From Romanomermis culicivorax (Eukaryota; Nematoda; Enoplea; Mermithida; Mermithidae): DNA of 64,000 bases. The notes beneath the pieces were generated by a model. The model searched no databases. It had not been told where the DNA came from and saw only the letters and a list, made by a program, of their open reading frames with translations. A program made the translations under genes and the position numbers. Shown piece after piece: positions 1 through 64,000 of this stretch (position 1 is the stretch's first letter; every line of letters starts with the position of its first letter). The stretch spans positions 1,178,001-1,242,000 of the forward strand of contig CAWUHX010000005.1 in the NCBI GenBank assembly GCA_963922205.1, written 5' to 3'.

Positions 1-119
1 AACAAGTGGCTATCAAGTGGGCACATGCCTTGTTGCCACAACTGCAGCTGGTAGGGTTGAATTGAACTAGATAGACGTTGCAATTTTCAGTTACGTTGGA
101 GCACTAGAAAAAAGTTGCA

Positions 120-3082
120 AACTAATTAAAAATATAGACAACCAAGTCAATAACTAAATTATGAATTATTACCCTTGATAGTGTGTCGTGCACCACCTTT
201 CCATTTTTGTCTAAAAATTTACTAATTGGGAAATTTGAATCAGCATCTCCATCGGGATGTGATTTTGGCTCTACCTGCTTGGGTAGCTGTATGCAAACTT
301 GGCCAAATTGACAGTATTGTAAAATTTTTCCCAGTTTGGTTGTTTCTCTTTTCGGCATTTAGTTTGAGGGCTTCAGTGGAATGTGGGTGTTGAGCTCGAA
401 ATCCCCCAGTCCATATTTGGTGCCGTCATAATCGACGTTGTAATATCAGAAAAGGTTGTAGAAAGCCAGAACGGCCACTTTGATGGGCATTTCTCTCCAA
501 GAAGTCCAGGTCTTGAGGGTTTTGTTGAATTTTTCACTGGCGTTGGTCGTTAGGCCTAAAATATGTATTTAAATAAATTGATTAAAACTATAAATTATTC
601 AATAAATTAAAGAGTGACTTTCTTAAATGCTTGTAAATCAGAACTGAAGCAATTTTTTAAAAATTTTTATTAATTAATGGCATTTTTTGAGTTACAAGTA
701 AAATGTAAAAATTACACTAATGTGTGTATTAGTGTTAGGCTTTTGACGTATGGGAACATTTTTTTGTACAGATGTCTAATGTACAAAAAAAACCTGATCT
801 GTACATGTGTTTAAACTAATATACCTGAGAAGCTAGAGTACAGCCCGATTGGTTCCAACACCCATTTTCCACTCATTCGAAAAGCTGGTGCAATGGACAA
901 ATGTTGTATTTGTAAATGAGTCGAGGGCTGATGAGCCACGGTAGGATTGGGATCCCAGGGTTGGTCCTTACTGTACGTGTTTCCCGCGCCCATGCTTACC
1001 CGATTAACTTAACTAATAATACTTAAACCCAACACTAATAGCCCTACCAATTAAGGAAAAGATGTTTCCCTTAATTGACTCCCCAATTAAATATAAACCA
1101 GAAAGGAGATACATTTTCTAATTTTATCTTACAAAATCGAAAAACACTTACTTACAAGCGAAACAGGGCGGGAATACAGATGAATGACTCCCACACACTG
1201 AGAAGAAAAAAAACAAATAAAGATGTGTGGGCGATGAGGCAGCGAGTAGAAATAAGGTGGCCAGCGGGGCACACATTATAATAAAGCATATATGAATAAT
1301 ACAGAATGAGAGAGCAAGCGCATGCGTACTGACGTGCGCTATAGTAAGACGACTGTTGATGGTCGGCATTGCTCACTCCACTTGATACTTGCAAGCCTCA
1401 TGCGCGGTTTGACAAAAATGATGAAAATCGGCGGAAACACACTACAACAAAAAGTAATACTGTTTGAACTTTTTAGGCCATCTTTCACTTAGTTCTTCTG
1501 CTTTTATGATTGCTATATTCTCAGAATTGGATTTTAGAACGGAATATAAATTGTTCACTATTGGGACACGCAAGTCATTATTTATCGGACATAATTTGGT
1601 AATTTTTGGAATAACGTTTTCAACTAAATGTTGGCAGCAATAAGAGTGACCATATTTGGTGTCAAATTTTTGAAATCAAATTCGCAATTTGTAATCATGA
1701 CAGTTTTGGTTTTCTTATTCGTAATACAAGTGGGTAGCTGTCGAAAAACACATTGGATAAATCCACAATAGTTTCCCTTAAATTTTTCTTCGTGTACAAG
1801 TACACAGAGTGGGAAAACGAGTTGGCCAATAAGGCTCTTTTGGCGACAAATTGCCGCTGATGCATAAAAATCGCCCAATTCAAACATAGTGTCATAAAGA
1901 ATGACAAATGGCTCATACGGATATTCCATTATTAATTTGTTAATGATCCCAGGCGTGTCCAGCAACATACATGATACCAGAAAGTCTTGAGCTGTTTGCT
2001 CTATGCTCATTATAAACCGGCCTTCATTCTCCCGAATGAATGTGTTTAAATTGTAAACGGCGTCCTTTGTTGGCAGGAATTCATTTTGAATTCCATATTT
2101 GAAGTTGGCCATCTAAAACAGTAATTTTAGTTTGTGCCATATTTAGAATTTATAAATATGAGTGTTATAAAAAATTGTACCACTAGAGATATCTATTTAA
2201 AAAAATTCACCTGTTTTCTATCTCTGCTATTTACAACAGCTTCCAGGCCCAGTGGAGCAGGATTGTCTGATTTAATTTTCTCATACAATTGAGAAGGCGT
2301 AATGTTCGGATCTTATTTCAGTTTGACTTCAACAAGTTCCTTGATGACAGGAGCATTTTGAATAAATACTTTGTCACTGTTTGAATTGAAATGCTTTTGT
2401 TTGACACCATCTTTCTCATCCCCAAGGTAGTGGACTACTCCAACGAATAGATGATTGTCTGAAGTTGGATTTATTTGCCTATATTCCATTCTTTTAGAGT
2501 TTTTCTTTGAATTTGAATTTCAGTCGCACCCCACCACATTGCGGGTTGCGGAATACTTTGGATTCCACCTTGGAATTTTTTGTTTTCCATCATTCATCCA
2601 ATTGTAACAATTGCAGAGGAAGAATTCTTTGAGGAAGTACAAATATCATTAAAGGTTAACATAAATAAGGTGACAAGTATATTACTATCTCCTTTGTAGG
2701 AGTACGGAAACAGGTAAATGTCTCCTCCTTTTGGACAAGGTGAAGGTTTGTCAATTAATCGCTCTGCGTTAGCTGAAGCTGAAATATTAGATACAGTTGA
2801 AAAAAATTCAAACAACTGGTATTTAATTTAGGACATAAGTTTAAAAAAATATGGGATTTGCTTACCTATTAACTTAATGAAATCCCTAGGTTTTAATCTT
2901 GATTGTTTGTTTGTCATTATGGGAATCAAACATCCTGAAGCTGGCGTTTCTTCTGCTTCTGATGATGTTGCATGTGATTCTATCTTCGGCAGATCATCTT
3001 TTGGATTTTCAACTTGCGACAGTAGACCTGGGGTTGACTTGAAGTCATCATCTGAGTCGTATAGGTTGTCGTCTGACTCCAT
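120..3082 (-). pseudogene. MULE-type transposase gene, multi-exon, decayed
   Basis: Decayed gene of a Mutator-like (MULE) DNA transposon, read on the minus strand. An acidic N-terminal exon (MESDDNLYDSDDD, 3082 to about 2866) ends at a good donor (AATAG|GTAAGC). The next parts (about 2780-2200) carry a C-x-C-Y-x-W-x-N-D-G stretch seen ahead of MULE transposases in aquatic invertebrates. The core is a 162-codon frame at 1624-2112 with the first catalytic region LYDTMFELGDFYAS and a second acidic position altered to asparagine (ITNCEFDF). Another frame continues at about 1446-1625 (ENVIPKITKLCP). The C-terminal part is at 560-358 (LTTNASEKFNKTLK, GLGDFELNTHIP), continuing to about 120. The order of parts matches MULE proteins. 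Frame changes, stops and the D-to-N change show it is inactive. Family call is from pattern recognition; exon limits are approximate. Confidence 0.66.
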
Positions 3083-6000
3083 TAAATTAGTAGCTGGGAG
3101 TGACTTCGTAGAAGATCAATATCCTGGAATGGAATGTCAATTATATTTGATGTGTGTGTAGCTGACGGCACGGAATGACTAAATTTGAAATGCTACATGG
3201 TCTTGATCAACAGACAAATATTGTTGACATGTGAGTAGTGAACGTTAAAGGGATAAATTGTTGAATTTTTATATTTGACCATTGATGTTGAGCAGCTTTG
3301 GATCCTATCACAAAATTTTGAAGCAATACACTTTCATTCGATTGCTAAAGGCAATCCTGTGGAAAAAATAAAAAACAATCAATACCTTGTGAAAGTTAAG
3401 CAAAGAAGGCTTAAACAAAACAAATATTAGTTGTCAATCTCACTTAACAATAGAAGTTACTATATCATTGTTAGGCAAAAAATCAATTTGAATTCGAATG
3501 TGAGCGGCATTCTGCCGGGGGGGGGGGGGGCACTGTAACCTAATTTCACGATCCATGATATACAAGGGGATATTGTACAAAAAAAGTTGGAAAATTTCTA
3601 AAAATGAGTGTGACCTCCACTAGTCAACAAAAAACACTCAAAAGAGCGCCTCTTATATGTGGGCATTTATATGATAGTGTTGTGAGTCTGCCTTTCTGAC
3701 TAGAGAGAAATTGGTACAGGTGTACTCACAAAAGTTTAAAAATATTATTAGCTTGAGGTCAATTATATTCAATAAATTCAGGCAAAGCAGCAAGAAAAGT
3801 AAAGAAGATCCTGCACAAGGCATCAAAACTTTTTTTGGATTTTTCATTAGAACCCTGAATATCAAGAGCCTGAGACTTGAAAGCCAGTATGATATGAAAA
3901 CTGACTCCTGCACCCTGCACAAAACACCCTAAAAAATTTATGCACCAGGTACAAAAGCTGTGCTCAGTGAACATAAAAAACCCTGACCAGGGAGCAATCA
4001 AATTCAACAAATTAATTTTGTAACCCATATTAACCTAGACATTAAAAAATCTTTTTTCCATGTAGGCATGGCCTAACAGAAATTCCATTGACTCTGTGAC
4101 TAGGCCTTCATGGACAAGAATGATTGGCTGATACAGAAATAATGTTAGTCATGCATGAATTAGATAACATGTTTTTCCTTGCAGGATTCTTTCTCCATTC
4201 TCCATTTCTATTTATAGATAATCATGAAGAGATTGGTCCTGGGAAAAAAAGAAAAAGAGAGATATTTGAGACAGAAAGAATGGGACAAAAGTGCAGTGCA
4301 TAAACAAAACAATAAATGTAGACCTGATAACCCTAATTAGTTTTTTGATTTAAAACCTAAAAAATTTTCGAGGAAGAGGGAACATAAAGTATAAAAGCCT
4401 TTCCACATTGATATTAATTCTTTTGTGCACAGTTAGGCTGGAATGTTATGAACATTCACTTGACAAATAAGCCTATTTCACACAGAATAGAAGTGACATC
4501 AATAATTATGATGACGCCCTAAATTGTTCAACAACCACTTATAAGAAAAATTAGGAAACTCATGAAAGAATTAATAATTCTGAGTTTGAAATTAACATAA
4601 CATGTACAACTATTTTTTCATAACTGACATGAAACTGAATGATAAATTATTTTGACACCATGTTTCCTCCTCATTTAATTTGTATGTGTATCAATTTTTC
4701 GAACAGTTTTCTTTTTATTTTGTAAAGAAAATATTTTTGTGGGCACAAAATCATGCATGCAATCAATAACTGATCATCAAATTTTCTCCATTGGTCATTG
4801 GGGCAACTGAAAAGCTATTGTTATACAAAGCCCCAAAAGAACGAAAAAATTTACTACCTAAGAACTTATATACAATGTGCTCCCAAAATGTGTACGTCCA
4901 GTATCATGTAGAAAAAACTGCATAAATTAAAGGCACAATGCACCCTGAAGCCTGACTACTTGATAAAAATTCCTAGAAACTTTTAGTTTGGACTATTGAA
5001 AATCTTTTTCTAGTGTATGTTTTGCTTTTTTGGTGTATTCATATTTTGGCCGATTTATTTTATAAAATGTGGATTTTATTTTTGTATCAGAACTCGTGCT
5101 TAGCTGGTGTTAAAATACATGTCATTAAGTCACTCATCATAACCAACTGATGAGCATAGCTTCAATATTTGAAAAAGAGCTAGATCATAATTGTCAGAAA
5201 ATCATTTTTCTCTTGATATTTCCATTACGGTTTGCTGTGGTTTGCATTGTACTTATCATGCTATCGGGGTCCCATCTTTTGAAAACTGAAAATGAAGAGT
5301 AAATATCCTTCCTTTGACCTTTCTTCTTTTTTTGCTTCCACTCTTTTGTTTTTCATCAGTCATTCTATTTTGAGTAGAGCACAATAGATTTCAGAAACAG
5401 GATAAATCGTCATAAACTTCGTCTATAGTCTTTTTTCTTGAAATACCTCCAAATAATCGAAGTGAAGATCAAATGGCATTGCAGATTTTCACGATTTTCT
5501 GATAGACAATATATTGTGTAGGACTGAAAATTTGTGAGCATACTGGACCAACCTTTAACATTTTTTCGAGTGGAAAATTTTACAATAAGAGCTCTATGTA
5601 AACTATTTTGACAGTAGTAATTTGTGTCAGTTTTCTATTTCGAAACATTTTATAAAAAACAGACTACAATTTCTATTATAGTGCGAATTTCTTGTGAAGT
5701 TTCCTGGAAAAAAATTTTTGAATGGGGATCTTACAATTTACAACTTTCGTAAGAAAAATTATCAATTCACAAAATACAATTTAAACAACCTTCGTCTACT
5801 TTTGGAGAAATGGGATTGGACAATTTTGGAGAATTAAGGGAATTTCCCAAGGGGGAAAACAAAAATCAATGTTTGATTCAATGCACTCTTGGAGGAAACG
5901 CGACCTTCAGGCAATGGGAACATTCGGGGAAAAGGCACATTTGTGGAATGGGGATACAGCCTCCCTATAGGTTCCTGGCTGGTTATCAAGGAGCATTATA

Positions 6001-7189
6001 TGGTGGTGCACAGTTCTTACATGGATTCAGTCGGATTTGCTGTTTAGGATCTGACACTGATAATTGCAGTTTCCTTTATTTAGATATTCCTAGTATTTGG
6101 GGAATGGGAACTTTTATAAAATGTAAACAAGAGGAATTTTCTTTCAGAAAAATTATGATTATGCCAAGAATGATGGTTGACAATAAAAAATGATCGCTTT
6201 TTTCCATGCTCCTATAATGATTCTGATTTGCAGTGATTGAAACTTTTGCATAAGGTTGTGTAAGTACAGTTTTTAATTTTTCTGTTTTGCTATCAACAAA
6301 GTGGTCCTGCCACACCCACAAGAATTTTAGATTGAAATCTCAAAAAGAGTGTACCAAACAAAATGAATGCCAAATTTGTCTCTCTTTCGGCCCACAAGAA
6401 AACTACTGGGTTCACATGTTATTTTTAATGTCAGAGGTAAAAAATTCATCTTTACACATGTTTTTAAAAAACTCATGCAAATTTTATTCCCCAGATAACT
6501 TATGACATTATAAAGGGCTTTATCAAAGGCCATACAGTCATTTTTGAAGGGACACAAGTGCATCAAGGTGTATTGCAAGTTTGCTTGATATTTTCTTGCA
6601 TTAAATCTAGTCAATAATGAATCTTCCTCATGCTAGTATAATCAGTACCACAGTTTTGATGCTACAGTGGGATTGGTTTTTCCAAGCAAGTGAGCATTGA
6701 GGAGCCACTCTCTGACTGGCAAAGTCACAATTCTTCTAAAAAACATTTTGGTATCAAAATTTGAAAGCCTGGGAAAGATATGCAAAATTTACCATAGAAA
6801 CCTTTATCATAACATTTCTGGGGATGTACATAGTCTATCTCATGGTTGTGCAAATTAGCCAGTCAACACAAACTGTGTCTACACTGATTTGCATGAACAA
6901 CATGCATCAGAACCCTGTTCCTCTATGTTTTTGGTGATTGTGTTTGTTTGTAAACAAGAAAATAGGAGGCCTGAAAGGCCTTTTCTATTTACCATTATTG
7001 ACCATTATTTGTGTGGAGATATTTCACCCAAATACAATCTACTTCACCTGGACATTTCAGGATATTCTTACACCAGAGGGAATGCACCTTAGGACCCAGA
7101 TTTCTGGAGTACTACCCTGCATGGAAGCCATTTTTTGGCATGTTTTTATTTTGGTAAATGCCATATAAACCTGAGAAGAATTTGAGAAT
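3083..7189. other. gene-poor AT-rich DNA, nothing recognised
   Basis: No protein family, RNA gene or terminal repeat was recognised here. A run of 14 G lies at 3517-3530, out of character with the AT-rich surroundings. A 127-codon frame at 5810-6193 (plus) has no recognisable domain and no supporting splice context; it is treated as chance. Confidence 0.5.
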
Positions 7190-7530
7190 AGATGCATAAC
7201 ACCATTGTAATGAACACTTATTGGTTTCATAGACCAAGCCCTTTATCTCTATCACTATCAAACAATTTCTAAACAGCATATGTTTATTTTCCCTATTTCT
7301 ATTTTGTTGTTTGAATGTTTGATACATTAGAGCAGAAAGCATGAGCTTGTGTACCAGGTTTTGACCTCAGGTTGTGTCTTGTTCCAGTGTAGTCATGAAA
7401 TTTCACCTAGCAAGAATCATGGAAATCAATGCCAAAAAGTTGCCCACATGTGAGTTACATTCATTTGATAAATTGTCAACTTTAATTTTATCAGCAAGAA
7501 TGCTATTTTCAGACCCTTAACATTTCCCTA
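7190..7530 (+). repeat. dispersed repeat, copy 1 (see 11560-12180)
   Basis: Sequence from the motif TGTAATGAACACTTATTGG (about 7205) through AGTTGCCCACATGTGAGTT (about 7440) recurs with modest divergence at about 11655-11910, and its 3' part also at about 11325-11400. In the later copies it lies next to the exonuclease part of the polymerase relic, so it is probably part of the same element. Confidence 0.65.
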
Positions 7531-7689
7531 TCAATTTGATGTTCCAACGGTTTCCTCATATTTATATACATGTAACCATATATGGGCTCATTAGGATTTG
7601 AACAAACCAAATAGGAATTTTATATCGACGACTTGACCACTGTTCAATCAAAGTTTATTTTGTCGACTATGATGTTCAACCATGAGGTT

Positions 7690-7773
7690 GTTCCACTGAT
7701 AGAAAGAATCTGGCGCTACAGGGATTCACCCTCAGTTCCACTGATAGAAAGAATCTGGCGCTACAGGGATTCA
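7690..7773 (+). repeat. 45-bp direct tandem duplication
   Basis: The unit beginning GTTCCACTGATAGAAAGAAT occurs twice head to tail (7690 and 7735). The second copy runs directly into the tRNA-like segment. Confidence 0.85.
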
Positions 7774-7839
7774 CTACAGGGATTCAAACCCTGGTCGTCG
7801 GATTGGCAGTCTGTGATACTGCCACTCAGCCATGGGATC
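7767..7839 (-). repeat. tRNA-derived segment (SINE-head-like)
   Basis: On the minus strand this stretch reads like a decayed tRNA. It has a full A-box match (TGGCTGAGTGG), a possible anticodon loop CTGCCAA, and a T-arm with perfect stem CAGGG/CCCTG around TTTGAAT, which fits the B-box. The acceptor arms do not pair well, so it is not a functional tRNA. A sister copy sits at about 18899-18972, at the left end of the duplicated block. This suggests a tRNA-derived SINE head or a tRNA-like piece carried along by the duplication. Confidence 0.5.
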
Positions 7840-8313
7840 TTGAAATTGATAGTTAATATATTGTATGGATAGAAAAATGCAATTGATGATGACGAAGTGT
7901 TTTCGTCACATTTCCGGTTTTTTCTCTGAATTTTTCTTTTTTTTACATAATTTTCTGTCTTTGATGCTTTTTCTATTTTTGTATATCTGTTTTCTGTATT
8001 GTCATCTCCATATTCTATATTTTCTTTTCCGTTTTTTTGTGTTTCTATTTCATAGGCATTTTAAGAAATATGTCTCTCTTTTTTTTGTACTTTCCTTCCT
8101 TTATCATTTCCTTATCTTTTGCTGTTTATGTTTCACACACTCCTTTTTACCTGGTTTGTGGTTTCATAATAACATAAAACCATTCTGGATTCAACTGCAG
8201 AGAAACAGATTAATGTTGAGTGGACTGGATGATTGAAGAATGAAGGGACAAAATATTTTCCACTTCTCAAACATTCACTAGACTTTCTAAAAATAAAGCA
8301 CAGAAAGGAGTCC

Positions 8314-8760
8314 TGTGAAATGTACACACCCATGACATGGAATAATAAGTTGCTTATTGACAAGTATGTATTGATAGAAGATGTGCCTGCCTGTGTGGAT
8401 GTGAAAGAACATTGCAACACCTAATGATGTATAATGGACTTGTTTTTCTTATCAGCCAGCCTCTGTGGATAGAAGACATGTTCATGAACATTGACTTATT
8501 GAAGAGAAAAGTAACAACACATAATGGCAGCCTGTACATGTAGAAAATGTGCAGGATTCTTGGTTCTGTGAAATGTACCCACCCAAAAAATTGAATAAAG
8601 AGTTGCTTATTGGCAAGTATGTATTGGTAGAAGACCTGCATGCTGTGTGTGTGCAAAAGAACATTGCAACAGGTAATGATGTATAATGGACATATTTTTC
8701 TTATCAGGGAGCCTCTATGGATAGAAGACCTGCTCTTGAACATTGATTAATTAAAAAAGA
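8314..8760 (+). repeat. tandem 254-bp module with decayed coding character
   Basis: Two head-to-tail modules begin at TGTGAAATGTACACACCC (about 8315) and TGTGAAATGTACCCACCC (about 8569). Conceptual translations share C-E-M-Y-x-P, LLIxKYVLxED and PLWIED. Each module contains a stretch starting T/CTAATGATGTATAATGG and ending TTATCAG, 35 nt after a GT in the second module, which resembles a tiny intron but does not keep the frame when removed. The modules recur in copy B (19500-19925). I do not recognise the protein. Confidence 0.6.
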
Positions 8761-8940
8761 AAAGTGGCAATACCTAATGACAAAGTTAAAAAAAGAATTG
8801 TCTGCATGTGATGTGCATTGAGAAATCAAATAAAAAGGCAAGAACATTGATCACAAAATATTTGCTCAAAATTTTTTACTGTTCTGAATTTGATTAATTC
8901 TATTAATAAAAAAGTTTCCCTTTTTGTCTCACTATGGAAG

Positions 8941-11393
8941 ATTATAATTCCGATGAATCTTATTCAAATAGTATTGATGACACCTTTATGGAGTGGATTT
9001 TGAATCCTGAAATCGAGATGTGTGCCCGGCTTGATCAAGCTGAAAATGAAGGGAGTACAGAATCGTCAAAGATGGCCTCTATCCAATATTGAAGTTCTAG
9101 TGGAAACTCCTAGACATACATTAATAGACAATGACCAGCCCCATGATCAAATAGAAGAATGTTCTCAATCAGATTAAGAAATACTTATAATATTGTTTTC
9201 ATTTTTTAATAAGAGTATTTAGAGGTTCTGTTAGTGATGATGTTGATATGAAAGAGGGTGAGCTGCATAGTTTGCTTTCTGAACCTCTAGCTGATTGTGA
9301 ATCAAGTATTAGTAGCGTGGACAGTTTTAATTAGGAAATTTATAATGATAAAGAAATTATTCTGGAGCCAGTGTCATCGTCTGATGAGGATGAGCAAGAA
9401 ACTGTTGACACATCAGGTGTTATAGTGGAAAATGTGACATTTGAGGAAGATCGTTCAATGAATGATTCTGAACCAGAAATCGAGGTTATTGATAAATGGT
9501 ATGAAAGTCAGCAGATACCATCTTGGCCAGCCATTTGTTCAACAAGTTCATAGAAATGGTATCCAAGGTGAAGCACGACAGTTTCAATTACGCAATCTGG
9601 AAAACTCTCACAACTTGCATGAACATATGGGTGATATTTTTGATCATGCTCTTGATCAAATGGTCAATAGTACTCCACCAAATGCTCTGGCTGGCGCTGT
9701 GTTTTTTCCTCCAAACCTTGATGAACCAATTTGTGTTCATTTTTAACTGGACAGACTATTGTAGAGCAATCTGACTGAGTTCTGCAATGGGATAAAGATT
9801 TAAACATTGAAGATCCTGAAGCAGTCATCCCCATTGTTACAGTTACACCACCATCAGGGTCTGGCTACCATAATTGACATCGATAAATTTTCTCATAATG
9901 ACTTTCTCCATCATGGTCATGTAGGATGTTTTATCGTGATAAAAAACAGTGATAATTTATGCCTGGCGTGAGCAATTGTTGTAGCTAAAGCTATGATAGG
10001 TAAGACAGATGGGGCTTATCAATGGGATAGTATACCCTGCAGTGAGGGTGGTAGCTGTTCATTGCAGACACAGAGAGCACGTGATTTGATGACCAGAAGT
10101 GGTCTTCAAAACAACACTGGTCATTGCGGAATACAAGAATTGTAAATTATCCAAAGAACCCTTCCCGTGTACAAAATTGGAGTATTCAGCAAGGACGTTT
10201 ATGGTGCCGTTATATATGAAGGTGAGGATCTATATCCCAATGTATCCAAATATTAGTATACTCTCGATTTCAGGTAACATAAATTCAGAAAAAGTTATTC
10301 ATCTTTACCATCATAAGTGTCACTACGGAGTAATTAAATCCATGCTTGCATTCTTTGCATGAGTCTGTTGGTGTGAAGACTGTAATATTGCCTACAACAA
10401 CAAGAGTGACCATTGCTGTAGAAACAAATGTTCATCATGTTATCATCGCCCACCATGCAACGAAGATAGCATCATATGCTGTGATCAATGCAATCAATAC
10501 TTCCGAAATACTACGTGTTTTGAGAACAACCTGCCGACATATTGTAAAGGTAACAACAAGGAAGCAACTGGTTCAATCAGTGAAGGTGTGTCAATCTGTG
10601 ATCCAATACAATGTTGCAAAAATTGTCATAAACAATTGAGACGAGCCCATACTGAACAACATAGATGTGGGTACTACAAATGTGGAACATGTGATGAAGA
10701 AGTGAAAGATATTTTGTTTTTTTTCCATTGCTGATTTTTGTGAAATTTCATTATCTAAACACTACATTTTTACAGGACATCTATGCTACATAAAAAATGT
10801 TGACGATAAAAACCTATTGAAGTTGGAACCAACAATGATCCATACGAAAATAACGATGATGGTGACAATGTTGCTGATGATGAAGAACAAGCTTCCACTT
10901 CAAAGAAGACAAGAAAAAAACAAGACAAAGAGGATATCGTGCAACGATTTGTATTTTTGAACTTTGAGACCGTCCAAGAACATGTGATTTGAGAAACTGA
11001 ACTTGGTACAGAGTTGCAACATGTACCAAATCTATGTATTGCGCACGTAATTTGTGATGATTGCTCAGATCAAGATTATAATGTGCAATATGGATGATGT
11101 GGCCCAAAGAGGAATATCTTTAAAGGTGCTGATTGCCTGAAAGATTTTTGTCGATTTTTTTTTTAATTCAAAGGCGACACATACTATGGCAATTGCCCAT
11201 AATGCCAAAGGATTTGATTCCCATTTCATACTCCAATATCTTGACGATGATGGTGTACCCCCGAAAGTTGTCACCAAAGAAACTACAAGGTTTTGGCTCT
11301 TGGTAGAGTCTAATTCCAGGGTAGTCATGAAAGGCCATGTCCTGAGAATCATGAAAACTAATGCCAGAAAGTTGCCCACATGTTAGTTACATT
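8941..11393 (+). pseudogene. Polinton/Maverick-type protein-primed DNA polymerase B, N-terminal part, decayed
   Basis: Successive frames encode the N-terminal half of a protein-primed family B DNA polymerase of Polinton type. They begin with an acidic leader (MEDYNSDESYSNSIDD at 8935; SSSDEDEQETVD at 9374). Then come a conserved pre-polymerase part (DNLCLA*AIVVAKA, about 9945-9995; stop included), a cysteine/histidine-rich zinc region (about 10290-10700), an ExoI-like motif (FVFLNFETVQEH, about 10950; the usual first Asp of FDFET is Asn) and a strong ExoII motif (AHNAKGFDSHFILQYLDDDG, about 11195). Stops and frame changes interrupt it throughout, and it ends before the polymerase palm motifs. 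No integrase, ATPase, protease or capsid gene was recognised nearby, so this is a fragment rather than a whole Polinton. The first 270 bases are also in copy B at 20119-20346. Confidence 0.75.
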
Positions 11394-12180
11394 CAAATAA
11401 TAAATTATTAATTTTCATTTCATCAGCAACAGTTCTGTTTTCAGACCCTTAATTTCTCCTTTTTTTCTGTACTTTTTGGTTTAATCTGCTTCATTTGAAT
11501 CACAATTTTTTTTATATTTCATCTCTATCTTTTTTTCAAAAAAGAAATATAGGGATTTACAAATGACACTTTACAGACATATTTGGCCATGTTTCTATTT
11601 CACCAAATGCCTTTAAAAGGTCAGAGGAATTAGAGAAGAGAAGCTTAACTTTATTGTAATGAACACTTATTGGTTTCATAGATCAAGCCCTTTATCTCTA
11701 TCACTATCAAACAGTTTCTGAACAGCATATGTTTATATAACCAATTTCTATTTTGTTGTTTGAATGTTTGATACATTACAGCAGAAAGCCTGAGTTTGAG
11801 CACAAGGTTTTGTCTCCAGGTAGAGTCTAGTTCCAGTGTAGTCATGAAAGCTCATGTAGTAAGAATCATGAAAACTAATGCCAGGAAGTTGCCCACATGT
11901 GAGTTTCATTCATATGATAAATTATGAACTTTGATTTTATAAGCAACAATGCTATTCTCAGACCCTTGACCTTTACTAATTCCTATTAGTTTTAGGTTTG
12001 ATCTGCATCATTAGAATCACAAAAACTTTTTTTTATTTTTCCATTCTATATGCTCCTGAAAAAAAGAAATATAGGGATTTACAAATGACACTTTACAGAC
12101 ATATTTGGTCATGTTTTTATTTCACCAAATGCCTTTAAATGGTCACAGGAATTAGAGAAGAGAAGCTTAACTTCATTGTA
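11285..12180 (+). repeat. repeated exon-like segment behind the polymerase relic
   Basis: The stretch GTAGTCATGAAAG...AGTTGCCCACATG occurs at about 11320-11395, 11838-11905 and 7390-7460. A second piece, GGGATTTACAAATGACACTT to GAGAAGAGAAGCTTAACTT, occurs at about 11550-11655 and 12073-12175. The arrangement is a roughly 510-bp tandem duplication of the region just downstream of the ExoII motif. Confidence 0.75.
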
Positions 12181-12189
12181 AATATGTAC

Positions 12190-12440
12190 AACTTCAGTGG
12201 ATAAGAATAGTGTAAAACTTCCTGTACGTAAATGAAAGTGACAGGAAAAACCAGAAAATATTAAAAATGAAAAACCACAAACTTAAAATGGAGGAACACA
12301 AAGAAAACAAAAACAAAAAATAAGCAGAAAGTAAAAAATTCCAAAAAATAGCATAGAATACAATAAAACACCATAAAATACCAAAAATACCATAAAATAC
12401 CAAAAAAGCCAGAAAATACCAAAACCATCAAACATACTGA
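12190..12440. repeat. A-rich low-complexity tract with CCATAAAATACC repeats
   Basis: Adenine-rich sequence with several imperfect copies of CATAAAATACCAAAAA between about 12356 and 12425. No gene seen. Confidence 0.7.
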
Positions 12441-12536
12441 TATGTATGATTTATATATGAGTATAAATAAATTATTCTTTGAGTTACATGAGGCTACTTA
12501 CTGAGACACCCTGTTCCGTATGTTTTCTACAGTGCT

Positions 12537-15500
12537 ATGCTTAACCATACAAGTAAGAATTTTAAGTTGGGCCAACTCATTCGCATTTATAGAGAAAAAA
12601 GGGTGGAAATTCCTGGAGAATTTCCTACAATTGATATGCTAAATCAAGTTGAAGAATTGTTACCGAGGTACTCATCAATCAGAGCTGCTTTGTACAGGTA
12701 TGGAATTCATTTCTTTTTCATAGAACATAGTTTCTGACAATATCTCGGCAATTCCAAGTGATGATCTGCTAAAATTGCCAACAAAGTTCCCTTAGATGAA
12801 AAACATTGTGACAGGCTAGTAGTATTTAATAATCTAAAGCATTTCCATTTTTCTCACAATTTTTCTACTATACTTTCCTGTACAAAAATTATGTACTTTG
12901 CTAGAATCACTACCTTTTAATGAACTGCTTTTTCATGCTAATTATCTCAATATTAATTTAGGTTATTAAATCGACAGTATATGGTGTGACAACAGTACGA
13001 AAAGTTTACATTAAGAGAGTCAATGTGGACAAAAAATTCATTTTCTTGAAACATTTCTTCACGGTTTCCCTTTCATTCTTCCCTCTTTTTCAGTTTCTTC
13101 ATTTCTATTCTTATCTTTTTGAATAATGCAGTCTTCCACTGATTTTCCATTTTATTTTCAAATTGTGTTGTTTCTGTTTGCTTCTCCATTTTTCTGTCCA
13201 TGCATTTCTTTTCTGGTTCATTTAATTGTTGGTCTTATTATCTTATACTCATTTTTCATTTCCCTTTTTTTCTGTTCTCATGTAAACTAGATAAACATTC
13301 TGATCCAGTTGGTATAGATCAGTTAGAGCCTTGGTATACCAGTTACATAGCCACATAATCAGTTGCACACTGGGAAAAACTGTTAAGCAACTGACTAAAC
13401 TTGTTAAACAAAAACTTGACATTTTCTTGTAGATAAATTTACAAAGTCATTATTGACGTCCGAAAAACTTAACATATTCCAGATTAATTTTCTTGCAAGA
13501 AGATCCTAAAACAGGTTCAATTTTTACTCTTAAGGTTCATTTTCAGATATGATGTACGCAAAAGTGTTATATAGAATATGTTCAATAATCGTTGACCTTG
13601 CTCAATTGGTCATCCTGAAAACATGCCTTGAATCTTCGTGCAACAGGGTGTTGCATACATGAATTGGAATATATGAAAATAGGTGAATTTTTAATCATGC
13701 TGTAGTTCAAGGTTTGTTCAATGACTGAACTTGTGATATAAACAATTTAACTGATTTTCAGTAGCAAAATCCAGAAACTGTATAATTTCGACATGATCTG
13801 TTAATATCATAAGTGCATGGTTGGTAGTAATGTTCCTTGAATATTTTTTGATATCCCGATATCAAGGTCTTTTGATCAAATATCCAGACATCCAGTTAGC
13901 TGGATATCACCTTCCGAAATGTTTTTTGATGTCATAACTGTTGATGCTTGAGCCAAATTCGAATTAAAAATAATCACTGTGCCTAAAATCTTGACGACCG
14001 ATTTTTTGCCACATTTGTGGAAAAAGCACAGATCTCAAAAAAAGCTAAAAAAACTACAAGTGTAAATAAGGAGAATTTATGTCTGTGTTTAGTACAGTCA
14101 ATCGATTTTATCACAACATGGCACCAGTCATAACTTACCATAGTGTAATTTATTTTGGCGCCAATGCCATAAAATTTCAAAATTGATTACGATTAAAAAA
14201 GGAAAATAAAATAATTGCACAAAGTTTGCAAAAATCTGCTAATGTAAAAAAGAGTGGATTATACAGGAATTTTATATAATTTGATGAACTAACATGAAAT
14301 CATGGATCTTTTTGTTCATCTCAGTTTGTTAGACAAATTTCGAGTAAAATTCAAGAATCATAGGAGACAAGTAATAGGAAATTATTTCAAAATCTCTATG
14401 TTACATTAGAGTTACAGCAGAGACCCCAATATTTCAGGCTCACTGCAAAGCAGCTCTTACGAATCAATGATCTCACAGACCTTCCCTGAGAATATCAGCT
14501 AACCATTCATGGATGAGAAGCATTTTATGGAACCAGCCAGAAATTTATGAGAACGAAAATTTTCTGCTCCATAATAACAATGGTTTGTTGCTTTTCGGGT
14601 CAAATTTGGATCTGGCCATGTCACATGAGTCTGAGTTTGGGATCTGCGATTGAACCTTGGAAATGTGCTTCATAGAATTCTCTCAAATTTACACAATCCA
14701 GGGATTTCAGAATGGTATAGGTAAATAAATTGCACTGAAGCATAAGTCTGCTAGCTGAAACTAAATTATGCAATCCATGCAATAGTCAAAGAAATCTATA
14801 TTTTGTTTTTTTTCGATAGGTGTACCATGTTGGCATGCTTTATTGCCTGATCCTCATTGACAGACATATGGACACATATTTTGAGAAATAAACAGTGCTA
14901 TTGTCAATGCTCATGGTAACCTTGGTTGTGTTCACTCAATTCCGTTTGGTTTTGAAATGGCAGCTCACCAAGCTGCTCAAGATGAGCTGCCAGGTGTAAT
15001 AACCTGTGGCTGCACAATTCATTTTGGACAAGCATTGATCTGCAATGTGCAGTGATTGGGGCTTATGATGGATCATGAAGATCTAGATGGGCAAGTAAAC
15101 AACTGGGTCAAACTATTGAAAGTGATGTGTTTGTTGCCAATTGATTTAGTTATCCCAACTTGGTGAAATTGGTTAGGAATGCCACCACAAGTCCGAAATT
15201 TATTACAACAAAAATTGAACGATTTTGCAACTTATTTTGAAGTTAGTTAGTCATTTTTGGATTGTAGAAACAATTTTATGATAACCTATGAAGCAGACTG
15301 AAACCAAATTTTCAACCTTAAAGCTTAGTTAACTCAACGAAAATTTGGGAATATATGCTACTGACTATGTCAATTATGGACACACGTGATTTGACCCAGC
15401 AGACTCAATATTTGGAGAGCTCTGTAGGATTAAACCAATGTGCATACTGTATAAGAGCATCACCCCAGAGAACTTTAAGCTCAGCAAAACTTTCTGAGAT

Positions 15501-16058
15501 TACTCTGTGGACATTGGAAAGGGGGATACCTAACATAAGGTGGTTGACTTGACAGCCTACGCAAGGAGTATACCACTATGTTATACTGCAGTTCAGCATG
15601 AAACCAGATAAAAACCAATTTCTTAATCTAAGAGTAAAGGTAGCTTTGGCAGTACCCTATAGACCATGTCCATTCTTGGGATATCTGTTATGAGACAGTA
15701 AACCTAATACTCATGGATCTGGGGTCTATTTAAGGAATAAACCAATACAAATATATATACTAAACCCTGAGGAATCAAATTTTTGACCTTGGGATTGTGG
15801 TACAGCTCCCTTGTGTTTTCTGAAATGCATGTTCTCTCATAGGAAACGCGGTTACATGGTCACTGGCAAGTGAGCAGCTGGAATCACTTTATAAATGAGT
15901 GGAGAGAAGCACCATTTATTGGTTTGCCTGGTCCGTGCACAACAAATTATGCAGATGGATGGCATAGTCGCCTTAATCATGATTTTGGTCATGCCTGCCC
16001 TCGACTGAATACATTTCTTGATTGGCTTCAGCAGACAGACCATGATAACCAAGTTTGA
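12537..16058 (+). pseudogene. second MULE-type transposase gene, multi-exon, decayed
   Basis: Separate plus-strand pieces follow the order of a MULE transposase. The piece at 12537-12698 (FPTIDMLNQVEELLPRYSS) ends at a plausible donor (TACAG|GTATGG). A piece at about 12740-12850 contains SAIPSDDLLKLPTKFP and, after a frame change, RLVVFNNLKHFHF. A piece from 14820, after a good acceptor (TTTCGATAG|G), encodes VPCWHALLPDP, then FGFEMAAHQAAQDELPG where MULEs have DFE, then GCTIHFGQAL and a trailing helical part to about 15180. The C-terminal piece at 15870-16058 reads WNHFINEWREAP, then CTTNYADGWHSRLNH and a P-x-L-x-x-F end. Stops and frameshifts occur in most pieces and the first catalytic DGTF region was not found. 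The space between about 12900 and 14815 holds no recognised coding sequence. Confidence 0.66.
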
Positions 16059-16480
16059 ATCAGACAATTATTGCAAGGTGGAAGGCCCAGACAAAGGGAG
16101 CCCTGATATGATCAAGTAAATGCCTACATTTCTGGTGCCAAACATGATGTTCTTTGATGTCATGCTGATCAAGGTAATGCTGAGAATTTTGCTGTTCTTT
16201 TGTTTGAAACTGAGCCTTAATTACAAATAAATGATAAATGAATAAATAATATATGTAAATTTAAAAAAACAGTATGTTAAAAAAAATTAAAAAATAAAAA
16301 AATAAAATCTCACATTTTAGTAGTTCAGCAAAGTTGAAAACAAGATCTTTATAATTAATTTTCCGACAATAATTCAAAATTCAAAGACATTCAAACCAAT
16401 TTTTATCACTGCTATATTTTTAAGAAATTGTACATTTTGCAATCTTCTCAGAGAAGGCAATGATAGGGCATCAATGTCAT

Positions 16481-16645
16481 ATGGGCACCAAAGTGAGATG
16501 GGCGCAAAGTGAGACAGGCGTCAATGTGAGATGGGTGCTAAAGTAAGAGAATTGTCTCACTTTGGTGCCTACAACATTGGATGCCAAAGTGAGAGTGGCT
16601 CTAAGTGAGATGGGCATCTAAGTGAGACAGGTGCCAAAGTTAGAC
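16481..16645. repeat. 16-18 bp minisatellite with an inverted unit
   Basis: Imperfect tandem units of the type GGGCACCAAAGTGAGAT repeat about nine times. One unit in the middle (CTCACTTTGGTGCC, about 16556) is in the opposite orientation, so the array can fold back on itself. Confidence 0.85.
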
Positions 16646-16979
16646 TGTACTCTTTGATGACTTTTGTGTGGCTGTGTTGTTCAATATGCAGATAAGCATC
16701 CCAGTTAGTGTGCTTTTATTGACCTATATATTAATTATGGTGACTAAAGCTCTGTTGAAATATTTCACTAGTCTGTCTACCTTCAAGCAAAAGTGACTTT
16801 ATTCTCAGTCACTTTATTCCTGGGATAACACATAGGACTACACCAAAGATCCCACCTCCAGTCACCCTGTTACAGGTGGTGTCTAAGTCCGAACTGCAAG
16901 CAGCCGGAACAGGTCTACTATATGAGATGATAATCTAATCATCACGGACCACTAAGCTTGAGATGTTGTGATCCACTGT

Positions 16980-17810
16980 CCCTAATCTTTCCAGCCTCAG
17001 CCAGTCTTTTTGGAAAAGTGAGCTTTGATTATGTGCGAGGATCCTATGGCTGTGCTGCCTAACATTCTGTCGATGTCTGCCTCAGCTTCTTTGACACTAG
17101 AGCCAAGGGATCTGAGGGCTGTCATCATGTTCATGCTAATTTCTCCACAACTCCCTACCACTATGCTTGTGGTGTGAACATGGTAGTTGAGATCTGCACC
17201 CATTTCTCCAGCTAAGTTATCTCCAGGGGGAAAACTCCTTTCCTCCAATGGGTGCCCTTCGTCGAGCATCGAGTTTACCGCATACTTTGCAACTTTGCGG
17301 AGTTCCTGTACCTCGATATTGGCATGGCATGACACTGCAATTTCGATTATCTGTACACTTCGCTCCACATGATTGATCACTACCATGTCAGGTCTGTTGT
17401 GCCTCACTTTGTGTGTGGTGACTATCTGGTGGTTCCAGTATAATTCTATGTCCTTCTATCTCCTGTTTGTAATGACAGGTTTCAAACCCATACCTGACAC
17501 ACAGGCGGTAGTACAGGTTTCTAGCCACATGGTTGTGGGGCTTGACCATCAGGTTCGTTCTCCAGTATGGGCAGACTGACAAAACATGCTGTGCATTTTC
17601 TTTGTCCGATTGACACCATCTGCAAACCTGGTCCAGGTTGCTTCTATTGGCAGGTCCACTCTTCAGCAGTAGTTGCCCTTCCTCTGACAGGTAGGCCGTG
17701 ATGGTCCGTGTTCCATCATTTTCTCTCTCTTCAACAACAACAAGACACACACAGTCACAATTTTTATTGTATAAACTAACAATAAAACAAAGAAAACTTT
17801 GAAGGAGCAC
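16980..17810 (-). pseudogene. LINE with restriction-like endonuclease: 3' (C-terminal) fragment
   Basis: Two overlapping minus-strand frames (17388-17810 and 16997-17407) give the C-terminal end of a non-LTR retrotransposon polyprotein of the group with a restriction-like endonuclease (R2/R4/NeSL-like). Visible are a zinc motif CRWCQSDKENAQHVLSVC (about 17590-17640), the HNHVARNLYYRLCVRYG stretch, and a PD-(D/E)xK-type nuclease core: NRPDMVVINH, IIEIAVSCHANIEV, then a Lys in LRKVAKYA. The protein changes frame once near 17400. No reverse transcriptase motif is seen upstream, so this is a 5'-truncated copy, as expected from incomplete reverse transcription. Its 3' UTR probably runs toward about 16700. 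The clade within the RLE group is not certain. Confidence 0.72.
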
Positions 17811-18460
17811 TCACGTGCTCCTTCGATCTCCCCGATGTTTCGGCTTTTTCGACCTCTCCACTGCCCTGTTATCTTCGGCACCCAGCCCCACGACTTGATC
17901 GTCCCCGACCGTGGACAACGCCATGGAGGCGCACGGCTCGTCTCTTGCCCCGTTTGGCCCCGGGCCAACTCCGGCCGTCATCGCGGCCTTGACCTGCTCG
18001 GCGATCCACGCTTGCAGCGCGGGATTGTCCTGTACTCCTGCACCGGCGTTGGCCATCATCGCGGCCTTGACCTGCTCGGCGATCCACGCTCGCAGCGCAG
18101 GATCATCCCGCACTCCTGCGCCGGCGTTGCCGGGGTTGTCCGCCTTTTGGCTTCACTGGGCCCTCTGGGCTCCGCGCCTAAAACATCCACCTTTTTACAA
18201 CCCCAGTCTAACACCAACACATCTCTTGCACTTACACTCGCCCAATTTGCTGCTCCATTAAACTTAGGTCGTACAACCAGTTCACGCTCCCCATGGAGAA
18301 AATCTCCGTAAATCTCTGATGGGACATGGTCCCTCGGGCTCCACTTGGCCGTTTGGCTGGAACAGTTCTTACATCAGTTTGCTCAGGCAAAATGGGATAA
18401 AACAACATACATGTCCTCATCTTGCCGCCACCACGTTGCTGTTCATGATCACGATCCATA
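17811..18460 (-). pseudogene. GC-rich frame with two 78-bp repeats, gag/ORF1-like
   Basis: A strongly GC-rich island in AT-rich DNA. Minus-strand frames run from MDRDHEQQRGGGKMRT (about 18458) to AVERSKKPKHRGDRRST (17811), with at least one break. Two tandem 78-bp units (17974-18051 and 18052-18129) encode AGAGVRDDPALRAWIAEQVK and a near copy. The alanine-rich amphipathic repeats and basic end resemble a nucleic-acid-packaging ORF1 or gag product, but I recognise no family. It lies directly upstream, in the same orientation, of the RLE LINE fragment and may be part of it or a separate insertion. Confidence 0.4.
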
Positions 18461-18499
18461 ATAATATAAATTATTATTAAAAAAATAAATCTTTCACGA

Positions 18500-18898
18500 T
18501 CTAAACAAACAAACACATTGGTATTAGCAATCTGATGTCTTACATCTCTATACTAGCTCTTTCTATGCTAGTCGATTCTATCTTACAAGTGGAAAATGGC
18601 ATACCAAAATACGCTATTCTCTACTTGTCTGAGCTTTGCTTGTACACAGTAGTTCCATCGTCCTCGCAGAGGCAGCGAGGGCACTGGCTCTACCGGGCTA
18701 CAAGCTCAGCTCGGTGGTTCGCGTTCAGCCTATCAGCTATCCCTCTGATTGTTACTGGTATGGTGGATCTTAAACACACTCCTAAAACAAGATGAATTAC
18801 CAGAAATGGAAGCAGATGGGTCAAGAGAGGCAAATAATCACCTAGACCTCTTAGATAAAAATACAGTAACCTTTGCTTCTGCTAGAGCACACACATAT
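18500..18898. other. no gene recognised
   Basis: Moderately GC-rich sequence between the ORF1-like island and the duplicated block. Nothing was recognised in it. Confidence 0.4.
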
Positions 18899-20346
18899 GG
18901 ATTCACTACAAAGATTCCAAACCCCGGGTCCTCGGATTGGCAGTCAGAGATACTGCCACTCAGCCATGGGATCTTGAAATTGATAGTTAATATATTGTAT
19001 GGATAGAAAAATGCAATTGATGATAACGAAGTGTTTTCGTCACATTTCCAGTTTTTTCTCTGAATTTTTCTTTTTTTTACATAATTTTCTGTCTTTGATG
19101 CTTTTTCTATTTTTGTATATCTGTTTTCTGTATTGTCATCTCCATATTCTATATTTTCTTTTCAGTTTTTTTGTGTTTCTATTCTATAGGCATTTTAAGA
19201 AATATGTCTCTCTTTTTTTTGTACTCTCCTTCCTTTATCATTTCCTTATTTTTTGCTGTTTATGTTTCACACACTCCTTTCTACCTGGTTTGTGGTTTCA
19301 TAATAACATAAAACCATTCTGGGTTCAACTGCAGAGAAACCGATTAATGGGGACATGTAAATAATAATAGTAGGAAATAAATTTGGGGGAAAAATATACT
19401 GCAGTGGACTGGATGATTGAAGAATGAAGGGACATAATATTTTCCACTTCTCAAACATTAACTAGACTTTCTAAAAATAAAGCACAGAAGGGAGTCCTGT
19501 GAAATGTACACACCCATGACATGGAATAATAAGTTGCTTATTGACAAGTATGTATTGGTAGAAGATGTGCCTGCCTGTGTGCATGTGAAAGAACATTGCA
19601 ACACCTAATGATGTATAATGGACTTGTTTTTCTTATCAGCCAGCCTCTGTGGATAGAAGACATGTTCATGAACATTGACTTATTGAAGAGAAAAGTAACA
19701 ACACATAATGGCAAGCCTGTGCATGTAGAAAATGTGCAGGATTCTTGGTTCTGTGAAATGTACCCACCCAAAAAATTGAATAAAGAGTTGCTTATTGGCA
19801 AGTATGTATTGGTAGAAGACCTGCATGCTGTGTGTGTGCAAAAGAACATTGCAACAGGTAATGATGTATAATGGACATATTTTTCTTATCAGGGAGCCTC
19901 TATGGATAGAAGACGTGCTCTTGAACATTGATTAATTAAAAAAGAAAAGTGGCAATACCTAATGACAAAGTTAAAAAAAGAATTGTCCGCATGTGATATG
20001 CATTGAGAAATCAAATAAAAATGCAAGAACATTGATCACAAAACATTTGCTCAAAATTTTTTACTGTTCTAAATTTGATTAATTCTATTAATAAAAAAGT
20101 TTCCTTTTTTTTCCCACTATGGAAGATTATAATTCCGATTAATCTTATTCAAATAGTATTGATGACACCTTTATGGAGTGGATTTTGAATCCTGAAATCG
20201 AGATGTGTGCCCCGCATGATCAAGCTGAAAATGAAGGGAGTACAGAATCATCAAAGATGGCCTCTATCCAATATTGAAGTTCTAGTGGAAACTCCTAGAC
20301 ATACATTAATAGACAATGACCAGCCCCATGATCAAATAGAAGAATG
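18899..20346 (+). repeat. 1.4-kb duplicated block, copy B (carries Merlin)
   Basis: Copy of 7767-9161; the rest of the block resumes at 22367 and stops near 22411. It contains the tRNA-like head (18899-18972), the pyrimidine tract, the tandem modules and the acidic start of the polymerase relic, here with an extra stop (MEDYNSD then TAA at about 20140). Differences from copy A are point changes plus an extra stretch of about 57 bases near 19348-19404. Confidence 0.92.
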
Positions 20347-20712
20347 GGCACTTGTTCACTTTAGGTGGTACATTTTCAAAAAAAAAATTTTTCCAAAATT
20401 TTCGAAAAATTGAGTGGATTATTACTAAATCGAGCATGCTGATTACGAATATGATGATTATTCCGATGGTCACTCAACGCAATGACCACTGCGGAGGTTA
20501 AAGGTCAAAACTTTTTTTTTGTAATTTTCAGCAAATTTTTAGTATACTTACTAAATTGAGCGTGTAGATGGCGAATATAATGATTATTTCGATGGTCACT
20601 CGATGGAATAACTACTACAGAGGTCAAAGGTTCAGTTTTTTGTAATTTTCAGCAAATGTTCAGTCTTACTAAGCTGAGCATGGTGATTACGAATAAGGTG
20701 TTTATTCCGATG
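20347..20712 (+). repeat. Merlin left terminal inverted repeat with internal tandem units
   Basis: About 366 bp that match the reverse complement of 21997-22358 nearly base for base. Inside are two and a half tandem units beginning ACTAAAT/ACTAAGC at 20424, 20550 and 20668 (126, 118 and at least 45 bp). Each carries a TGA/GTGATTACGAATA-like and a GATGGTCACTC-like stretch. The repeated motifs are candidates for multiple transposase-binding sites. Confidence 0.92.
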
Positions 20713-20885
20713 ATCACATCACGGGAGTCCATTCCCTCCATGCTAGTGATCATAAAAGGAAACCTGCTTACATTTTTATTGATGTGAATGCAACATTACA
20801 AAAAAATGCAGTGAGTTTACACAAAAGTTGCAGTGTTTATTTTTTTGTTTTCTTGCACTTTTCTGTGGAATTTTAATGTTAAAAT

Positions 20886-21818
20886 ATGGCACAAAACTTT
20901 GCCGATTTGCGTGAATTTCGTTTAAAAAATCTTTTTTTCATCTGCCAGTCAACCCGTTCAGCGATCGACTGGTCGTTTGATCAAGGTTCATTGAAAAGAG
21001 AGCGTTATTGCCAAAATGGACGTTGTGTGGGCGGCGGCAATTGTATGAGGTTAGAGGACAGAAATACGACTGATGGAGTGATTTGGCGTTGTCCTGTACG
21101 CATTTGCCGAAAAACTGTTTCTATAAGGAAAGATTCATATTTTTCTCATAGCCACCTTGGTATCGATACCGTCATTCAATTAGCATATATGTGGGCTTTT
21201 GAAATTGATAAGCAGAATTTTTTGATGCGCGAGTTAGAAATTGGTAGTCGTCAAACAATTGTTGATTGGAAGCAATTTTGCCGTGATATTTGCCATGAAT
21301 ATTTTATCATGTACCCTATCCAAATTGGTGGGCCGGGTCATACAGTTGAGATAGATGAGTCGTGTTTTGTGGGAAGAAAATATGAACGTGGTCATTTGGT
21401 CAAAGAACAGTGGGTTTTTGCTGGCTATGACGTAGAAACTAAAGAAAGCTTTATGGTACCAGTTGCACGCAGAAATGCAGCCACCCTGTTGCCTCTTATT
21501 CAGCAGTATATTAGACCTGGAACCACGATTATTTCAGACATGTGGGGTGCCTATAATACAGTGGCGAATTTAGGTTATCAGCATTTGACCATTAATCACT
21601 CAATTAATTTTGTTGATCCTTTAACAGGGGCGACAACTAATCATGTCGAATCCGTTTGGCAAAAAGCTAAAACAAAGAATAAGGTTAGGTTTGGTACACA
21701 CTGTACCATGATAGAAAATTATATGGCGGAGTTCCTTTGGCGCCAGAGATTTGGTGATAATCCGTTTCATAATTTTGTTGATCATGTTCGTCAAGTTTAT
21801 CCAAATGCTGCAAATTAG
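20886..21818 (+). CDS. Merlin transposase (IS1595/ISXO2-like DDE), intact
   Basis: A 310-residue uninterrupted frame encoding a DDE transposase of the IS1595-like (ISXO2) group, called Merlin in eukaryotes; it would cut and rejoin the element ends. Cysteines at about 42, 47, 53, 69 and 74 form a zinc-ribbon-like N-terminal region. A helical segment about 90-135 precedes the catalytic domain. The catalytic triad is visible as D157 (VEIDES), D218 (IISDMWGAY) and E255 (NHVESVW), with the typical GYDVETKESF strand between. Length is normal for the family and no intron is needed. The start at 20886 is the first ATG before the conserved region. An AATAAA lies at about 21843, shortly after the stop, and could serve polyadenylation. 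It is the only clearly intact transposase in the window. Confidence 0.95.
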   Translation: MAQNFADLREFRLKNLFFICQSTRSAIDWSFDQGSLKRERYCQNGRCVGGGNCMRLEDRNTTDGVIWRCPVRICRKTVSIRKDSYFSHSHLGIDTVIQLAYMWAFEIDKQNFLMRELEIGSRQTIVDWKQFCRDICHEYFIMYPIQIGGPGHTVEIDESCFVGRKYERGHLVKEQWVFAGYDVETKESFMVPVARRNAATLLPLIQQYIRPGTTIISDMWGAYNTVANLGYQHLTINHSINFVDPLTGATTNHVESVWQKAKTKNKVRFGTHCTMIENYMAEFLWRQRFGDNPFHNFVDHVRQVYPNAAN

Positions 21819-21996
21819 TGATATAATGTGAAATTGTTTGCTAATAAAAAAGAGTCATGTTGCATGCAACAATGTTATCTTTGCAATAAGTCGTGATCAA
21901 AAACAACCAACAAAAGAATTGGTGACCTCTGAGTTCTGACTGACCATTTCGGACCTTCATATAGTGTTTGCGGGACTAATTGGCCATCGAGTATCA

Positions 21997-22358
21997 AAAT
22001 AAACACCATATTCGTAATCAGCATGCTCAGCTTAGTAAGACTTGAACATTTGCTGAAAATTACAAAAAAATGAACCTTTGACCTCTGTAGTAGTTATTCC
22101 ATCGAGTGACCATCGAAATAATCATTATATTCGCCATCTACACGCTCAATTTAGTAAGTATACTAAAAATTTGCTGAAAATTACAAAAAAAAAATTTTGA
22201 CCTTTAACCTCCGCAGTGGTCATTGCGTTGAGTGACCATCGGAATAATCATCATATTCGTAATCAGCATGCTCGATTTAGTAATAATCCACTAAATTTTT
22301 CGAAAATTTTGGAAAAAATTTTTTTTTGAAAATGTACCACCTAAAGTGAACAAGTGCC
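21997..22358 (-). repeat. Merlin right terminal inverted repeat
   Basis: Inverted copy of the left repeat, with the same internal tandem units in reverse order and only scattered differences. It ends GAACAAGTGCC next to the right target duplication. Confidence 0.92.
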
Positions 22359-22410
22359 GAAGAATGTTCTCAATCAGGTTAAGAAATACTTATAATATTG
22401 TTTTCATTTT

Positions 22411-24500
22411 TCTGACAGTTGACCCTAGAATGTTTTCTCCACAGAACATGTGGGCTGGAGGTCAGTTATTGGGATGCTGACTCTCAAAATCTTGAACTCC
22501 TGATTGGTGAGGTTGAGCAATGATGAGCTGCATTTATTCCCTCTAGGCCATCCTGGTTATGAATGACAATGCCAACTAAGCAAAACACTTTCAATCTAAT
22601 TTAACAAGAATATTATTTTGGGGACTTTTTATGAGAACTCCACACATCACACAAACTTCAAACTGGGGTAAAAGATATGTGAAGAAGGTTTTGTAGATAT
22701 GATAGCTGCAGGAGTCTCCAATTGAAATTCTAGCAGATAACTCTTCATAATCATCTTTTGCTCTGCATGGAAAACTCACATCCTAAATGTACTCATCTAT
22801 CAAGTATGTTGAAAAAGGTATTTTGCTTATCTCCTCTCTTAACAAGTGATGATCAGCCATCTTGAACTAAGTGATGTGATCATTTTACTGTACGATTAAT
22901 TTTCAGTCAAATAATTTTGCTCTTGACATGATGGTTTGCATGGTGAATGAATTCAAAGCTCTGTTGTTTCCTCCTCAATTAAGATTAAGCTTCTTCCTCT
23001 CGATCTTAAGAGTGATTGGAAGAATGGTATGAATATGATTATAAGGCAAAAGTAACAGGCTGATCTGCTGCACACTCCTCTGGCTTCAAAGGTTGTTGTG
23101 AGAAAGAAATGTTTTCCAGGCTAAATGATGAAGTTTGTATTGCTCGACAGTTTTGCTACCTCTTGGTATTTCTACTTGGGGGGCTGAATTTGTAGCAGCA
23201 ATCTTCATTATCCATATTGAGCACATCAATCCCCAGCATTTCTAGCTCTTGATATGAAATGGAGTTCAAGAGATAAAGAGAGTTAAAATATTTATCTTTA
23301 TGGTTATTATTGTCAATATGTCTGTCAATCTTATTTGTGATAACAGCTGTGAAATGGCCTCCATTTCAGAAACTTGAAATAATGGGTTGACATTTAAAAT
23401 TGCTCACAATTGAACAGATTAACTGCTTCAAGAAATAAATATTTGTCCCAAACCATGCATCAATGTACAAATCTAAAATTCTGAAGTAGGAGGGCCAGTT
23501 GCTCAAATTGAGGATATAGTATTTGGATGAAAACAAAGAGAAATCTGAAAATCAATAAACCTTTGGAAATTCTGCAAGAGTTTGCATCCAAACATTGACA
23601 TTTTGACATTAAACTATTCTTATCCCTTGAGGTAATAAATAGTGCATTTTTTCATAAAAATTTTCCATGATAGTTGAGCACTGAACAGATTATGCCTGCT
23701 TTACTTTATCAATAAAATTTTACATTCTCAACATGAAAAATAAAGTTCAAATATTAATATTCGAAAAATTGATCTTCCAATGTGAGTATCCTCTTTTTGG
23801 TGGATAATTAGGGAACATTTTGCATGTTTAACATTATTTTTCCTTATCTTCTAAAGATTTGTTACATCCTCAGCATTTTCCACCTGATATTTCTCACCAG
23901 AGATATTGAATTCTTCCAACAACTTGTCTTTAAACACATTTGGAACAGAGATTGTTTGCACATGATAACATTAAAGTTGGTAAAGAATTGAAAAATTAAA
24001 AAAATCCAGAAAAACGTGTTAAAAACATATTTCAATGAAACCTCTATTCAAAATGGACTAAATTTACAGCTGTGTCGACCAAATTTCATAACTCACATTA
24101 AAGAATTGGCCAGGTGCAAAAAAACTGCTGACAGAGCAGAAAAATTCTGCAACAAGAAGGGGGAATATGATTTTCTCAATCCAGAATACATTACATGACT
24201 GAGAAATGTCAATGTTTTCGATGCAGTTCAAAAATGTGAAATAATGCATCCTAAAATATCTTTCTAGGATGTCTAGGTAAAAAGATACAACACTTCAAAC
24301 AGAAGTATATATTTTATTGGACAAGTATCCACAAATGAGTGACGTTTACAGTTTAAATTTTGGATTTCACAGACTGAGGCAGCACTTCATTCTGGAATTC
24401 ACAATCTAATGAGACATGGGCTAACAAAATGAAAAAATGAATTGTAGCTAAAATGCAGAAATAATGTTTGAAGATCAAGGATAAAACCAATACTTTCAAA
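22411..24500 (+). repeat. long dispersed repeat R1, copy 1
   Basis: Begins at TCTGACAGTTGACCCTAGAAT. Its content recurs in reverse at 32885-35300 and, for the first 830 bp or so, in forward orientation at 35816-36640. Markers include GGCCATCCTGGTTAT (about 22548), TTCCTCCTCAAT (about 22967) and ATACAACACTTCAAACAGAA (about 24286). No open frame of note is shared by all copies. The family is unknown; it may be a non-coding transposon body. Confidence 0.8.
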
Positions 24501-24741
24501 TACTCATGAGTCATGAAAATTGGGGAGTGATCTTTTCATAATCAGTGAAGATGAACATATGGCCCATGACCACACACATTGATCATTGCAATAAATTACT
24601 ACAATAGCCATATGTCAAATTTCTAAAGGACACAACAAGTGTTTCTCAATCCATTTTGTTGTCAAAAATTGTGAAATTTCCAGGCAGTGGACATTTTTAG
24701 GCCTAAGTTGACTCTCATACCTCAGCCGGTCAAGCTGGAAC

Positions 24742-24890
24742 ATTGGTATGGATTTTAAACATACTAATGGATGAAATTCTGACAGTTGACCCTAGAATGT
24801 TTTCTCCACAGAACATGTAGGCTTGAGGTCAGTTATCTGCAATCTGACTGTCAAAATATTGAACTCCTCATTGGTGAGAGTGAGATATGA
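24742..24890 (+). repeat. R1 partial copy (start only)
   Basis: ATTGGTATGGATTTTAAACA followed by the same opening as R1 copy 1 (TTCTGACAGTTGACCCTAG). It extends about 150 bp and then diverges. Confidence 0.75.
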
Positions 24891-25809
24891 TCAGCATATT
24901 GCACTATTCGTCAATATAGCATTTTCAACAATGCTGCATATAATGCTAAAAAGTAGAACATCCCGCCTTTTTCATTTGCTGGGCTATGAATAATTAAGCT
25001 TTTTATTAGCTTATTGCTATAGGTTATAGTTTCTGAAAGGGCAATTCTTCAGCTTTAAAAATATGTAAAATATGCACCATGTATATATTAAGGTTCTATT
25101 GTCACTTTTTGATTAAACTATCCTAACTTTACTTTCTATACCATTACAAGATCACTTTTTGCCCTTGTTGCTGGTCAGTTTTTCAGGCAACAAATTTGAT
25201 TGGTTTGTCCCATCACTAAGGTTGTTACAGATTCAGAAAGAGGGAACCCTGGCAAATCAGAATTAGGCAAAATTTTTATTATTAGATGAAATTTTGATTT
25301 GTCACTTTTAGGTTAAAGTGTTTTAGATCATTCAAAATTGGAATAACCCCGCCTGTTTCAGTATAAGGTAGGGGCTATGCACGTCATTCCTTCAAGTGTA
25401 TATCTATTATGTAAGTATAGCATAAAAGGAACCTGTTCAAAATAATACAGATTGCAATGGGTAGTGGGTGTATGTGGAAGATGTGCTAGCATGTCTTATA
25501 AACAGGTTGCAAAAAATCAATTAATTTTTAACAAGCAAACAAAAATTTTTAAAATATCACCTTCAAAATTCTTGGGAAAAAGAGCTGGCATGTTGCATAG
25601 GTGGTGCTGTAACAGTTGGGTATTTGCAATCTGCAAATTTTTGTTGGTGCAATAGAAATATTTTGTTATTGTCACGTCATTAAATTCTCGAAACAGTTCT
25701 TGGCAATACGGCCATAAAGCAGCATGGCTGCTCAAAAAAATGGAAAAATGGTTCCCATAAATGCTTTAATGCTAAATGCATAAATTCAGGGTGTAATATC
25801 TTTTTTTGG
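24891..25809. other. no gene recognised
   Basis: AT-rich sequence without recognisable coding content or terminal repeats. Confidence 0.4.
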
Positions 25810-28340
25810 ATAAATTATGCAAATCTTTCAGATCCAATTTTCGGCCTCCAATGCAAATAACTCGATTTCTGCATCGGACCACAGGACTGGCTTTAGCTAT
25901 TGCCTATAATGCTGCACAACTTGATTCCATAACAATTGTTTTAACATCAATTGACATCAATCCATCAAATTGTGCAAGATCCAGAGATTCAAAAATTACA
26001 AGTTTATCCTTCTCAAATAGATGGGGCCATTCGAGCCCATTTCCACCCATTTTAATTTTGAATTTAATATTAATGCTCCGACCCTTTTTTCTGCTTATAA
26101 GTTTAATTGCGGTTTCAAGTTGATTGATTCGTTCACAATTTTGAAGGTCCAAGAAGCTCATGGACTAACAAATCGAACAGGGCATCTGTAACACAGAGAA
26201 ACTAGTGCAAAATATCAGGCACATGGTCATAAACGTCAATTGTGTCAAATATTCCTAATCATGAACAATTAAGCTTGTCTTTGTTATTTTTTGGCAAAGC
26301 TGATTTAAGTGTAATTTCCGCAATGCTTTGTTTACTAACTTGGGTATGGACTTTAGGTAAGTCATTCTTATGTCCATAACAGTAAACCCAGAGATGAGCT
26401 CCCATAACGCTATAAAGTCCAAGCACAATTAAAAGAAATTTCATATCGCCTGCAATTCCAAATTTAATTCCAATCCATTCAGAAAAAGTTGGAAGTTCAA
26501 TTCCATTGTGTTGTAAAGTTTTAAGTTCTAACAAAATTGATTCCATAGCATATGAAATAGTATCATAAGTCTCCTTCTCATGGAATAGAACAACCCAGTG
26601 AAGCTGACAAATCTCCTGTAATGCTAAAGGTGATTCTTCCAAAATGCTAATTGCAAAATTAACATGGCTATGCTTTCGTCCAATTACAGTTTTGTCATCA
26701 CCGAGTTTCAAATGTAGAGTTTTAGTACTAGATAAAAGTCGCTGGAAATCAGGATCATTTGATATATTAAGCTTCATCAAATGGATTAAGCTTACTTCTG
26801 CACCACAGAGGTTTTTAATTGGCAAAATGTTTAGCAGTAAATTCATCTGGTGCTGAACAGATTTAATTTGCCATAATTTTGGTATTGGAATTGTTTTTGA
26901 TAAACGCTGATAATCTGGATCAGATATCCTAGTACTGTCCTAAAATCGTGTAATTGCTAAAATACCAGCTGATTTTTCATCATTATGAAGTGATACGAAA
27001 TGAGCTCAACCAGTAGTGCATTCTCACTGTAATTGATTCTACAATATATGGCCATTTTTCAAGCTGACCAGTAAGTAAGTTTTAAAGAATTGTGCCGAAT
27101 TTTTCCAAGAAGTGAATGTCTATGTGCACGACTTTTTGCAGCAGAAACCACAATATTGGGCATTTTAATAGGTGATGAAAGTACAATAAGCTGTCTTGGT
27201 GTGATTTCATATGAGTAAATAGTTAATTTCCAATTGCCCTTTAAAAATAAATCAAAATTAAATTTTTGGCGTCCCCCTTTAATTTTTTTGTCATTGTTTA
27301 ATTAAATTAAGTAGTACATGATGAAAACAATTTATTATGCATTCAGAACATTTTAAAATCCAATTTTGCTCAATACGAATTTCATTATTATGCAAAACGT
27401 TCCTATCATGGGGAAGATAATATTCATTAATATTTTCCACAATTTCATTACACAAAAGATAAGTATTGGAATTATCAATGCAATCAAAAAAATTTGCAAA
27501 AAGTTCTTTTTTAAATAATATTGTTTTCTACATTTTGCCAAGGAGTGTGGCAAAGAAGGGGTTTCAGTTCGGCAATCCTGGAAAATATAACATTGATGCA
27601 ACTTGGTCGAACAGTTTCAACTGGGAAGGCTATATTTCCATCAAGCTGGAAGTCAGATAATTTTTTTGATGAAATTTAATAAAAATGCTATTAGGAGCAA
27701 TGTAACAAAAATCCTTATTTGTATTATTAATCCTGTAGGACCGCAAATCTCTACCTAAGTATGCTGACAATCAAGAATTCAGAATTTTGTATTTTCTGTA
27801 ATGGTTGTCGCACTCTGGGTGGTAGCGTCTATACCACCAACTGCACAGCCCTGCATTGCCTGTTGCAACTGCAGCAGTACCCATCACAAAAATCCGGGTC
27901 TGGGCCCGTGACTTGGATGAGCAACATCAAGTCTACGGGTTCAGAGGAAAATGTACCATGGCACCTTTTGTGCATCGTCACATTTCCATATTTTAATTTA
28001 GTCCCTCGAGTCGATTTCATTAACTTGGCAAATACATCATAATCAATAGGGACCAATGTTTCTACCTTTGGACGAGATATAGGGCCAAGTTGAAGTAAAT
28101 TTCTAATTAAAAATCCGAAGTTTTGCTTAAAACCAAAACCTTGCTCGTGGTTAAATTCCACAGGTTACTTTTTCGTTTCGGTAAAAAAATCACTTTTGTA
28201 AATCCAAGTATCTTCCATCTGTGGGTACCCAATCCAGTGGACTTTAAAGTGGTCCTTCTTCGCAGTGGTCCTTCTTTCTTGAACATTTTCAAAAAATTAG
28301 GAAGTCTGTATATAAATAACATACTATAAAACAACAAGAA
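25810..28340 (-). pseudogene. transposase-like gene of an unnamed family, decayed
   Basis: The longest frame is 26259-26846 (195 residues). It has a strand with two aspartates (LKLGDDKTVIG, residues 47-56), an E-x-Y spacer (FHEKETYDTIS) and AGDMKFLLIVLGL (132-144), followed by YCYGHKND. This layout of an Asp-bearing strand, G-D-x-K-F-L and a C-x-x-H/K end occurs in a large family of repeated invertebrate proteins that I read as RNase H-fold transposases. Pieces downstream in the same direction continue it (VYDHVPDILH; FDGLMSIDVKTI at 25904-26161). Upstream frames at 27829-28161 (EQGFGFKQNFGFLIRNLL and a C-rich end) and 28107-28337 could be its N-terminal part. Several stops and frame changes break it. 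The family assignment is an inference. Confidence 0.5.
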
Positions 28341-31019
28341 AACATGTTGACAAAGGCCGATGTATGGTAATCAGTAACCCTGATCCTTAATCCTGAGTTC
28401 CTGACCCAATAAGAATCAGGAATGAAAGGACTTGGTAAAGTTGTCCTTAACGGCCCTATATTTAAGGATCGAGATGACTACATGACAAATGTTTTACAGT
28501 AAGATTAGATATTGAGATGCGTAAGTTGTATAAGAGAAGATGATCAGACAGTAGATTTTGAACATTTTATTGATTACATTTTTTGTTTGGGTTTATGTTG
28601 CACATGTTTACATACATGTGTTTACTTTATTTTGTTTGCGGTTTTTTTGTGATATTTTAATTCCCCTTAATTAATCTTCTTTTAATTTTAAATTTTAAAA
28701 TTTTATAATTTTAAATTTTACAATTTTATAATTTTCAATTTTAAAATTTTATAATTTTAAATTCAGTTTTTAGTTATTGTTTTTTTTAGTTTTTGCCAAT
28801 TTCACTTAATTTTGCACTTCAATTACCCGAAAATGGAACTAGGATTATGCGCAGGCTTAAGTCTTACCCATCTAATGAGTATTTACTGTAGCCTGTAGCT
28901 TCCGGGATCCCTTAAAAGTACTGAAGACTTGCACTTTGTTACTGACATCAGGAAAGCCATCGTTTCCCCCATCAGATGGACATCAGGAACACCTTTCCTT
29001 ATCAGGTCAGGAATGCTGTCCCGATCCTGATTTCAGGATTACAGATTGCATCACAATCGAAAATTTAGGGAAGGAGCTTTCCTGACTCGGGAAAGGCTAA
29101 TTTTCTAAGGATCAGAATGACTATACATTGGCCTCAACCTGAGACCCTGATTACTGTAGCAAGTGATGAATATTTTTGGGATCTGTAACATGATGAGTTG
29201 ACAGTATGTGTATAATTACGATTTATTCTACCAAGCAAGAAAACTAATTCTGTTTACAGAGAGTACGTACTTTGACATGAAAATATTTCCTTGGATGCTT
29301 TGCTCATGGAATCCGTCATCCCTTGGGAAAATTTATTACCTTTGAAATAAAACGGTAATATACAGGTGGATGCGTGTAATGCATTCAAATGTATCAAAAG
29401 CTGAACAGTAAAATTATTCCAATTAGTTTCATGACAATAAAAAATAATGAAATCATTAAATGCAATATTCGAATTCGCACAATGTGAAATGCAGATTCAT
29501 AAATTAGGCACGAATTTACAAATCACTTGAATTTTGCTCAGAACAAGAACATACTGATGATGAAAACCTGATAAAAATTTCGAAATGTGAAATATTTAGC
29601 ATTTTATGCAAAAGCCAAAAATATAGGTCTATTCCCGATTCTCGAGTGAGCCATTCTCAATTGAGCTAATTTCCAATTGGGTGATTCCAAACGAGCGATC
29701 GAAAATGTAACAGCACTTTCTTCATATTTTCTTTCTTTACCTAACATTTTTCTTGTCATCTACTTTTTTTGGCCATGAAACTACACATTACAAGTTGTTA
29801 TTTTGAATAACCGTAGTTTCTTGAATAATTCTTGTACAGTTCGACATGATTGAGTCTTTCATTGTTGTGAGTGTGAAAATCTTCAAGAGAATGCTGAAAC
29901 AAACAAAACATCAAGAGAAGGGAAACGTCAACATAAAAGGAAGACAGTGACAAGAAAGAAGAAGCAACATAGAGAAAGCAGCAAGAAAGAAAGAAAAAAA
30001 TGTGAAAGAGAACAAAAAAGAAAAAATCCAGAGCGATTAAAAGCAAAAAACTAAGATGAAAAATAATGAAGAAAAATCACAGAGGATAAAATTATGTAGA
30101 AAAAAAATTGTATAAGAACTAGTGATGTATTGAGCCGAGAATTTTAAGAATATCGGGTTCGGGCGCAAAATTTTAGGAATATCGGGTCCAGTTTCAAAAT
30201 TTTAAGAATATTGGGTCTGCATCCAGCAAAATAGTTGGGTAATTTCGGGTCTCATTTTGGGTAGGGGTCCATTATATTTTTCCACATCTGTGTGACTTTA
30301 TTTAGAAACAATTTCGGAGATTTGATCAACTGATCGATCGACCTATGATGTGTTGGAAATTAATTATATCTAAAAATGATATATTTTGAGTGGTTTTGTA
30401 TGCTGATTATTTTGACAGCGTAGATTCGGCACAAATATCTGAATCCCCATACCTACAGTATTCCAAAATTTGGAAGTATGACATTTTTTGGCATTTTTCA
30501 TTCTCTGAGTTTGGAAATATAAATCTTCAAAAAAGGTTTTGGATCATGGTAAAACTAGTAAAGCTTAGTAAAGTTAGATCACAACAATAAAGATCAATTA
30601 TTCATAGACAACTTATGCCATAACTGAGAAACGTTGACCCCTGATATTCTTGAACATTCACAATTATGCAAAATATCATGGAGAGGGGTTACATAATGCA
30701 GCAAAATATATAGTTGATAAATTAAACTTACAAAAATGTGCTCAGCTATAAGTTCTCTGGCAACATTCTGATGGATTTAGCATACTGCTAGAAAAATGAT
30801 ACAAAGCTTCTTCTGTATTGGCTGTTGAGAAGCTGGATTATTCACATTTTGTCCTGCTTCTGAAAAATCGAAAAAAACTGACCCTACTTGATGTTTGACA
30901 GAATGTTTTCTGTTTATTCATAATCTAAATGAAATAAAGTGAATTCGTCTATGCTCTGCTTGTACTCTTAATGGCTATTTTCTTGATATTTTCTAGATAC
31001 TCTCAATGTAGAAAGTTGT
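28341..31019. other. gene-poor region with low-complexity tracts
   Basis: No gene recognised. A run of alternating A and T blocks (TTTTAAATTTTAAAATTTTA type) lies at about 28671-28765. At 29880-30055 the plus strand reads as a Lys/Arg/Glu-rich stretch (KRKTVTRKKKQHRESSKKER) with no recognisable domain; it may be an exon remnant or chance A/G-rich DNA. Short copies of TCCTGATCCTTAATCCTGA-like sequence occur in both orientations near 28380-29160. Confidence 0.45.
30142..30231. repeat. three 29-31 bp tandem units
   Basis: TTTTAAGAATATCGGGT occurs at 30142, 30171 (one change) and 30200 (one change), each followed by a variable stretch ending in AAAA. Confidence 0.85.
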
Positions 31020-31769
31020 TCCTGAACAGTCATTTGGGCAGCCAGGTGTGGGTGTTCCAAGCTGCAGTAGATTGATGTTGGGGCATAAGTCAGCTGAGAT
31101 ATTTCATCAATTCAATGAAGAATCCATATGCCTATTAATGTTTAATTCTCGAAAAATTCGGGAACTTGGAATCAATGAAACAGATGTTTTCATGGAAAGT
31201 TTGTCAAATGAATCACACACTGAATATGGTGCTCAACAACCAAAAACAACCACATCTACAATGATTGATGAAAGTACATTGTGAGATAATTTGTCCAACA
31301 AAGGAGTAGGGCATCAAGGTGGAATTTCAAAAAACTGTTTCATCAATGCTGCATCTGATGTTTGAACCAGTGCAATGACTAAGGGGAAGCTATTTCCACT
31401 TTCAATCATGTCAATTCGATGATCGTTGTATATGTTGTACTTTGTGTATACATATGGAGTTTCGGCAAGCATGTCTGGTGATATAGTGTTATAACCAATT
31501 ACAAAGTATGAACTACAAAAATGATAGCTGGATAAATTTGCGAATAAACTAATGTGTGTCCTCGGATCTGATCGTTCAGCTGGCTTCATTATTAATAAAT
31601 AGTAATTATCTAAGGATTTATGTGCTTTCTGGAAACTGTTGCGATGAGATTCAATAAATTGGCCAGTTTCAGGGTAATTTGGAGAACACAAATTGATTTC
31701 ACTAATCCAAACTGGAGACAGGTCAGAAAGCACTGGCAAAAGGAAAATAGCAGCAAGTAATAAGAGCAT
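31020..31769 (-). pseudogene. secreted-protein-like gene (possible lamin-tail-type domain), broken
   Basis: A 151-residue minus-strand frame opens with a clear signal peptide (MLLLLAAIFLLPVLS). VWISEINLCSPNYPETGQFI follows, resembling the start of lamin-tail-like domains (a strand, then an E-F-I-E type motif). After the frame ends at 31314, a plausible acceptor (ATCATTGTAG) precedes a second piece (about 31255-31020) that reads DVVVFGC, then stop, then APYSVCDSFDKLS. It ends LLQLGTPTPGCPNDCSG, again typical of extracellular lamin-tail-like proteins. Three in-frame stops in the second piece argue for a pseudogene. The domain call rests on short motifs and is tentative; the signal peptide is clear. 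Confidence 0.45.
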
Positions 31770-31919
31770 TACTGAATCTCAAACATACAGTGTGTTTAAT
31801 AAAATATCAGCATCCCTCATAAGCAAAAGAATCATTCCTGTTTTCTATCAATGGAAAGAATCTCCATATATTAATTATAACCAGATCATGTCTTCACAGA
31901 TTCAGCAAATAATATGACA

Positions 31920-32884
31920 CCAGGAAATAATACCCTATAGACAAGTATGCCAAAAATAAACTTCATCTCCTTCAATAAGTGAACCTCACAATAGGACTAG
32001 AAAATTTTATAAATTAAATATTTTTCATTGGTCCAATTTTTTGCTTAGGATAGGTTGTTTATAGTTTATAAACAAAAAAGTAAAAAACTGGTTCAGCAGA
32101 ATATAACTTTTGACGTCACTTTCTGCAAATTTTGTCCCTATGCTCCTTGTTTTCGGTTCTAATATCCAGATAGAGAACCAATATTTTTAACAAATGCAAA
32201 ATGCTAAATGCAAAAAAATGAAGAAAAATTATTGATTCTTGAGCAATTTTCAGGGTTTTACATTCTGTGAATCTCTGTAGCTTCTCAAGGGGTATTCAAA
32301 TCACGATCCTGCTTTCACAGCTACTGGAGGAATGTATGAATAAAAGAATGAAAAGATAAAATTCTGCAGCATGGTAGGTGAAGGTGTTCGCGAGTGCCTC
32401 TAAGCAGGATTTATATTCACTTTTGCCTCTAATTTTTGACTGTTCAAACTTTCTTGCAGAGTGTAAAAAATTTGCTTGTGAAAAAATTAAAACATCAAAC
32501 TATAGCCTGTTAGTTAATTGATAATTCTACAGTATAGGTAATAAATATATCAAAAAGGGCAGACAACCGCCACCTGGCAAATACAAAGATTTCTACGAAA
32601 TCTTCATAAGTATGCCTTCTTCAGAGCAGTGCAGCTCCCAAAACAGTACAAAAATGTTGATGAAAATTTAACCATAGCAGTAAAAATAGATGGGCTACAA
32701 TATAATATAGTAAAATTCTGCAGCTTCCGATGGGAAGGTGCTCAGGAGTGCCCATAAATCAAATTTTTTCAATTTTGACAGCTCATTTTTGACACCTTAA
32801 ACTTCATGAAAAAGTGTAATATGCAATTATTAACTGTAAATAAAACATTAAGAGGGAGCTTATTCTCTCCTCTACAAAAGGAAT
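31920..32884. other. no gene; diverged internal repeat
   Basis: AAATTCTGCAGC...AAGGTG...GAGTGCC occurs at about 32358-32400 and 32708-32752 with similar following sequence, a diverged duplication about 350 bp apart. No gene recognised. Confidence 0.5.
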
Positions 32885-35300
32885 ATTCATTGTTTTTATC
32901 CTTGATCATCGAACAATATTTCTGCATTTTAGCTACTACACCTTATTTTTCCATTTTGTTTGCCCATGCTTATTAGATTGTGAAATCCAGGATGAAGTAC
33001 TGCTTCTGTCTGTGAAATCCAAAATTTAAACTGTAACCATCACTCATTTGTGTTGTCCAATGAAATATATACTTCTGTTTGAAGTGTTGTATCTTTTTAC
33101 CTAGGCATCGTAGAAAGATATTTTAGGATGCATTATTTAACATTTTTGAACTGCTTTTTTGTTCAAAAAAAGCTGCTTTTTTGCAGAATTTTTTGCACCT
33201 GACCGGTTCTTTAATGTGAGTTAAGAAATTTGGTCAACACAGCTGTAAATTTAGTCAACTTTGAATAGAGATTTCATTGGACGTTTATTTACACATTTTT
33301 CTGAATTTATTTAATTTTTCAATTTTTTTACAAACTTTATTATTATCATTGTCCAAACAAACTGTGTTCCAAATATGTTCAAAGACAAATCCTTGGGAGA
33401 ATTCAATACCTCTGGTGATGAATATCTAGTGGACTATGCTGAGGATATAAAAAATCATTAGAAGATAAGGAAAAACAATGTTAGACATGCAAAATGTTGC
33501 CTAATTATCCACCAATGAGAGGATACTCACATTGGAAGATGAATTTTTCGAATATTAATATTTGAACTTTATTTTTTCATGTTGAGATTGTAAAATTTTA
33601 TTGACAAAGTAAAGCAGGCATAATCTATACACTGCTTAATTATCATGAAAATTTTTATGAAAAAAATAATTAATTATCACCTCAAGGGACTGTAACGCCC
33701 GTTTTCTACTCTGTAATTTTACTTGAGTCAACAAGTCGTCCAGGGGCGGCACACGATAAACAATACGAGAAAAAAGCAATAATTGACAATGATACGCAAA
33801 TAAAGAACTCGCTGACGGCTTTCTTTAGCGTCCACGCACAAAAATAAAAACCGTCTCAAGCTTCCAAACGCGATTTGCATAAAACGAAACACTAATAAAA
33901 ATCTCAATAAAAGTCCGTCTTTTTCGGGTTCTCTTGTCTTTTATACCGATTCTTTGGTCCACGCCCTTGCGTCGTGGGGGGTGGGCTTCCGTCGGCTGGC
34001 CTAACTTATCGCTGCTTTGCTTACCTGTTTCCCCCTACTGTATGCTTCTTTAGCCAGGCCTCTTGCTTTAATTTATTCTTGATTCCCCCGCTTACATGCT
34101 TTATTCTACAGTACACTTTGCCGCCTCTATATTTTTTAGTTTTTCGGTTTTCCATGCATTCCTCCTAAATCTTCTGTCTGGGTGGAATTTCTGTACTTTC
34201 TACATGGGCAGGTGTGTTTACTCGTTTGGAGGGAATTATTGTACCTACAAAATTTGTATTTTCATGTGCATTAGGAGGGCCAGGTGCCAATGTGCAAATA
34301 ATTATCTGCGTCTTCAATTGGGTCAATGGGGTGTGGGACGATCAAAATAAAGTGCTTCACTTGAATTTGTAAGAATGTTTGGGTGTGAATTCCAGACACC
34401 CTTGGGACGATAGATTATAATATTAATTTATATTTGAAAATGAATATCACATACTGTACAATTTGTATTTACATTAATGCTTCAGCATGTACGTTACAGG
34501 ACAAAGAAAGTTTAATGTCAAAAGGTCAATGCTTCGATGCAAATTTTTGCAGAATTTCCCAATGTTTATTGATTTCCAGGTTTCTCATTGTTTTCATTGA
34601 AATACTACATCCTCAATTTGAGCAACTGGCCCTCCTACTTCAGAATATCAGAATAAAGTACTGATGCATGATGCATGGTTTGGGCCAAATATTCATTTCT
34701 TGAAGCAGTTCATCTATTCAATTGTGAACAATTTTGAATGTCAATGCATGATTCCAAATTCCTGAAATGGAGGTCATTTCGAAGCTGTTATCACAAATAA
34801 GATTGACTGACATATTGACAATAATAACTATAATCGTAATAACTAAATTCTCTTTATCTCTTGAACTACATTCTATAACAAGTGCAAGAAATGCTGAAGA
34901 TTGATGTGCTCAATATGGATAATTAAGATGGCTACTATAAATTCAGCCTCTGAGTGGAAATACGAAGAGGTAGCAAAACAGTGGAGCATTTCAAACTTCA
35001 TTCTTTAGCCTGGAAAACATTTCTTTTTCACAATAACCTTTGAAGGCAGACGAGTTTGGCAGCAGATCAGCCTGTTAATTTAGCCTTAGAATCATATTCA
35101 TACCATTATTCCAATCACTCTCAAGATTGAGAGAAAGTACCTTAACTTTTATTGAGGAGGAAATAACAGAGCTTTGAATTCATTCACCATGCAAACGTCA
35201 TATGAAGTTATTTGACTGAGAATTAATGACGTTTCATCAGATTTAAGGTGTATAGCTTAGCTGGCCCAGTCATTTGTAACCAGGATGACCTAATAAATTT
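32885..35300 (-). repeat. long dispersed repeat R1, copy 2 (inverted, interrupted by LTR)
   Basis: Reverse-complement copy of 22540-24500. It is interrupted by a solo LTR at 33691-34498 and lacks the part corresponding to about 22600-22880. With copy 3 (35816-36640, forward) it makes a head-to-head inverted repeat around a spacer of about 500 bp. Confidence 0.8.
33691..34498 (-). mobile_element. solo LTR, 808 bp
   Basis: The insertion in R1 copy 2 begins TGTAACG and ends CGTTACA, a perfect 7-bp inverted TG...CA terminus. It is flanked by a 4-bp duplication GGAC (33687-33690 and 34499-34502). R1 copy 1 shows the uninterrupted target (GGGATAAG on its reverse strand, about 23630). On the minus strand a TATA box (TATAAAAG, 33937-33944) lies about two thirds along, which sets the promoter orientation. 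No internal retroelement genes adjoin it, so it is a solo LTR left by recombination. The 4-bp duplication fits a Gypsy-type element but does not prove it. Confidence 0.85.
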
Positions 35301-35760
35301 AGAAGAGACATGCCAGAAAACAAGTGAATGGTCAGCTGAGAGAGAATGTATGACACATTATACTGTAGGTTAAATTTCTGTTACTGTAATAATCAAACGA
35401 CCACCAATGAAGGTAGCTTTAGAAAAAAACCTAAACTGTGCACAAATTCAAAAATTGACAGGAATGACCAAAAGTGTTGTAAAAAGCTGAAAATCCAACA
35501 TTATGTGACAATACATTTCAGTTTTTTAAGTTTCTGTGAAACATGGCTCCCTGTTTGAAAAAAAACAGAAAAAAGAGAAAGCCCAAGCTCTAGTCGATTT
35601 GGACAATGAAACGTGGTCCTTCACCAATACCAAAAAATTAGAAAGAAGTCCCATCGACAAAGGGCAAAAAGGTTTTGTAACATTGCCGAATATTGGACGA
35701 ATTTCTTGAGTTGTGAGGGCAATAAGCAATTCCATCACATGATTATCTGACATCCATACA
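35300..35760 (+). repeat. repeat R2, uninterrupted copy (Harbinger empty site)
   Basis: Matches 53277-53482 joined to 56061-56300, the two halves of the copy split by Harbinger. The single TAT at 35502-35504 (CATTATGTGACAATACATTTC) is the unoccupied target. The right half contains a decayed frame (KKEKAQALVDLDNETW) matching the frame at 56102. Confidence 0.9.
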
Positions 35761-35815
35761 AAATGTCCAAGCCGATATGTTTCAGACATTGAATTTGTTC
35801 AGGAGTTATTATAAT

Positions 35816-36640
35816 ATTGGTATGGATTTCAAACATGCTAGTGGATGAAATTCTGAGAGTTTATCATAGAATGTTTTCTCTATAGAACATGTAGGCTGGC
35901 AGTCAGTTATTGGCAAGCTGACTCTCAAAATCTAGAACTCCTCATTGATGAGGATGAACTATGATGCACTGTATTCATTTCCTCTAGGCCATCCTGGTTA
36001 TAAATGACTAGGCCAACTTAGCAATACACCTTCAATCTGATGAAACATGAATATTATTTTGTGATCTTTTTATGCAGGCTCCACACATCACACAAAGTTC
36101 AAACTGGCGCAAAAGCTATGTGAAAATAGTTTTGTGAACATGAAAGCTGCAGGAGTCTTCAGTCGAAATTCTAGCAGATAGCTCTTCTAAATGATCTTTT
36201 GCTCTGTTGGAAAACTCACAACCTATATGTACTCATCTTTCAAGTATGTTGAAAGAGGTATTTTGGTTATTCCCTCTCTGAACAAGTGATGATCAGCCAT
36301 CTTGGACTATGTGATGTGATCATTTCACTGTATCATTAATTTTCAGTCAAATAACTTTGTACTTGATATGATCGTTTGCATGGCGAATGAATTCAAAGCT
36401 CTGTTATTTCCTCCTCAATAAAAATTAAGCTCCTTCCTCTCGATCTCAGGAGTTATTGGAATAATGGCATGAATATGATTCTAACGCTAAAGTAACAGGC
36501 TGATCTGCTGCAAAATCCTCTGGCTTCAAACGTTAATGTGAAAAAGAAATGTTTCCCAGGCTAAATGATGAAGCTTGAATTGCTTGACTGTTTTGCTACC
36601 TGTCTTATGGGAATGAAAGACTTTATATTGTCAGCCAAAA
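35816..36640 (+). repeat. long dispersed repeat R1, copy 3
   Basis: Forward copy of 22411-23190, starting ATTGGTATGGATTTCAAACA and ending near TGACTGTTTTGCTACCT. Confidence 0.8.
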
Positions 36641-36919
36641 ATTTGATGAAAAAATGAGGATTCAGAGAGATTACCAAAGTGAGTTTCCTGAAAACAAAGA
36701 ATAATAAAAGTTTTCAAGTTTTCAAACAAAGTTGGTATTTTTTCGGAAATTCTCTCTCCTATGTTGCACACATTATATGTGGCAACCCTCAGATTATTTA
36801 TGCAACCAAATTAGTTTGAAAGTGTCCTATGTAACACAGGTTGTTGTTGAGGCGAAGGGTTGTCTAAAGGTCTATTTTCAGTATAGTAGAAGACAGATTT
36901 GAAGGGGTTTCCTCAATGT

Positions 36920-38090
36920 AATAGGCTATCCCTTCCTTGCCATTTCGATGGGTCCTTGATATCCTGATGATCTTTAGCAAGACCAACTCCCCAGTTTTTA
37001 TCATATGGGCTAGCCTCAACTAAAATGGTGGACTCGTTTTGAATAGTTCCTCACAGAGGTCTTTGTTCTATTCATACTTCAGGGTGTTAGCCTGAATAAG
37101 TTTTTGTATGCAAGTTTGGGCCATGTGCCAAGTTTCTACTCATCCCAGGAAACTTTTCCCCCAATCCATTTAGCCTGTTTTGCTTCTTTAGCCTGCATAA
37201 TTTCTTTGGCTCTAGCTAAATCTCCTGCCTAGACTGCCTCTTTGAAAAATAGAAACTCTCCTATGCATTTGTACTCAGTGCCTTTTTCATCTTTAGATTT
37301 ACATGGATAGTGATTCAATTGAAAATCTGATTTCATGTAAAACCACATAATTTTGACTGAAGAATTGGTCATTGGAGGTGGTGCCACTGTAGTAGAAGAT
37401 GCTGGGGCCGCCATGGGTTTTGGTTCAGTGACTGCTGCTGTGTAGCTACTTTTGGGAGAAGCAACCAGTGCAATGTTACATTCTTTGGCCATATGTCCAA
37501 AAATCATACATTTTCTGCATGCCTATTGCCTGATACGAACTTTAACAGGGTTCTTCATAGACTTTCCTTGGAACCATTTATAGCCACTAAATTGGTATTT
37601 GGTTGGAACTTCTACCTGGACAGATCATTCTCCAGTACTTATTCCCAGATCTTTGGGGATAGTCCTTCAAAAAGCAGATGTTATGCGCTACTTTGGAATG
37701 AGGCTTGTTTGGAATACAAAAGGCTACTTTGGAATGGTCTACAAAAATCGGCATATTTGGGAAATGAAAAACTCGCAGACGGTCTTGGTGTTGAGTTGGT
37801 GCCACCAATTCGACTTGGTACAAAAATAATTTGATTTTGTCCTTGTAGCTCGATCACACTGATCTTTTATGTAAAAGAAGAATTTGAAATTACTTCTAAT
37901 GTGAATGATAGGTTGCAGTGGAATTCCAACCGGATGAATTCTTGGATAGTTTCAAGAGTGGATCTATTTTGTAGAAATTTGTAGTCCTTGAAATTAATGT
38001 AAGCAGTAATCTCGTTCATTTTTTGTTGTTCTTGATCTTTCAATGTTTCATTATCATTCATAGGCATGATCAACCTCCAGATCTAAAGAT
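36920..38090 (-). pseudogene. LINE ORF1 relic: CCHC zinc knuckle plus NADAR domain (copy 2)
   Basis: Minus-strand pieces encode a LINE ORF1-like protein. The N-terminal frame is 38073-37867 (MNEITAYINFKDYKFLQNRS). A segment with YKWFQGKSMKNPVKVRI leads into a CCHC knuckle, C-RK-C-MIFG-H-MAKE-C (about 37485-37525). A Pro/Ala/Ser linker follows. Then comes a NADAR domain with YKCIGEFLFFKEAV, RAKEIMQAKEAKQAKWIGGK, WDE, KYEQNKDL, and the signature VEASPYDKNWGVGLAKD with WQGR (about 37030-36930). Several frame changes and stops break it. No ORF2 follows; R1 copy 3 ends shortly beyond. It is diverged from the copy at 43345-44770, so the two are separate insertions of related elements. Confidence 0.8.
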
Positions 38091-38099
38091 GTCGAGTTT

Positions 38100-39100
38100 G
38101 AATTCCTTTCTAGATGTCTTCTTTGTATGGGTTGGACGAATTTTTCGGTATTTTCATCATCAGCAACAATTCCGGGCTAAGTACGAGTGTCAGGTCGCCT
38201 GGGCTTATCACTCAGGTCATGTCACCAGCTGTCCTGGGACCTGTTGCCAATTAAATCATATCACAGTGCCCTTCTGTCCTCCATGGGTTCGATATTCCTC
38301 ATAAGAAATACTGTCTGCTCAAAAACACTCTGGACAAAGTGGCAGCTTTCCCAATATTTTTCTTTCGAGTTCAAAGAAGAAATGTAGCCGGCAAATACTA
38401 CCAAACCACGGTCAAAAAGTGTTAGGTTCTGATCTAAAAGGATATCATAGGGTTAAAACCTTTGGGGTATTTTTTTCTTTTTTTTGGGTGGTGGTAGTTA
38501 TATTTTGTGTGTGCGTTGTGGTAGTTATATTTGGTGTCAACAACAACAATAGAAACAGTGCAAAAAATCTACATATTTACAATGGAAGCCGAGTAATTTG
38601 CCTTATTGTTAATTCTGTATTTCCTTAGTCTTCTACTTGCCTTTATAATTAGGACGAAAAAGTGTTCTCTGATGAAATCATCCTAACCCTAGTTCTCTAC
38701 TCGAGGCAAATCCCGACACAGAATGCCTCCAGAACAAGGGACAAGGCCGGAATGCCTAACTTTTGACTTCTCTCAAATGCTTTGCTGTTGCTGCTTTGGC
38801 CCAGTCTAAAACTGGATAAGAACTTTACTGCTTTACCTGCTTTGTAGCCTCCATATTCTCAAAAATTCATTGTTTTCCTGCCCTGATTCTGGATAACACA
38901 TGGGCCAAATGATGGATGGTGATAACATTTAATAATAATATTACCCCAGATAGGCTTTTTGATTTTAGCTATCTATTATCCATATTCATTTCATCTGAGA
39001 AATGAGATCTCAGATACCGGAATTGTGGTTGAAGTTCAGAATCAAGATGTAACATGTACTTTGTTTTAGTTTCTATCCTTTTCTCTGTTTCCTGGGGTTT
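38100..39100. other. no gene recognised
   Basis: Sequence between the two LINE relics; it may include the 3' UTR of the 39.4-45.1 kb LINE. A TG/GT-rich stretch lies at about 38490-38545. Nothing else seen. Confidence 0.4.
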
Positions 39101-39109
39101 GTCACGAAG

Positions 39110-39181
39110 GACAGAGAATCTGGATGACCCATAGCATAATATCAATAAATATTGTGCTATGGGTCGTCCAAATTCTCTGTC
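39110..39181. repeat. 33-bp inverted repeat with 6-nt loop
   Basis: Left arm GACAGAGAATCTGGATGACC... (39110-39142) pairs with 39149-39181 at 30 of 33 positions, and the other three can be G-U pairs in RNA. The loop is CAATAA. It lies just beyond the 3' end of the LINE ORF2. Confidence 0.9.
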
Positions 39182-39359
39182 ATCAAACATCCAAACCTGT
39201 CCACTCTGAATGTTTTGTGTTTTGAGCTTGCTTTCTCTACTAGGAGGCTGAACCTCCTAGTGCCGATTGAGTTTGAAGAATCAATAAATCACCAAGATTG
39301 GGTTTCAAAGGTCAATCTGTCTTTATACCTTGATATCTCAGCTAACCTATGTTTAATAA

Positions 39360-42300
39360 AATAGGACTCAAATACTTTTTTCAAACAAGTTTTTTCTAGG
39401 TGGAATATTATATTCCTGGCCATTTTCTTGAAATATGTCCAAATGCAGTGAAGTTTATTACTTCTCTCATATTTACCTCCAGTATGCCATATACTTTTCT
39501 GTCCTATTTATATCATGAAATTCAGTAACACTATTTTTGTTTTCAGACTGGATTCCAAAGGTTTTATTTACTTTTCCTACATTGTTCAGATTTTTATTCA
39601 TCTTTTTAAGTGTAGAGTTTAGTTTCTCCCAGAAAGTTTGTACTCTGGGACAATCTATGAAGACATGTAGTAGAGTTTCTCTTTTGTTTTCATTCCTATC
39701 ATAACAATATTTCTGTTCTCATTTAAATTCTTTTTGAAATGGTTCGTTCATGAAGTAGTTTGTAGAAATCTATATATTAATGCAAAATGTGTGTTTCTAA
39801 TTGATCCAGGAACAAATTCAGTCTAGTTTAGCTTCAATAAAGATAAAACTTCTTGCTTTGTTATTCCTAATATGTTATGCCAGTAATTCATTGGATATTT
39901 TGTCTTATGCATATTTCTCCTCAGAATATCATATAACATATTTGTACTTATTTGATCCCATGTTATTATCCTCTGATCTACCTCAATTTCCTGCTCCATT
40001 TCTTAAAAATTTCCTTTTTTTGAAGCTATTCTTATTACTTTATATATATAAGGAATGTTACTGTTTAGTAGCTGATTATAGCGCTTAGAATTAGCTATTT
40101 CTACATAATGCCAAAAAATGTCTGATCCTGGAACATTTTTTCTTTTGAATTTAACTTTCAGCATATAGATCGGAGCCATTTGCTTCAGTTTTATGTTAGA
40201 TTTATTCCTCCTTACTCAATGTTTGTCTGTAGAGTATCTGTTTTAAGTGGTACTCTTCCAGTTCTAGGATACCATATGTATTTTACACATGCATTTTCCA
40301 GTTCCTTAACTGTGTTGCTTTCTACTTCAGTAAAGCTACTCACATACCATAATTTTGAAAAATTGTATGTGTCTATTATCCTTGCTCTTCCAAGATATGA
40401 GACATCATAACTCACTAGTCTTGCTTTTAGAATTTCTGCATCTGCCCTAATTTTGTCATAATTTGACGTGTCAGTACCAAATCTGCTAAAGATAATGTCA
40501 TATACTTCTAACTTTGTAACTAAATATTTCTGATATCTCAATGGAACATATCATTTATATATTCCACCAAAAATTAGAATTTTAGTTTTTTCACCTATCA
40601 GAGTTGCTCCACTTGCACTTTTAAACATTTTATAAATTTCTGTTATCCTGTGAATTGGTTCGAAGTTTGAAATCAAAAAGTTTGTATCATCTGCTTAATT
40701 GGAAACCTTATATTCTTGGTTTTAGATTTGGATTCCTATCACACTGCTCAAGTTTCTAATCTAATTTGTAATTATTTCTGCTCCATTAACATACAGTAGT
40801 GCAGATAATGGGCATCCTTGCCTGATACCTCGTGTTATTTTAAATGGGGTTGATATATTGACATTCACCTGAACTGAGGTTCTTGCATGTAATTTCTTAT
40901 AAATGATTCGTATCCATTTTATGAATTTAGGACTAAAATTAATATATTCTAAGGCTTTAAAAAGATAATCTCACTCTATGATATTGAAGGCACTCATGTG
41001 ATGTGATGTGATCTGTGATCCACAGACGATATAATGCCATTCTCTTCATGCTCATTTGCATAGTGAATTACGTTATACAGAGTCATTATTGCACCATGTA
41101 TATCCCTATTTTTGACTGCACATTTTTGATCTGTATGAATGATTTTTGGCATCACTTTCATTAGCCGATTAACTAAACCCTTTGCTAATATTTTATAATC
41201 AACATCCAGCATAGTTAATGGTCCTCAGTTTTTTAGATTTTCTTTCTCCCCTTCTTCTTTACAGAGTTGGGAAATTATTCCATAATACATAGAGTATCCC
41301 ATTTTTTCATTAGTATATATTACCTTGTATAATTTCCTCAAGTATGGAAGTAGAATACTTTCATATTTTTTGTAAAATTCAATAGGTATTCCATCACTGC
41401 CTGGCAGTGTTTTTTTGTACTCGGTCCATTTGTACTGGTACAAACGACCTCTCAAAAACTGTTTGTACTCCAAAATTTGCGAAAAATTGCTGAAAAAAGG
41501 ATTCTTTGTTATAAAATGCAACAAACATGCTGTGAAATATGAATGTGTAGGCTATTTTGAGGAGACACATAAGAAGGCTACAAATTTGGACACATAAAAC
41601 ACTTGACCATGAGGCCCATAACATGCATTAGTGAAATACTCGACAAAAAGCTTTTATCATCCCACAGCTGCTAGTTTGTTGTTTTCCATGTGGATGCATA
41701 AAAAACAAGTCCTACAAAGTTCATTGATACTGAATACTAACAGCCTTGAGTAACAAAAATTTTTTTTGTCCAAAAGTTTCCGTTTGTACTGGTAAAAACC
41801 ATGCCCAAATTTTCGTTTGTACTCTGGACCATGTTTGTAAAGTAAAAAAAAACACTGCTCCCCCTGTCTTATTATTTTTAAAACTTTTTATTGCTTCACT
41901 TATTTCTTTTTCAGTGATGCATTCCTCAAGCATGTTGTTATCCTCTTGGTTTAGGGTTTTATTAGGTTGTTCAAGTAAGAACTCTTGTAGAACTTCTCCA
42001 TCTATCCCATTTGCAATGAATTTTACACTGTATTGATTTCTTACCTCATTCAAAATTTCATCACAATCTTCCACAATGCATCCATCAGTTTTCAGAATTT
42101 GTACAGTATTCTTTTCTCAAGTGACTTTTTTTGAATCCTTGTTGCTGTTGATAATGTATATCTCTCAGTTAGCAACTCTCTGAAATGTGTTGTCTTAAGT
42201 TTTCTACGTATATTTTCTTGTTCAAGTTTCCTCTTTCTTTTATCTAATGATTTAAGCTTCTCATTTATTTCTTTGCTGTTTGGAAATGAAAATAGTAGAG

Positions 42301-43282
42301 TTTTAGTCTTTTTCATCTCATCATCGAGGATATCCCTTTTGGATTTATTAAAATTAGTTTTCTTTTTCTGAAGGTTGATATAGAAGCTCTTGATTTTTTG
42401 CTTTGTCTCCTCCCATTGAAGGATTATATCATGTTTTTTGTTCCCTGTCTATTCGATTAATTTATGTATAATAAGGTCATCATCTTCAAAAAACTCATTC
42501 AAGTTCAGTTTCCAGTAGGATCTGCCTAGTTTGACCTTCAAAAATTCTAGCTTTAGTCTGATACTATAAACATGATGATTACTTATCTTCCAATCAACAT
42601 AGCGGCTTTGTGTCAAATTATCACACAAATTGTCAGAAAGGTAGATTTGGTCAAATCTAGATTGTGTTTTATGACTTCTACTAAAATAGGAAAAACCTGA
42701 GCCATCTGGCTTTAGTCTCCTGTAACTATCCGTGACTTTTAGTCTATGCTTGATATTATCAAAATTTTCTTTTCAAGTTCCTCTTCTTCTTTGGGGGCTG
42801 TTTCTGTCTTTAGTTTTGTCTTCTACAATATTAAAATCTCCCATTATTATGCATTCATCATAATATCTAGTACTTGACACTATTTTTTCGAAAACATTAT
42901 CAATAAAATCCACAGGCTTTTGATCACTACTTCGAATGTATAGACACAATATGTAGAAAATTTTTTCTTAACATTGTGCTAGGCATCCTAGTGCTCGCCC
43001 TTTTATTTCAAAGAGCTTTCTTTTAAATTGGATTCGAGTTTTTCTATTGATGCAAATTATAATTGCAGAGAAGTGTTCATCTCCTAGTGATCCAAATGTT
43101 CGAAAATGCTTGGAGAATACTTGATGGAAATATTGACTCTGTTTATTTGTATTGAAATGTGTTTCCTGTAAGGCTAATATTTCAAAGTGCTTTGTCTTCT
43201 GAAATAATATACTTGTTTTTATGACATTATCTTTCAGTTTTTGCACATTAAGAGTGCATATATCCAATGAATTACTGGTCAT
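39360..43282 (-). pseudogene. LINE ORF2: AP-type endonuclease and reverse transcriptase, decayed
   Basis: Starts MTSNSLDICTLNVQKLKDN. Endonuclease landmarks are LALQETHF (about 43160), IIMGDFNIVEDKT (about 42850), SRFDQIYLSDNL (about 42650) and ISNHHVYSIRLKL (about 42575, Asp of the usual SDH replaced by Asn). The reverse transcriptase follows: ISEAIKSFKNNKTGG (about 41890) and PGSDGIPIEFYKK (about 41390) separated by an insertion; DYKILAKGLVNRL (about 41190); GIRQGCPLSALLY (about 40820). The catalytic YADD box is destroyed by a stop in place of Tyr (40695-40697). Later come SYLGRARIIDTYNFSKLWY (about 40370) and a C-terminal ETLLHVFIDCPRVQTFWEKL (about 39660). Further stops and frame changes occur. 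These landmarks in this order fit L1/Tx1-type elements. Confidence 0.85.
41405..41857. mobile_element. 453-bp non-autonomous hAT-like insertion in the LINE
   Basis: Ends are CAGTGTTTTTTTGTACT and, inverted, CAGTGTTTTTTTTTACT. Subterminal TTTGTACTC/GG motifs occur in opposite orientations near both ends. It sits exactly between the codons for KNNKT and PGSDG of the LINE reverse transcriptase, so removing it restores continuity. The flanking 8 bp (CTGCCTGG and CTCCCCCT) match only in part, so the target duplication is decayed. CAGTG ends and size fit a hAT-derived MITE; no transposase is encoded. Confidence 0.72.
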
Positions 43283-43344
43283 GCATTGATTGATAACTCA
43301 TACTCTTAAAAATGGTGCTCACACCCTTATTCTCCAGAATTCAT

Positions 43345-44770
43345 TTAAACTGACTTTTTATGCCCTCTCTTTGGTGATTTACTTTCATGGGGCCTCTTCA
43401 AACTCGGTCTGTGACTAGTAGGCTTGATGAACTCAGGCCCCTTTCCGAGCACCTCCATCATCTACCTCTTTGGTTTCATCAAAAGCTCACCAAAAACATT
43501 ATTCCTGGATGGGCATCCGGATCTTCTGGGGCTAAACCACAGCCCCAATAATTATCATAGGCATTGGCCTCAACCAGCAAAGAAGGGGACATCCCAAAAA
43601 ACTTCGCCCTTAACTCTGGGTTTTGCTCGTACTTGTGTGCCTTGGCTTCAAATAGAGTTTTGTGGGGCCAATGGTGCCACGGTCCAAGTCTTGCAGTGTC
43701 CCATGCAACTTTGTCGCCCGATCTTTTTGCTATTGCCACATTTTTTGCATTCAAAATCTGATCTGCTTTTTCATCCTGGCCAGCCATCTTTGCTTTGTAA
43801 TAGAATGAGTAATGTTCTGTCAATTGGAATGTTATCATATTAATGGTAAAAGGAGCCATATAATGGTTTGATAAATAATTTTTACAAGTAATAAAGGGGA
43901 TTATTTTTGTTTTGGTGACTGTTTCACCTGATGTGGCCGTATTATCTGTTTCCAATGGAATCACTGCCATTGCAATGTTTTGATTACCCTGGTCAGGCTC
44001 TTTTGGGGCTGGTGCCTGACTACCAGGTTTGTACTCGGCCCCATATGAGCTACCAGTTTTGTTCCTGGATTCGCTTTCAGGGCCGCGGCATACGACCCTT
44101 TCAAAGGTTTGGTCACCACTCTGATTCAATTCTGAGCAACATGGCCAGATTCCATACATTTCTGACACCAGTTGGTCATATTGTAATGCTAAATTTCGGC
44201 TTTAACCACATTCTGCATACCCTTTGTTTGGAACCAGGCAAAACCTAGAAATATGAATTTGTGGTGAACTTCAACCACTACGGAGCAAACTCGAGTTTTT
44301 ATTCCTGTATCTTCCACCTCAAGCCATTTGGAGTCAGAGATAAATTTAATATTTATGGACTCGTCTGGTACCTTTATAGGAATGTTACTAATATGTTAAG
44401 TTCTTACCCGAGTGTTCGATCTTTGCCTCGGCAATTCCAACATCATTTGAGTGTTAAAAATTATAATAGGTAATTCCACAGCCTTGTCCCGTTGTTCTGG
44501 GCAGCTAAAAGTAAATTGAAAACAATCAAATTTAGAAATAACAAATCTGGACATGTGATATTAGTGTTGTCGTTCCAGATTGATAAAATGAGGTCCAGTC
44601 CGGATTAGCCTTGAGAGACAGCATTGTTCTTCTTCCTCAAAAAAGCTGATCAGTACAATAGCTTTGCCGCTTCTGTTTGGTCTAACATGACCTCCTCATC
44701 ATCTGTTTAGCCATCTTCACTATTGTCTCCATCTTCTGACAAATTTTCACTCATTTATCCCATTGGGCAG
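43345..44770 (-). pseudogene. LINE ORF1: CCHC zinc knuckle plus NADAR domain (copy 1)
   Basis: An acidic segment (NLSEDGDNSEDG, about 44740) opens the frame. A part with FAWFQTKGMQNVVKAEI leads to a zinc knuckle C-QK-C-MESG-H-VAQN, in which the last Cys codon is a stop (TGA, about 44125). After a frame change, 43479-43930 encodes a NADAR domain: IIPFITCKNYLSNHYMAPF, the F-x-x-x-E-H-Y segment FQLTEHYSFYYKAKMAG, KYEQNPELRAKFF, and LVEANAYDNYWGCGL. A further frame change leads to the C-terminal NADAR signature NNVFGELLMK (about 43470) and a basic tail (PSLKRPHESKSPKRGH) ending at 43345. NADAR proteins are known to act on ADP-ribose-linked substrates, including removal of ADP-ribose from guanine bases. 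The domain is complete but broken by two frameshifts, and lies about 60 bp upstream of ORF2. Confidence 0.85.
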
Positions 44771-45360
44771 TCCAGTGGATGTTTTCCATTTCTTTGGCTC
44801 AGGTGGTGGATAATCAGCAGATTTCCTTTTTTGCAGCCATAGAGGCCTTTGCAACAGCTTCAGTAAGCTCAGGTCAAAATACCAACTCGTTAAGATATGC
44901 TGCCAGTGGTGGTAGAGTCATTACCACAGTGAAGACCAGGTTCGAATTTTCAGTCTCTGCGGTAGAAATAACAGCACCAGTGGTTTTTTTCAACAGCGCC
45001 TTTAAGGGTGTCTCATTATGGGCTACGAACCCAGACATAAGAGGGGCCATGTCTCCTGGGAAATTGACCAGCTCTCCATCCACGAAAGGTAGGGTAGAGC
45101 AAACTTGGTGACGTTCAGCTGCAATCAAAGCAAAAACTGATCTTTGTAGAACTCTGATAATAATAGCGAGGTGGACCCAAGCTTTATAATATTTTAGAGT
45201 AAAAACCGATAAGTTTCAGGATTTTCAAACTTGTCACCAAAACATGAAACATCATCCATATGGGAGAACCATGAAAATCAAAAACACTGTCAAAAATGGG
45301 GGCACTTCAAATTTCAAAAGTGACACTTCCTTGACTTGCTGTAGTTTGTAAACCCGAATT

Positions 45361-45935
45361 TGTAACACAAGGATTTTAACCCTGTTCAATAGAGCTTAAA
45401 AAACTGCACATGCTTAAAAAAAGAGATAAATGTTCAAGAGAGAACCAGAATTTAAAACATGGTTTCTGGCATTGGTCACAAGCCTACTGTAGAAACAAAC
45501 AGCACAAACTTCAGTGCTTAATAACTAAAAAACTAAGAGTCCGTCAACTATGAGCTTTACATTGCTGGATAGGGCATTGAAACCTGCACTAGTGGTAAAA
45601 ATTGGAGTCAAACTCGCTCAAATTGATTAGTTAAAACAGCGTTTCTTGTACTAATGTAACTTGAGTGCAAAGTATAAACATGAAAAAGACATCGTACACT
45701 TTGCTCTCTAATAATTTTTCAACTAATAATTGTAGAACAAATTTGTTGATGCTGCCCAATAGAGTTAGAAAAACTGCACATGTTTGAAAAAAAGAGAACT
45801 GGAATCCATTCGACTGACATTTTAAAACATGGTTTCTGGTATTGGTCACTAGCCTACTGTAGAAACACAGAGCGCTCACTTTGGTGCTTAATAACTAAAA
45901 AACTAAAAGTCCTTCGACCATGAGCTTTCGAAGAT
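45361..45935 (+). repeat. tandem duplication, about 370-bp period
   Basis: TTTAAAACATGGTTTCTGGC...GCCTACTGTAGAAACA (about 45452-45497) recurs at about 45821-45866. The same holds for CAATAGAG...AAAACTGCACATG (45389 and 45759) and GTGCTTAATAACTAAAAAACT (about 45513 and 45884). Confidence 0.85.
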
Positions 45936-47338
45936 CAAGTTGAAGACCAGTTCAATATTGTTGTCATAGATTTTAAATGTCGATTATTTGGACAAAACCA
46001 CCCATGGGACTGCCCATGGAAGTTTGTTGCTATTCGACTTTGCTACAATTTTGGCCAACAAATGCCCTGCATTCCAATAGACATGATGATATGGCGCCAT
46101 TATTATCTTTGTTATGATGCAATCTACAAGCAATGGAATGTCATGCCTATAAAAATGGTGCTTTACAAACTCTGGCTTGATGTGGAAATCAACTGCCACC
46201 CATCAATTAAAATGTGTCATTGATCAGTGGCCACTGCCCCCCTACCTGGAGCCTATGTTGACATTCCCACATCAACTGTGAAAAGGTTATGTGGACGCCG
46301 AGAATCAATTTTTTTGTTTTTTCGTTGTTTACATTAGAACTGGTCATAATGGCCGTAGTTTTGCCCCCTGCTTATGTAAAATTTTTTAAACCTGCCTGAG
46401 CCAATTATAATAGTTTGGTTGTGCAACGCCTTACTGTACATCTTTGCTTAACTTTTAGACCTTACAATTTTTTTGTCCAGAGTTCCAATCTTCTTGGATA
46501 GGAGAGTGTGAAAATGCAATTTTTTTAGACAACCAGTTGATCATCTTACTGGAGCAATCCGCCCTTCATGTCACTCTTCTTTTTCCACACTAACTTTGTC
46601 TCGTTTACTTCTAAAAAGAATAATTTTCAAATGTCATGAAGATGGCAACATTGGAGAACAATCTAACTGCCTGCCCTTCGACATCAATGGCCATGGATCG
46701 AACACTAAAAAACAATAAATTTCAAAATGATTATATTTTCTTATGTCATTTTTTCTATTGCTCAATTTTATATAAATAGCATTTTTTTGCAAGATTTTGG
46801 CAGAATAAAGCAAGCAAGATCATGATCTTTCTATTTTAACAGCCATACCCTGACTGCCACTTTTCTGTTGAAACATGGCCCAAGCTCAATTTTCATGCCC
46901 TTTTTAGTTTCCAGTCATTTCATCTTTTGTATTAATTTACCTTCAACACTGCTTGCCTGAAGCTGACTAACTCTTACCTGATTTGGTTTGTCCACTTACT
47001 CACTGTTTACATCAGATACTAATTCCACTTCAATTTTAACGCCCGAAAGTAGATTCAAAGTAAAGAACCCTAATAAAATACACCCTTACGCCTAAGTTCT
47101 GAGACTTAACACCATTTACAGTAAGAAGGACATGCTACAGTAAGCTTTCTGCCCTGTGAATATCAAAAAGTTTGTTTCATCAACTCAACAACGTATTTGC
47201 AGATTTCAGCTAGAATGCAGAACCTGGTCCACAAGCTTAAATGGCAGTAGCATTGAGTATTTTAGATAAATTTATTATAGATGATATGAAAAAAAATTAA
47301 GTTGTCATGTGCAACTACCAAAAGCCTAGGAGAAAATT
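45936..47338. other. no gene recognised
   Basis: No coding or repeat structure recognised. Confidence 0.4.
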
Positions 47339-48192
47339 CCAAGCAAGAAATCCAGAAAAGACCTGAAATTTGATTTTGGATGATCATTTTTTCTGAGATA
47401 TTACAATAGTTACAAGTTTATTTCATTTTAGTGAGGTGAGGCCAATACTAGCAAAATACAGCCACTGACATACACTTACACTATTCCTTGGGCTTAGAGG
47501 CAAAGTTCAGCTCCAGAAGGATGTGAGCAAAGGCACATTGGTGCAGGCTAGGCACCTATCCTGGGAATTTGGTTCTAAATTGCCATTTTCACTTCAGGAA
47601 TTTAATCAGCCATCAAGATTTTAAAGTATAGTTTACAGAATTTAGCCTACATTTTGGAAAAGACAGTCAGGAAAAAATTTTTCTGGATTGGTCTGGTGGG
47701 TTATGGACAACGTTTCTTCTGAATACATTTGCTGAGTGAATTATGTTATTACATCCTGGACCTTTTACTGAAACTATTCTTTGATCTTTATTTGGGATGG
47801 AAATGTCCTCGCTGGACACATAAGCTGAGCCGAATTAACCAACAACAACAAAATCAGAAGCCACATTCGATCTGACTAGGCAACTTGAACTGGATGTGGA
47901 ATATCTGCTCAACGCGAAAAATCATTCTCTGATGAATGCTACTCCATTATCTGAAGGAGAAGTCGTTCATCAAGGACAATCTGAATCAATCGGATCAACT
48001 GACACACTTTTCCCTAAAGTGCACACTCTTAAAGGGTCCTCTCCTAATCTAGAGCAAAGTTTTGCTGCTCACTACTGACAATTGGCATCAATCATGAATG
48101 CATAAGTGGAATAAAAAAGGTGTATTCTTGTTGGTATATAAGCTAGGATTAGGCTATCTGATCCAGAATTGTCGATCTTTTACATCAAATTT
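47339..48192 (+). repeat. 854-bp repeat R3, copy A
   Basis: Identical in length to 59974-60827 and differing at only a handful of positions. It runs from CCAAGCAAGAAATCCAG to TTACATCAAATTT. It holds a 60-codon frame (47896-48078; NAKNHSLMNATPLSEGEVV) that continues upstream in frame through EATFDLTRQLELDVEYLL and ends at a stop shared by both copies. The product is not recognised. No target duplication or terminal inverted repeat was found. Confidence 0.93.
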
Positions 48193-51100
48193 ATTCTACA
48201 ACCTTTTCTCATTATTGTTTTTTCATCAGCTGTTTTTTTACTGATATGGCAATAGATAAATTTTATCACAATATATTTCATCAGAATGAAATTTAAGACA
48301 AGTTCTATAAGAAATAAGATGCTTTCAAAACTGTTATTTTGATGAATTTGGTGATGAAAAATATGGACTACAACTTCAATAATAAGCACTTTTACACCAG
48401 AATATCAAAAGTTTTAGTTTCTTGATCTGATAAAACTTATGAAAAACAAGATTTAGGAATGTGGAATTCTTAAGTTTGGATAGTCGTACAAACCCATGCG
48501 ATCCATTAACTTGATGGATCCTGTCTAGCAGCTTTAGCAGTGACTACTAACCCTTTGAACTCATTGCTTCCGTGGAATGAACTATAAGTGATCGACAATG
48601 CATCTTTCTTTTGGTAATGATTTCATAAAAGTAGGTTTAATATTAAAAAACTAGTAAACTTATCACTGCCATCAATGGAAAATTTTTTCCTTCAGTGAAT
48701 GACAAACAGCTGAAAATATCTTTCCATAGGTTAGTTAAGTGGAGAAAACTTCTCAAGTAGCAGTCAACTATGGATGCAGTTCCATTCAAAAACAGCAAGT
48801 AACCATGATATTTTTAAGGATATCAGCCTTTCAGGGCGTTTTCAGAGCATCCATTTGAGAAAAATTCATGAGTCATTGAAAAAGTCAATAATCGTACTAT
48901 AGCAGAAAATCTTCTCCAATATTGAAATGTGTGAAACGAAATTGATGTAGAATTTTTCAAAATAGTGTATGGATTAATTTTATACAAATACTTTTCATAA
49001 AACTCTAAACAGTGAATATCCTGATCCAAAAAAATTTTAGTTTGGTTCATGTTTTGTGCATGAACTTTTATTTCATCAAGCATGAAAACTCTCAAACAAA
49101 ATTTCAGGAAATATGTGCAGGACAGTTTGTAGAGCTTTTCTGGGATTTCCAACAAGTATTTGTATTTTCTCTGGTAAAAATCAAATTACTTATATACTTT
49201 GTATCAGGATGAGTCACGCCCACAGATGGCTGTTTGACTATTTGAAATGACAACTAAGAAAGACTACAGGTATTGTGCAGGTCTTTTCTTGGTGATATAA
49301 ACAAAAAACTATGCTTGAATTGACTAGTTAAAAACTACTGTTTGGCTCAGCCTCAGGTCAGGTGCAGCAGTCCTTTCTCAGATCTGACAACAACAACAAA
49401 CTCTAAATAATATTTGGTCCCTCACAAAGCAGACCTTGTAGGAAGCTGGGACGAAAATCTGTATTGACTGGAAGATATTGGATTGGAGGTATCCTGTATG
49501 GCCCCTGACTGCAAATAAATAACACCTGAGCCTATAGCCCTTTGTGTACCTACTAACTCCTATTGAAGTATGCATATATATAAACATAAATAATATACAA
49601 AGAAAGGGGATGCACCACTAAATGTATGCAGATTAGAGATACTGTGTTAGGTGAAGGACTTGTTAAGGCAGGAGTCAGTATTAACTGAAAATACACAACA
49701 GGGGAAAACATCAATATGATCTGTCCTTTTCTTGGTGCTCATTGTTATGCAAATTTGTCAACACCAGCTGGACACCCTTCCTGAATTGCATGTCAACTTC
49801 CCAAAATTGGGAAATGGGCATCAATAGGACCCACAACACAGTTTCATGGTCTGGTCAATCAAAAAGTTAAGTTTTGAATAAAACCTATGATTCTTCTTAA
49901 AAACATAAAAATTGAAGATATTTTATTCAACAAACTGTAAAAATCCAAGTTTTGCAAGTATTGTGAACCAATAGAATAGTGCAGATGTTGTATTTTTGTG
50001 GGAACTGAAACAGTTCTACATTGCTGAAAGTTTGAAACAAGTACAACAAAATGGCAGGAATTCAGAGTTTTTAGGCGAGATTTATGGAGGTGAAAGTTTC
50101 GCAATGTTAATATTGAAAAGTTTATTAGCTCTACTTCGAATTTCAATGTCTTTCACAGTTATCAGTAACTTCCACGCTATAAGAGCAACCTTCATGTCAC
50201 AGTTGGTGTCTCATTCTCTCTTTGCACTGATTTCCTGTATTAAAGAATGTGAATCTAAAAAATCACTCCAAACATAAGTTCCCATTGTGATGCTAAATGG
50301 AAAAATGGTAAACCATCACGCGGAGGATGCCAGGAACCATTCTCTGATCTCAACAGCCCAGTTTGCATTTGTTATTATGGATTGGCCTTCCCTGGATTGG
50401 GTAACTGTGCCCAGAGATGCTTATGGAGGAAGCAAAATTGAATTGGATAATCATCCTATGTACCCATGTTTTGTTAGGTTTAAAATAGAATAAAACACAG
50501 GTTTTTTGGTGTGTAGAGAAAAAGTGAAAAAAAGTCAATACTGCATCTGCATCTCCAGACAAAGGCAATTTGTATATAAGCTATCCTCAGCCCCAAACAA
50601 TGAAAGGAAAGGCAGGCTAGAGAAAAGCTAAGGGTGAATGGTGGGCTAACAACTTCCTTATCTAGCTCCATATTTAGTCTTCAATTTGTACCATGTATTG
50701 GTCCATGATTCGGCCCACCAATTGCCCTTAGATTGCCTTGCCATTTGTTCCAGACTTTAGAATGTCATTTGCCCCACAAGTTAGCCTGGAATTCGATTCT
50801 CCATTATTCTCACTATGTCGATCAGCAGTAGCCCACTGTTTAGCCTGACAATTTCCCCATCACTATAATGACCAAAAATCAGGCAGGACAGAGTCAGCTA
50901 GACGAGGAAAGTATGTGTTAACAAGCTGGGTTAAGGTGTTATTCACAGTGTTTACAGAATGCAGAGGGTGCAAACAGTGTTAGTGTGGTGGGTAGCACAT
51001 TTATTCATGATAAGCTCCTTTTCTAATTCAATAAATTGCCCAACTTGTGATTGCTTTATCTAGACATCTAATGACAGTAGAGCATTTCTACAGTAAGATA

Positions 51101-52823
51101 TGGATAATTATTGTGGTATGTACTACATGATTTTTAGAATGGCCTGTTACAAGGACATATTGCAGTCTTCTGTTAGACATTCCATGGAATAGCATGTCCT
51201 TATACAAAGATTATGTTCAGAGTAACGTTGTACATGCACATCTCAGTTTTGAAAATCAAGGTGGATTCGCCAGTAGGTCCCCTCTGCCACTGCCTCATTC
51301 TCTGCACTGGGTCACTTTAGCAACCAGTTCATGAATTTGTTACTGTAATCACAAAAATGTCGTCATCTAGACATGAGAATACATAGTTCATAGTTACAAA
51401 GATGTTAAATGGATCAGACAGCAGTCCAATCTTTGTGAGTTCTGGCCTAGCAAAGATCTTGCATCACACCTGACAATGCTTGAACCTTCTGTGGACTGTG
51501 AAGATACTGCATCAATACAAACAACAATCATTTGGCAGTATCATACATTAAATGTCCTGTGGAAGGAAAACACCACTACTTAGTTATGGGGTTCTTCATG
51601 CTAATGATACATTTCACAAAAAACCACATTTTGATGATACTAATTACACCTATCGAAGTTTGTTTATTCCTATTCTGGGAGTAAAGTTCTGAGAAAATTT
51701 TGAATTTGTGTATTCTGAAGCGTTTAGAAATTAACTCTCCATATGATTCCAAAATAGAAGTTATAAATTCACAGTCTAGAAGGATCTAATTATGTGAAAA
51801 AACTTATTCCTGAGCAATTCATGAATAAGAGAAAACAGAAATTCTCCAATCTTCAAAACAAAAATTAAAGTCTGACTTTCTCAATTTTCTGCTAAATAAA
51901 GACCATTAATGATTATGAAATGATATGTGATAATTACAGTCCAGCACACAAACAATGCCACATTTGTGTTTGAAATTCAAACAATCCTGGAACAAATGGA
52001 CAAGCTTTGCTCAAATGATTCTCAAACATTACAAACAGTGTTTGAAGCAACTTGGTTTGTCATGTTTTTCCTAAATGTGTCTGAATAATGTTTGTGACCC
52101 TTTCTCGAAGTGTTTGTGGATTGTTTGAGGCAACAGTAATAAATAGAAAAACCACTGCTGAAACGCGCCACAAGTTGACAAGATTGATGAACCTGTGAGT
52201 CTGTTATGACCATACATGCATGTAGAGGGTGTAGGGGAGTAAACCCGGATACCTGAGATTCTGGCCATCCCTCTTGGGCCAAAAAAATCATCAAATTCGG
52301 CCTTCCTGAACTCTTTCTGAGATCACTTTTTTGATGGTTTTTGTGCATATTTTGTATGAAAAACAAGATTTCAGAACTATTTTTTTGGTTTTTTGCTCAC
52401 TGAACCTCTACCCCTGGATAAAAAGTCCATGGACCCTCCCCCTACAAAATTCTTGGGGTGCATGTCTGGTTATGCCAAAGGTTATTCTAATTTTCGTTTG
52501 CTTTCCTTTATTGAAAAACATCTATTTACTATAAAATTATTGTTATACACAAATGAAGCCCCCAAATTGTGGGTTACTGTATTTTCATGTGAAAATTCGA
52601 TATCTGTCATACATGTGTACCTGCATTAAAACATCTAGACATCCAACAATTTGGAATGAAAAATTGCAACAAGCTTTCATACTGTAATTGTCAACTTTGC
52701 AGATAAGCAATTGATAAAAATTTCACTTAACTGAATGCTTGAGTTATACTCCATTCATTTTGAAATGATTGATGCAGCAAAGCAGTCAAACTATCATCAA
52801 GAATTATGGGAGACTCTTTAGTT
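48193..52823. other. long stretch without recognised genes
   Basis: Read in all frames; the reading frames present are short and without recognisable motifs. No terminal repeats, RNA genes or tandem arrays were identified. Confidence 0.45.
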
Positions 52824-53084
52824 CTATTCAATAAATTTTTTCTTCATAGTACTGGCCTCTTGACAATTACTCTTTCCAATCATTTCAAGATTATTGATTT
52901 GAAAATGTCTAATGAAGTTGCATTTGTCAAAATGTGTTGCTGATATATTGTAGTCAAATTCAGATGAAATTTTGTTGGCTAACTGCCACCCAGTCATTTC
53001 ATTATCCTCATTCATCTGTACCTCAATAAAATCCAAAATATAATTGGGTGTCTTGATGGATTTATGTTTTTGTTTGTTCATCAA
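52824..53084 (-). pseudogene. transposase helix-turn-helix fragment (Tc1/IS630-like)
   Basis: An 86-residue frame with DFIEVQMNEDNEMTGWQLAN followed by KISSEFDYNISATHFDKCNF. This fits the N-terminal helix-turn-helix of Tc1/IS630-type transposases, in which a D-x-E-x-T-A-x-x-L helix is followed by a recognition helix after I-S. No DDE/DDD catalytic part was found next to it, so it is at most a fragment. Confidence 0.4.
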
Positions 53085-53276
53085 ATGTCTCCGAACTCTG
53101 TATCACATAATTAAACGATGCACACCCGACTAATGAAGCACAATTTTTTAATTCGTATAAAATTTTTTGACTATTGATCTGTCCTTCAGTCCCTTCTTGT
53201 GCAGTCTCATTATTGTTCGACAGTGTAGGAACTATAATGCTTCAACTGATGGGAATATAGATTCAGGTCAAACAAT

Positions 53277-53482
53277 CTTAGAAGAGACATGCCAGAAAAC
53301 AAGTGAATGGTCAGCTAGTAGAGAATGTATGACACATTATACTGTAGGTTAAATTTCAGTTACTGTAATGATTAATCAACCATGAATGAAGGTAGCTTTA
53401 GAAAAAAACAGAAATTGTGCCAAATTTAAAGATTGACGGGAATGACCAAAAGTGTTGTAAAATGCTGAAAATTAAACACTAT
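53277..53482 (+). repeat. repeat R2, left half (interrupted by Harbinger)
   Basis: Matches 35300-35504. It lies at the end of a plus-strand frame (53167-53352) that reads EETCQKTSEWSASRECMTHY and stops at a plausible donor (CTGTAG|GTTAAA). Ends with target TAT at 53480-53482. Confidence 0.88.
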
Positions 53483-53724
53483 GGACCGAATTCCTAAAGG
53501 AGTGCCAGACTAGGGCTAGGCTAGGGCTATTTTTTGACCTAGCACAGGCTAGCTGGTCCACCATTTGTCTGCAGATTTAGTTTGCCCAGGCTAAATCAAG
53601 AGTGCTATTCCAAAAGGCGTGCTAGTACTAGATTTTCTAGCACGGGTTAACCTCAGACTGAACTTGTGCTATTCACATTTATGGAAAGAATTTATTTCTT
53701 TGTGCCTTTGTCAACAACTGAAAA

Positions 53725-55480
53725 ATGAGTCCAAAAAGTCGAGATTCAAATTTTTATGATGAAGTTTATTTTTTGATGGAATGTCTGGGACAAGTGGTTA
53801 ATATAATCAAAAACAAGCGAACTGATTCCACAACCATTCAAGCAAAAAAGAAAGCATGGGATCAGATTGTGGATTTATTGGCCAAAAACCCCAACTGTCA
53901 GAAAAGATCTATAAGGCAGCTTCATGACAAATGGAAGAGATTAAAGCAGGTAAACAAAAATTTGCAAATAATTAGAAATATCGATTAATTATGGCCCTGA
54001 GCTTTGCAAGTCCTTGTAGATTATCACCATTATCATTATCATGATCACCCACTTCCGTTTCTTCCAATTCGTCATCCTCGGGGTCAATACTATTATTCAG
54101 GATCAGTGATAAATTGTGCAAAACTGCACAGCTACGATAACTGCAGAGCATTTGGCTGGACTGAATCTAAGTTTGAGTGACAAGCACGGAAAAGGACACT
54201 TCAAAATTCCATTTAGACATTCTATGACCATTCTTGTTGAAGAATGAGCAAGGTTGTAATGTTTTCAGCTGGTGTTGTGGCAGAAGCTAATGAAGTCAGA
54301 ATATAGGGCAAACATGGATACCCAGGATCTCTGAGGATGTTAAATTTCTTTGGAATCTGCTCAAGTTTCGTTTTATGATTCAATTCCTTGAAGATGCGGG
54401 AGTCATGGGTGCTACCTTCCCAACTAGCAACAATATTTCTGATTTTAAGATTGGCATAACAAAGCAGTTGAATGTTTTCTTATAACCAGCCTTTGCAATT
54501 CCAGTATAATTCATTATCGACTCCTCCTGGCTCTTGTATTGGCATGTGAGTGCAATCAATGGCACCCAGTACACCAGGGAACCCTCCCATCTGATAAAAC
54601 TTATGCTGCAAATCCTCGAACTCCTTGAGGTTGGGGAACTTGATGTAGGTTGATCGCAATGTGGCAATTTCAGCAATAACTTTATGCACAAATTTGGACA
54701 CAGCTCCTTGTGAAACTCCATGATTGTCATCAAAATCGGTTTGAAATCCACCAGAGGCCGCAAAACGCAGGGTTGTCAGAATCTGTACATCAGTAGCTAA
54801 TGCAAAAGTTTTGAACAGGAAATGAAGAAGAAAGTTTGTGAATTCAAAAATCTGAAAAAATCGACAGCACCTCCAGGAATTCCAGATACATATCAAAGAA
54901 TTTATGAATTGATTCCCGGGCAATTCGAAAGAATTCCAAGAAATTTTGATGATGATGCCGAGTCTTATGACAAAACATCTGATCAGTTCGAAAATTTGCA
55001 CACTGACCAACTTGATCAAGACAGGGTCACAGAATTTGATTCAGAGATGCCCCAATCACAAAGTAGCGCTTAAATACAATTAGGATGTAAAATTTTGCAC
55101 TGTTAGGCCTGAGAATTTTTACTTTTTTGTAATTTAAGCATTGACATCTATGGTTGCTTCTGAAGAACCCAATATATCAAAGGTTCCAAAGTCTACAACG
55201 AAGCATGCTATTAGAGAAAGTTTGCCACTATTTGATTTCAGGCGGCAGCACATGGAAGCCGAACATCAAATGAAGTTGAAGCCAATGTAAGAAGAATTGG
55301 ATAATGTGAAAGTTTTGCACAATTTGCATGTCGAAGCTGTCAAAGAACAAATCAAAGCTTCAAAGGCAAAATTTGCTTTTCAGACAAATTCAAGGAACCT
55401 TTGGAACATTTGCCCCACAATTTTCGGCTGCAGCACCACTACCAGTTCCGTTCTTCTTCAATCAACCCGGAAATGTCGAA
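53725..55480 (+). pseudogene. Harbinger Myb/zeste-like DNA-binding protein, spliced, lightly damaged
   Basis: Accessory DNA-binding protein of Harbinger elements. Exon 1 (53725-53949) encodes a Myb/SANT-type region with RTDSTTIQAKKKAWDQIVD and RSIRQLHDKWKRLKQ, ending at CAG|GTAAAC. An 869-bp intron (53950-54818) ends TTGAACAG. Exon 2 (from 54819) continues in phase with EMKKKVCEFKNLKKS, then STAPPGIPDTYQRIYELIPG and FDDDAESY, the typical C-terminal part of zeste-like Myb proteins. A stop closes this frame at 55071-55073, or a further splice joins a helical piece at 55151-55480 (DFRRQHMEAEHQMKLK, HNLHVEAVKEQIKASK), which contains one in-frame stop near 55290. Exon 2 and this last piece lie within the intron of the opposite-strand transposase. 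Exons 1 and 2 are convincing; the 3' end is less certain. Confidence 0.75.
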
Positions 55481-55856
55481 AGTGTTATCACTGGATTTTA
55501 TGGAAACAAAAGTAATAGAGTGACATCTGTCAATTCATTGACTTATATGAATATTTAATCATCTGTTCCTTGTTCCTTTTGATACAGCATGCAAAGACTG
55601 TAAAGAAAAAAATTGTTTTTACTTGTATTTCAGGTGATAAAGCTTGATGTCGATTTGTTAATCCTTTAATTCTATCATATAATATGTGAATAATTTCTCG
55701 GCAGGCAGGTTTTCCAAATCGATATTGTAAATAAAAATCTCGATCATTTTAAATTTCAAACGGATCAACAGGGCTTATAATATTAACACCCAAATCATCA
55801 ACAACCTGATCTTCTTTAATATTGTCAACAAATTCAATAAAATCGACTGCCTCCAT
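54103..55856 (-). pseudogene. Harbinger transposase (HARBI1-like DDE), two exons, three lesions
   Basis: Exon 1 (55856-55623) starts MEAVDFIEFVDNIKED and includes DRDFYLQYRFGKPACREII and HQALSPEIQ, ending at CAA|GTAAAA. A single stop lies at 55749-55751. Exon 2 (from 54782, after GATGTACAG) joins in phase with ILTTLRFAASGGFQTDF, then VSQGAVSKFVHKV and the first catalytic Asp in PGVLGAIDCTHMPIQEPG. A second stop lies at 54480-54482. The second Asp is in GSTHDSRIF and a third region is LRDPGYP. After a frameshift near 54258 the catalytic Glu appears in SSTRMVIECLNGILK. All catalytic positions are present, but the three lesions make it non-functional as read. The intron (54783-55622) contains the Myb exons of the other strand. 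Confidence 0.88.
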
Positions 55857-56060
55857 TTTACTTAACATGAAAATTGATTTAACTGCCCCTGCTAGGTCTA
55901 AAGTTTCAGCTAGAAGAGATGATTTTTAGCTCGAGTTTAGCCCACATTTAGCCTAGCCTTCCTTTTGGAATACCATCTTGGGCTAAACTTTCGATTTAGT
56001 TGGACTTTAGCACGAGTTTTGTCCCGTGCTAAAGTTAGCCCACATTTATTAATTTGGCCC

Positions 56061-56300
56061 TATGTGACAATACATTTCATAGCTTTAAGTATCTGTGAAA
56101 CATGGCTTCCCATTCCAAAAGACAGAAAAAAGAGAAAACCCATGCTCTAGTGGATTTTGACAATGGAACATGGTCCGTCATCAATATCAAAAAATTAAAA
56201 GGAAGTCCTATCGACAAACGGCAAAAATTTTTTGTAACATGGCTGAATATTGGACAAGTTTCCGGAGTAGTGTGGGTTTAACAGGTTCAAGTGAATAGGT
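56061..56300 (+). repeat. repeat R2, right half, with a 59-codon frame
   Basis: Continues the R2 copy after Harbinger. From 56102 a frame reads MASHSKRQKKEKTHALVDFD, then GTWSVINIKKLKGSPIDKRQ and FFVTWLNIG, ending near 56281. Such an ALV-x-F/D-D-x-G-T-W-S-V beginning is found in repeated invertebrate proteins of unknown role. The copy at 35543 is frameshifted. A candidate acceptor (CATTTCATAG) lies just upstream. Confidence 0.6.
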
Positions 56301-59300
56301 TTCAGACGACCGATTTGATGAGGAGTAATTACGAATTAATGAAGTTGGATAAAAAATTTTCCATGCAACTGCAAATTGAATAATTAACAATGATATTAGT
56401 TACTGCAATATTGTATATTTTTCAGATCAGAATTATATCACCACTGATGCTTGATATTTATAATTTTGCTATGAAAAGAAAGAAGCACACTATTTCAAAG
56501 CTCATGGTTAGAAAAATAGTTCATTGAGACGGTTTTACTCGATCTGCATTTTATATGATCGAGAAATTGGTCCATCTCATCTTTGTTGAAACTTCCCGGG
56601 GCCGAAAAATGATGCGTTTCATGTAATCAAAATGATGAAAATTTTCAGCTTTCGAAATTTCGGCCATGGCTTCTAGGCTGCTATGGGTGTTGGATGATGT
56701 GACTGACTTTTGGGTTTATACAAAGGAAGTTGCAACAGTTTAACTACAGGCTAACAAAACACAACCAACACTCTCTCACCTTCACCAGTACTTTTCTAAG
56801 CCTCAGTCAGAACAATCTGACCTCTACTTCAGAAGTCCCTACTCTTGTCTCCAATAATCCTTACCTTATTGAATCTTCCCCTATGCTCACAGAACATAAA
56901 AATTGAGTGTGGAGTTTGTATTGGGTGGAAACGACATTGATGCCAATACAACAAAATTAAAAAAACGTATAGGTGAAAAAAAATTTAAAAAAACGTAATA
57001 CAACAAAATAAAAAACATTCAATAATAATTCCCAAAAACACATGAAGAAAGTATTTTCAAAAAAACGTGAAACAGTGGCATCACAAATCTATGTATCTTT
57101 TTCTTTTTGCCACTTTTGGCTGGGTCCACCGCCTGGGCACTCAGGCTGTAACTAGAACACGTGCACCTACAGTAAGCCTGGCATGGCAACATCTTGTTAA
57201 CCATTTTTTTGTTGTTTTCAGCCAAAAATTCTTTCGCTAGATCTATAATGGACAATTTTTCATAGCTGTTGTGAAAGAATTTGGAAAAATTATTAAACTA
57301 TCAGGATGGTTTTACTGTCCAAGCCTCATTTAGGCCAAGTAATGCAGTGGGAAATTTCAGAATTTTCACGAAACATCTTGAAAATTATGCTAAAAAAGTA
57401 ATCCTGGATCAAAATTAAACTGTACGGAATATCAGCTAATAATCCTCCATTTAGTGAAAATATGTTTTTTTGATCAGTTATTTGCTGAAAGTTTGCAATC
57501 TTAGGGTTCAAACCTGAAACTCCCATCCGAATTCATCTCTCTCTCTCTCTCTCTCTCTCGATCTTAAATTTCGAATTTTGCAAACAGAATTCAAAAAGTA
57601 AATGCATTTGCTCAATAATCTGGAAATATTTGTGTATGAATTTCATTAAGTTTTCAATCAAAACTGCATTGTTACTTCAGAAGTGTGAAAATGATTTTTT
57701 TTGTGAAAATTAGCTCAAATTCTGTTCCAAATATTGATTTACAAAAGCTTCTAATGTGAACATTGTTGATCGAATCTTGAAACACATAATATTTGGGGAA
57801 CCTTGATTTCCTATTGAAAATTAATAGGATTTCCGTACCAAAAGCCTTGATTTTTTCCCAAAAAATCCAAATAAGTTTGGAATTTTTAATTTTGAAGTTT
57901 TTTATTGAATTCTGATTTTGATATTTCTTGTATATTATACTACTCGGAGAGAAATTTTCTGTCAGAAATTCGAATTTAATGATTTTGGAGTTTTTCTTTA
58001 AATTAAGTAGAATGTAAAATCCTGGCTTCAGATTGCTAAATTTTTCATTGAATTCTGGAATATCCTTAAGAAACCATAGATTGTATTTGTCGAAAAATGA
58101 CAGTTTTGATAAGGATTTTGTTTATTGTTTAAATAAAAGAATGCTGTGATTATGCATGAAAGTTGACCCTTTCCAAAAAGTGTCGATTCAGTTTTTTTCG
58201 AAACTCTGAATTTCGCTGGATTTTGGTCTTGCAAGCTGAAATGCAAATTCTGCGGTCCAGACCCCAGATTCAAACCTAGAAAGTAATCAATCACAAAGCG
58301 AAGTTCAATTCAAGAATTTAGAATAAATTTCTGAGTTAAAATTTCTGGAGAAAATAAAAAAATGTAAATTTAAGGATCAAAATTATCTAACATGAAGTTT
58401 TGAATCAATGATCATATTCTAGAATATAGAACCTAAATCATGATGAACTGCAATCCTAAATTCTCTTAGCAAAATGCTGGAGTAATAGATATATTCTCAG
58501 AACATTGCATCGAAATCCAAAACCTGGAAGCTAAATTCAAATTCTAATGTCTAAAAATACCAACTCTAACGTCTAGAGCTTGCGGCGATTCCAGAACTTA
58601 GAGGTAAAATTTTAAAATCTGAAACAAAATTCTTGGTTCTCAGCAGAAATCTAAATGCAAAATTATATAATAATCTGAGTTTTCAGCATTTAATTTCAGA
58701 ATAGAACGATTTAAAATCTAGCCTCAACTTGTTTTTTTTCATTTTTGACCATTTTTGTTTAAAAATAAATTTAAAATCGTAACTTTTATACGTATTTTTT
58801 TAACAAAGTATTTTCCTATCAAATGATGCACTGAGACTGATCTCTCTTCTGGCATTTTTGATCTAAAATCACTTTTTTCTTTTGAAATATTTGATGTTTG
58901 TTAGCTCTTTGTAGTTTTGAAATGACTATTTTCTAAAAACAGATGTCATTTTTTAGCTGTTTTTTAGTTCAAAGAATCACCATTTTCGATGAAAAATTTA
59001 TACTTGTAGCATTTTTTGTTGGTGAAATCAACTGTTATGACCCGAAAATTGTCATTTCCGATTTCAATAAGGATTTTCTGTGGAAAAAATTGTATTCTCG
59101 AATGGTATTTGACCGAAAATTTTGTGCTAGAAAAGTAGGCATTTTTGGTTTTTCTTGTTCTATTTTTAGGATCAGTTTTTTCAATATGGAATCTCTACTC
59201 AATCATGTCTAATTTTGGCCGATTTTTCATTGTCGTTTTTTGAAGTTGCACAAGCCTTTGAAGAATCAGTGTATGGCAAATCGCGTGATCAAATCGATCA

Positions 59301-59973
59301 TATCATCGATTGGATTGAAAAAAGACATGAAACATGTAGAAAATCAGGTACGATGAAAAAACAAATACTTATGTGGAGATTTTCTGAAAATGTCCTCAAT
59401 ACTTTTTTTTAAATTGAAAAAAATCTATTTTTTTCTTATTATCCGAGGAATAAACAATGAGAAGATATATTTTTCAGAGTGCTAGAATATCAAAACCCTA
59501 AAACAGTTTCAAAATTTTTTCTTATCATTTTCGCTTTTTTCCCAAATCTGTTTATCGAGATTGAGTTTATGCTGATTTTCTAACTGGTTAGCAAATTGAA
59601 AAAATCAGCTGATTGCTCATGTTTGACTATCAATACAGAGTAAAAAATTAGGGAACAAGTTTTAAAAAAAATCATGTTTCAGTTGACAAATAATCTCAAA
59701 ATAGAATGCTTGATTCTAGATAACCTGCTTTTGTTTTTTAAGCTTTGTTGGCCGAAAAACAAACTCCTAAACAGACTTCCTAGTAAATGTGGAAAGGCGA
59801 ACATCCTCTGAGGACAATTGGGGAACTTGGCACAGATTTCATGTAAACATAGTTTAAATCATTCAGAGCATAATAAGTCAGAGGCCACTACATTGACTTC
59901 TATGATAAGTAATTTTAGTAAATTGTTGGCAAGTATTCAAAGACAGCTGACTGCTAGGGTTACTGTAAGTGCA
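56301..59973. other. gene-poor region
   Basis: No recognised gene. Low-complexity A-rich sequence with AAAAAACGTA-like repeats occurs at about 56940-57020. A 65-codon frame at 59215-59412 (EESVYGKSRDQIDHIIDWIE) has a protein-like composition but no family I recognise. Another at 59818-60018 runs into the 854-bp repeat. Confidence 0.45.
57536..57559. repeat. (TC)12 microsatellite
   Basis: Uninterrupted TC dinucleotide run. Confidence 0.97.
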
Positions 59974-60827
59974 CCAAGCAAGAAATCCAGAAAAGACCTG
60001 AAATTTGATTTTGGATGATCATTTTTTCTGAGATATTACAATAGTTACAAGTTTATCTCATTATAGTGAGGTGAAGCCAATACTAGCAAAATACAGCCAC
60101 TGACATACACTTACACTATTCCTTGGGCTTAGAGGCAAAGTTCAGCTCCAGAAGGATGTGAGCAAAGGCACATTGGTGCAGGCTAGGCACCTATCCTGGG
60201 AATTTGGTTCTAAATTGCCATTTTCACTTCAGGAATTTAATCAGCCATCAAGATTTTAAAGTATAGTTTACAGAATGTAGCCTACATTTTGGAAAAGACA
60301 GTCAGGAAAAAATTTTTCTGGATTGGTCTGGTGGGTTATGGACAACGTTTCTTCTGAATACATTTGCTGAGTGAATTATGTTATTACATCCTGGACCTTT
60401 TACTGAAACTATTCTTTGATCTTTATTCGGGATGGAAATGTCCTCGCTGGACACATAAGCTGAGCCGAATTAACCAACAACAACAAAATCAGAAGCCACA
60501 TTCGATCTGACTAGGCAACTTGAACTGGATGTGGAATATCTGCTCAACGCGAAAAATCATTCTCTGATGAATGCTACTCCATTATCTGAAGGAGAAGTCG
60601 TTCATCAAGGACAATCTGAATCAATCGGATCAACTGACACACTTTTCCCTAAAGTGCACACTCTTAAAGGGTCCTCTCCTAATCAAGAGCAAAGTTTTGC
60701 TGCTCACTACTGACAATTGGCATCAATCATGAATGCATAAGTGGAATAAAAAAGGTGTATTCTTGTTGGTATATAAGCTAGGATTAGGCTATCTGATCCA
60801 GAATTGTCGATCTTTTACATCAAATTT
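59974..60827 (+). repeat. 854-bp repeat R3, copy B
   Basis: Same length and almost the same sequence as 47339-48192, including the frame at 60531-60713. It ends directly where readable hAT transposase sequence begins, so it may be an insertion or a shared border within that element. Confidence 0.93.
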
Positions 60828-60830
60828 GGT

Positions 60831-61873
60831 TTTCTACGATCACTGAAAAATAAGCTCTTTCTTAGTTACATGTGCTTTGTTCAAGACATATTGAAAGAAT
60901 AAGCATCTTGGTCTTTGGAGCTACAAAGAATGAGAGCAGTTGTCGTAGGACAAACATCAAAGTTAGAAGTAATACTGGAACAATTAGAAGCATTCAGAAG
61001 ACGTGAATTTGGTCCAAGCATGACAAATTTACTTCTAGAGGCCAAGTGTGGTAATGATGCATCAGCAACACATGATACAATAGCTGCATGTGGAACACTA
61101 GAGGATTTTGAGCAAGCTACAGCTGTTGTATATAGAAGCATTAGATTGGAATCATCAGGCTACACTAGGCTTGCAATAATGCCACTATCGACGATAATTT
61201 CACAAAGTACAAAAGGGCTCATTAGCAGCCTTCTGCAATACTATCCTATGAGTGACATATCGTCTTTTGATGCATTTGATCCAAAAAAATACCTGAAGAC
61301 ATGAGCAAGATCCGTGGATTTAAAACAGTAGATCTTACTAAGTTGGCACTTTTATTTGGATTTGATACAGTCGACCTTTGCAATCAGTGGCAGGATTTGT
61401 TGCGCATATTGTATGAAACCGAATTTCTATCAAAAAATAAAAATGTCCCTGCTGACCTTTTCTGGTCAATGGTGTTGGGGTATGAAATTATCGACTGGCG
61501 CCTAAAGGGATCCCTGAGCTTTCTAATCAAACGTATGTTGATCCTACCAGTGTCATCTAGTGATGCAGAAAGAGGTTTCAGCATAATGAAGCACATAAAG
61601 TATGACCATAGATCAAGCCTTGGAAGAGCTCCACTTGATGCATTTTTGCAAATACAGATAAATGGGCCTGAGACGAAAGATTTTGAAGGTATAAAGTATG
61701 CAAAGGAATGGATACGTCGTGGAAAAAGTGCTACAGATACAACAAAAAGACAAGTTGATCGTTTAACCGAAAAAGAACGCATTACAGTCAATAAGTGGAA
61801 ATCAACTATACTTCCAGACTACATGCCAGCAAGTTGGAAAAAATATCTGGAGGGAACAAATTTATTTGTGTGA
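60831..61873 (+). pseudogene. hAT-type transposase, C-terminal part in two overlapping frames
   Basis: The sequence enters as FLRSLKNKLFLSYMCFVQDI (about 60832) with a stop at 60900. It continues in 60915-61304 (SKLEVILEQLEAFRRREFGP ... FDAFDPKKYLKT) and, in another frame overlapping by four bases (ATGA), in 61301-61873. The second frame ends with the hAT dimerisation signature LPVSSSDAERGFSIMKHIK (residues 82-100), RSSL and FLQIQINGP, then a basic tail. The N-terminal BED finger and first catalytic Asp are not present; the gene is cut off where the 854-bp repeat begins. Relatives are the ZMYM/KIAA1586-like branch of hAT proteins, judged by the S-S-x-x-E-R-x-F-S context. No terminal repeats or 8-bp target duplication found. 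Confidence 0.82.
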
Positions 61874-62027
61874 TTTCTGTGGCTTGCTAATTCTATTCTT
61901 GAACTGTGTTTTTTGTTAAAGTGTTCACTTTTGGTCATTTTCTAAGTAAAGTATTCATTTTTCTTCTCCACAATGTGTGACTGATGAGGAAAGAATACCA
62001 TTAATTCAATATTTTTGTATTTTTAGG

Positions 62028-62767
62028 ATGAAGACAATTGAAGGTGCATTTTTTGTCTGGTTCATAATTGTTGACTTATGCAACACTGATGTTGACAGCA
62101 ATATAGAAAATGCAGTGGATCAATCCTCTAGCACTGATAATAAGAAGTGCTTCTTTCAGCATGATGGAGAGCGTATTAGATGTGGGTAAGCTTTAAAATT
62201 CAATATTGTCTACTTTTATTATGTCATTGTGCTAAATAATTGACTATTTTTTATTAGAGACATAGTCTGTCAGGTAACTGGCAATCTGTCACCTGGTGAA
62301 TATTTGATCAGCAAGAAATATTTGAACTTTTACAACCGTCCAGCCTACAATTTATACCGCAAAGTCACAACTGAATATTTTAAGATCAAAGATATGGAAT
62401 TTTGGAGAAATTTGTATGCCAATTCTGAAGACAATTGTGTAAGGTACTTATAACTTTAGCTATTTTAGGATGAAGAAAATGTATAAACTCACTGTGAGTG
62501 CTTAGAATCTGAAATTTTGTGTGGAAGCTCAACTAATATATACACTCCTCATTTAGATTTTACAAAATTGTTACACATGAAGATATTCCCCAAGATCAGA
62601 CATTGATAATACAAGATGGGCAATGCTTAAAGAACATCACTAAAACAGTGTTCAAGTTTTATATGAATGTCCGCCTTCAAGCATGTTGTCGATGTCCATG
62701 TTTGAAGGATGATATACTTCTTACACAAGAAGAGTTAGTTGTAGCTGTTACATTATTAGTCTATTAA
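62028..62767 (+). CDS. three-exon gene for a putative secreted Cys-containing protein
   Basis: Exons 62028-62185, 62258-62443 and 62557-62767 join in phase (both introns phase 2) to give 184 codons without a stop. Introns of 72 and 113 bp have standard ends (GG|GTAAGC to TTATTAG|A; AAG|GTACTT to CATTTAG|A). The N-terminus MKTIEGAFFVWFIIVDLC is hydrophobic and looks like a signal peptide, and the body has about ten cysteines, including a terminal ACCRCPCLKDD cluster. Central parts read SPGEYLISKKYLNFYNRPAY and DIPQDQTLIIQDGQCLKN. I recognise no family. An in-frame earlier start at 61977 exists, but a possible acceptor (TTTTTAG) lies between them, so an upstream exon is also possible. It starts about 150 bp after the hAT frame and could be a host gene. 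Two phase-compatible introns are stronger evidence than the frames alone. Confidence 0.6.
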
Positions 62768-64000
62768 AAATATACTAATGTCTATGATTTTTACTTTTGT
62801 TGTCCTCATATTGGCGTTTTTCTGATGAATGATGCCACACTATCAATGGGTTTGTCGGGCTGTTAATGAACAATTTAGTCATTAATGCATGCACATATGA
62901 GTTAATAAACATGTTAATACATGGTAGTTGCAGTAATGAATGAAACACACACCCAAATTTATTTCAATTGATTTAAGATACATAACATACAAATTTTAAA
63001 ATTCAATCTAAATCTAACACAATTTGGGTCGGCAATGGGGGCATAGGCGGACGAGGCTGGGCTGGTGGCAAGGTGGGCAACATTGTGGCAATTGCGTGAA
63101 TGGAATGAGCAGCAACATGCCGCACAAACCATCCACGCAATTGCCACACCGCTATACCCACTAAGCCCACCAGCCCTATCAGCAACAAAGCGAAAACTAT
63201 AATGCAAGAAGCATTAGTTTAGAAACAAGTATATTGATTAGTTGGTAGCAATAATATTGTTAATCACTATTATTAGCTTGAGAAGCATGGGACTGTATAA
63301 GTTAAGTCCAGCTGTAGTAAGTTTAGGTTAGTATGAGTAATAACCAACACAACACTACATACGTACATTCAACAGAGGAATAGTGCACACAATACTTTAT
63401 AATTAGCATGATATTACAGAAAAGTCGGGCACCCATTGATAATGATATGTGTAAAAAAACAAAATGCAAGAATGATACAGACAATTAATGAACTGATAGA
63501 TAAACTATATTACATCAGAATTCAGAATCTGTTTTGGGGAAAATGTCTTGCATGGTTGATCCAAGAGTGATTTTTTTATTTTTGCTCTACCGAAATTCTC
63601 AGACCTGCTTTAAAATTTTAATGAACTTACTAGAAATTGGCGGAAAAGGCATGATAGCATACGTTGTTGATACAATTTGCTTCCAGCCAAAAATTTGACT
63701 CTCCACAACTGAAGCATGGATAGTAATCAGCTTACAGTAACATAGATTAAGGGTTGTTATAGAATGTGAAAAAAACTAAAGCATGCATAATATTCATTTC
63801 TTAGGGATTTAGATACAACAGAATGTAATGTAAATAACTATAATCATTTTCACATCTTACTTTTTTAAATTTTCGTAATAACTATTCCCACAAATCATAG
63901 TTATTGTTGAAGCAGTGGTAATGAAAAATTATCTGAGAAAGTTGAACAAAGAATTAGAATTTATCATCAAACATGCATAATTTTTGAAATAAACTTTCCA
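62768..64000. other. no certain gene; one membrane/proline-rich frame
   Basis: At about 63003-63190 the minus strand reads LLIGLVGLVGIAVWQL, a hydrophobic span, followed by a proline-rich end (LPPAQPRPPMPPLP). It begins just after a candidate acceptor (TTGCATTATAG), so it may be a last exon of a gene whose other exons were not found. The same stretch has a perfect 15-bp inverted repeat (63084-63098 with 63134-63148). The rest holds nothing recognised. Confidence 0.35.

Follow-up and report, generated by a model that had tools for sequence, protein, structure and literature searches.

A NADAR domain as a regular and selected part of ORF1 in L1/Tx1-type LINEs of the nematode Romanomermis culicivorax

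Why would a retrotransposon carry a NADAR domain in the very protein that is presumed to package its RNA (PMC3905857)? The question was raised by a 64,000-nucleotide stretch of the Romanomermis culicivorax assembly (contig C5, positions 1178001-1242000; hereafter the window), where such a domain had been noticed inside the first open reading frame (ORF1) of a LINE. NADARs strip ADP-ribose from guanine, as reported also for a eukaryotic member (PMC11543638, PMC11125620), and a preliminary description of the window suggested that the element may have captured the enzyme to undo ADP-ribosylation of its RNA or cDNA by host PARPs.

The domain lies on the minus strand in an open frame of 240 residues (44201-43479), of which residues 108-228 matched the Pfam NADAR model PF08719 with an E-value of 6.7e-18 and 65.9 bits, well above the cut-off of 35.1, confirming the domain first named from its motifs. 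The same frame also matched the sequences of solved YbiA-type NADARs (8bau, E 1.8e-7; 2b3w, E 1.2e-5), and its four public protein matches were all from R. culicivorax. Four of the five landmark motifs reported earlier (LSNHYMAPF, TEHYSFYYKA, KYEQNPELR and LVEANAYDNYWGCGL) were found inside this single frame, and the fifth (NNVFGELLMK) lay one frameshift further on, in 43500-43348 of the same strand. The open part of the domain (43518-43880, minus strand), to which the Pfam, 8bau and YbiA matches refer, retained the catalytic E, K, E, D and W.

When ORF1 of locus L123 (609 aa), the closest intact ORF1 to this copy (copy A), was used as tblastn query, the dead ORF1 of copy A was recovered as five frame-shifted pieces on the minus strand (45104-44763, 44751-44503, 44545-44024, 44141-43503 and 43500-43348; 49-82% identity). 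It thus occupies 43348-45104 and reaches in the 5' direction beyond the range first described, to about 45104. Its order is an acidic N-terminal part, an RRM-like RNA-binding part (44168-44545, matching L123 ORF1 from residue 192), a CCHC zinc knuckle (44126-44167), the NADAR domain and a basic tail, the last recovered together with the C-terminal end of NADAR after the frameshift (43348-43500; 82% identity to residues 559-609 of L123 ORF1). The RRM fold of copy A was assigned solely through an AF2 model of the relative P0044. The knuckle, placed before NADAR as had been claimed, was identified by its motif spacing and by alignment to residues 5-18 of P0001; its last Cys codon is now a stop. 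Because copy A has frameshifts, the knuckle and the end of NADAR stand in other frames than the body of the domain.

ORF2 of copy A started at 43297, about 50 bp past the ORF1 stop and close to the 60 bp first estimated, and ran to 39292 on the minus strand as a match to L123 ORF2 comprising an AP-like endonuclease, a reverse transcriptase (RT) and a C-terminal part. It was broken into five slightly overlapping, frame-shifted pieces with 21 stops counted. Its first 400 residues were 85% identical to the open ORF2 of L123, and its pieces matched Exo_endo_phos_2 and RVT_1, both below the cut-offs. The RT region was interrupted by a MITE-like insertion of 455 bp (41404-41858), whose 18-nt inverted ends were 94% complementary. 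Since the remains of ORF1 and ORF2 together span 45104-39292, they represent one nearly complete dead LINE copy. Just upstream of it, 45342-45928 held a pair of direct repeats spaced by about 370 bp.

The window also held a second, diverged LINE of another family (copy B; 37909-36589, minus strand), more diverged and more decayed than copy A with the same order of CCHC, NADAR and ORF2 start. Its dead ORF1 (36814-37909; RRM-like part, CCHC and NADAR) matched ORF1 of L126, with 60% identity over 37909-37091, and its NADAR lacked the catalytic positions E43 and K50. Its ORF2 was represented by the endonuclease start (36589-36810; 81% identity to residues 1-73 of L126 ORF2) and then broke off. At the break-off point, inverted repeats of 143, 91 and 69 nt (34968-36601) probably belong to another mobile element. 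The block of copies A and B (45104-36589) recurred on the same contig, also at 769k, 1626k and 1768k; the 240-residue NADAR frame was found at four places on the contig, and a B-like fragment lay 6.6-9.7 kb from each of them. This may be either a segmental duplication or an assembly duplication, some of which persist in the R. culicivorax assembly according to its paper (PMC10879605).

Both window copies are decayed, and the design of the element was read from its relatives. Our whole-genome searches covered 359,112,060 bases in 595 contigs and gave at least 132 NADAR matches at E <= 1e-3, a lower bound given that 150 of 182 candidates were scored. At least six diverged LINE families share the ORF1-NADAR design, and at least four of them, including that of copy A, hold intact two-ORF members. 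The ORF1s of the groups A, A4, A3, B, C, D and E were about 27-62% identical to one another. Among the 30 best loci, 17 had CCHC and NADAR in a single open frame, which in L081 and L104 ends within NADAR. An endonuclease-like frame began some 120-205 bp past the NADAR match in 26 of the 30; in the other four (L094, L095, L100 and L107) the first frame longer than 100 aa began later. A frame of at least 300 aa with both CCHC and NADAR was present in 23 of 50 non-redundant loci. In five long loci (L123, L124, L125, L126 and L127), a single open ORF2 of 1153-1189 aa came after ORF1 frames of 384-609 aa, though the N-terminal part of ORF1 in L126 was in a different frame. L123, the closest of the five to copy A, ended in a 69-nt A tail and was flanked by a 15-bp direct repeat, which we read as a target-site duplication; no such flanking repeat was found in the other four. 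Runs of at least 10 A followed ORF2 in all five elements tested, and 12 within-family locus pairs were 95.4-99.9% identical over 2.7-3.3 kb.

The ORF1 protein is predicted to fold as RRM-RRM-CCHC-NADAR. In the AF2 model of P0044, two RRM-like folds were recognized (residues 42-109 and 119-201), and the knuckle of the ORF1s has the spacing C-x2-C-x4-H-x4-C. No Pfam RRM match was obtained in the ORF1s scanned; the zinc-knuckle models matched the relatives with scores all below the cut-offs (for example, 19.2 against 20.8 in L124). By the model of P0044 and the motif spacing, at least one RRM stands just upstream of the CCHC, the arrangement that defines type I ORF1 proteins (PMC4120745). PF08719 scored 100, 115.6, 109 and 107.5 bits in L123, L124, L125 and L126, respectively, all above the cut-off of 35.1, and the domain is predicted to adopt the YbiA/NADAR fold. 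Each of the four ORF1s scanned held one NADAR stretch, unlike the nematode host protein SNA-3, in which three NADAR domains are joined. A structure model built from four sequences was discarded (pLDDT 40). In L123 ORF2, both Exo_endo_phos and RVT_1 scored above the cut-offs, with the AP endonuclease preceding RT. Judged by sequence, ORF2 is L1-like and the element falls in the L1 superclade, its closest PDB chain being LINE-1 ORF2p (E 2e-72; R2, 1e-18). Four metagenome proteins (P0011, P0042, P0043 and P0044; 427-495 aa), which were 39-47% identical to one another, were ORF1s of the same domain order; our scan of IMG/VR found no ORF2 relatives.

Is NADAR a fixed part of this ORF1? A same-strand NADAR match lay upstream of 65 of 83 merged ORF2-endonuclease loci, 63 of them at a distance of 133-597 bp and two at 1.4 and 2.3 kb. 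Among the 18 loci for which no upstream NADAR was listed, 12 were inspected over about 2.4 kb upstream and showed no NADAR-less ORF1: 11 had no ORF1 match at all, being 5'-truncated, and one was cut inside NADAR. From the other side, NADAR followed within 1.6 kb downstream in 97 of 122 merged RRM-CCHC loci. We inspected 16 of the remaining 25: 11 held NADAR remnants, and the other five were broken fragments with no NADAR and no ORF2 over the next 1.7 kb or so. Thus no ORF1 running from CCHC into ORF2 without NADAR, the observation that would have spoken against the domain as part of the element, appeared among the ORF2 and RRM-CCHC loci inspected. These counts are lower bounds and leave room for a distant NADAR-less relative, since the searches scored part of their candidates (94 of 627 for ORF2 and 150 of 170 for RRM-CCHC).

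The NADAR domain is under purifying selection. Within-family dN/dS of NADAR was 0.07 and 0.12 in family A, 0.02, 0.12 and 0.13 in C, 0.24 in D (with one further pair unchanged), 0.37 in E, and 0.08, 0.34 and 1.04 in A3, where the pair L127-L134 gave about 1. When five pairs were pooled, one per family (A, C, D, A3 and E, with A3 represented by L127-L129 and not L127-L134), 51.5 synonymous changes stood against 27.5 nonsynonymous ones (P 4e-15 against neutrality). NADAR was more constrained than the linker in seven of 10 within-family pairs. Between families, most values were saturated at synonymous sites and were left out; for A against A4, dN/dS was 0.76 in the linker and 0.18 in the RRM part, with NADAR saturated. 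In a test of site invariance, 27 of 119 columns were invariant in 11 rows (the decayed row L094 omitted) and included six of the seven sites (P 5e-4), a result that carries little weight because the rows had been filtered by a motif requiring E43 and E125.

Trees of the ORF2 endonuclease, the RRM-CCHC part and NADAR concurred in joining A with A3, C with E, and D with the pair of C and E, the last weakly for NADAR (64/52); they gave no resolved place to B or the metagenome rows. Because they concur on the well-resolved branches, NADAR most likely descended with the element. In a tree of 109 NADARs (127 rows before removal of near-copies, oyster, Ectocarpus and nidovirus NADARs not among them), a single, weakly supported branch (84/12) separated the 12 LINE rows from the others, and P0047 of Ditylenchus was far from them, among IMG/VR rows. 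In a quick tree without the very long row P0054, the LINE rows were joined with SH-aLRT 98 and P0047 adjoined them on a near-zero branch. The metagenome ORF1 NADARs fell among the Romanomermis families in both NADAR trees.

With residue roles taken from PMC11543638, the 12 LINE rows retained E43, K75, W89, E125 and D130 throughout, K50 in 11 (R in one) and W133 in 11. Because seven own-genome rows among them had been pre-filtered by the motif that asks for E43 and E125, an unfiltered control of the 30 best own-genome copies was added: E43 was kept in 28, K50 in 30, K75 in 28, W89 in 30, E125 in 25, D130 in 30 and W133 in 29. Two arginines had gone a different way. Position 79, where R makes a pyrophosphate contact in 8bau, was E in eight, D in three and G in one of the 12 LINE rows, and E in 23, D in five, R in one and K in one of the 30 unfiltered copies; R was found in 63 of 64 IMG/VR rows and 28 of 32 other rows. 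Position 93 was A in all 12 LINE rows and A in 28 and T in two of the unfiltered copies, with A also in 14 of 64 IMG/VR rows and six of 32 other rows. P0047, the sole nematode cellular NADAR in the set, likewise has E at 79. As far as sequence tells, the LINE domains preserve their catalytic residues but have altered part of the pyrophosphate contact, so that the ligand specificity may differ from that of the tested NADARs; the altered contact may reflect another ligand or another mode of binding. DarT1-associated NADAR antitoxins (BC4488) are marked by Asp in place of E125 and by a DarT partner. The LINE domains had Glu there in 12 of 12 family rows and 25 of 30 unfiltered copies, with K or Q and never Asp in the other five, and DarT had no match in the genome. 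P0042 is the sole LINE row of the 12 with R for K50, and in the E. coli C7 enzyme a K to R change kept activity in vitro and lost toxin rescue (PMC11543638). One copy of family A3 (L108, C194:174435) has R at 79 and its near-identical sisters G.

The fusion itself is not new to print. The preliminary description was aware of no established account; however, a study of 2025 had noted that divergent Repbase matches to ORF1 of several Crassostrea gigas Tx1 LINEs 'appear to constitute' NADAR, and had also reported an N-terminal NADAR in the Pol of one Gypsy lineage from Ectocarpus, proposing a role in the processing of RNA intermediates (PMC12477816). Among the best matches of our literature search, whose range excluded most subscription papers, no other paper joined NADAR with a retrotransposon. 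Relative to the account in PMC12477816, the nematode families, the full architecture, the intact copies, the selection and the R79 change are new. The oyster elements are the closest counterpart, with NADAR in ORF1 of an L1/Tx1-type LINE as here; the description we compared with (PMC12477816) is silent on architecture, catalytic residues, selection and intact copies. The Ectocarpus element is likewise a retrotransposon with a YbiA-family NADAR, but it is an LTR element with the domain in Pol, whose blastp matches outside Ectocarpus are described as almost only bacterial (PMC12477816). An ORF1 with a hydrolase domain is known from CR1/L2 elements such as ZfL2-1; these combine an SGNH esterase with a coiled coil, with no RRM in any case seen by the authors (PMC3905857), whereas the Romanomermis NADAR is preceded by RRM-like parts and a CCHC knuckle. 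In the predicted fold and in E43, K50, E125, D130 and W133, the LINE domains resemble E. coli YbiA (2b3w) and the P. nicotianae protein (8bau), but R79 and R93 are replaced and the domain is fused to predicted RNA-binding domains on a mobile element. NADARs in RNA-virus polyproteins, proposed to counter host ADP-ribosylation, also sit on a selfish RNA-using element, though their carriers are viruses and not LINEs (PMC9503650).

We propose, at a probability of about one half, that the ORF1 NADAR is an N-glycosidic ADP-ribosyl hydrolase tethered to the RNA or cDNA of its own element. The proposal is based on the fold, the place in ORF1 and the selection, and from these we infer activity, substrate and benefit. 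The ORF1 protein would coat the element RNA, a role presumed for other ORF1 proteins too, and would bring the NADAR active site beside the RNA or the nascent cDNA; there it would strip ADP-ribose from guanine bases and allow an otherwise blocked reverse transcription to proceed. The likeliest benefit would be to evade a writer, of host or environmental origin, that attaches ADP-ribose to nucleic acid. Guanine-modifying transferases are known from other animals, such as the pierisins of butterflies and CARP-1 of clams (PMC11543638). The replacement of R79 by E, D or G and of R93 by A in the LINE rows, the loss of E125 in five of 30 copies, a dN/dS near 1 for L127-L134 and, among possible writers, the lack of any DarT match in the genome argue against the hydrolase. 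More tentatively, and with clearly less confidence, a LINE lineage may have captured a nucleic-acid de-ADP-ribosylase as a counter-defence, which selection kept through deep divergence, the acid at 79 then marking a shift in specificity. If so, ADP-ribosylation of guanine in retrotransposon RNA or cDNA would serve some animals as a means of restriction.

An unlikely alternative, though the best of the others, is that the NADAR fold binds an RNA end, ADP-ribose or a host factor in the RNP, for example coupling it to the cap or to trans-splicing. The analogy is SNA-3, an essential protein of nematode trans-splicing that contains three NADAR domains and is coupled to the SL1 snRNP (PMC9303266), and the replacement of R79 and R93 in all 12 LINE rows would suit a binding role. 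However, E43, K50, E125, D130 and W133 are retained in most copies, and a similar domain is reported outside nematodes in the oyster and Ectocarpus elements (PMC12477816). Ranking just after it, and also doubtful, is the view that the substrate is a small ADP-ribose- or NAD-derived molecule or an RNA-end derivative, as in RNA repair, NAD-cap removal or clean-up of damaged metabolites, and not guanine of the element. YbiA works on riboflavin intermediates, a preference for soluble derivatives of ADP-ribose or for RNA-processing by-products was proposed for viral NADARs (PMC11543638, PMC9503650), and the pyrophosphate contact is altered; the fusion to a predicted RNA-binding ORF1 nevertheless suggests a substrate bound to nucleic acid. 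Improbable is the version of the preliminary description, in which NADAR undoes ADP-ribosylation of element RNA ends or RNP proteins by host PARPs. Seven matches to PARP catalytic-domain exons were found in the genome, and PARP-type transferases can act in vitro on DNA and RNA ends that carry a phosphate (PMC11543638). The activity reported for NADARs, by contrast, is on guanine-linked ADP-ribose, with the tested ones inactive on thymidine-linked ADP-ribose (PMC11125620). NADAR as a regular, selected part of an L1/Tx1-type LINE ORF1 stood, while its link to PARPs fits less well, because NADARs reverse ADP-ribosylation of guanine bases and PARPs modify proteins and phosphorylated DNA or RNA ends (PMC11543638). 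That the domain is a chance neighbour, a gene-model artefact or a dead passenger can be dismissed: in its favour are the decay of both window copies and the chimaeric make-up of several public gene models of the family; against it stand ORF1s in open single frames, both in this genome and in metagenomes, purifying selection, and the lack of any NADAR-less ORF1-ORF2 pair among the loci inspected.

In 2013 the esterase was described as the sole enzymatic function among LINE ORF1 proteins (PMC3905857). A conserved ADP-ribose hydrolase joined to RRM-RRM-CCHC would add another, located right on the transposon RNP. It would offer a testable handle on the role of NADAR in animals and on nucleic-acid ADP-ribosylation against mobile elements in eukaryotes, and the open ORF1 and ORF2 frames of some copies make a reporter test practical.

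Ten further NADAR loci were inspected, nine of the 59 merged loci for which no ORF2 match was listed and C110, whose ORF2 match was 2.3 kb away. Eight had LINE ORF1 parts, and L142 and L144 had none. L142 (C182:345700-349000) is a host gene, split by introns, whose NADAR protein has a tail rich in glycine and arginine and may be SNA-3-like; its stretch from E125 to W133 reads LAIASQDKTYG, and its catalytic residues therefore look lost. L144 (C2:247000-250400), the second match outside LINEs, was weak and either degenerate or intron-split. Four public R. culicivorax gene models (P0001, P0003, P0004 and P0007) resembled chimaeras of LINE pieces, and P0007 joined families B and A.
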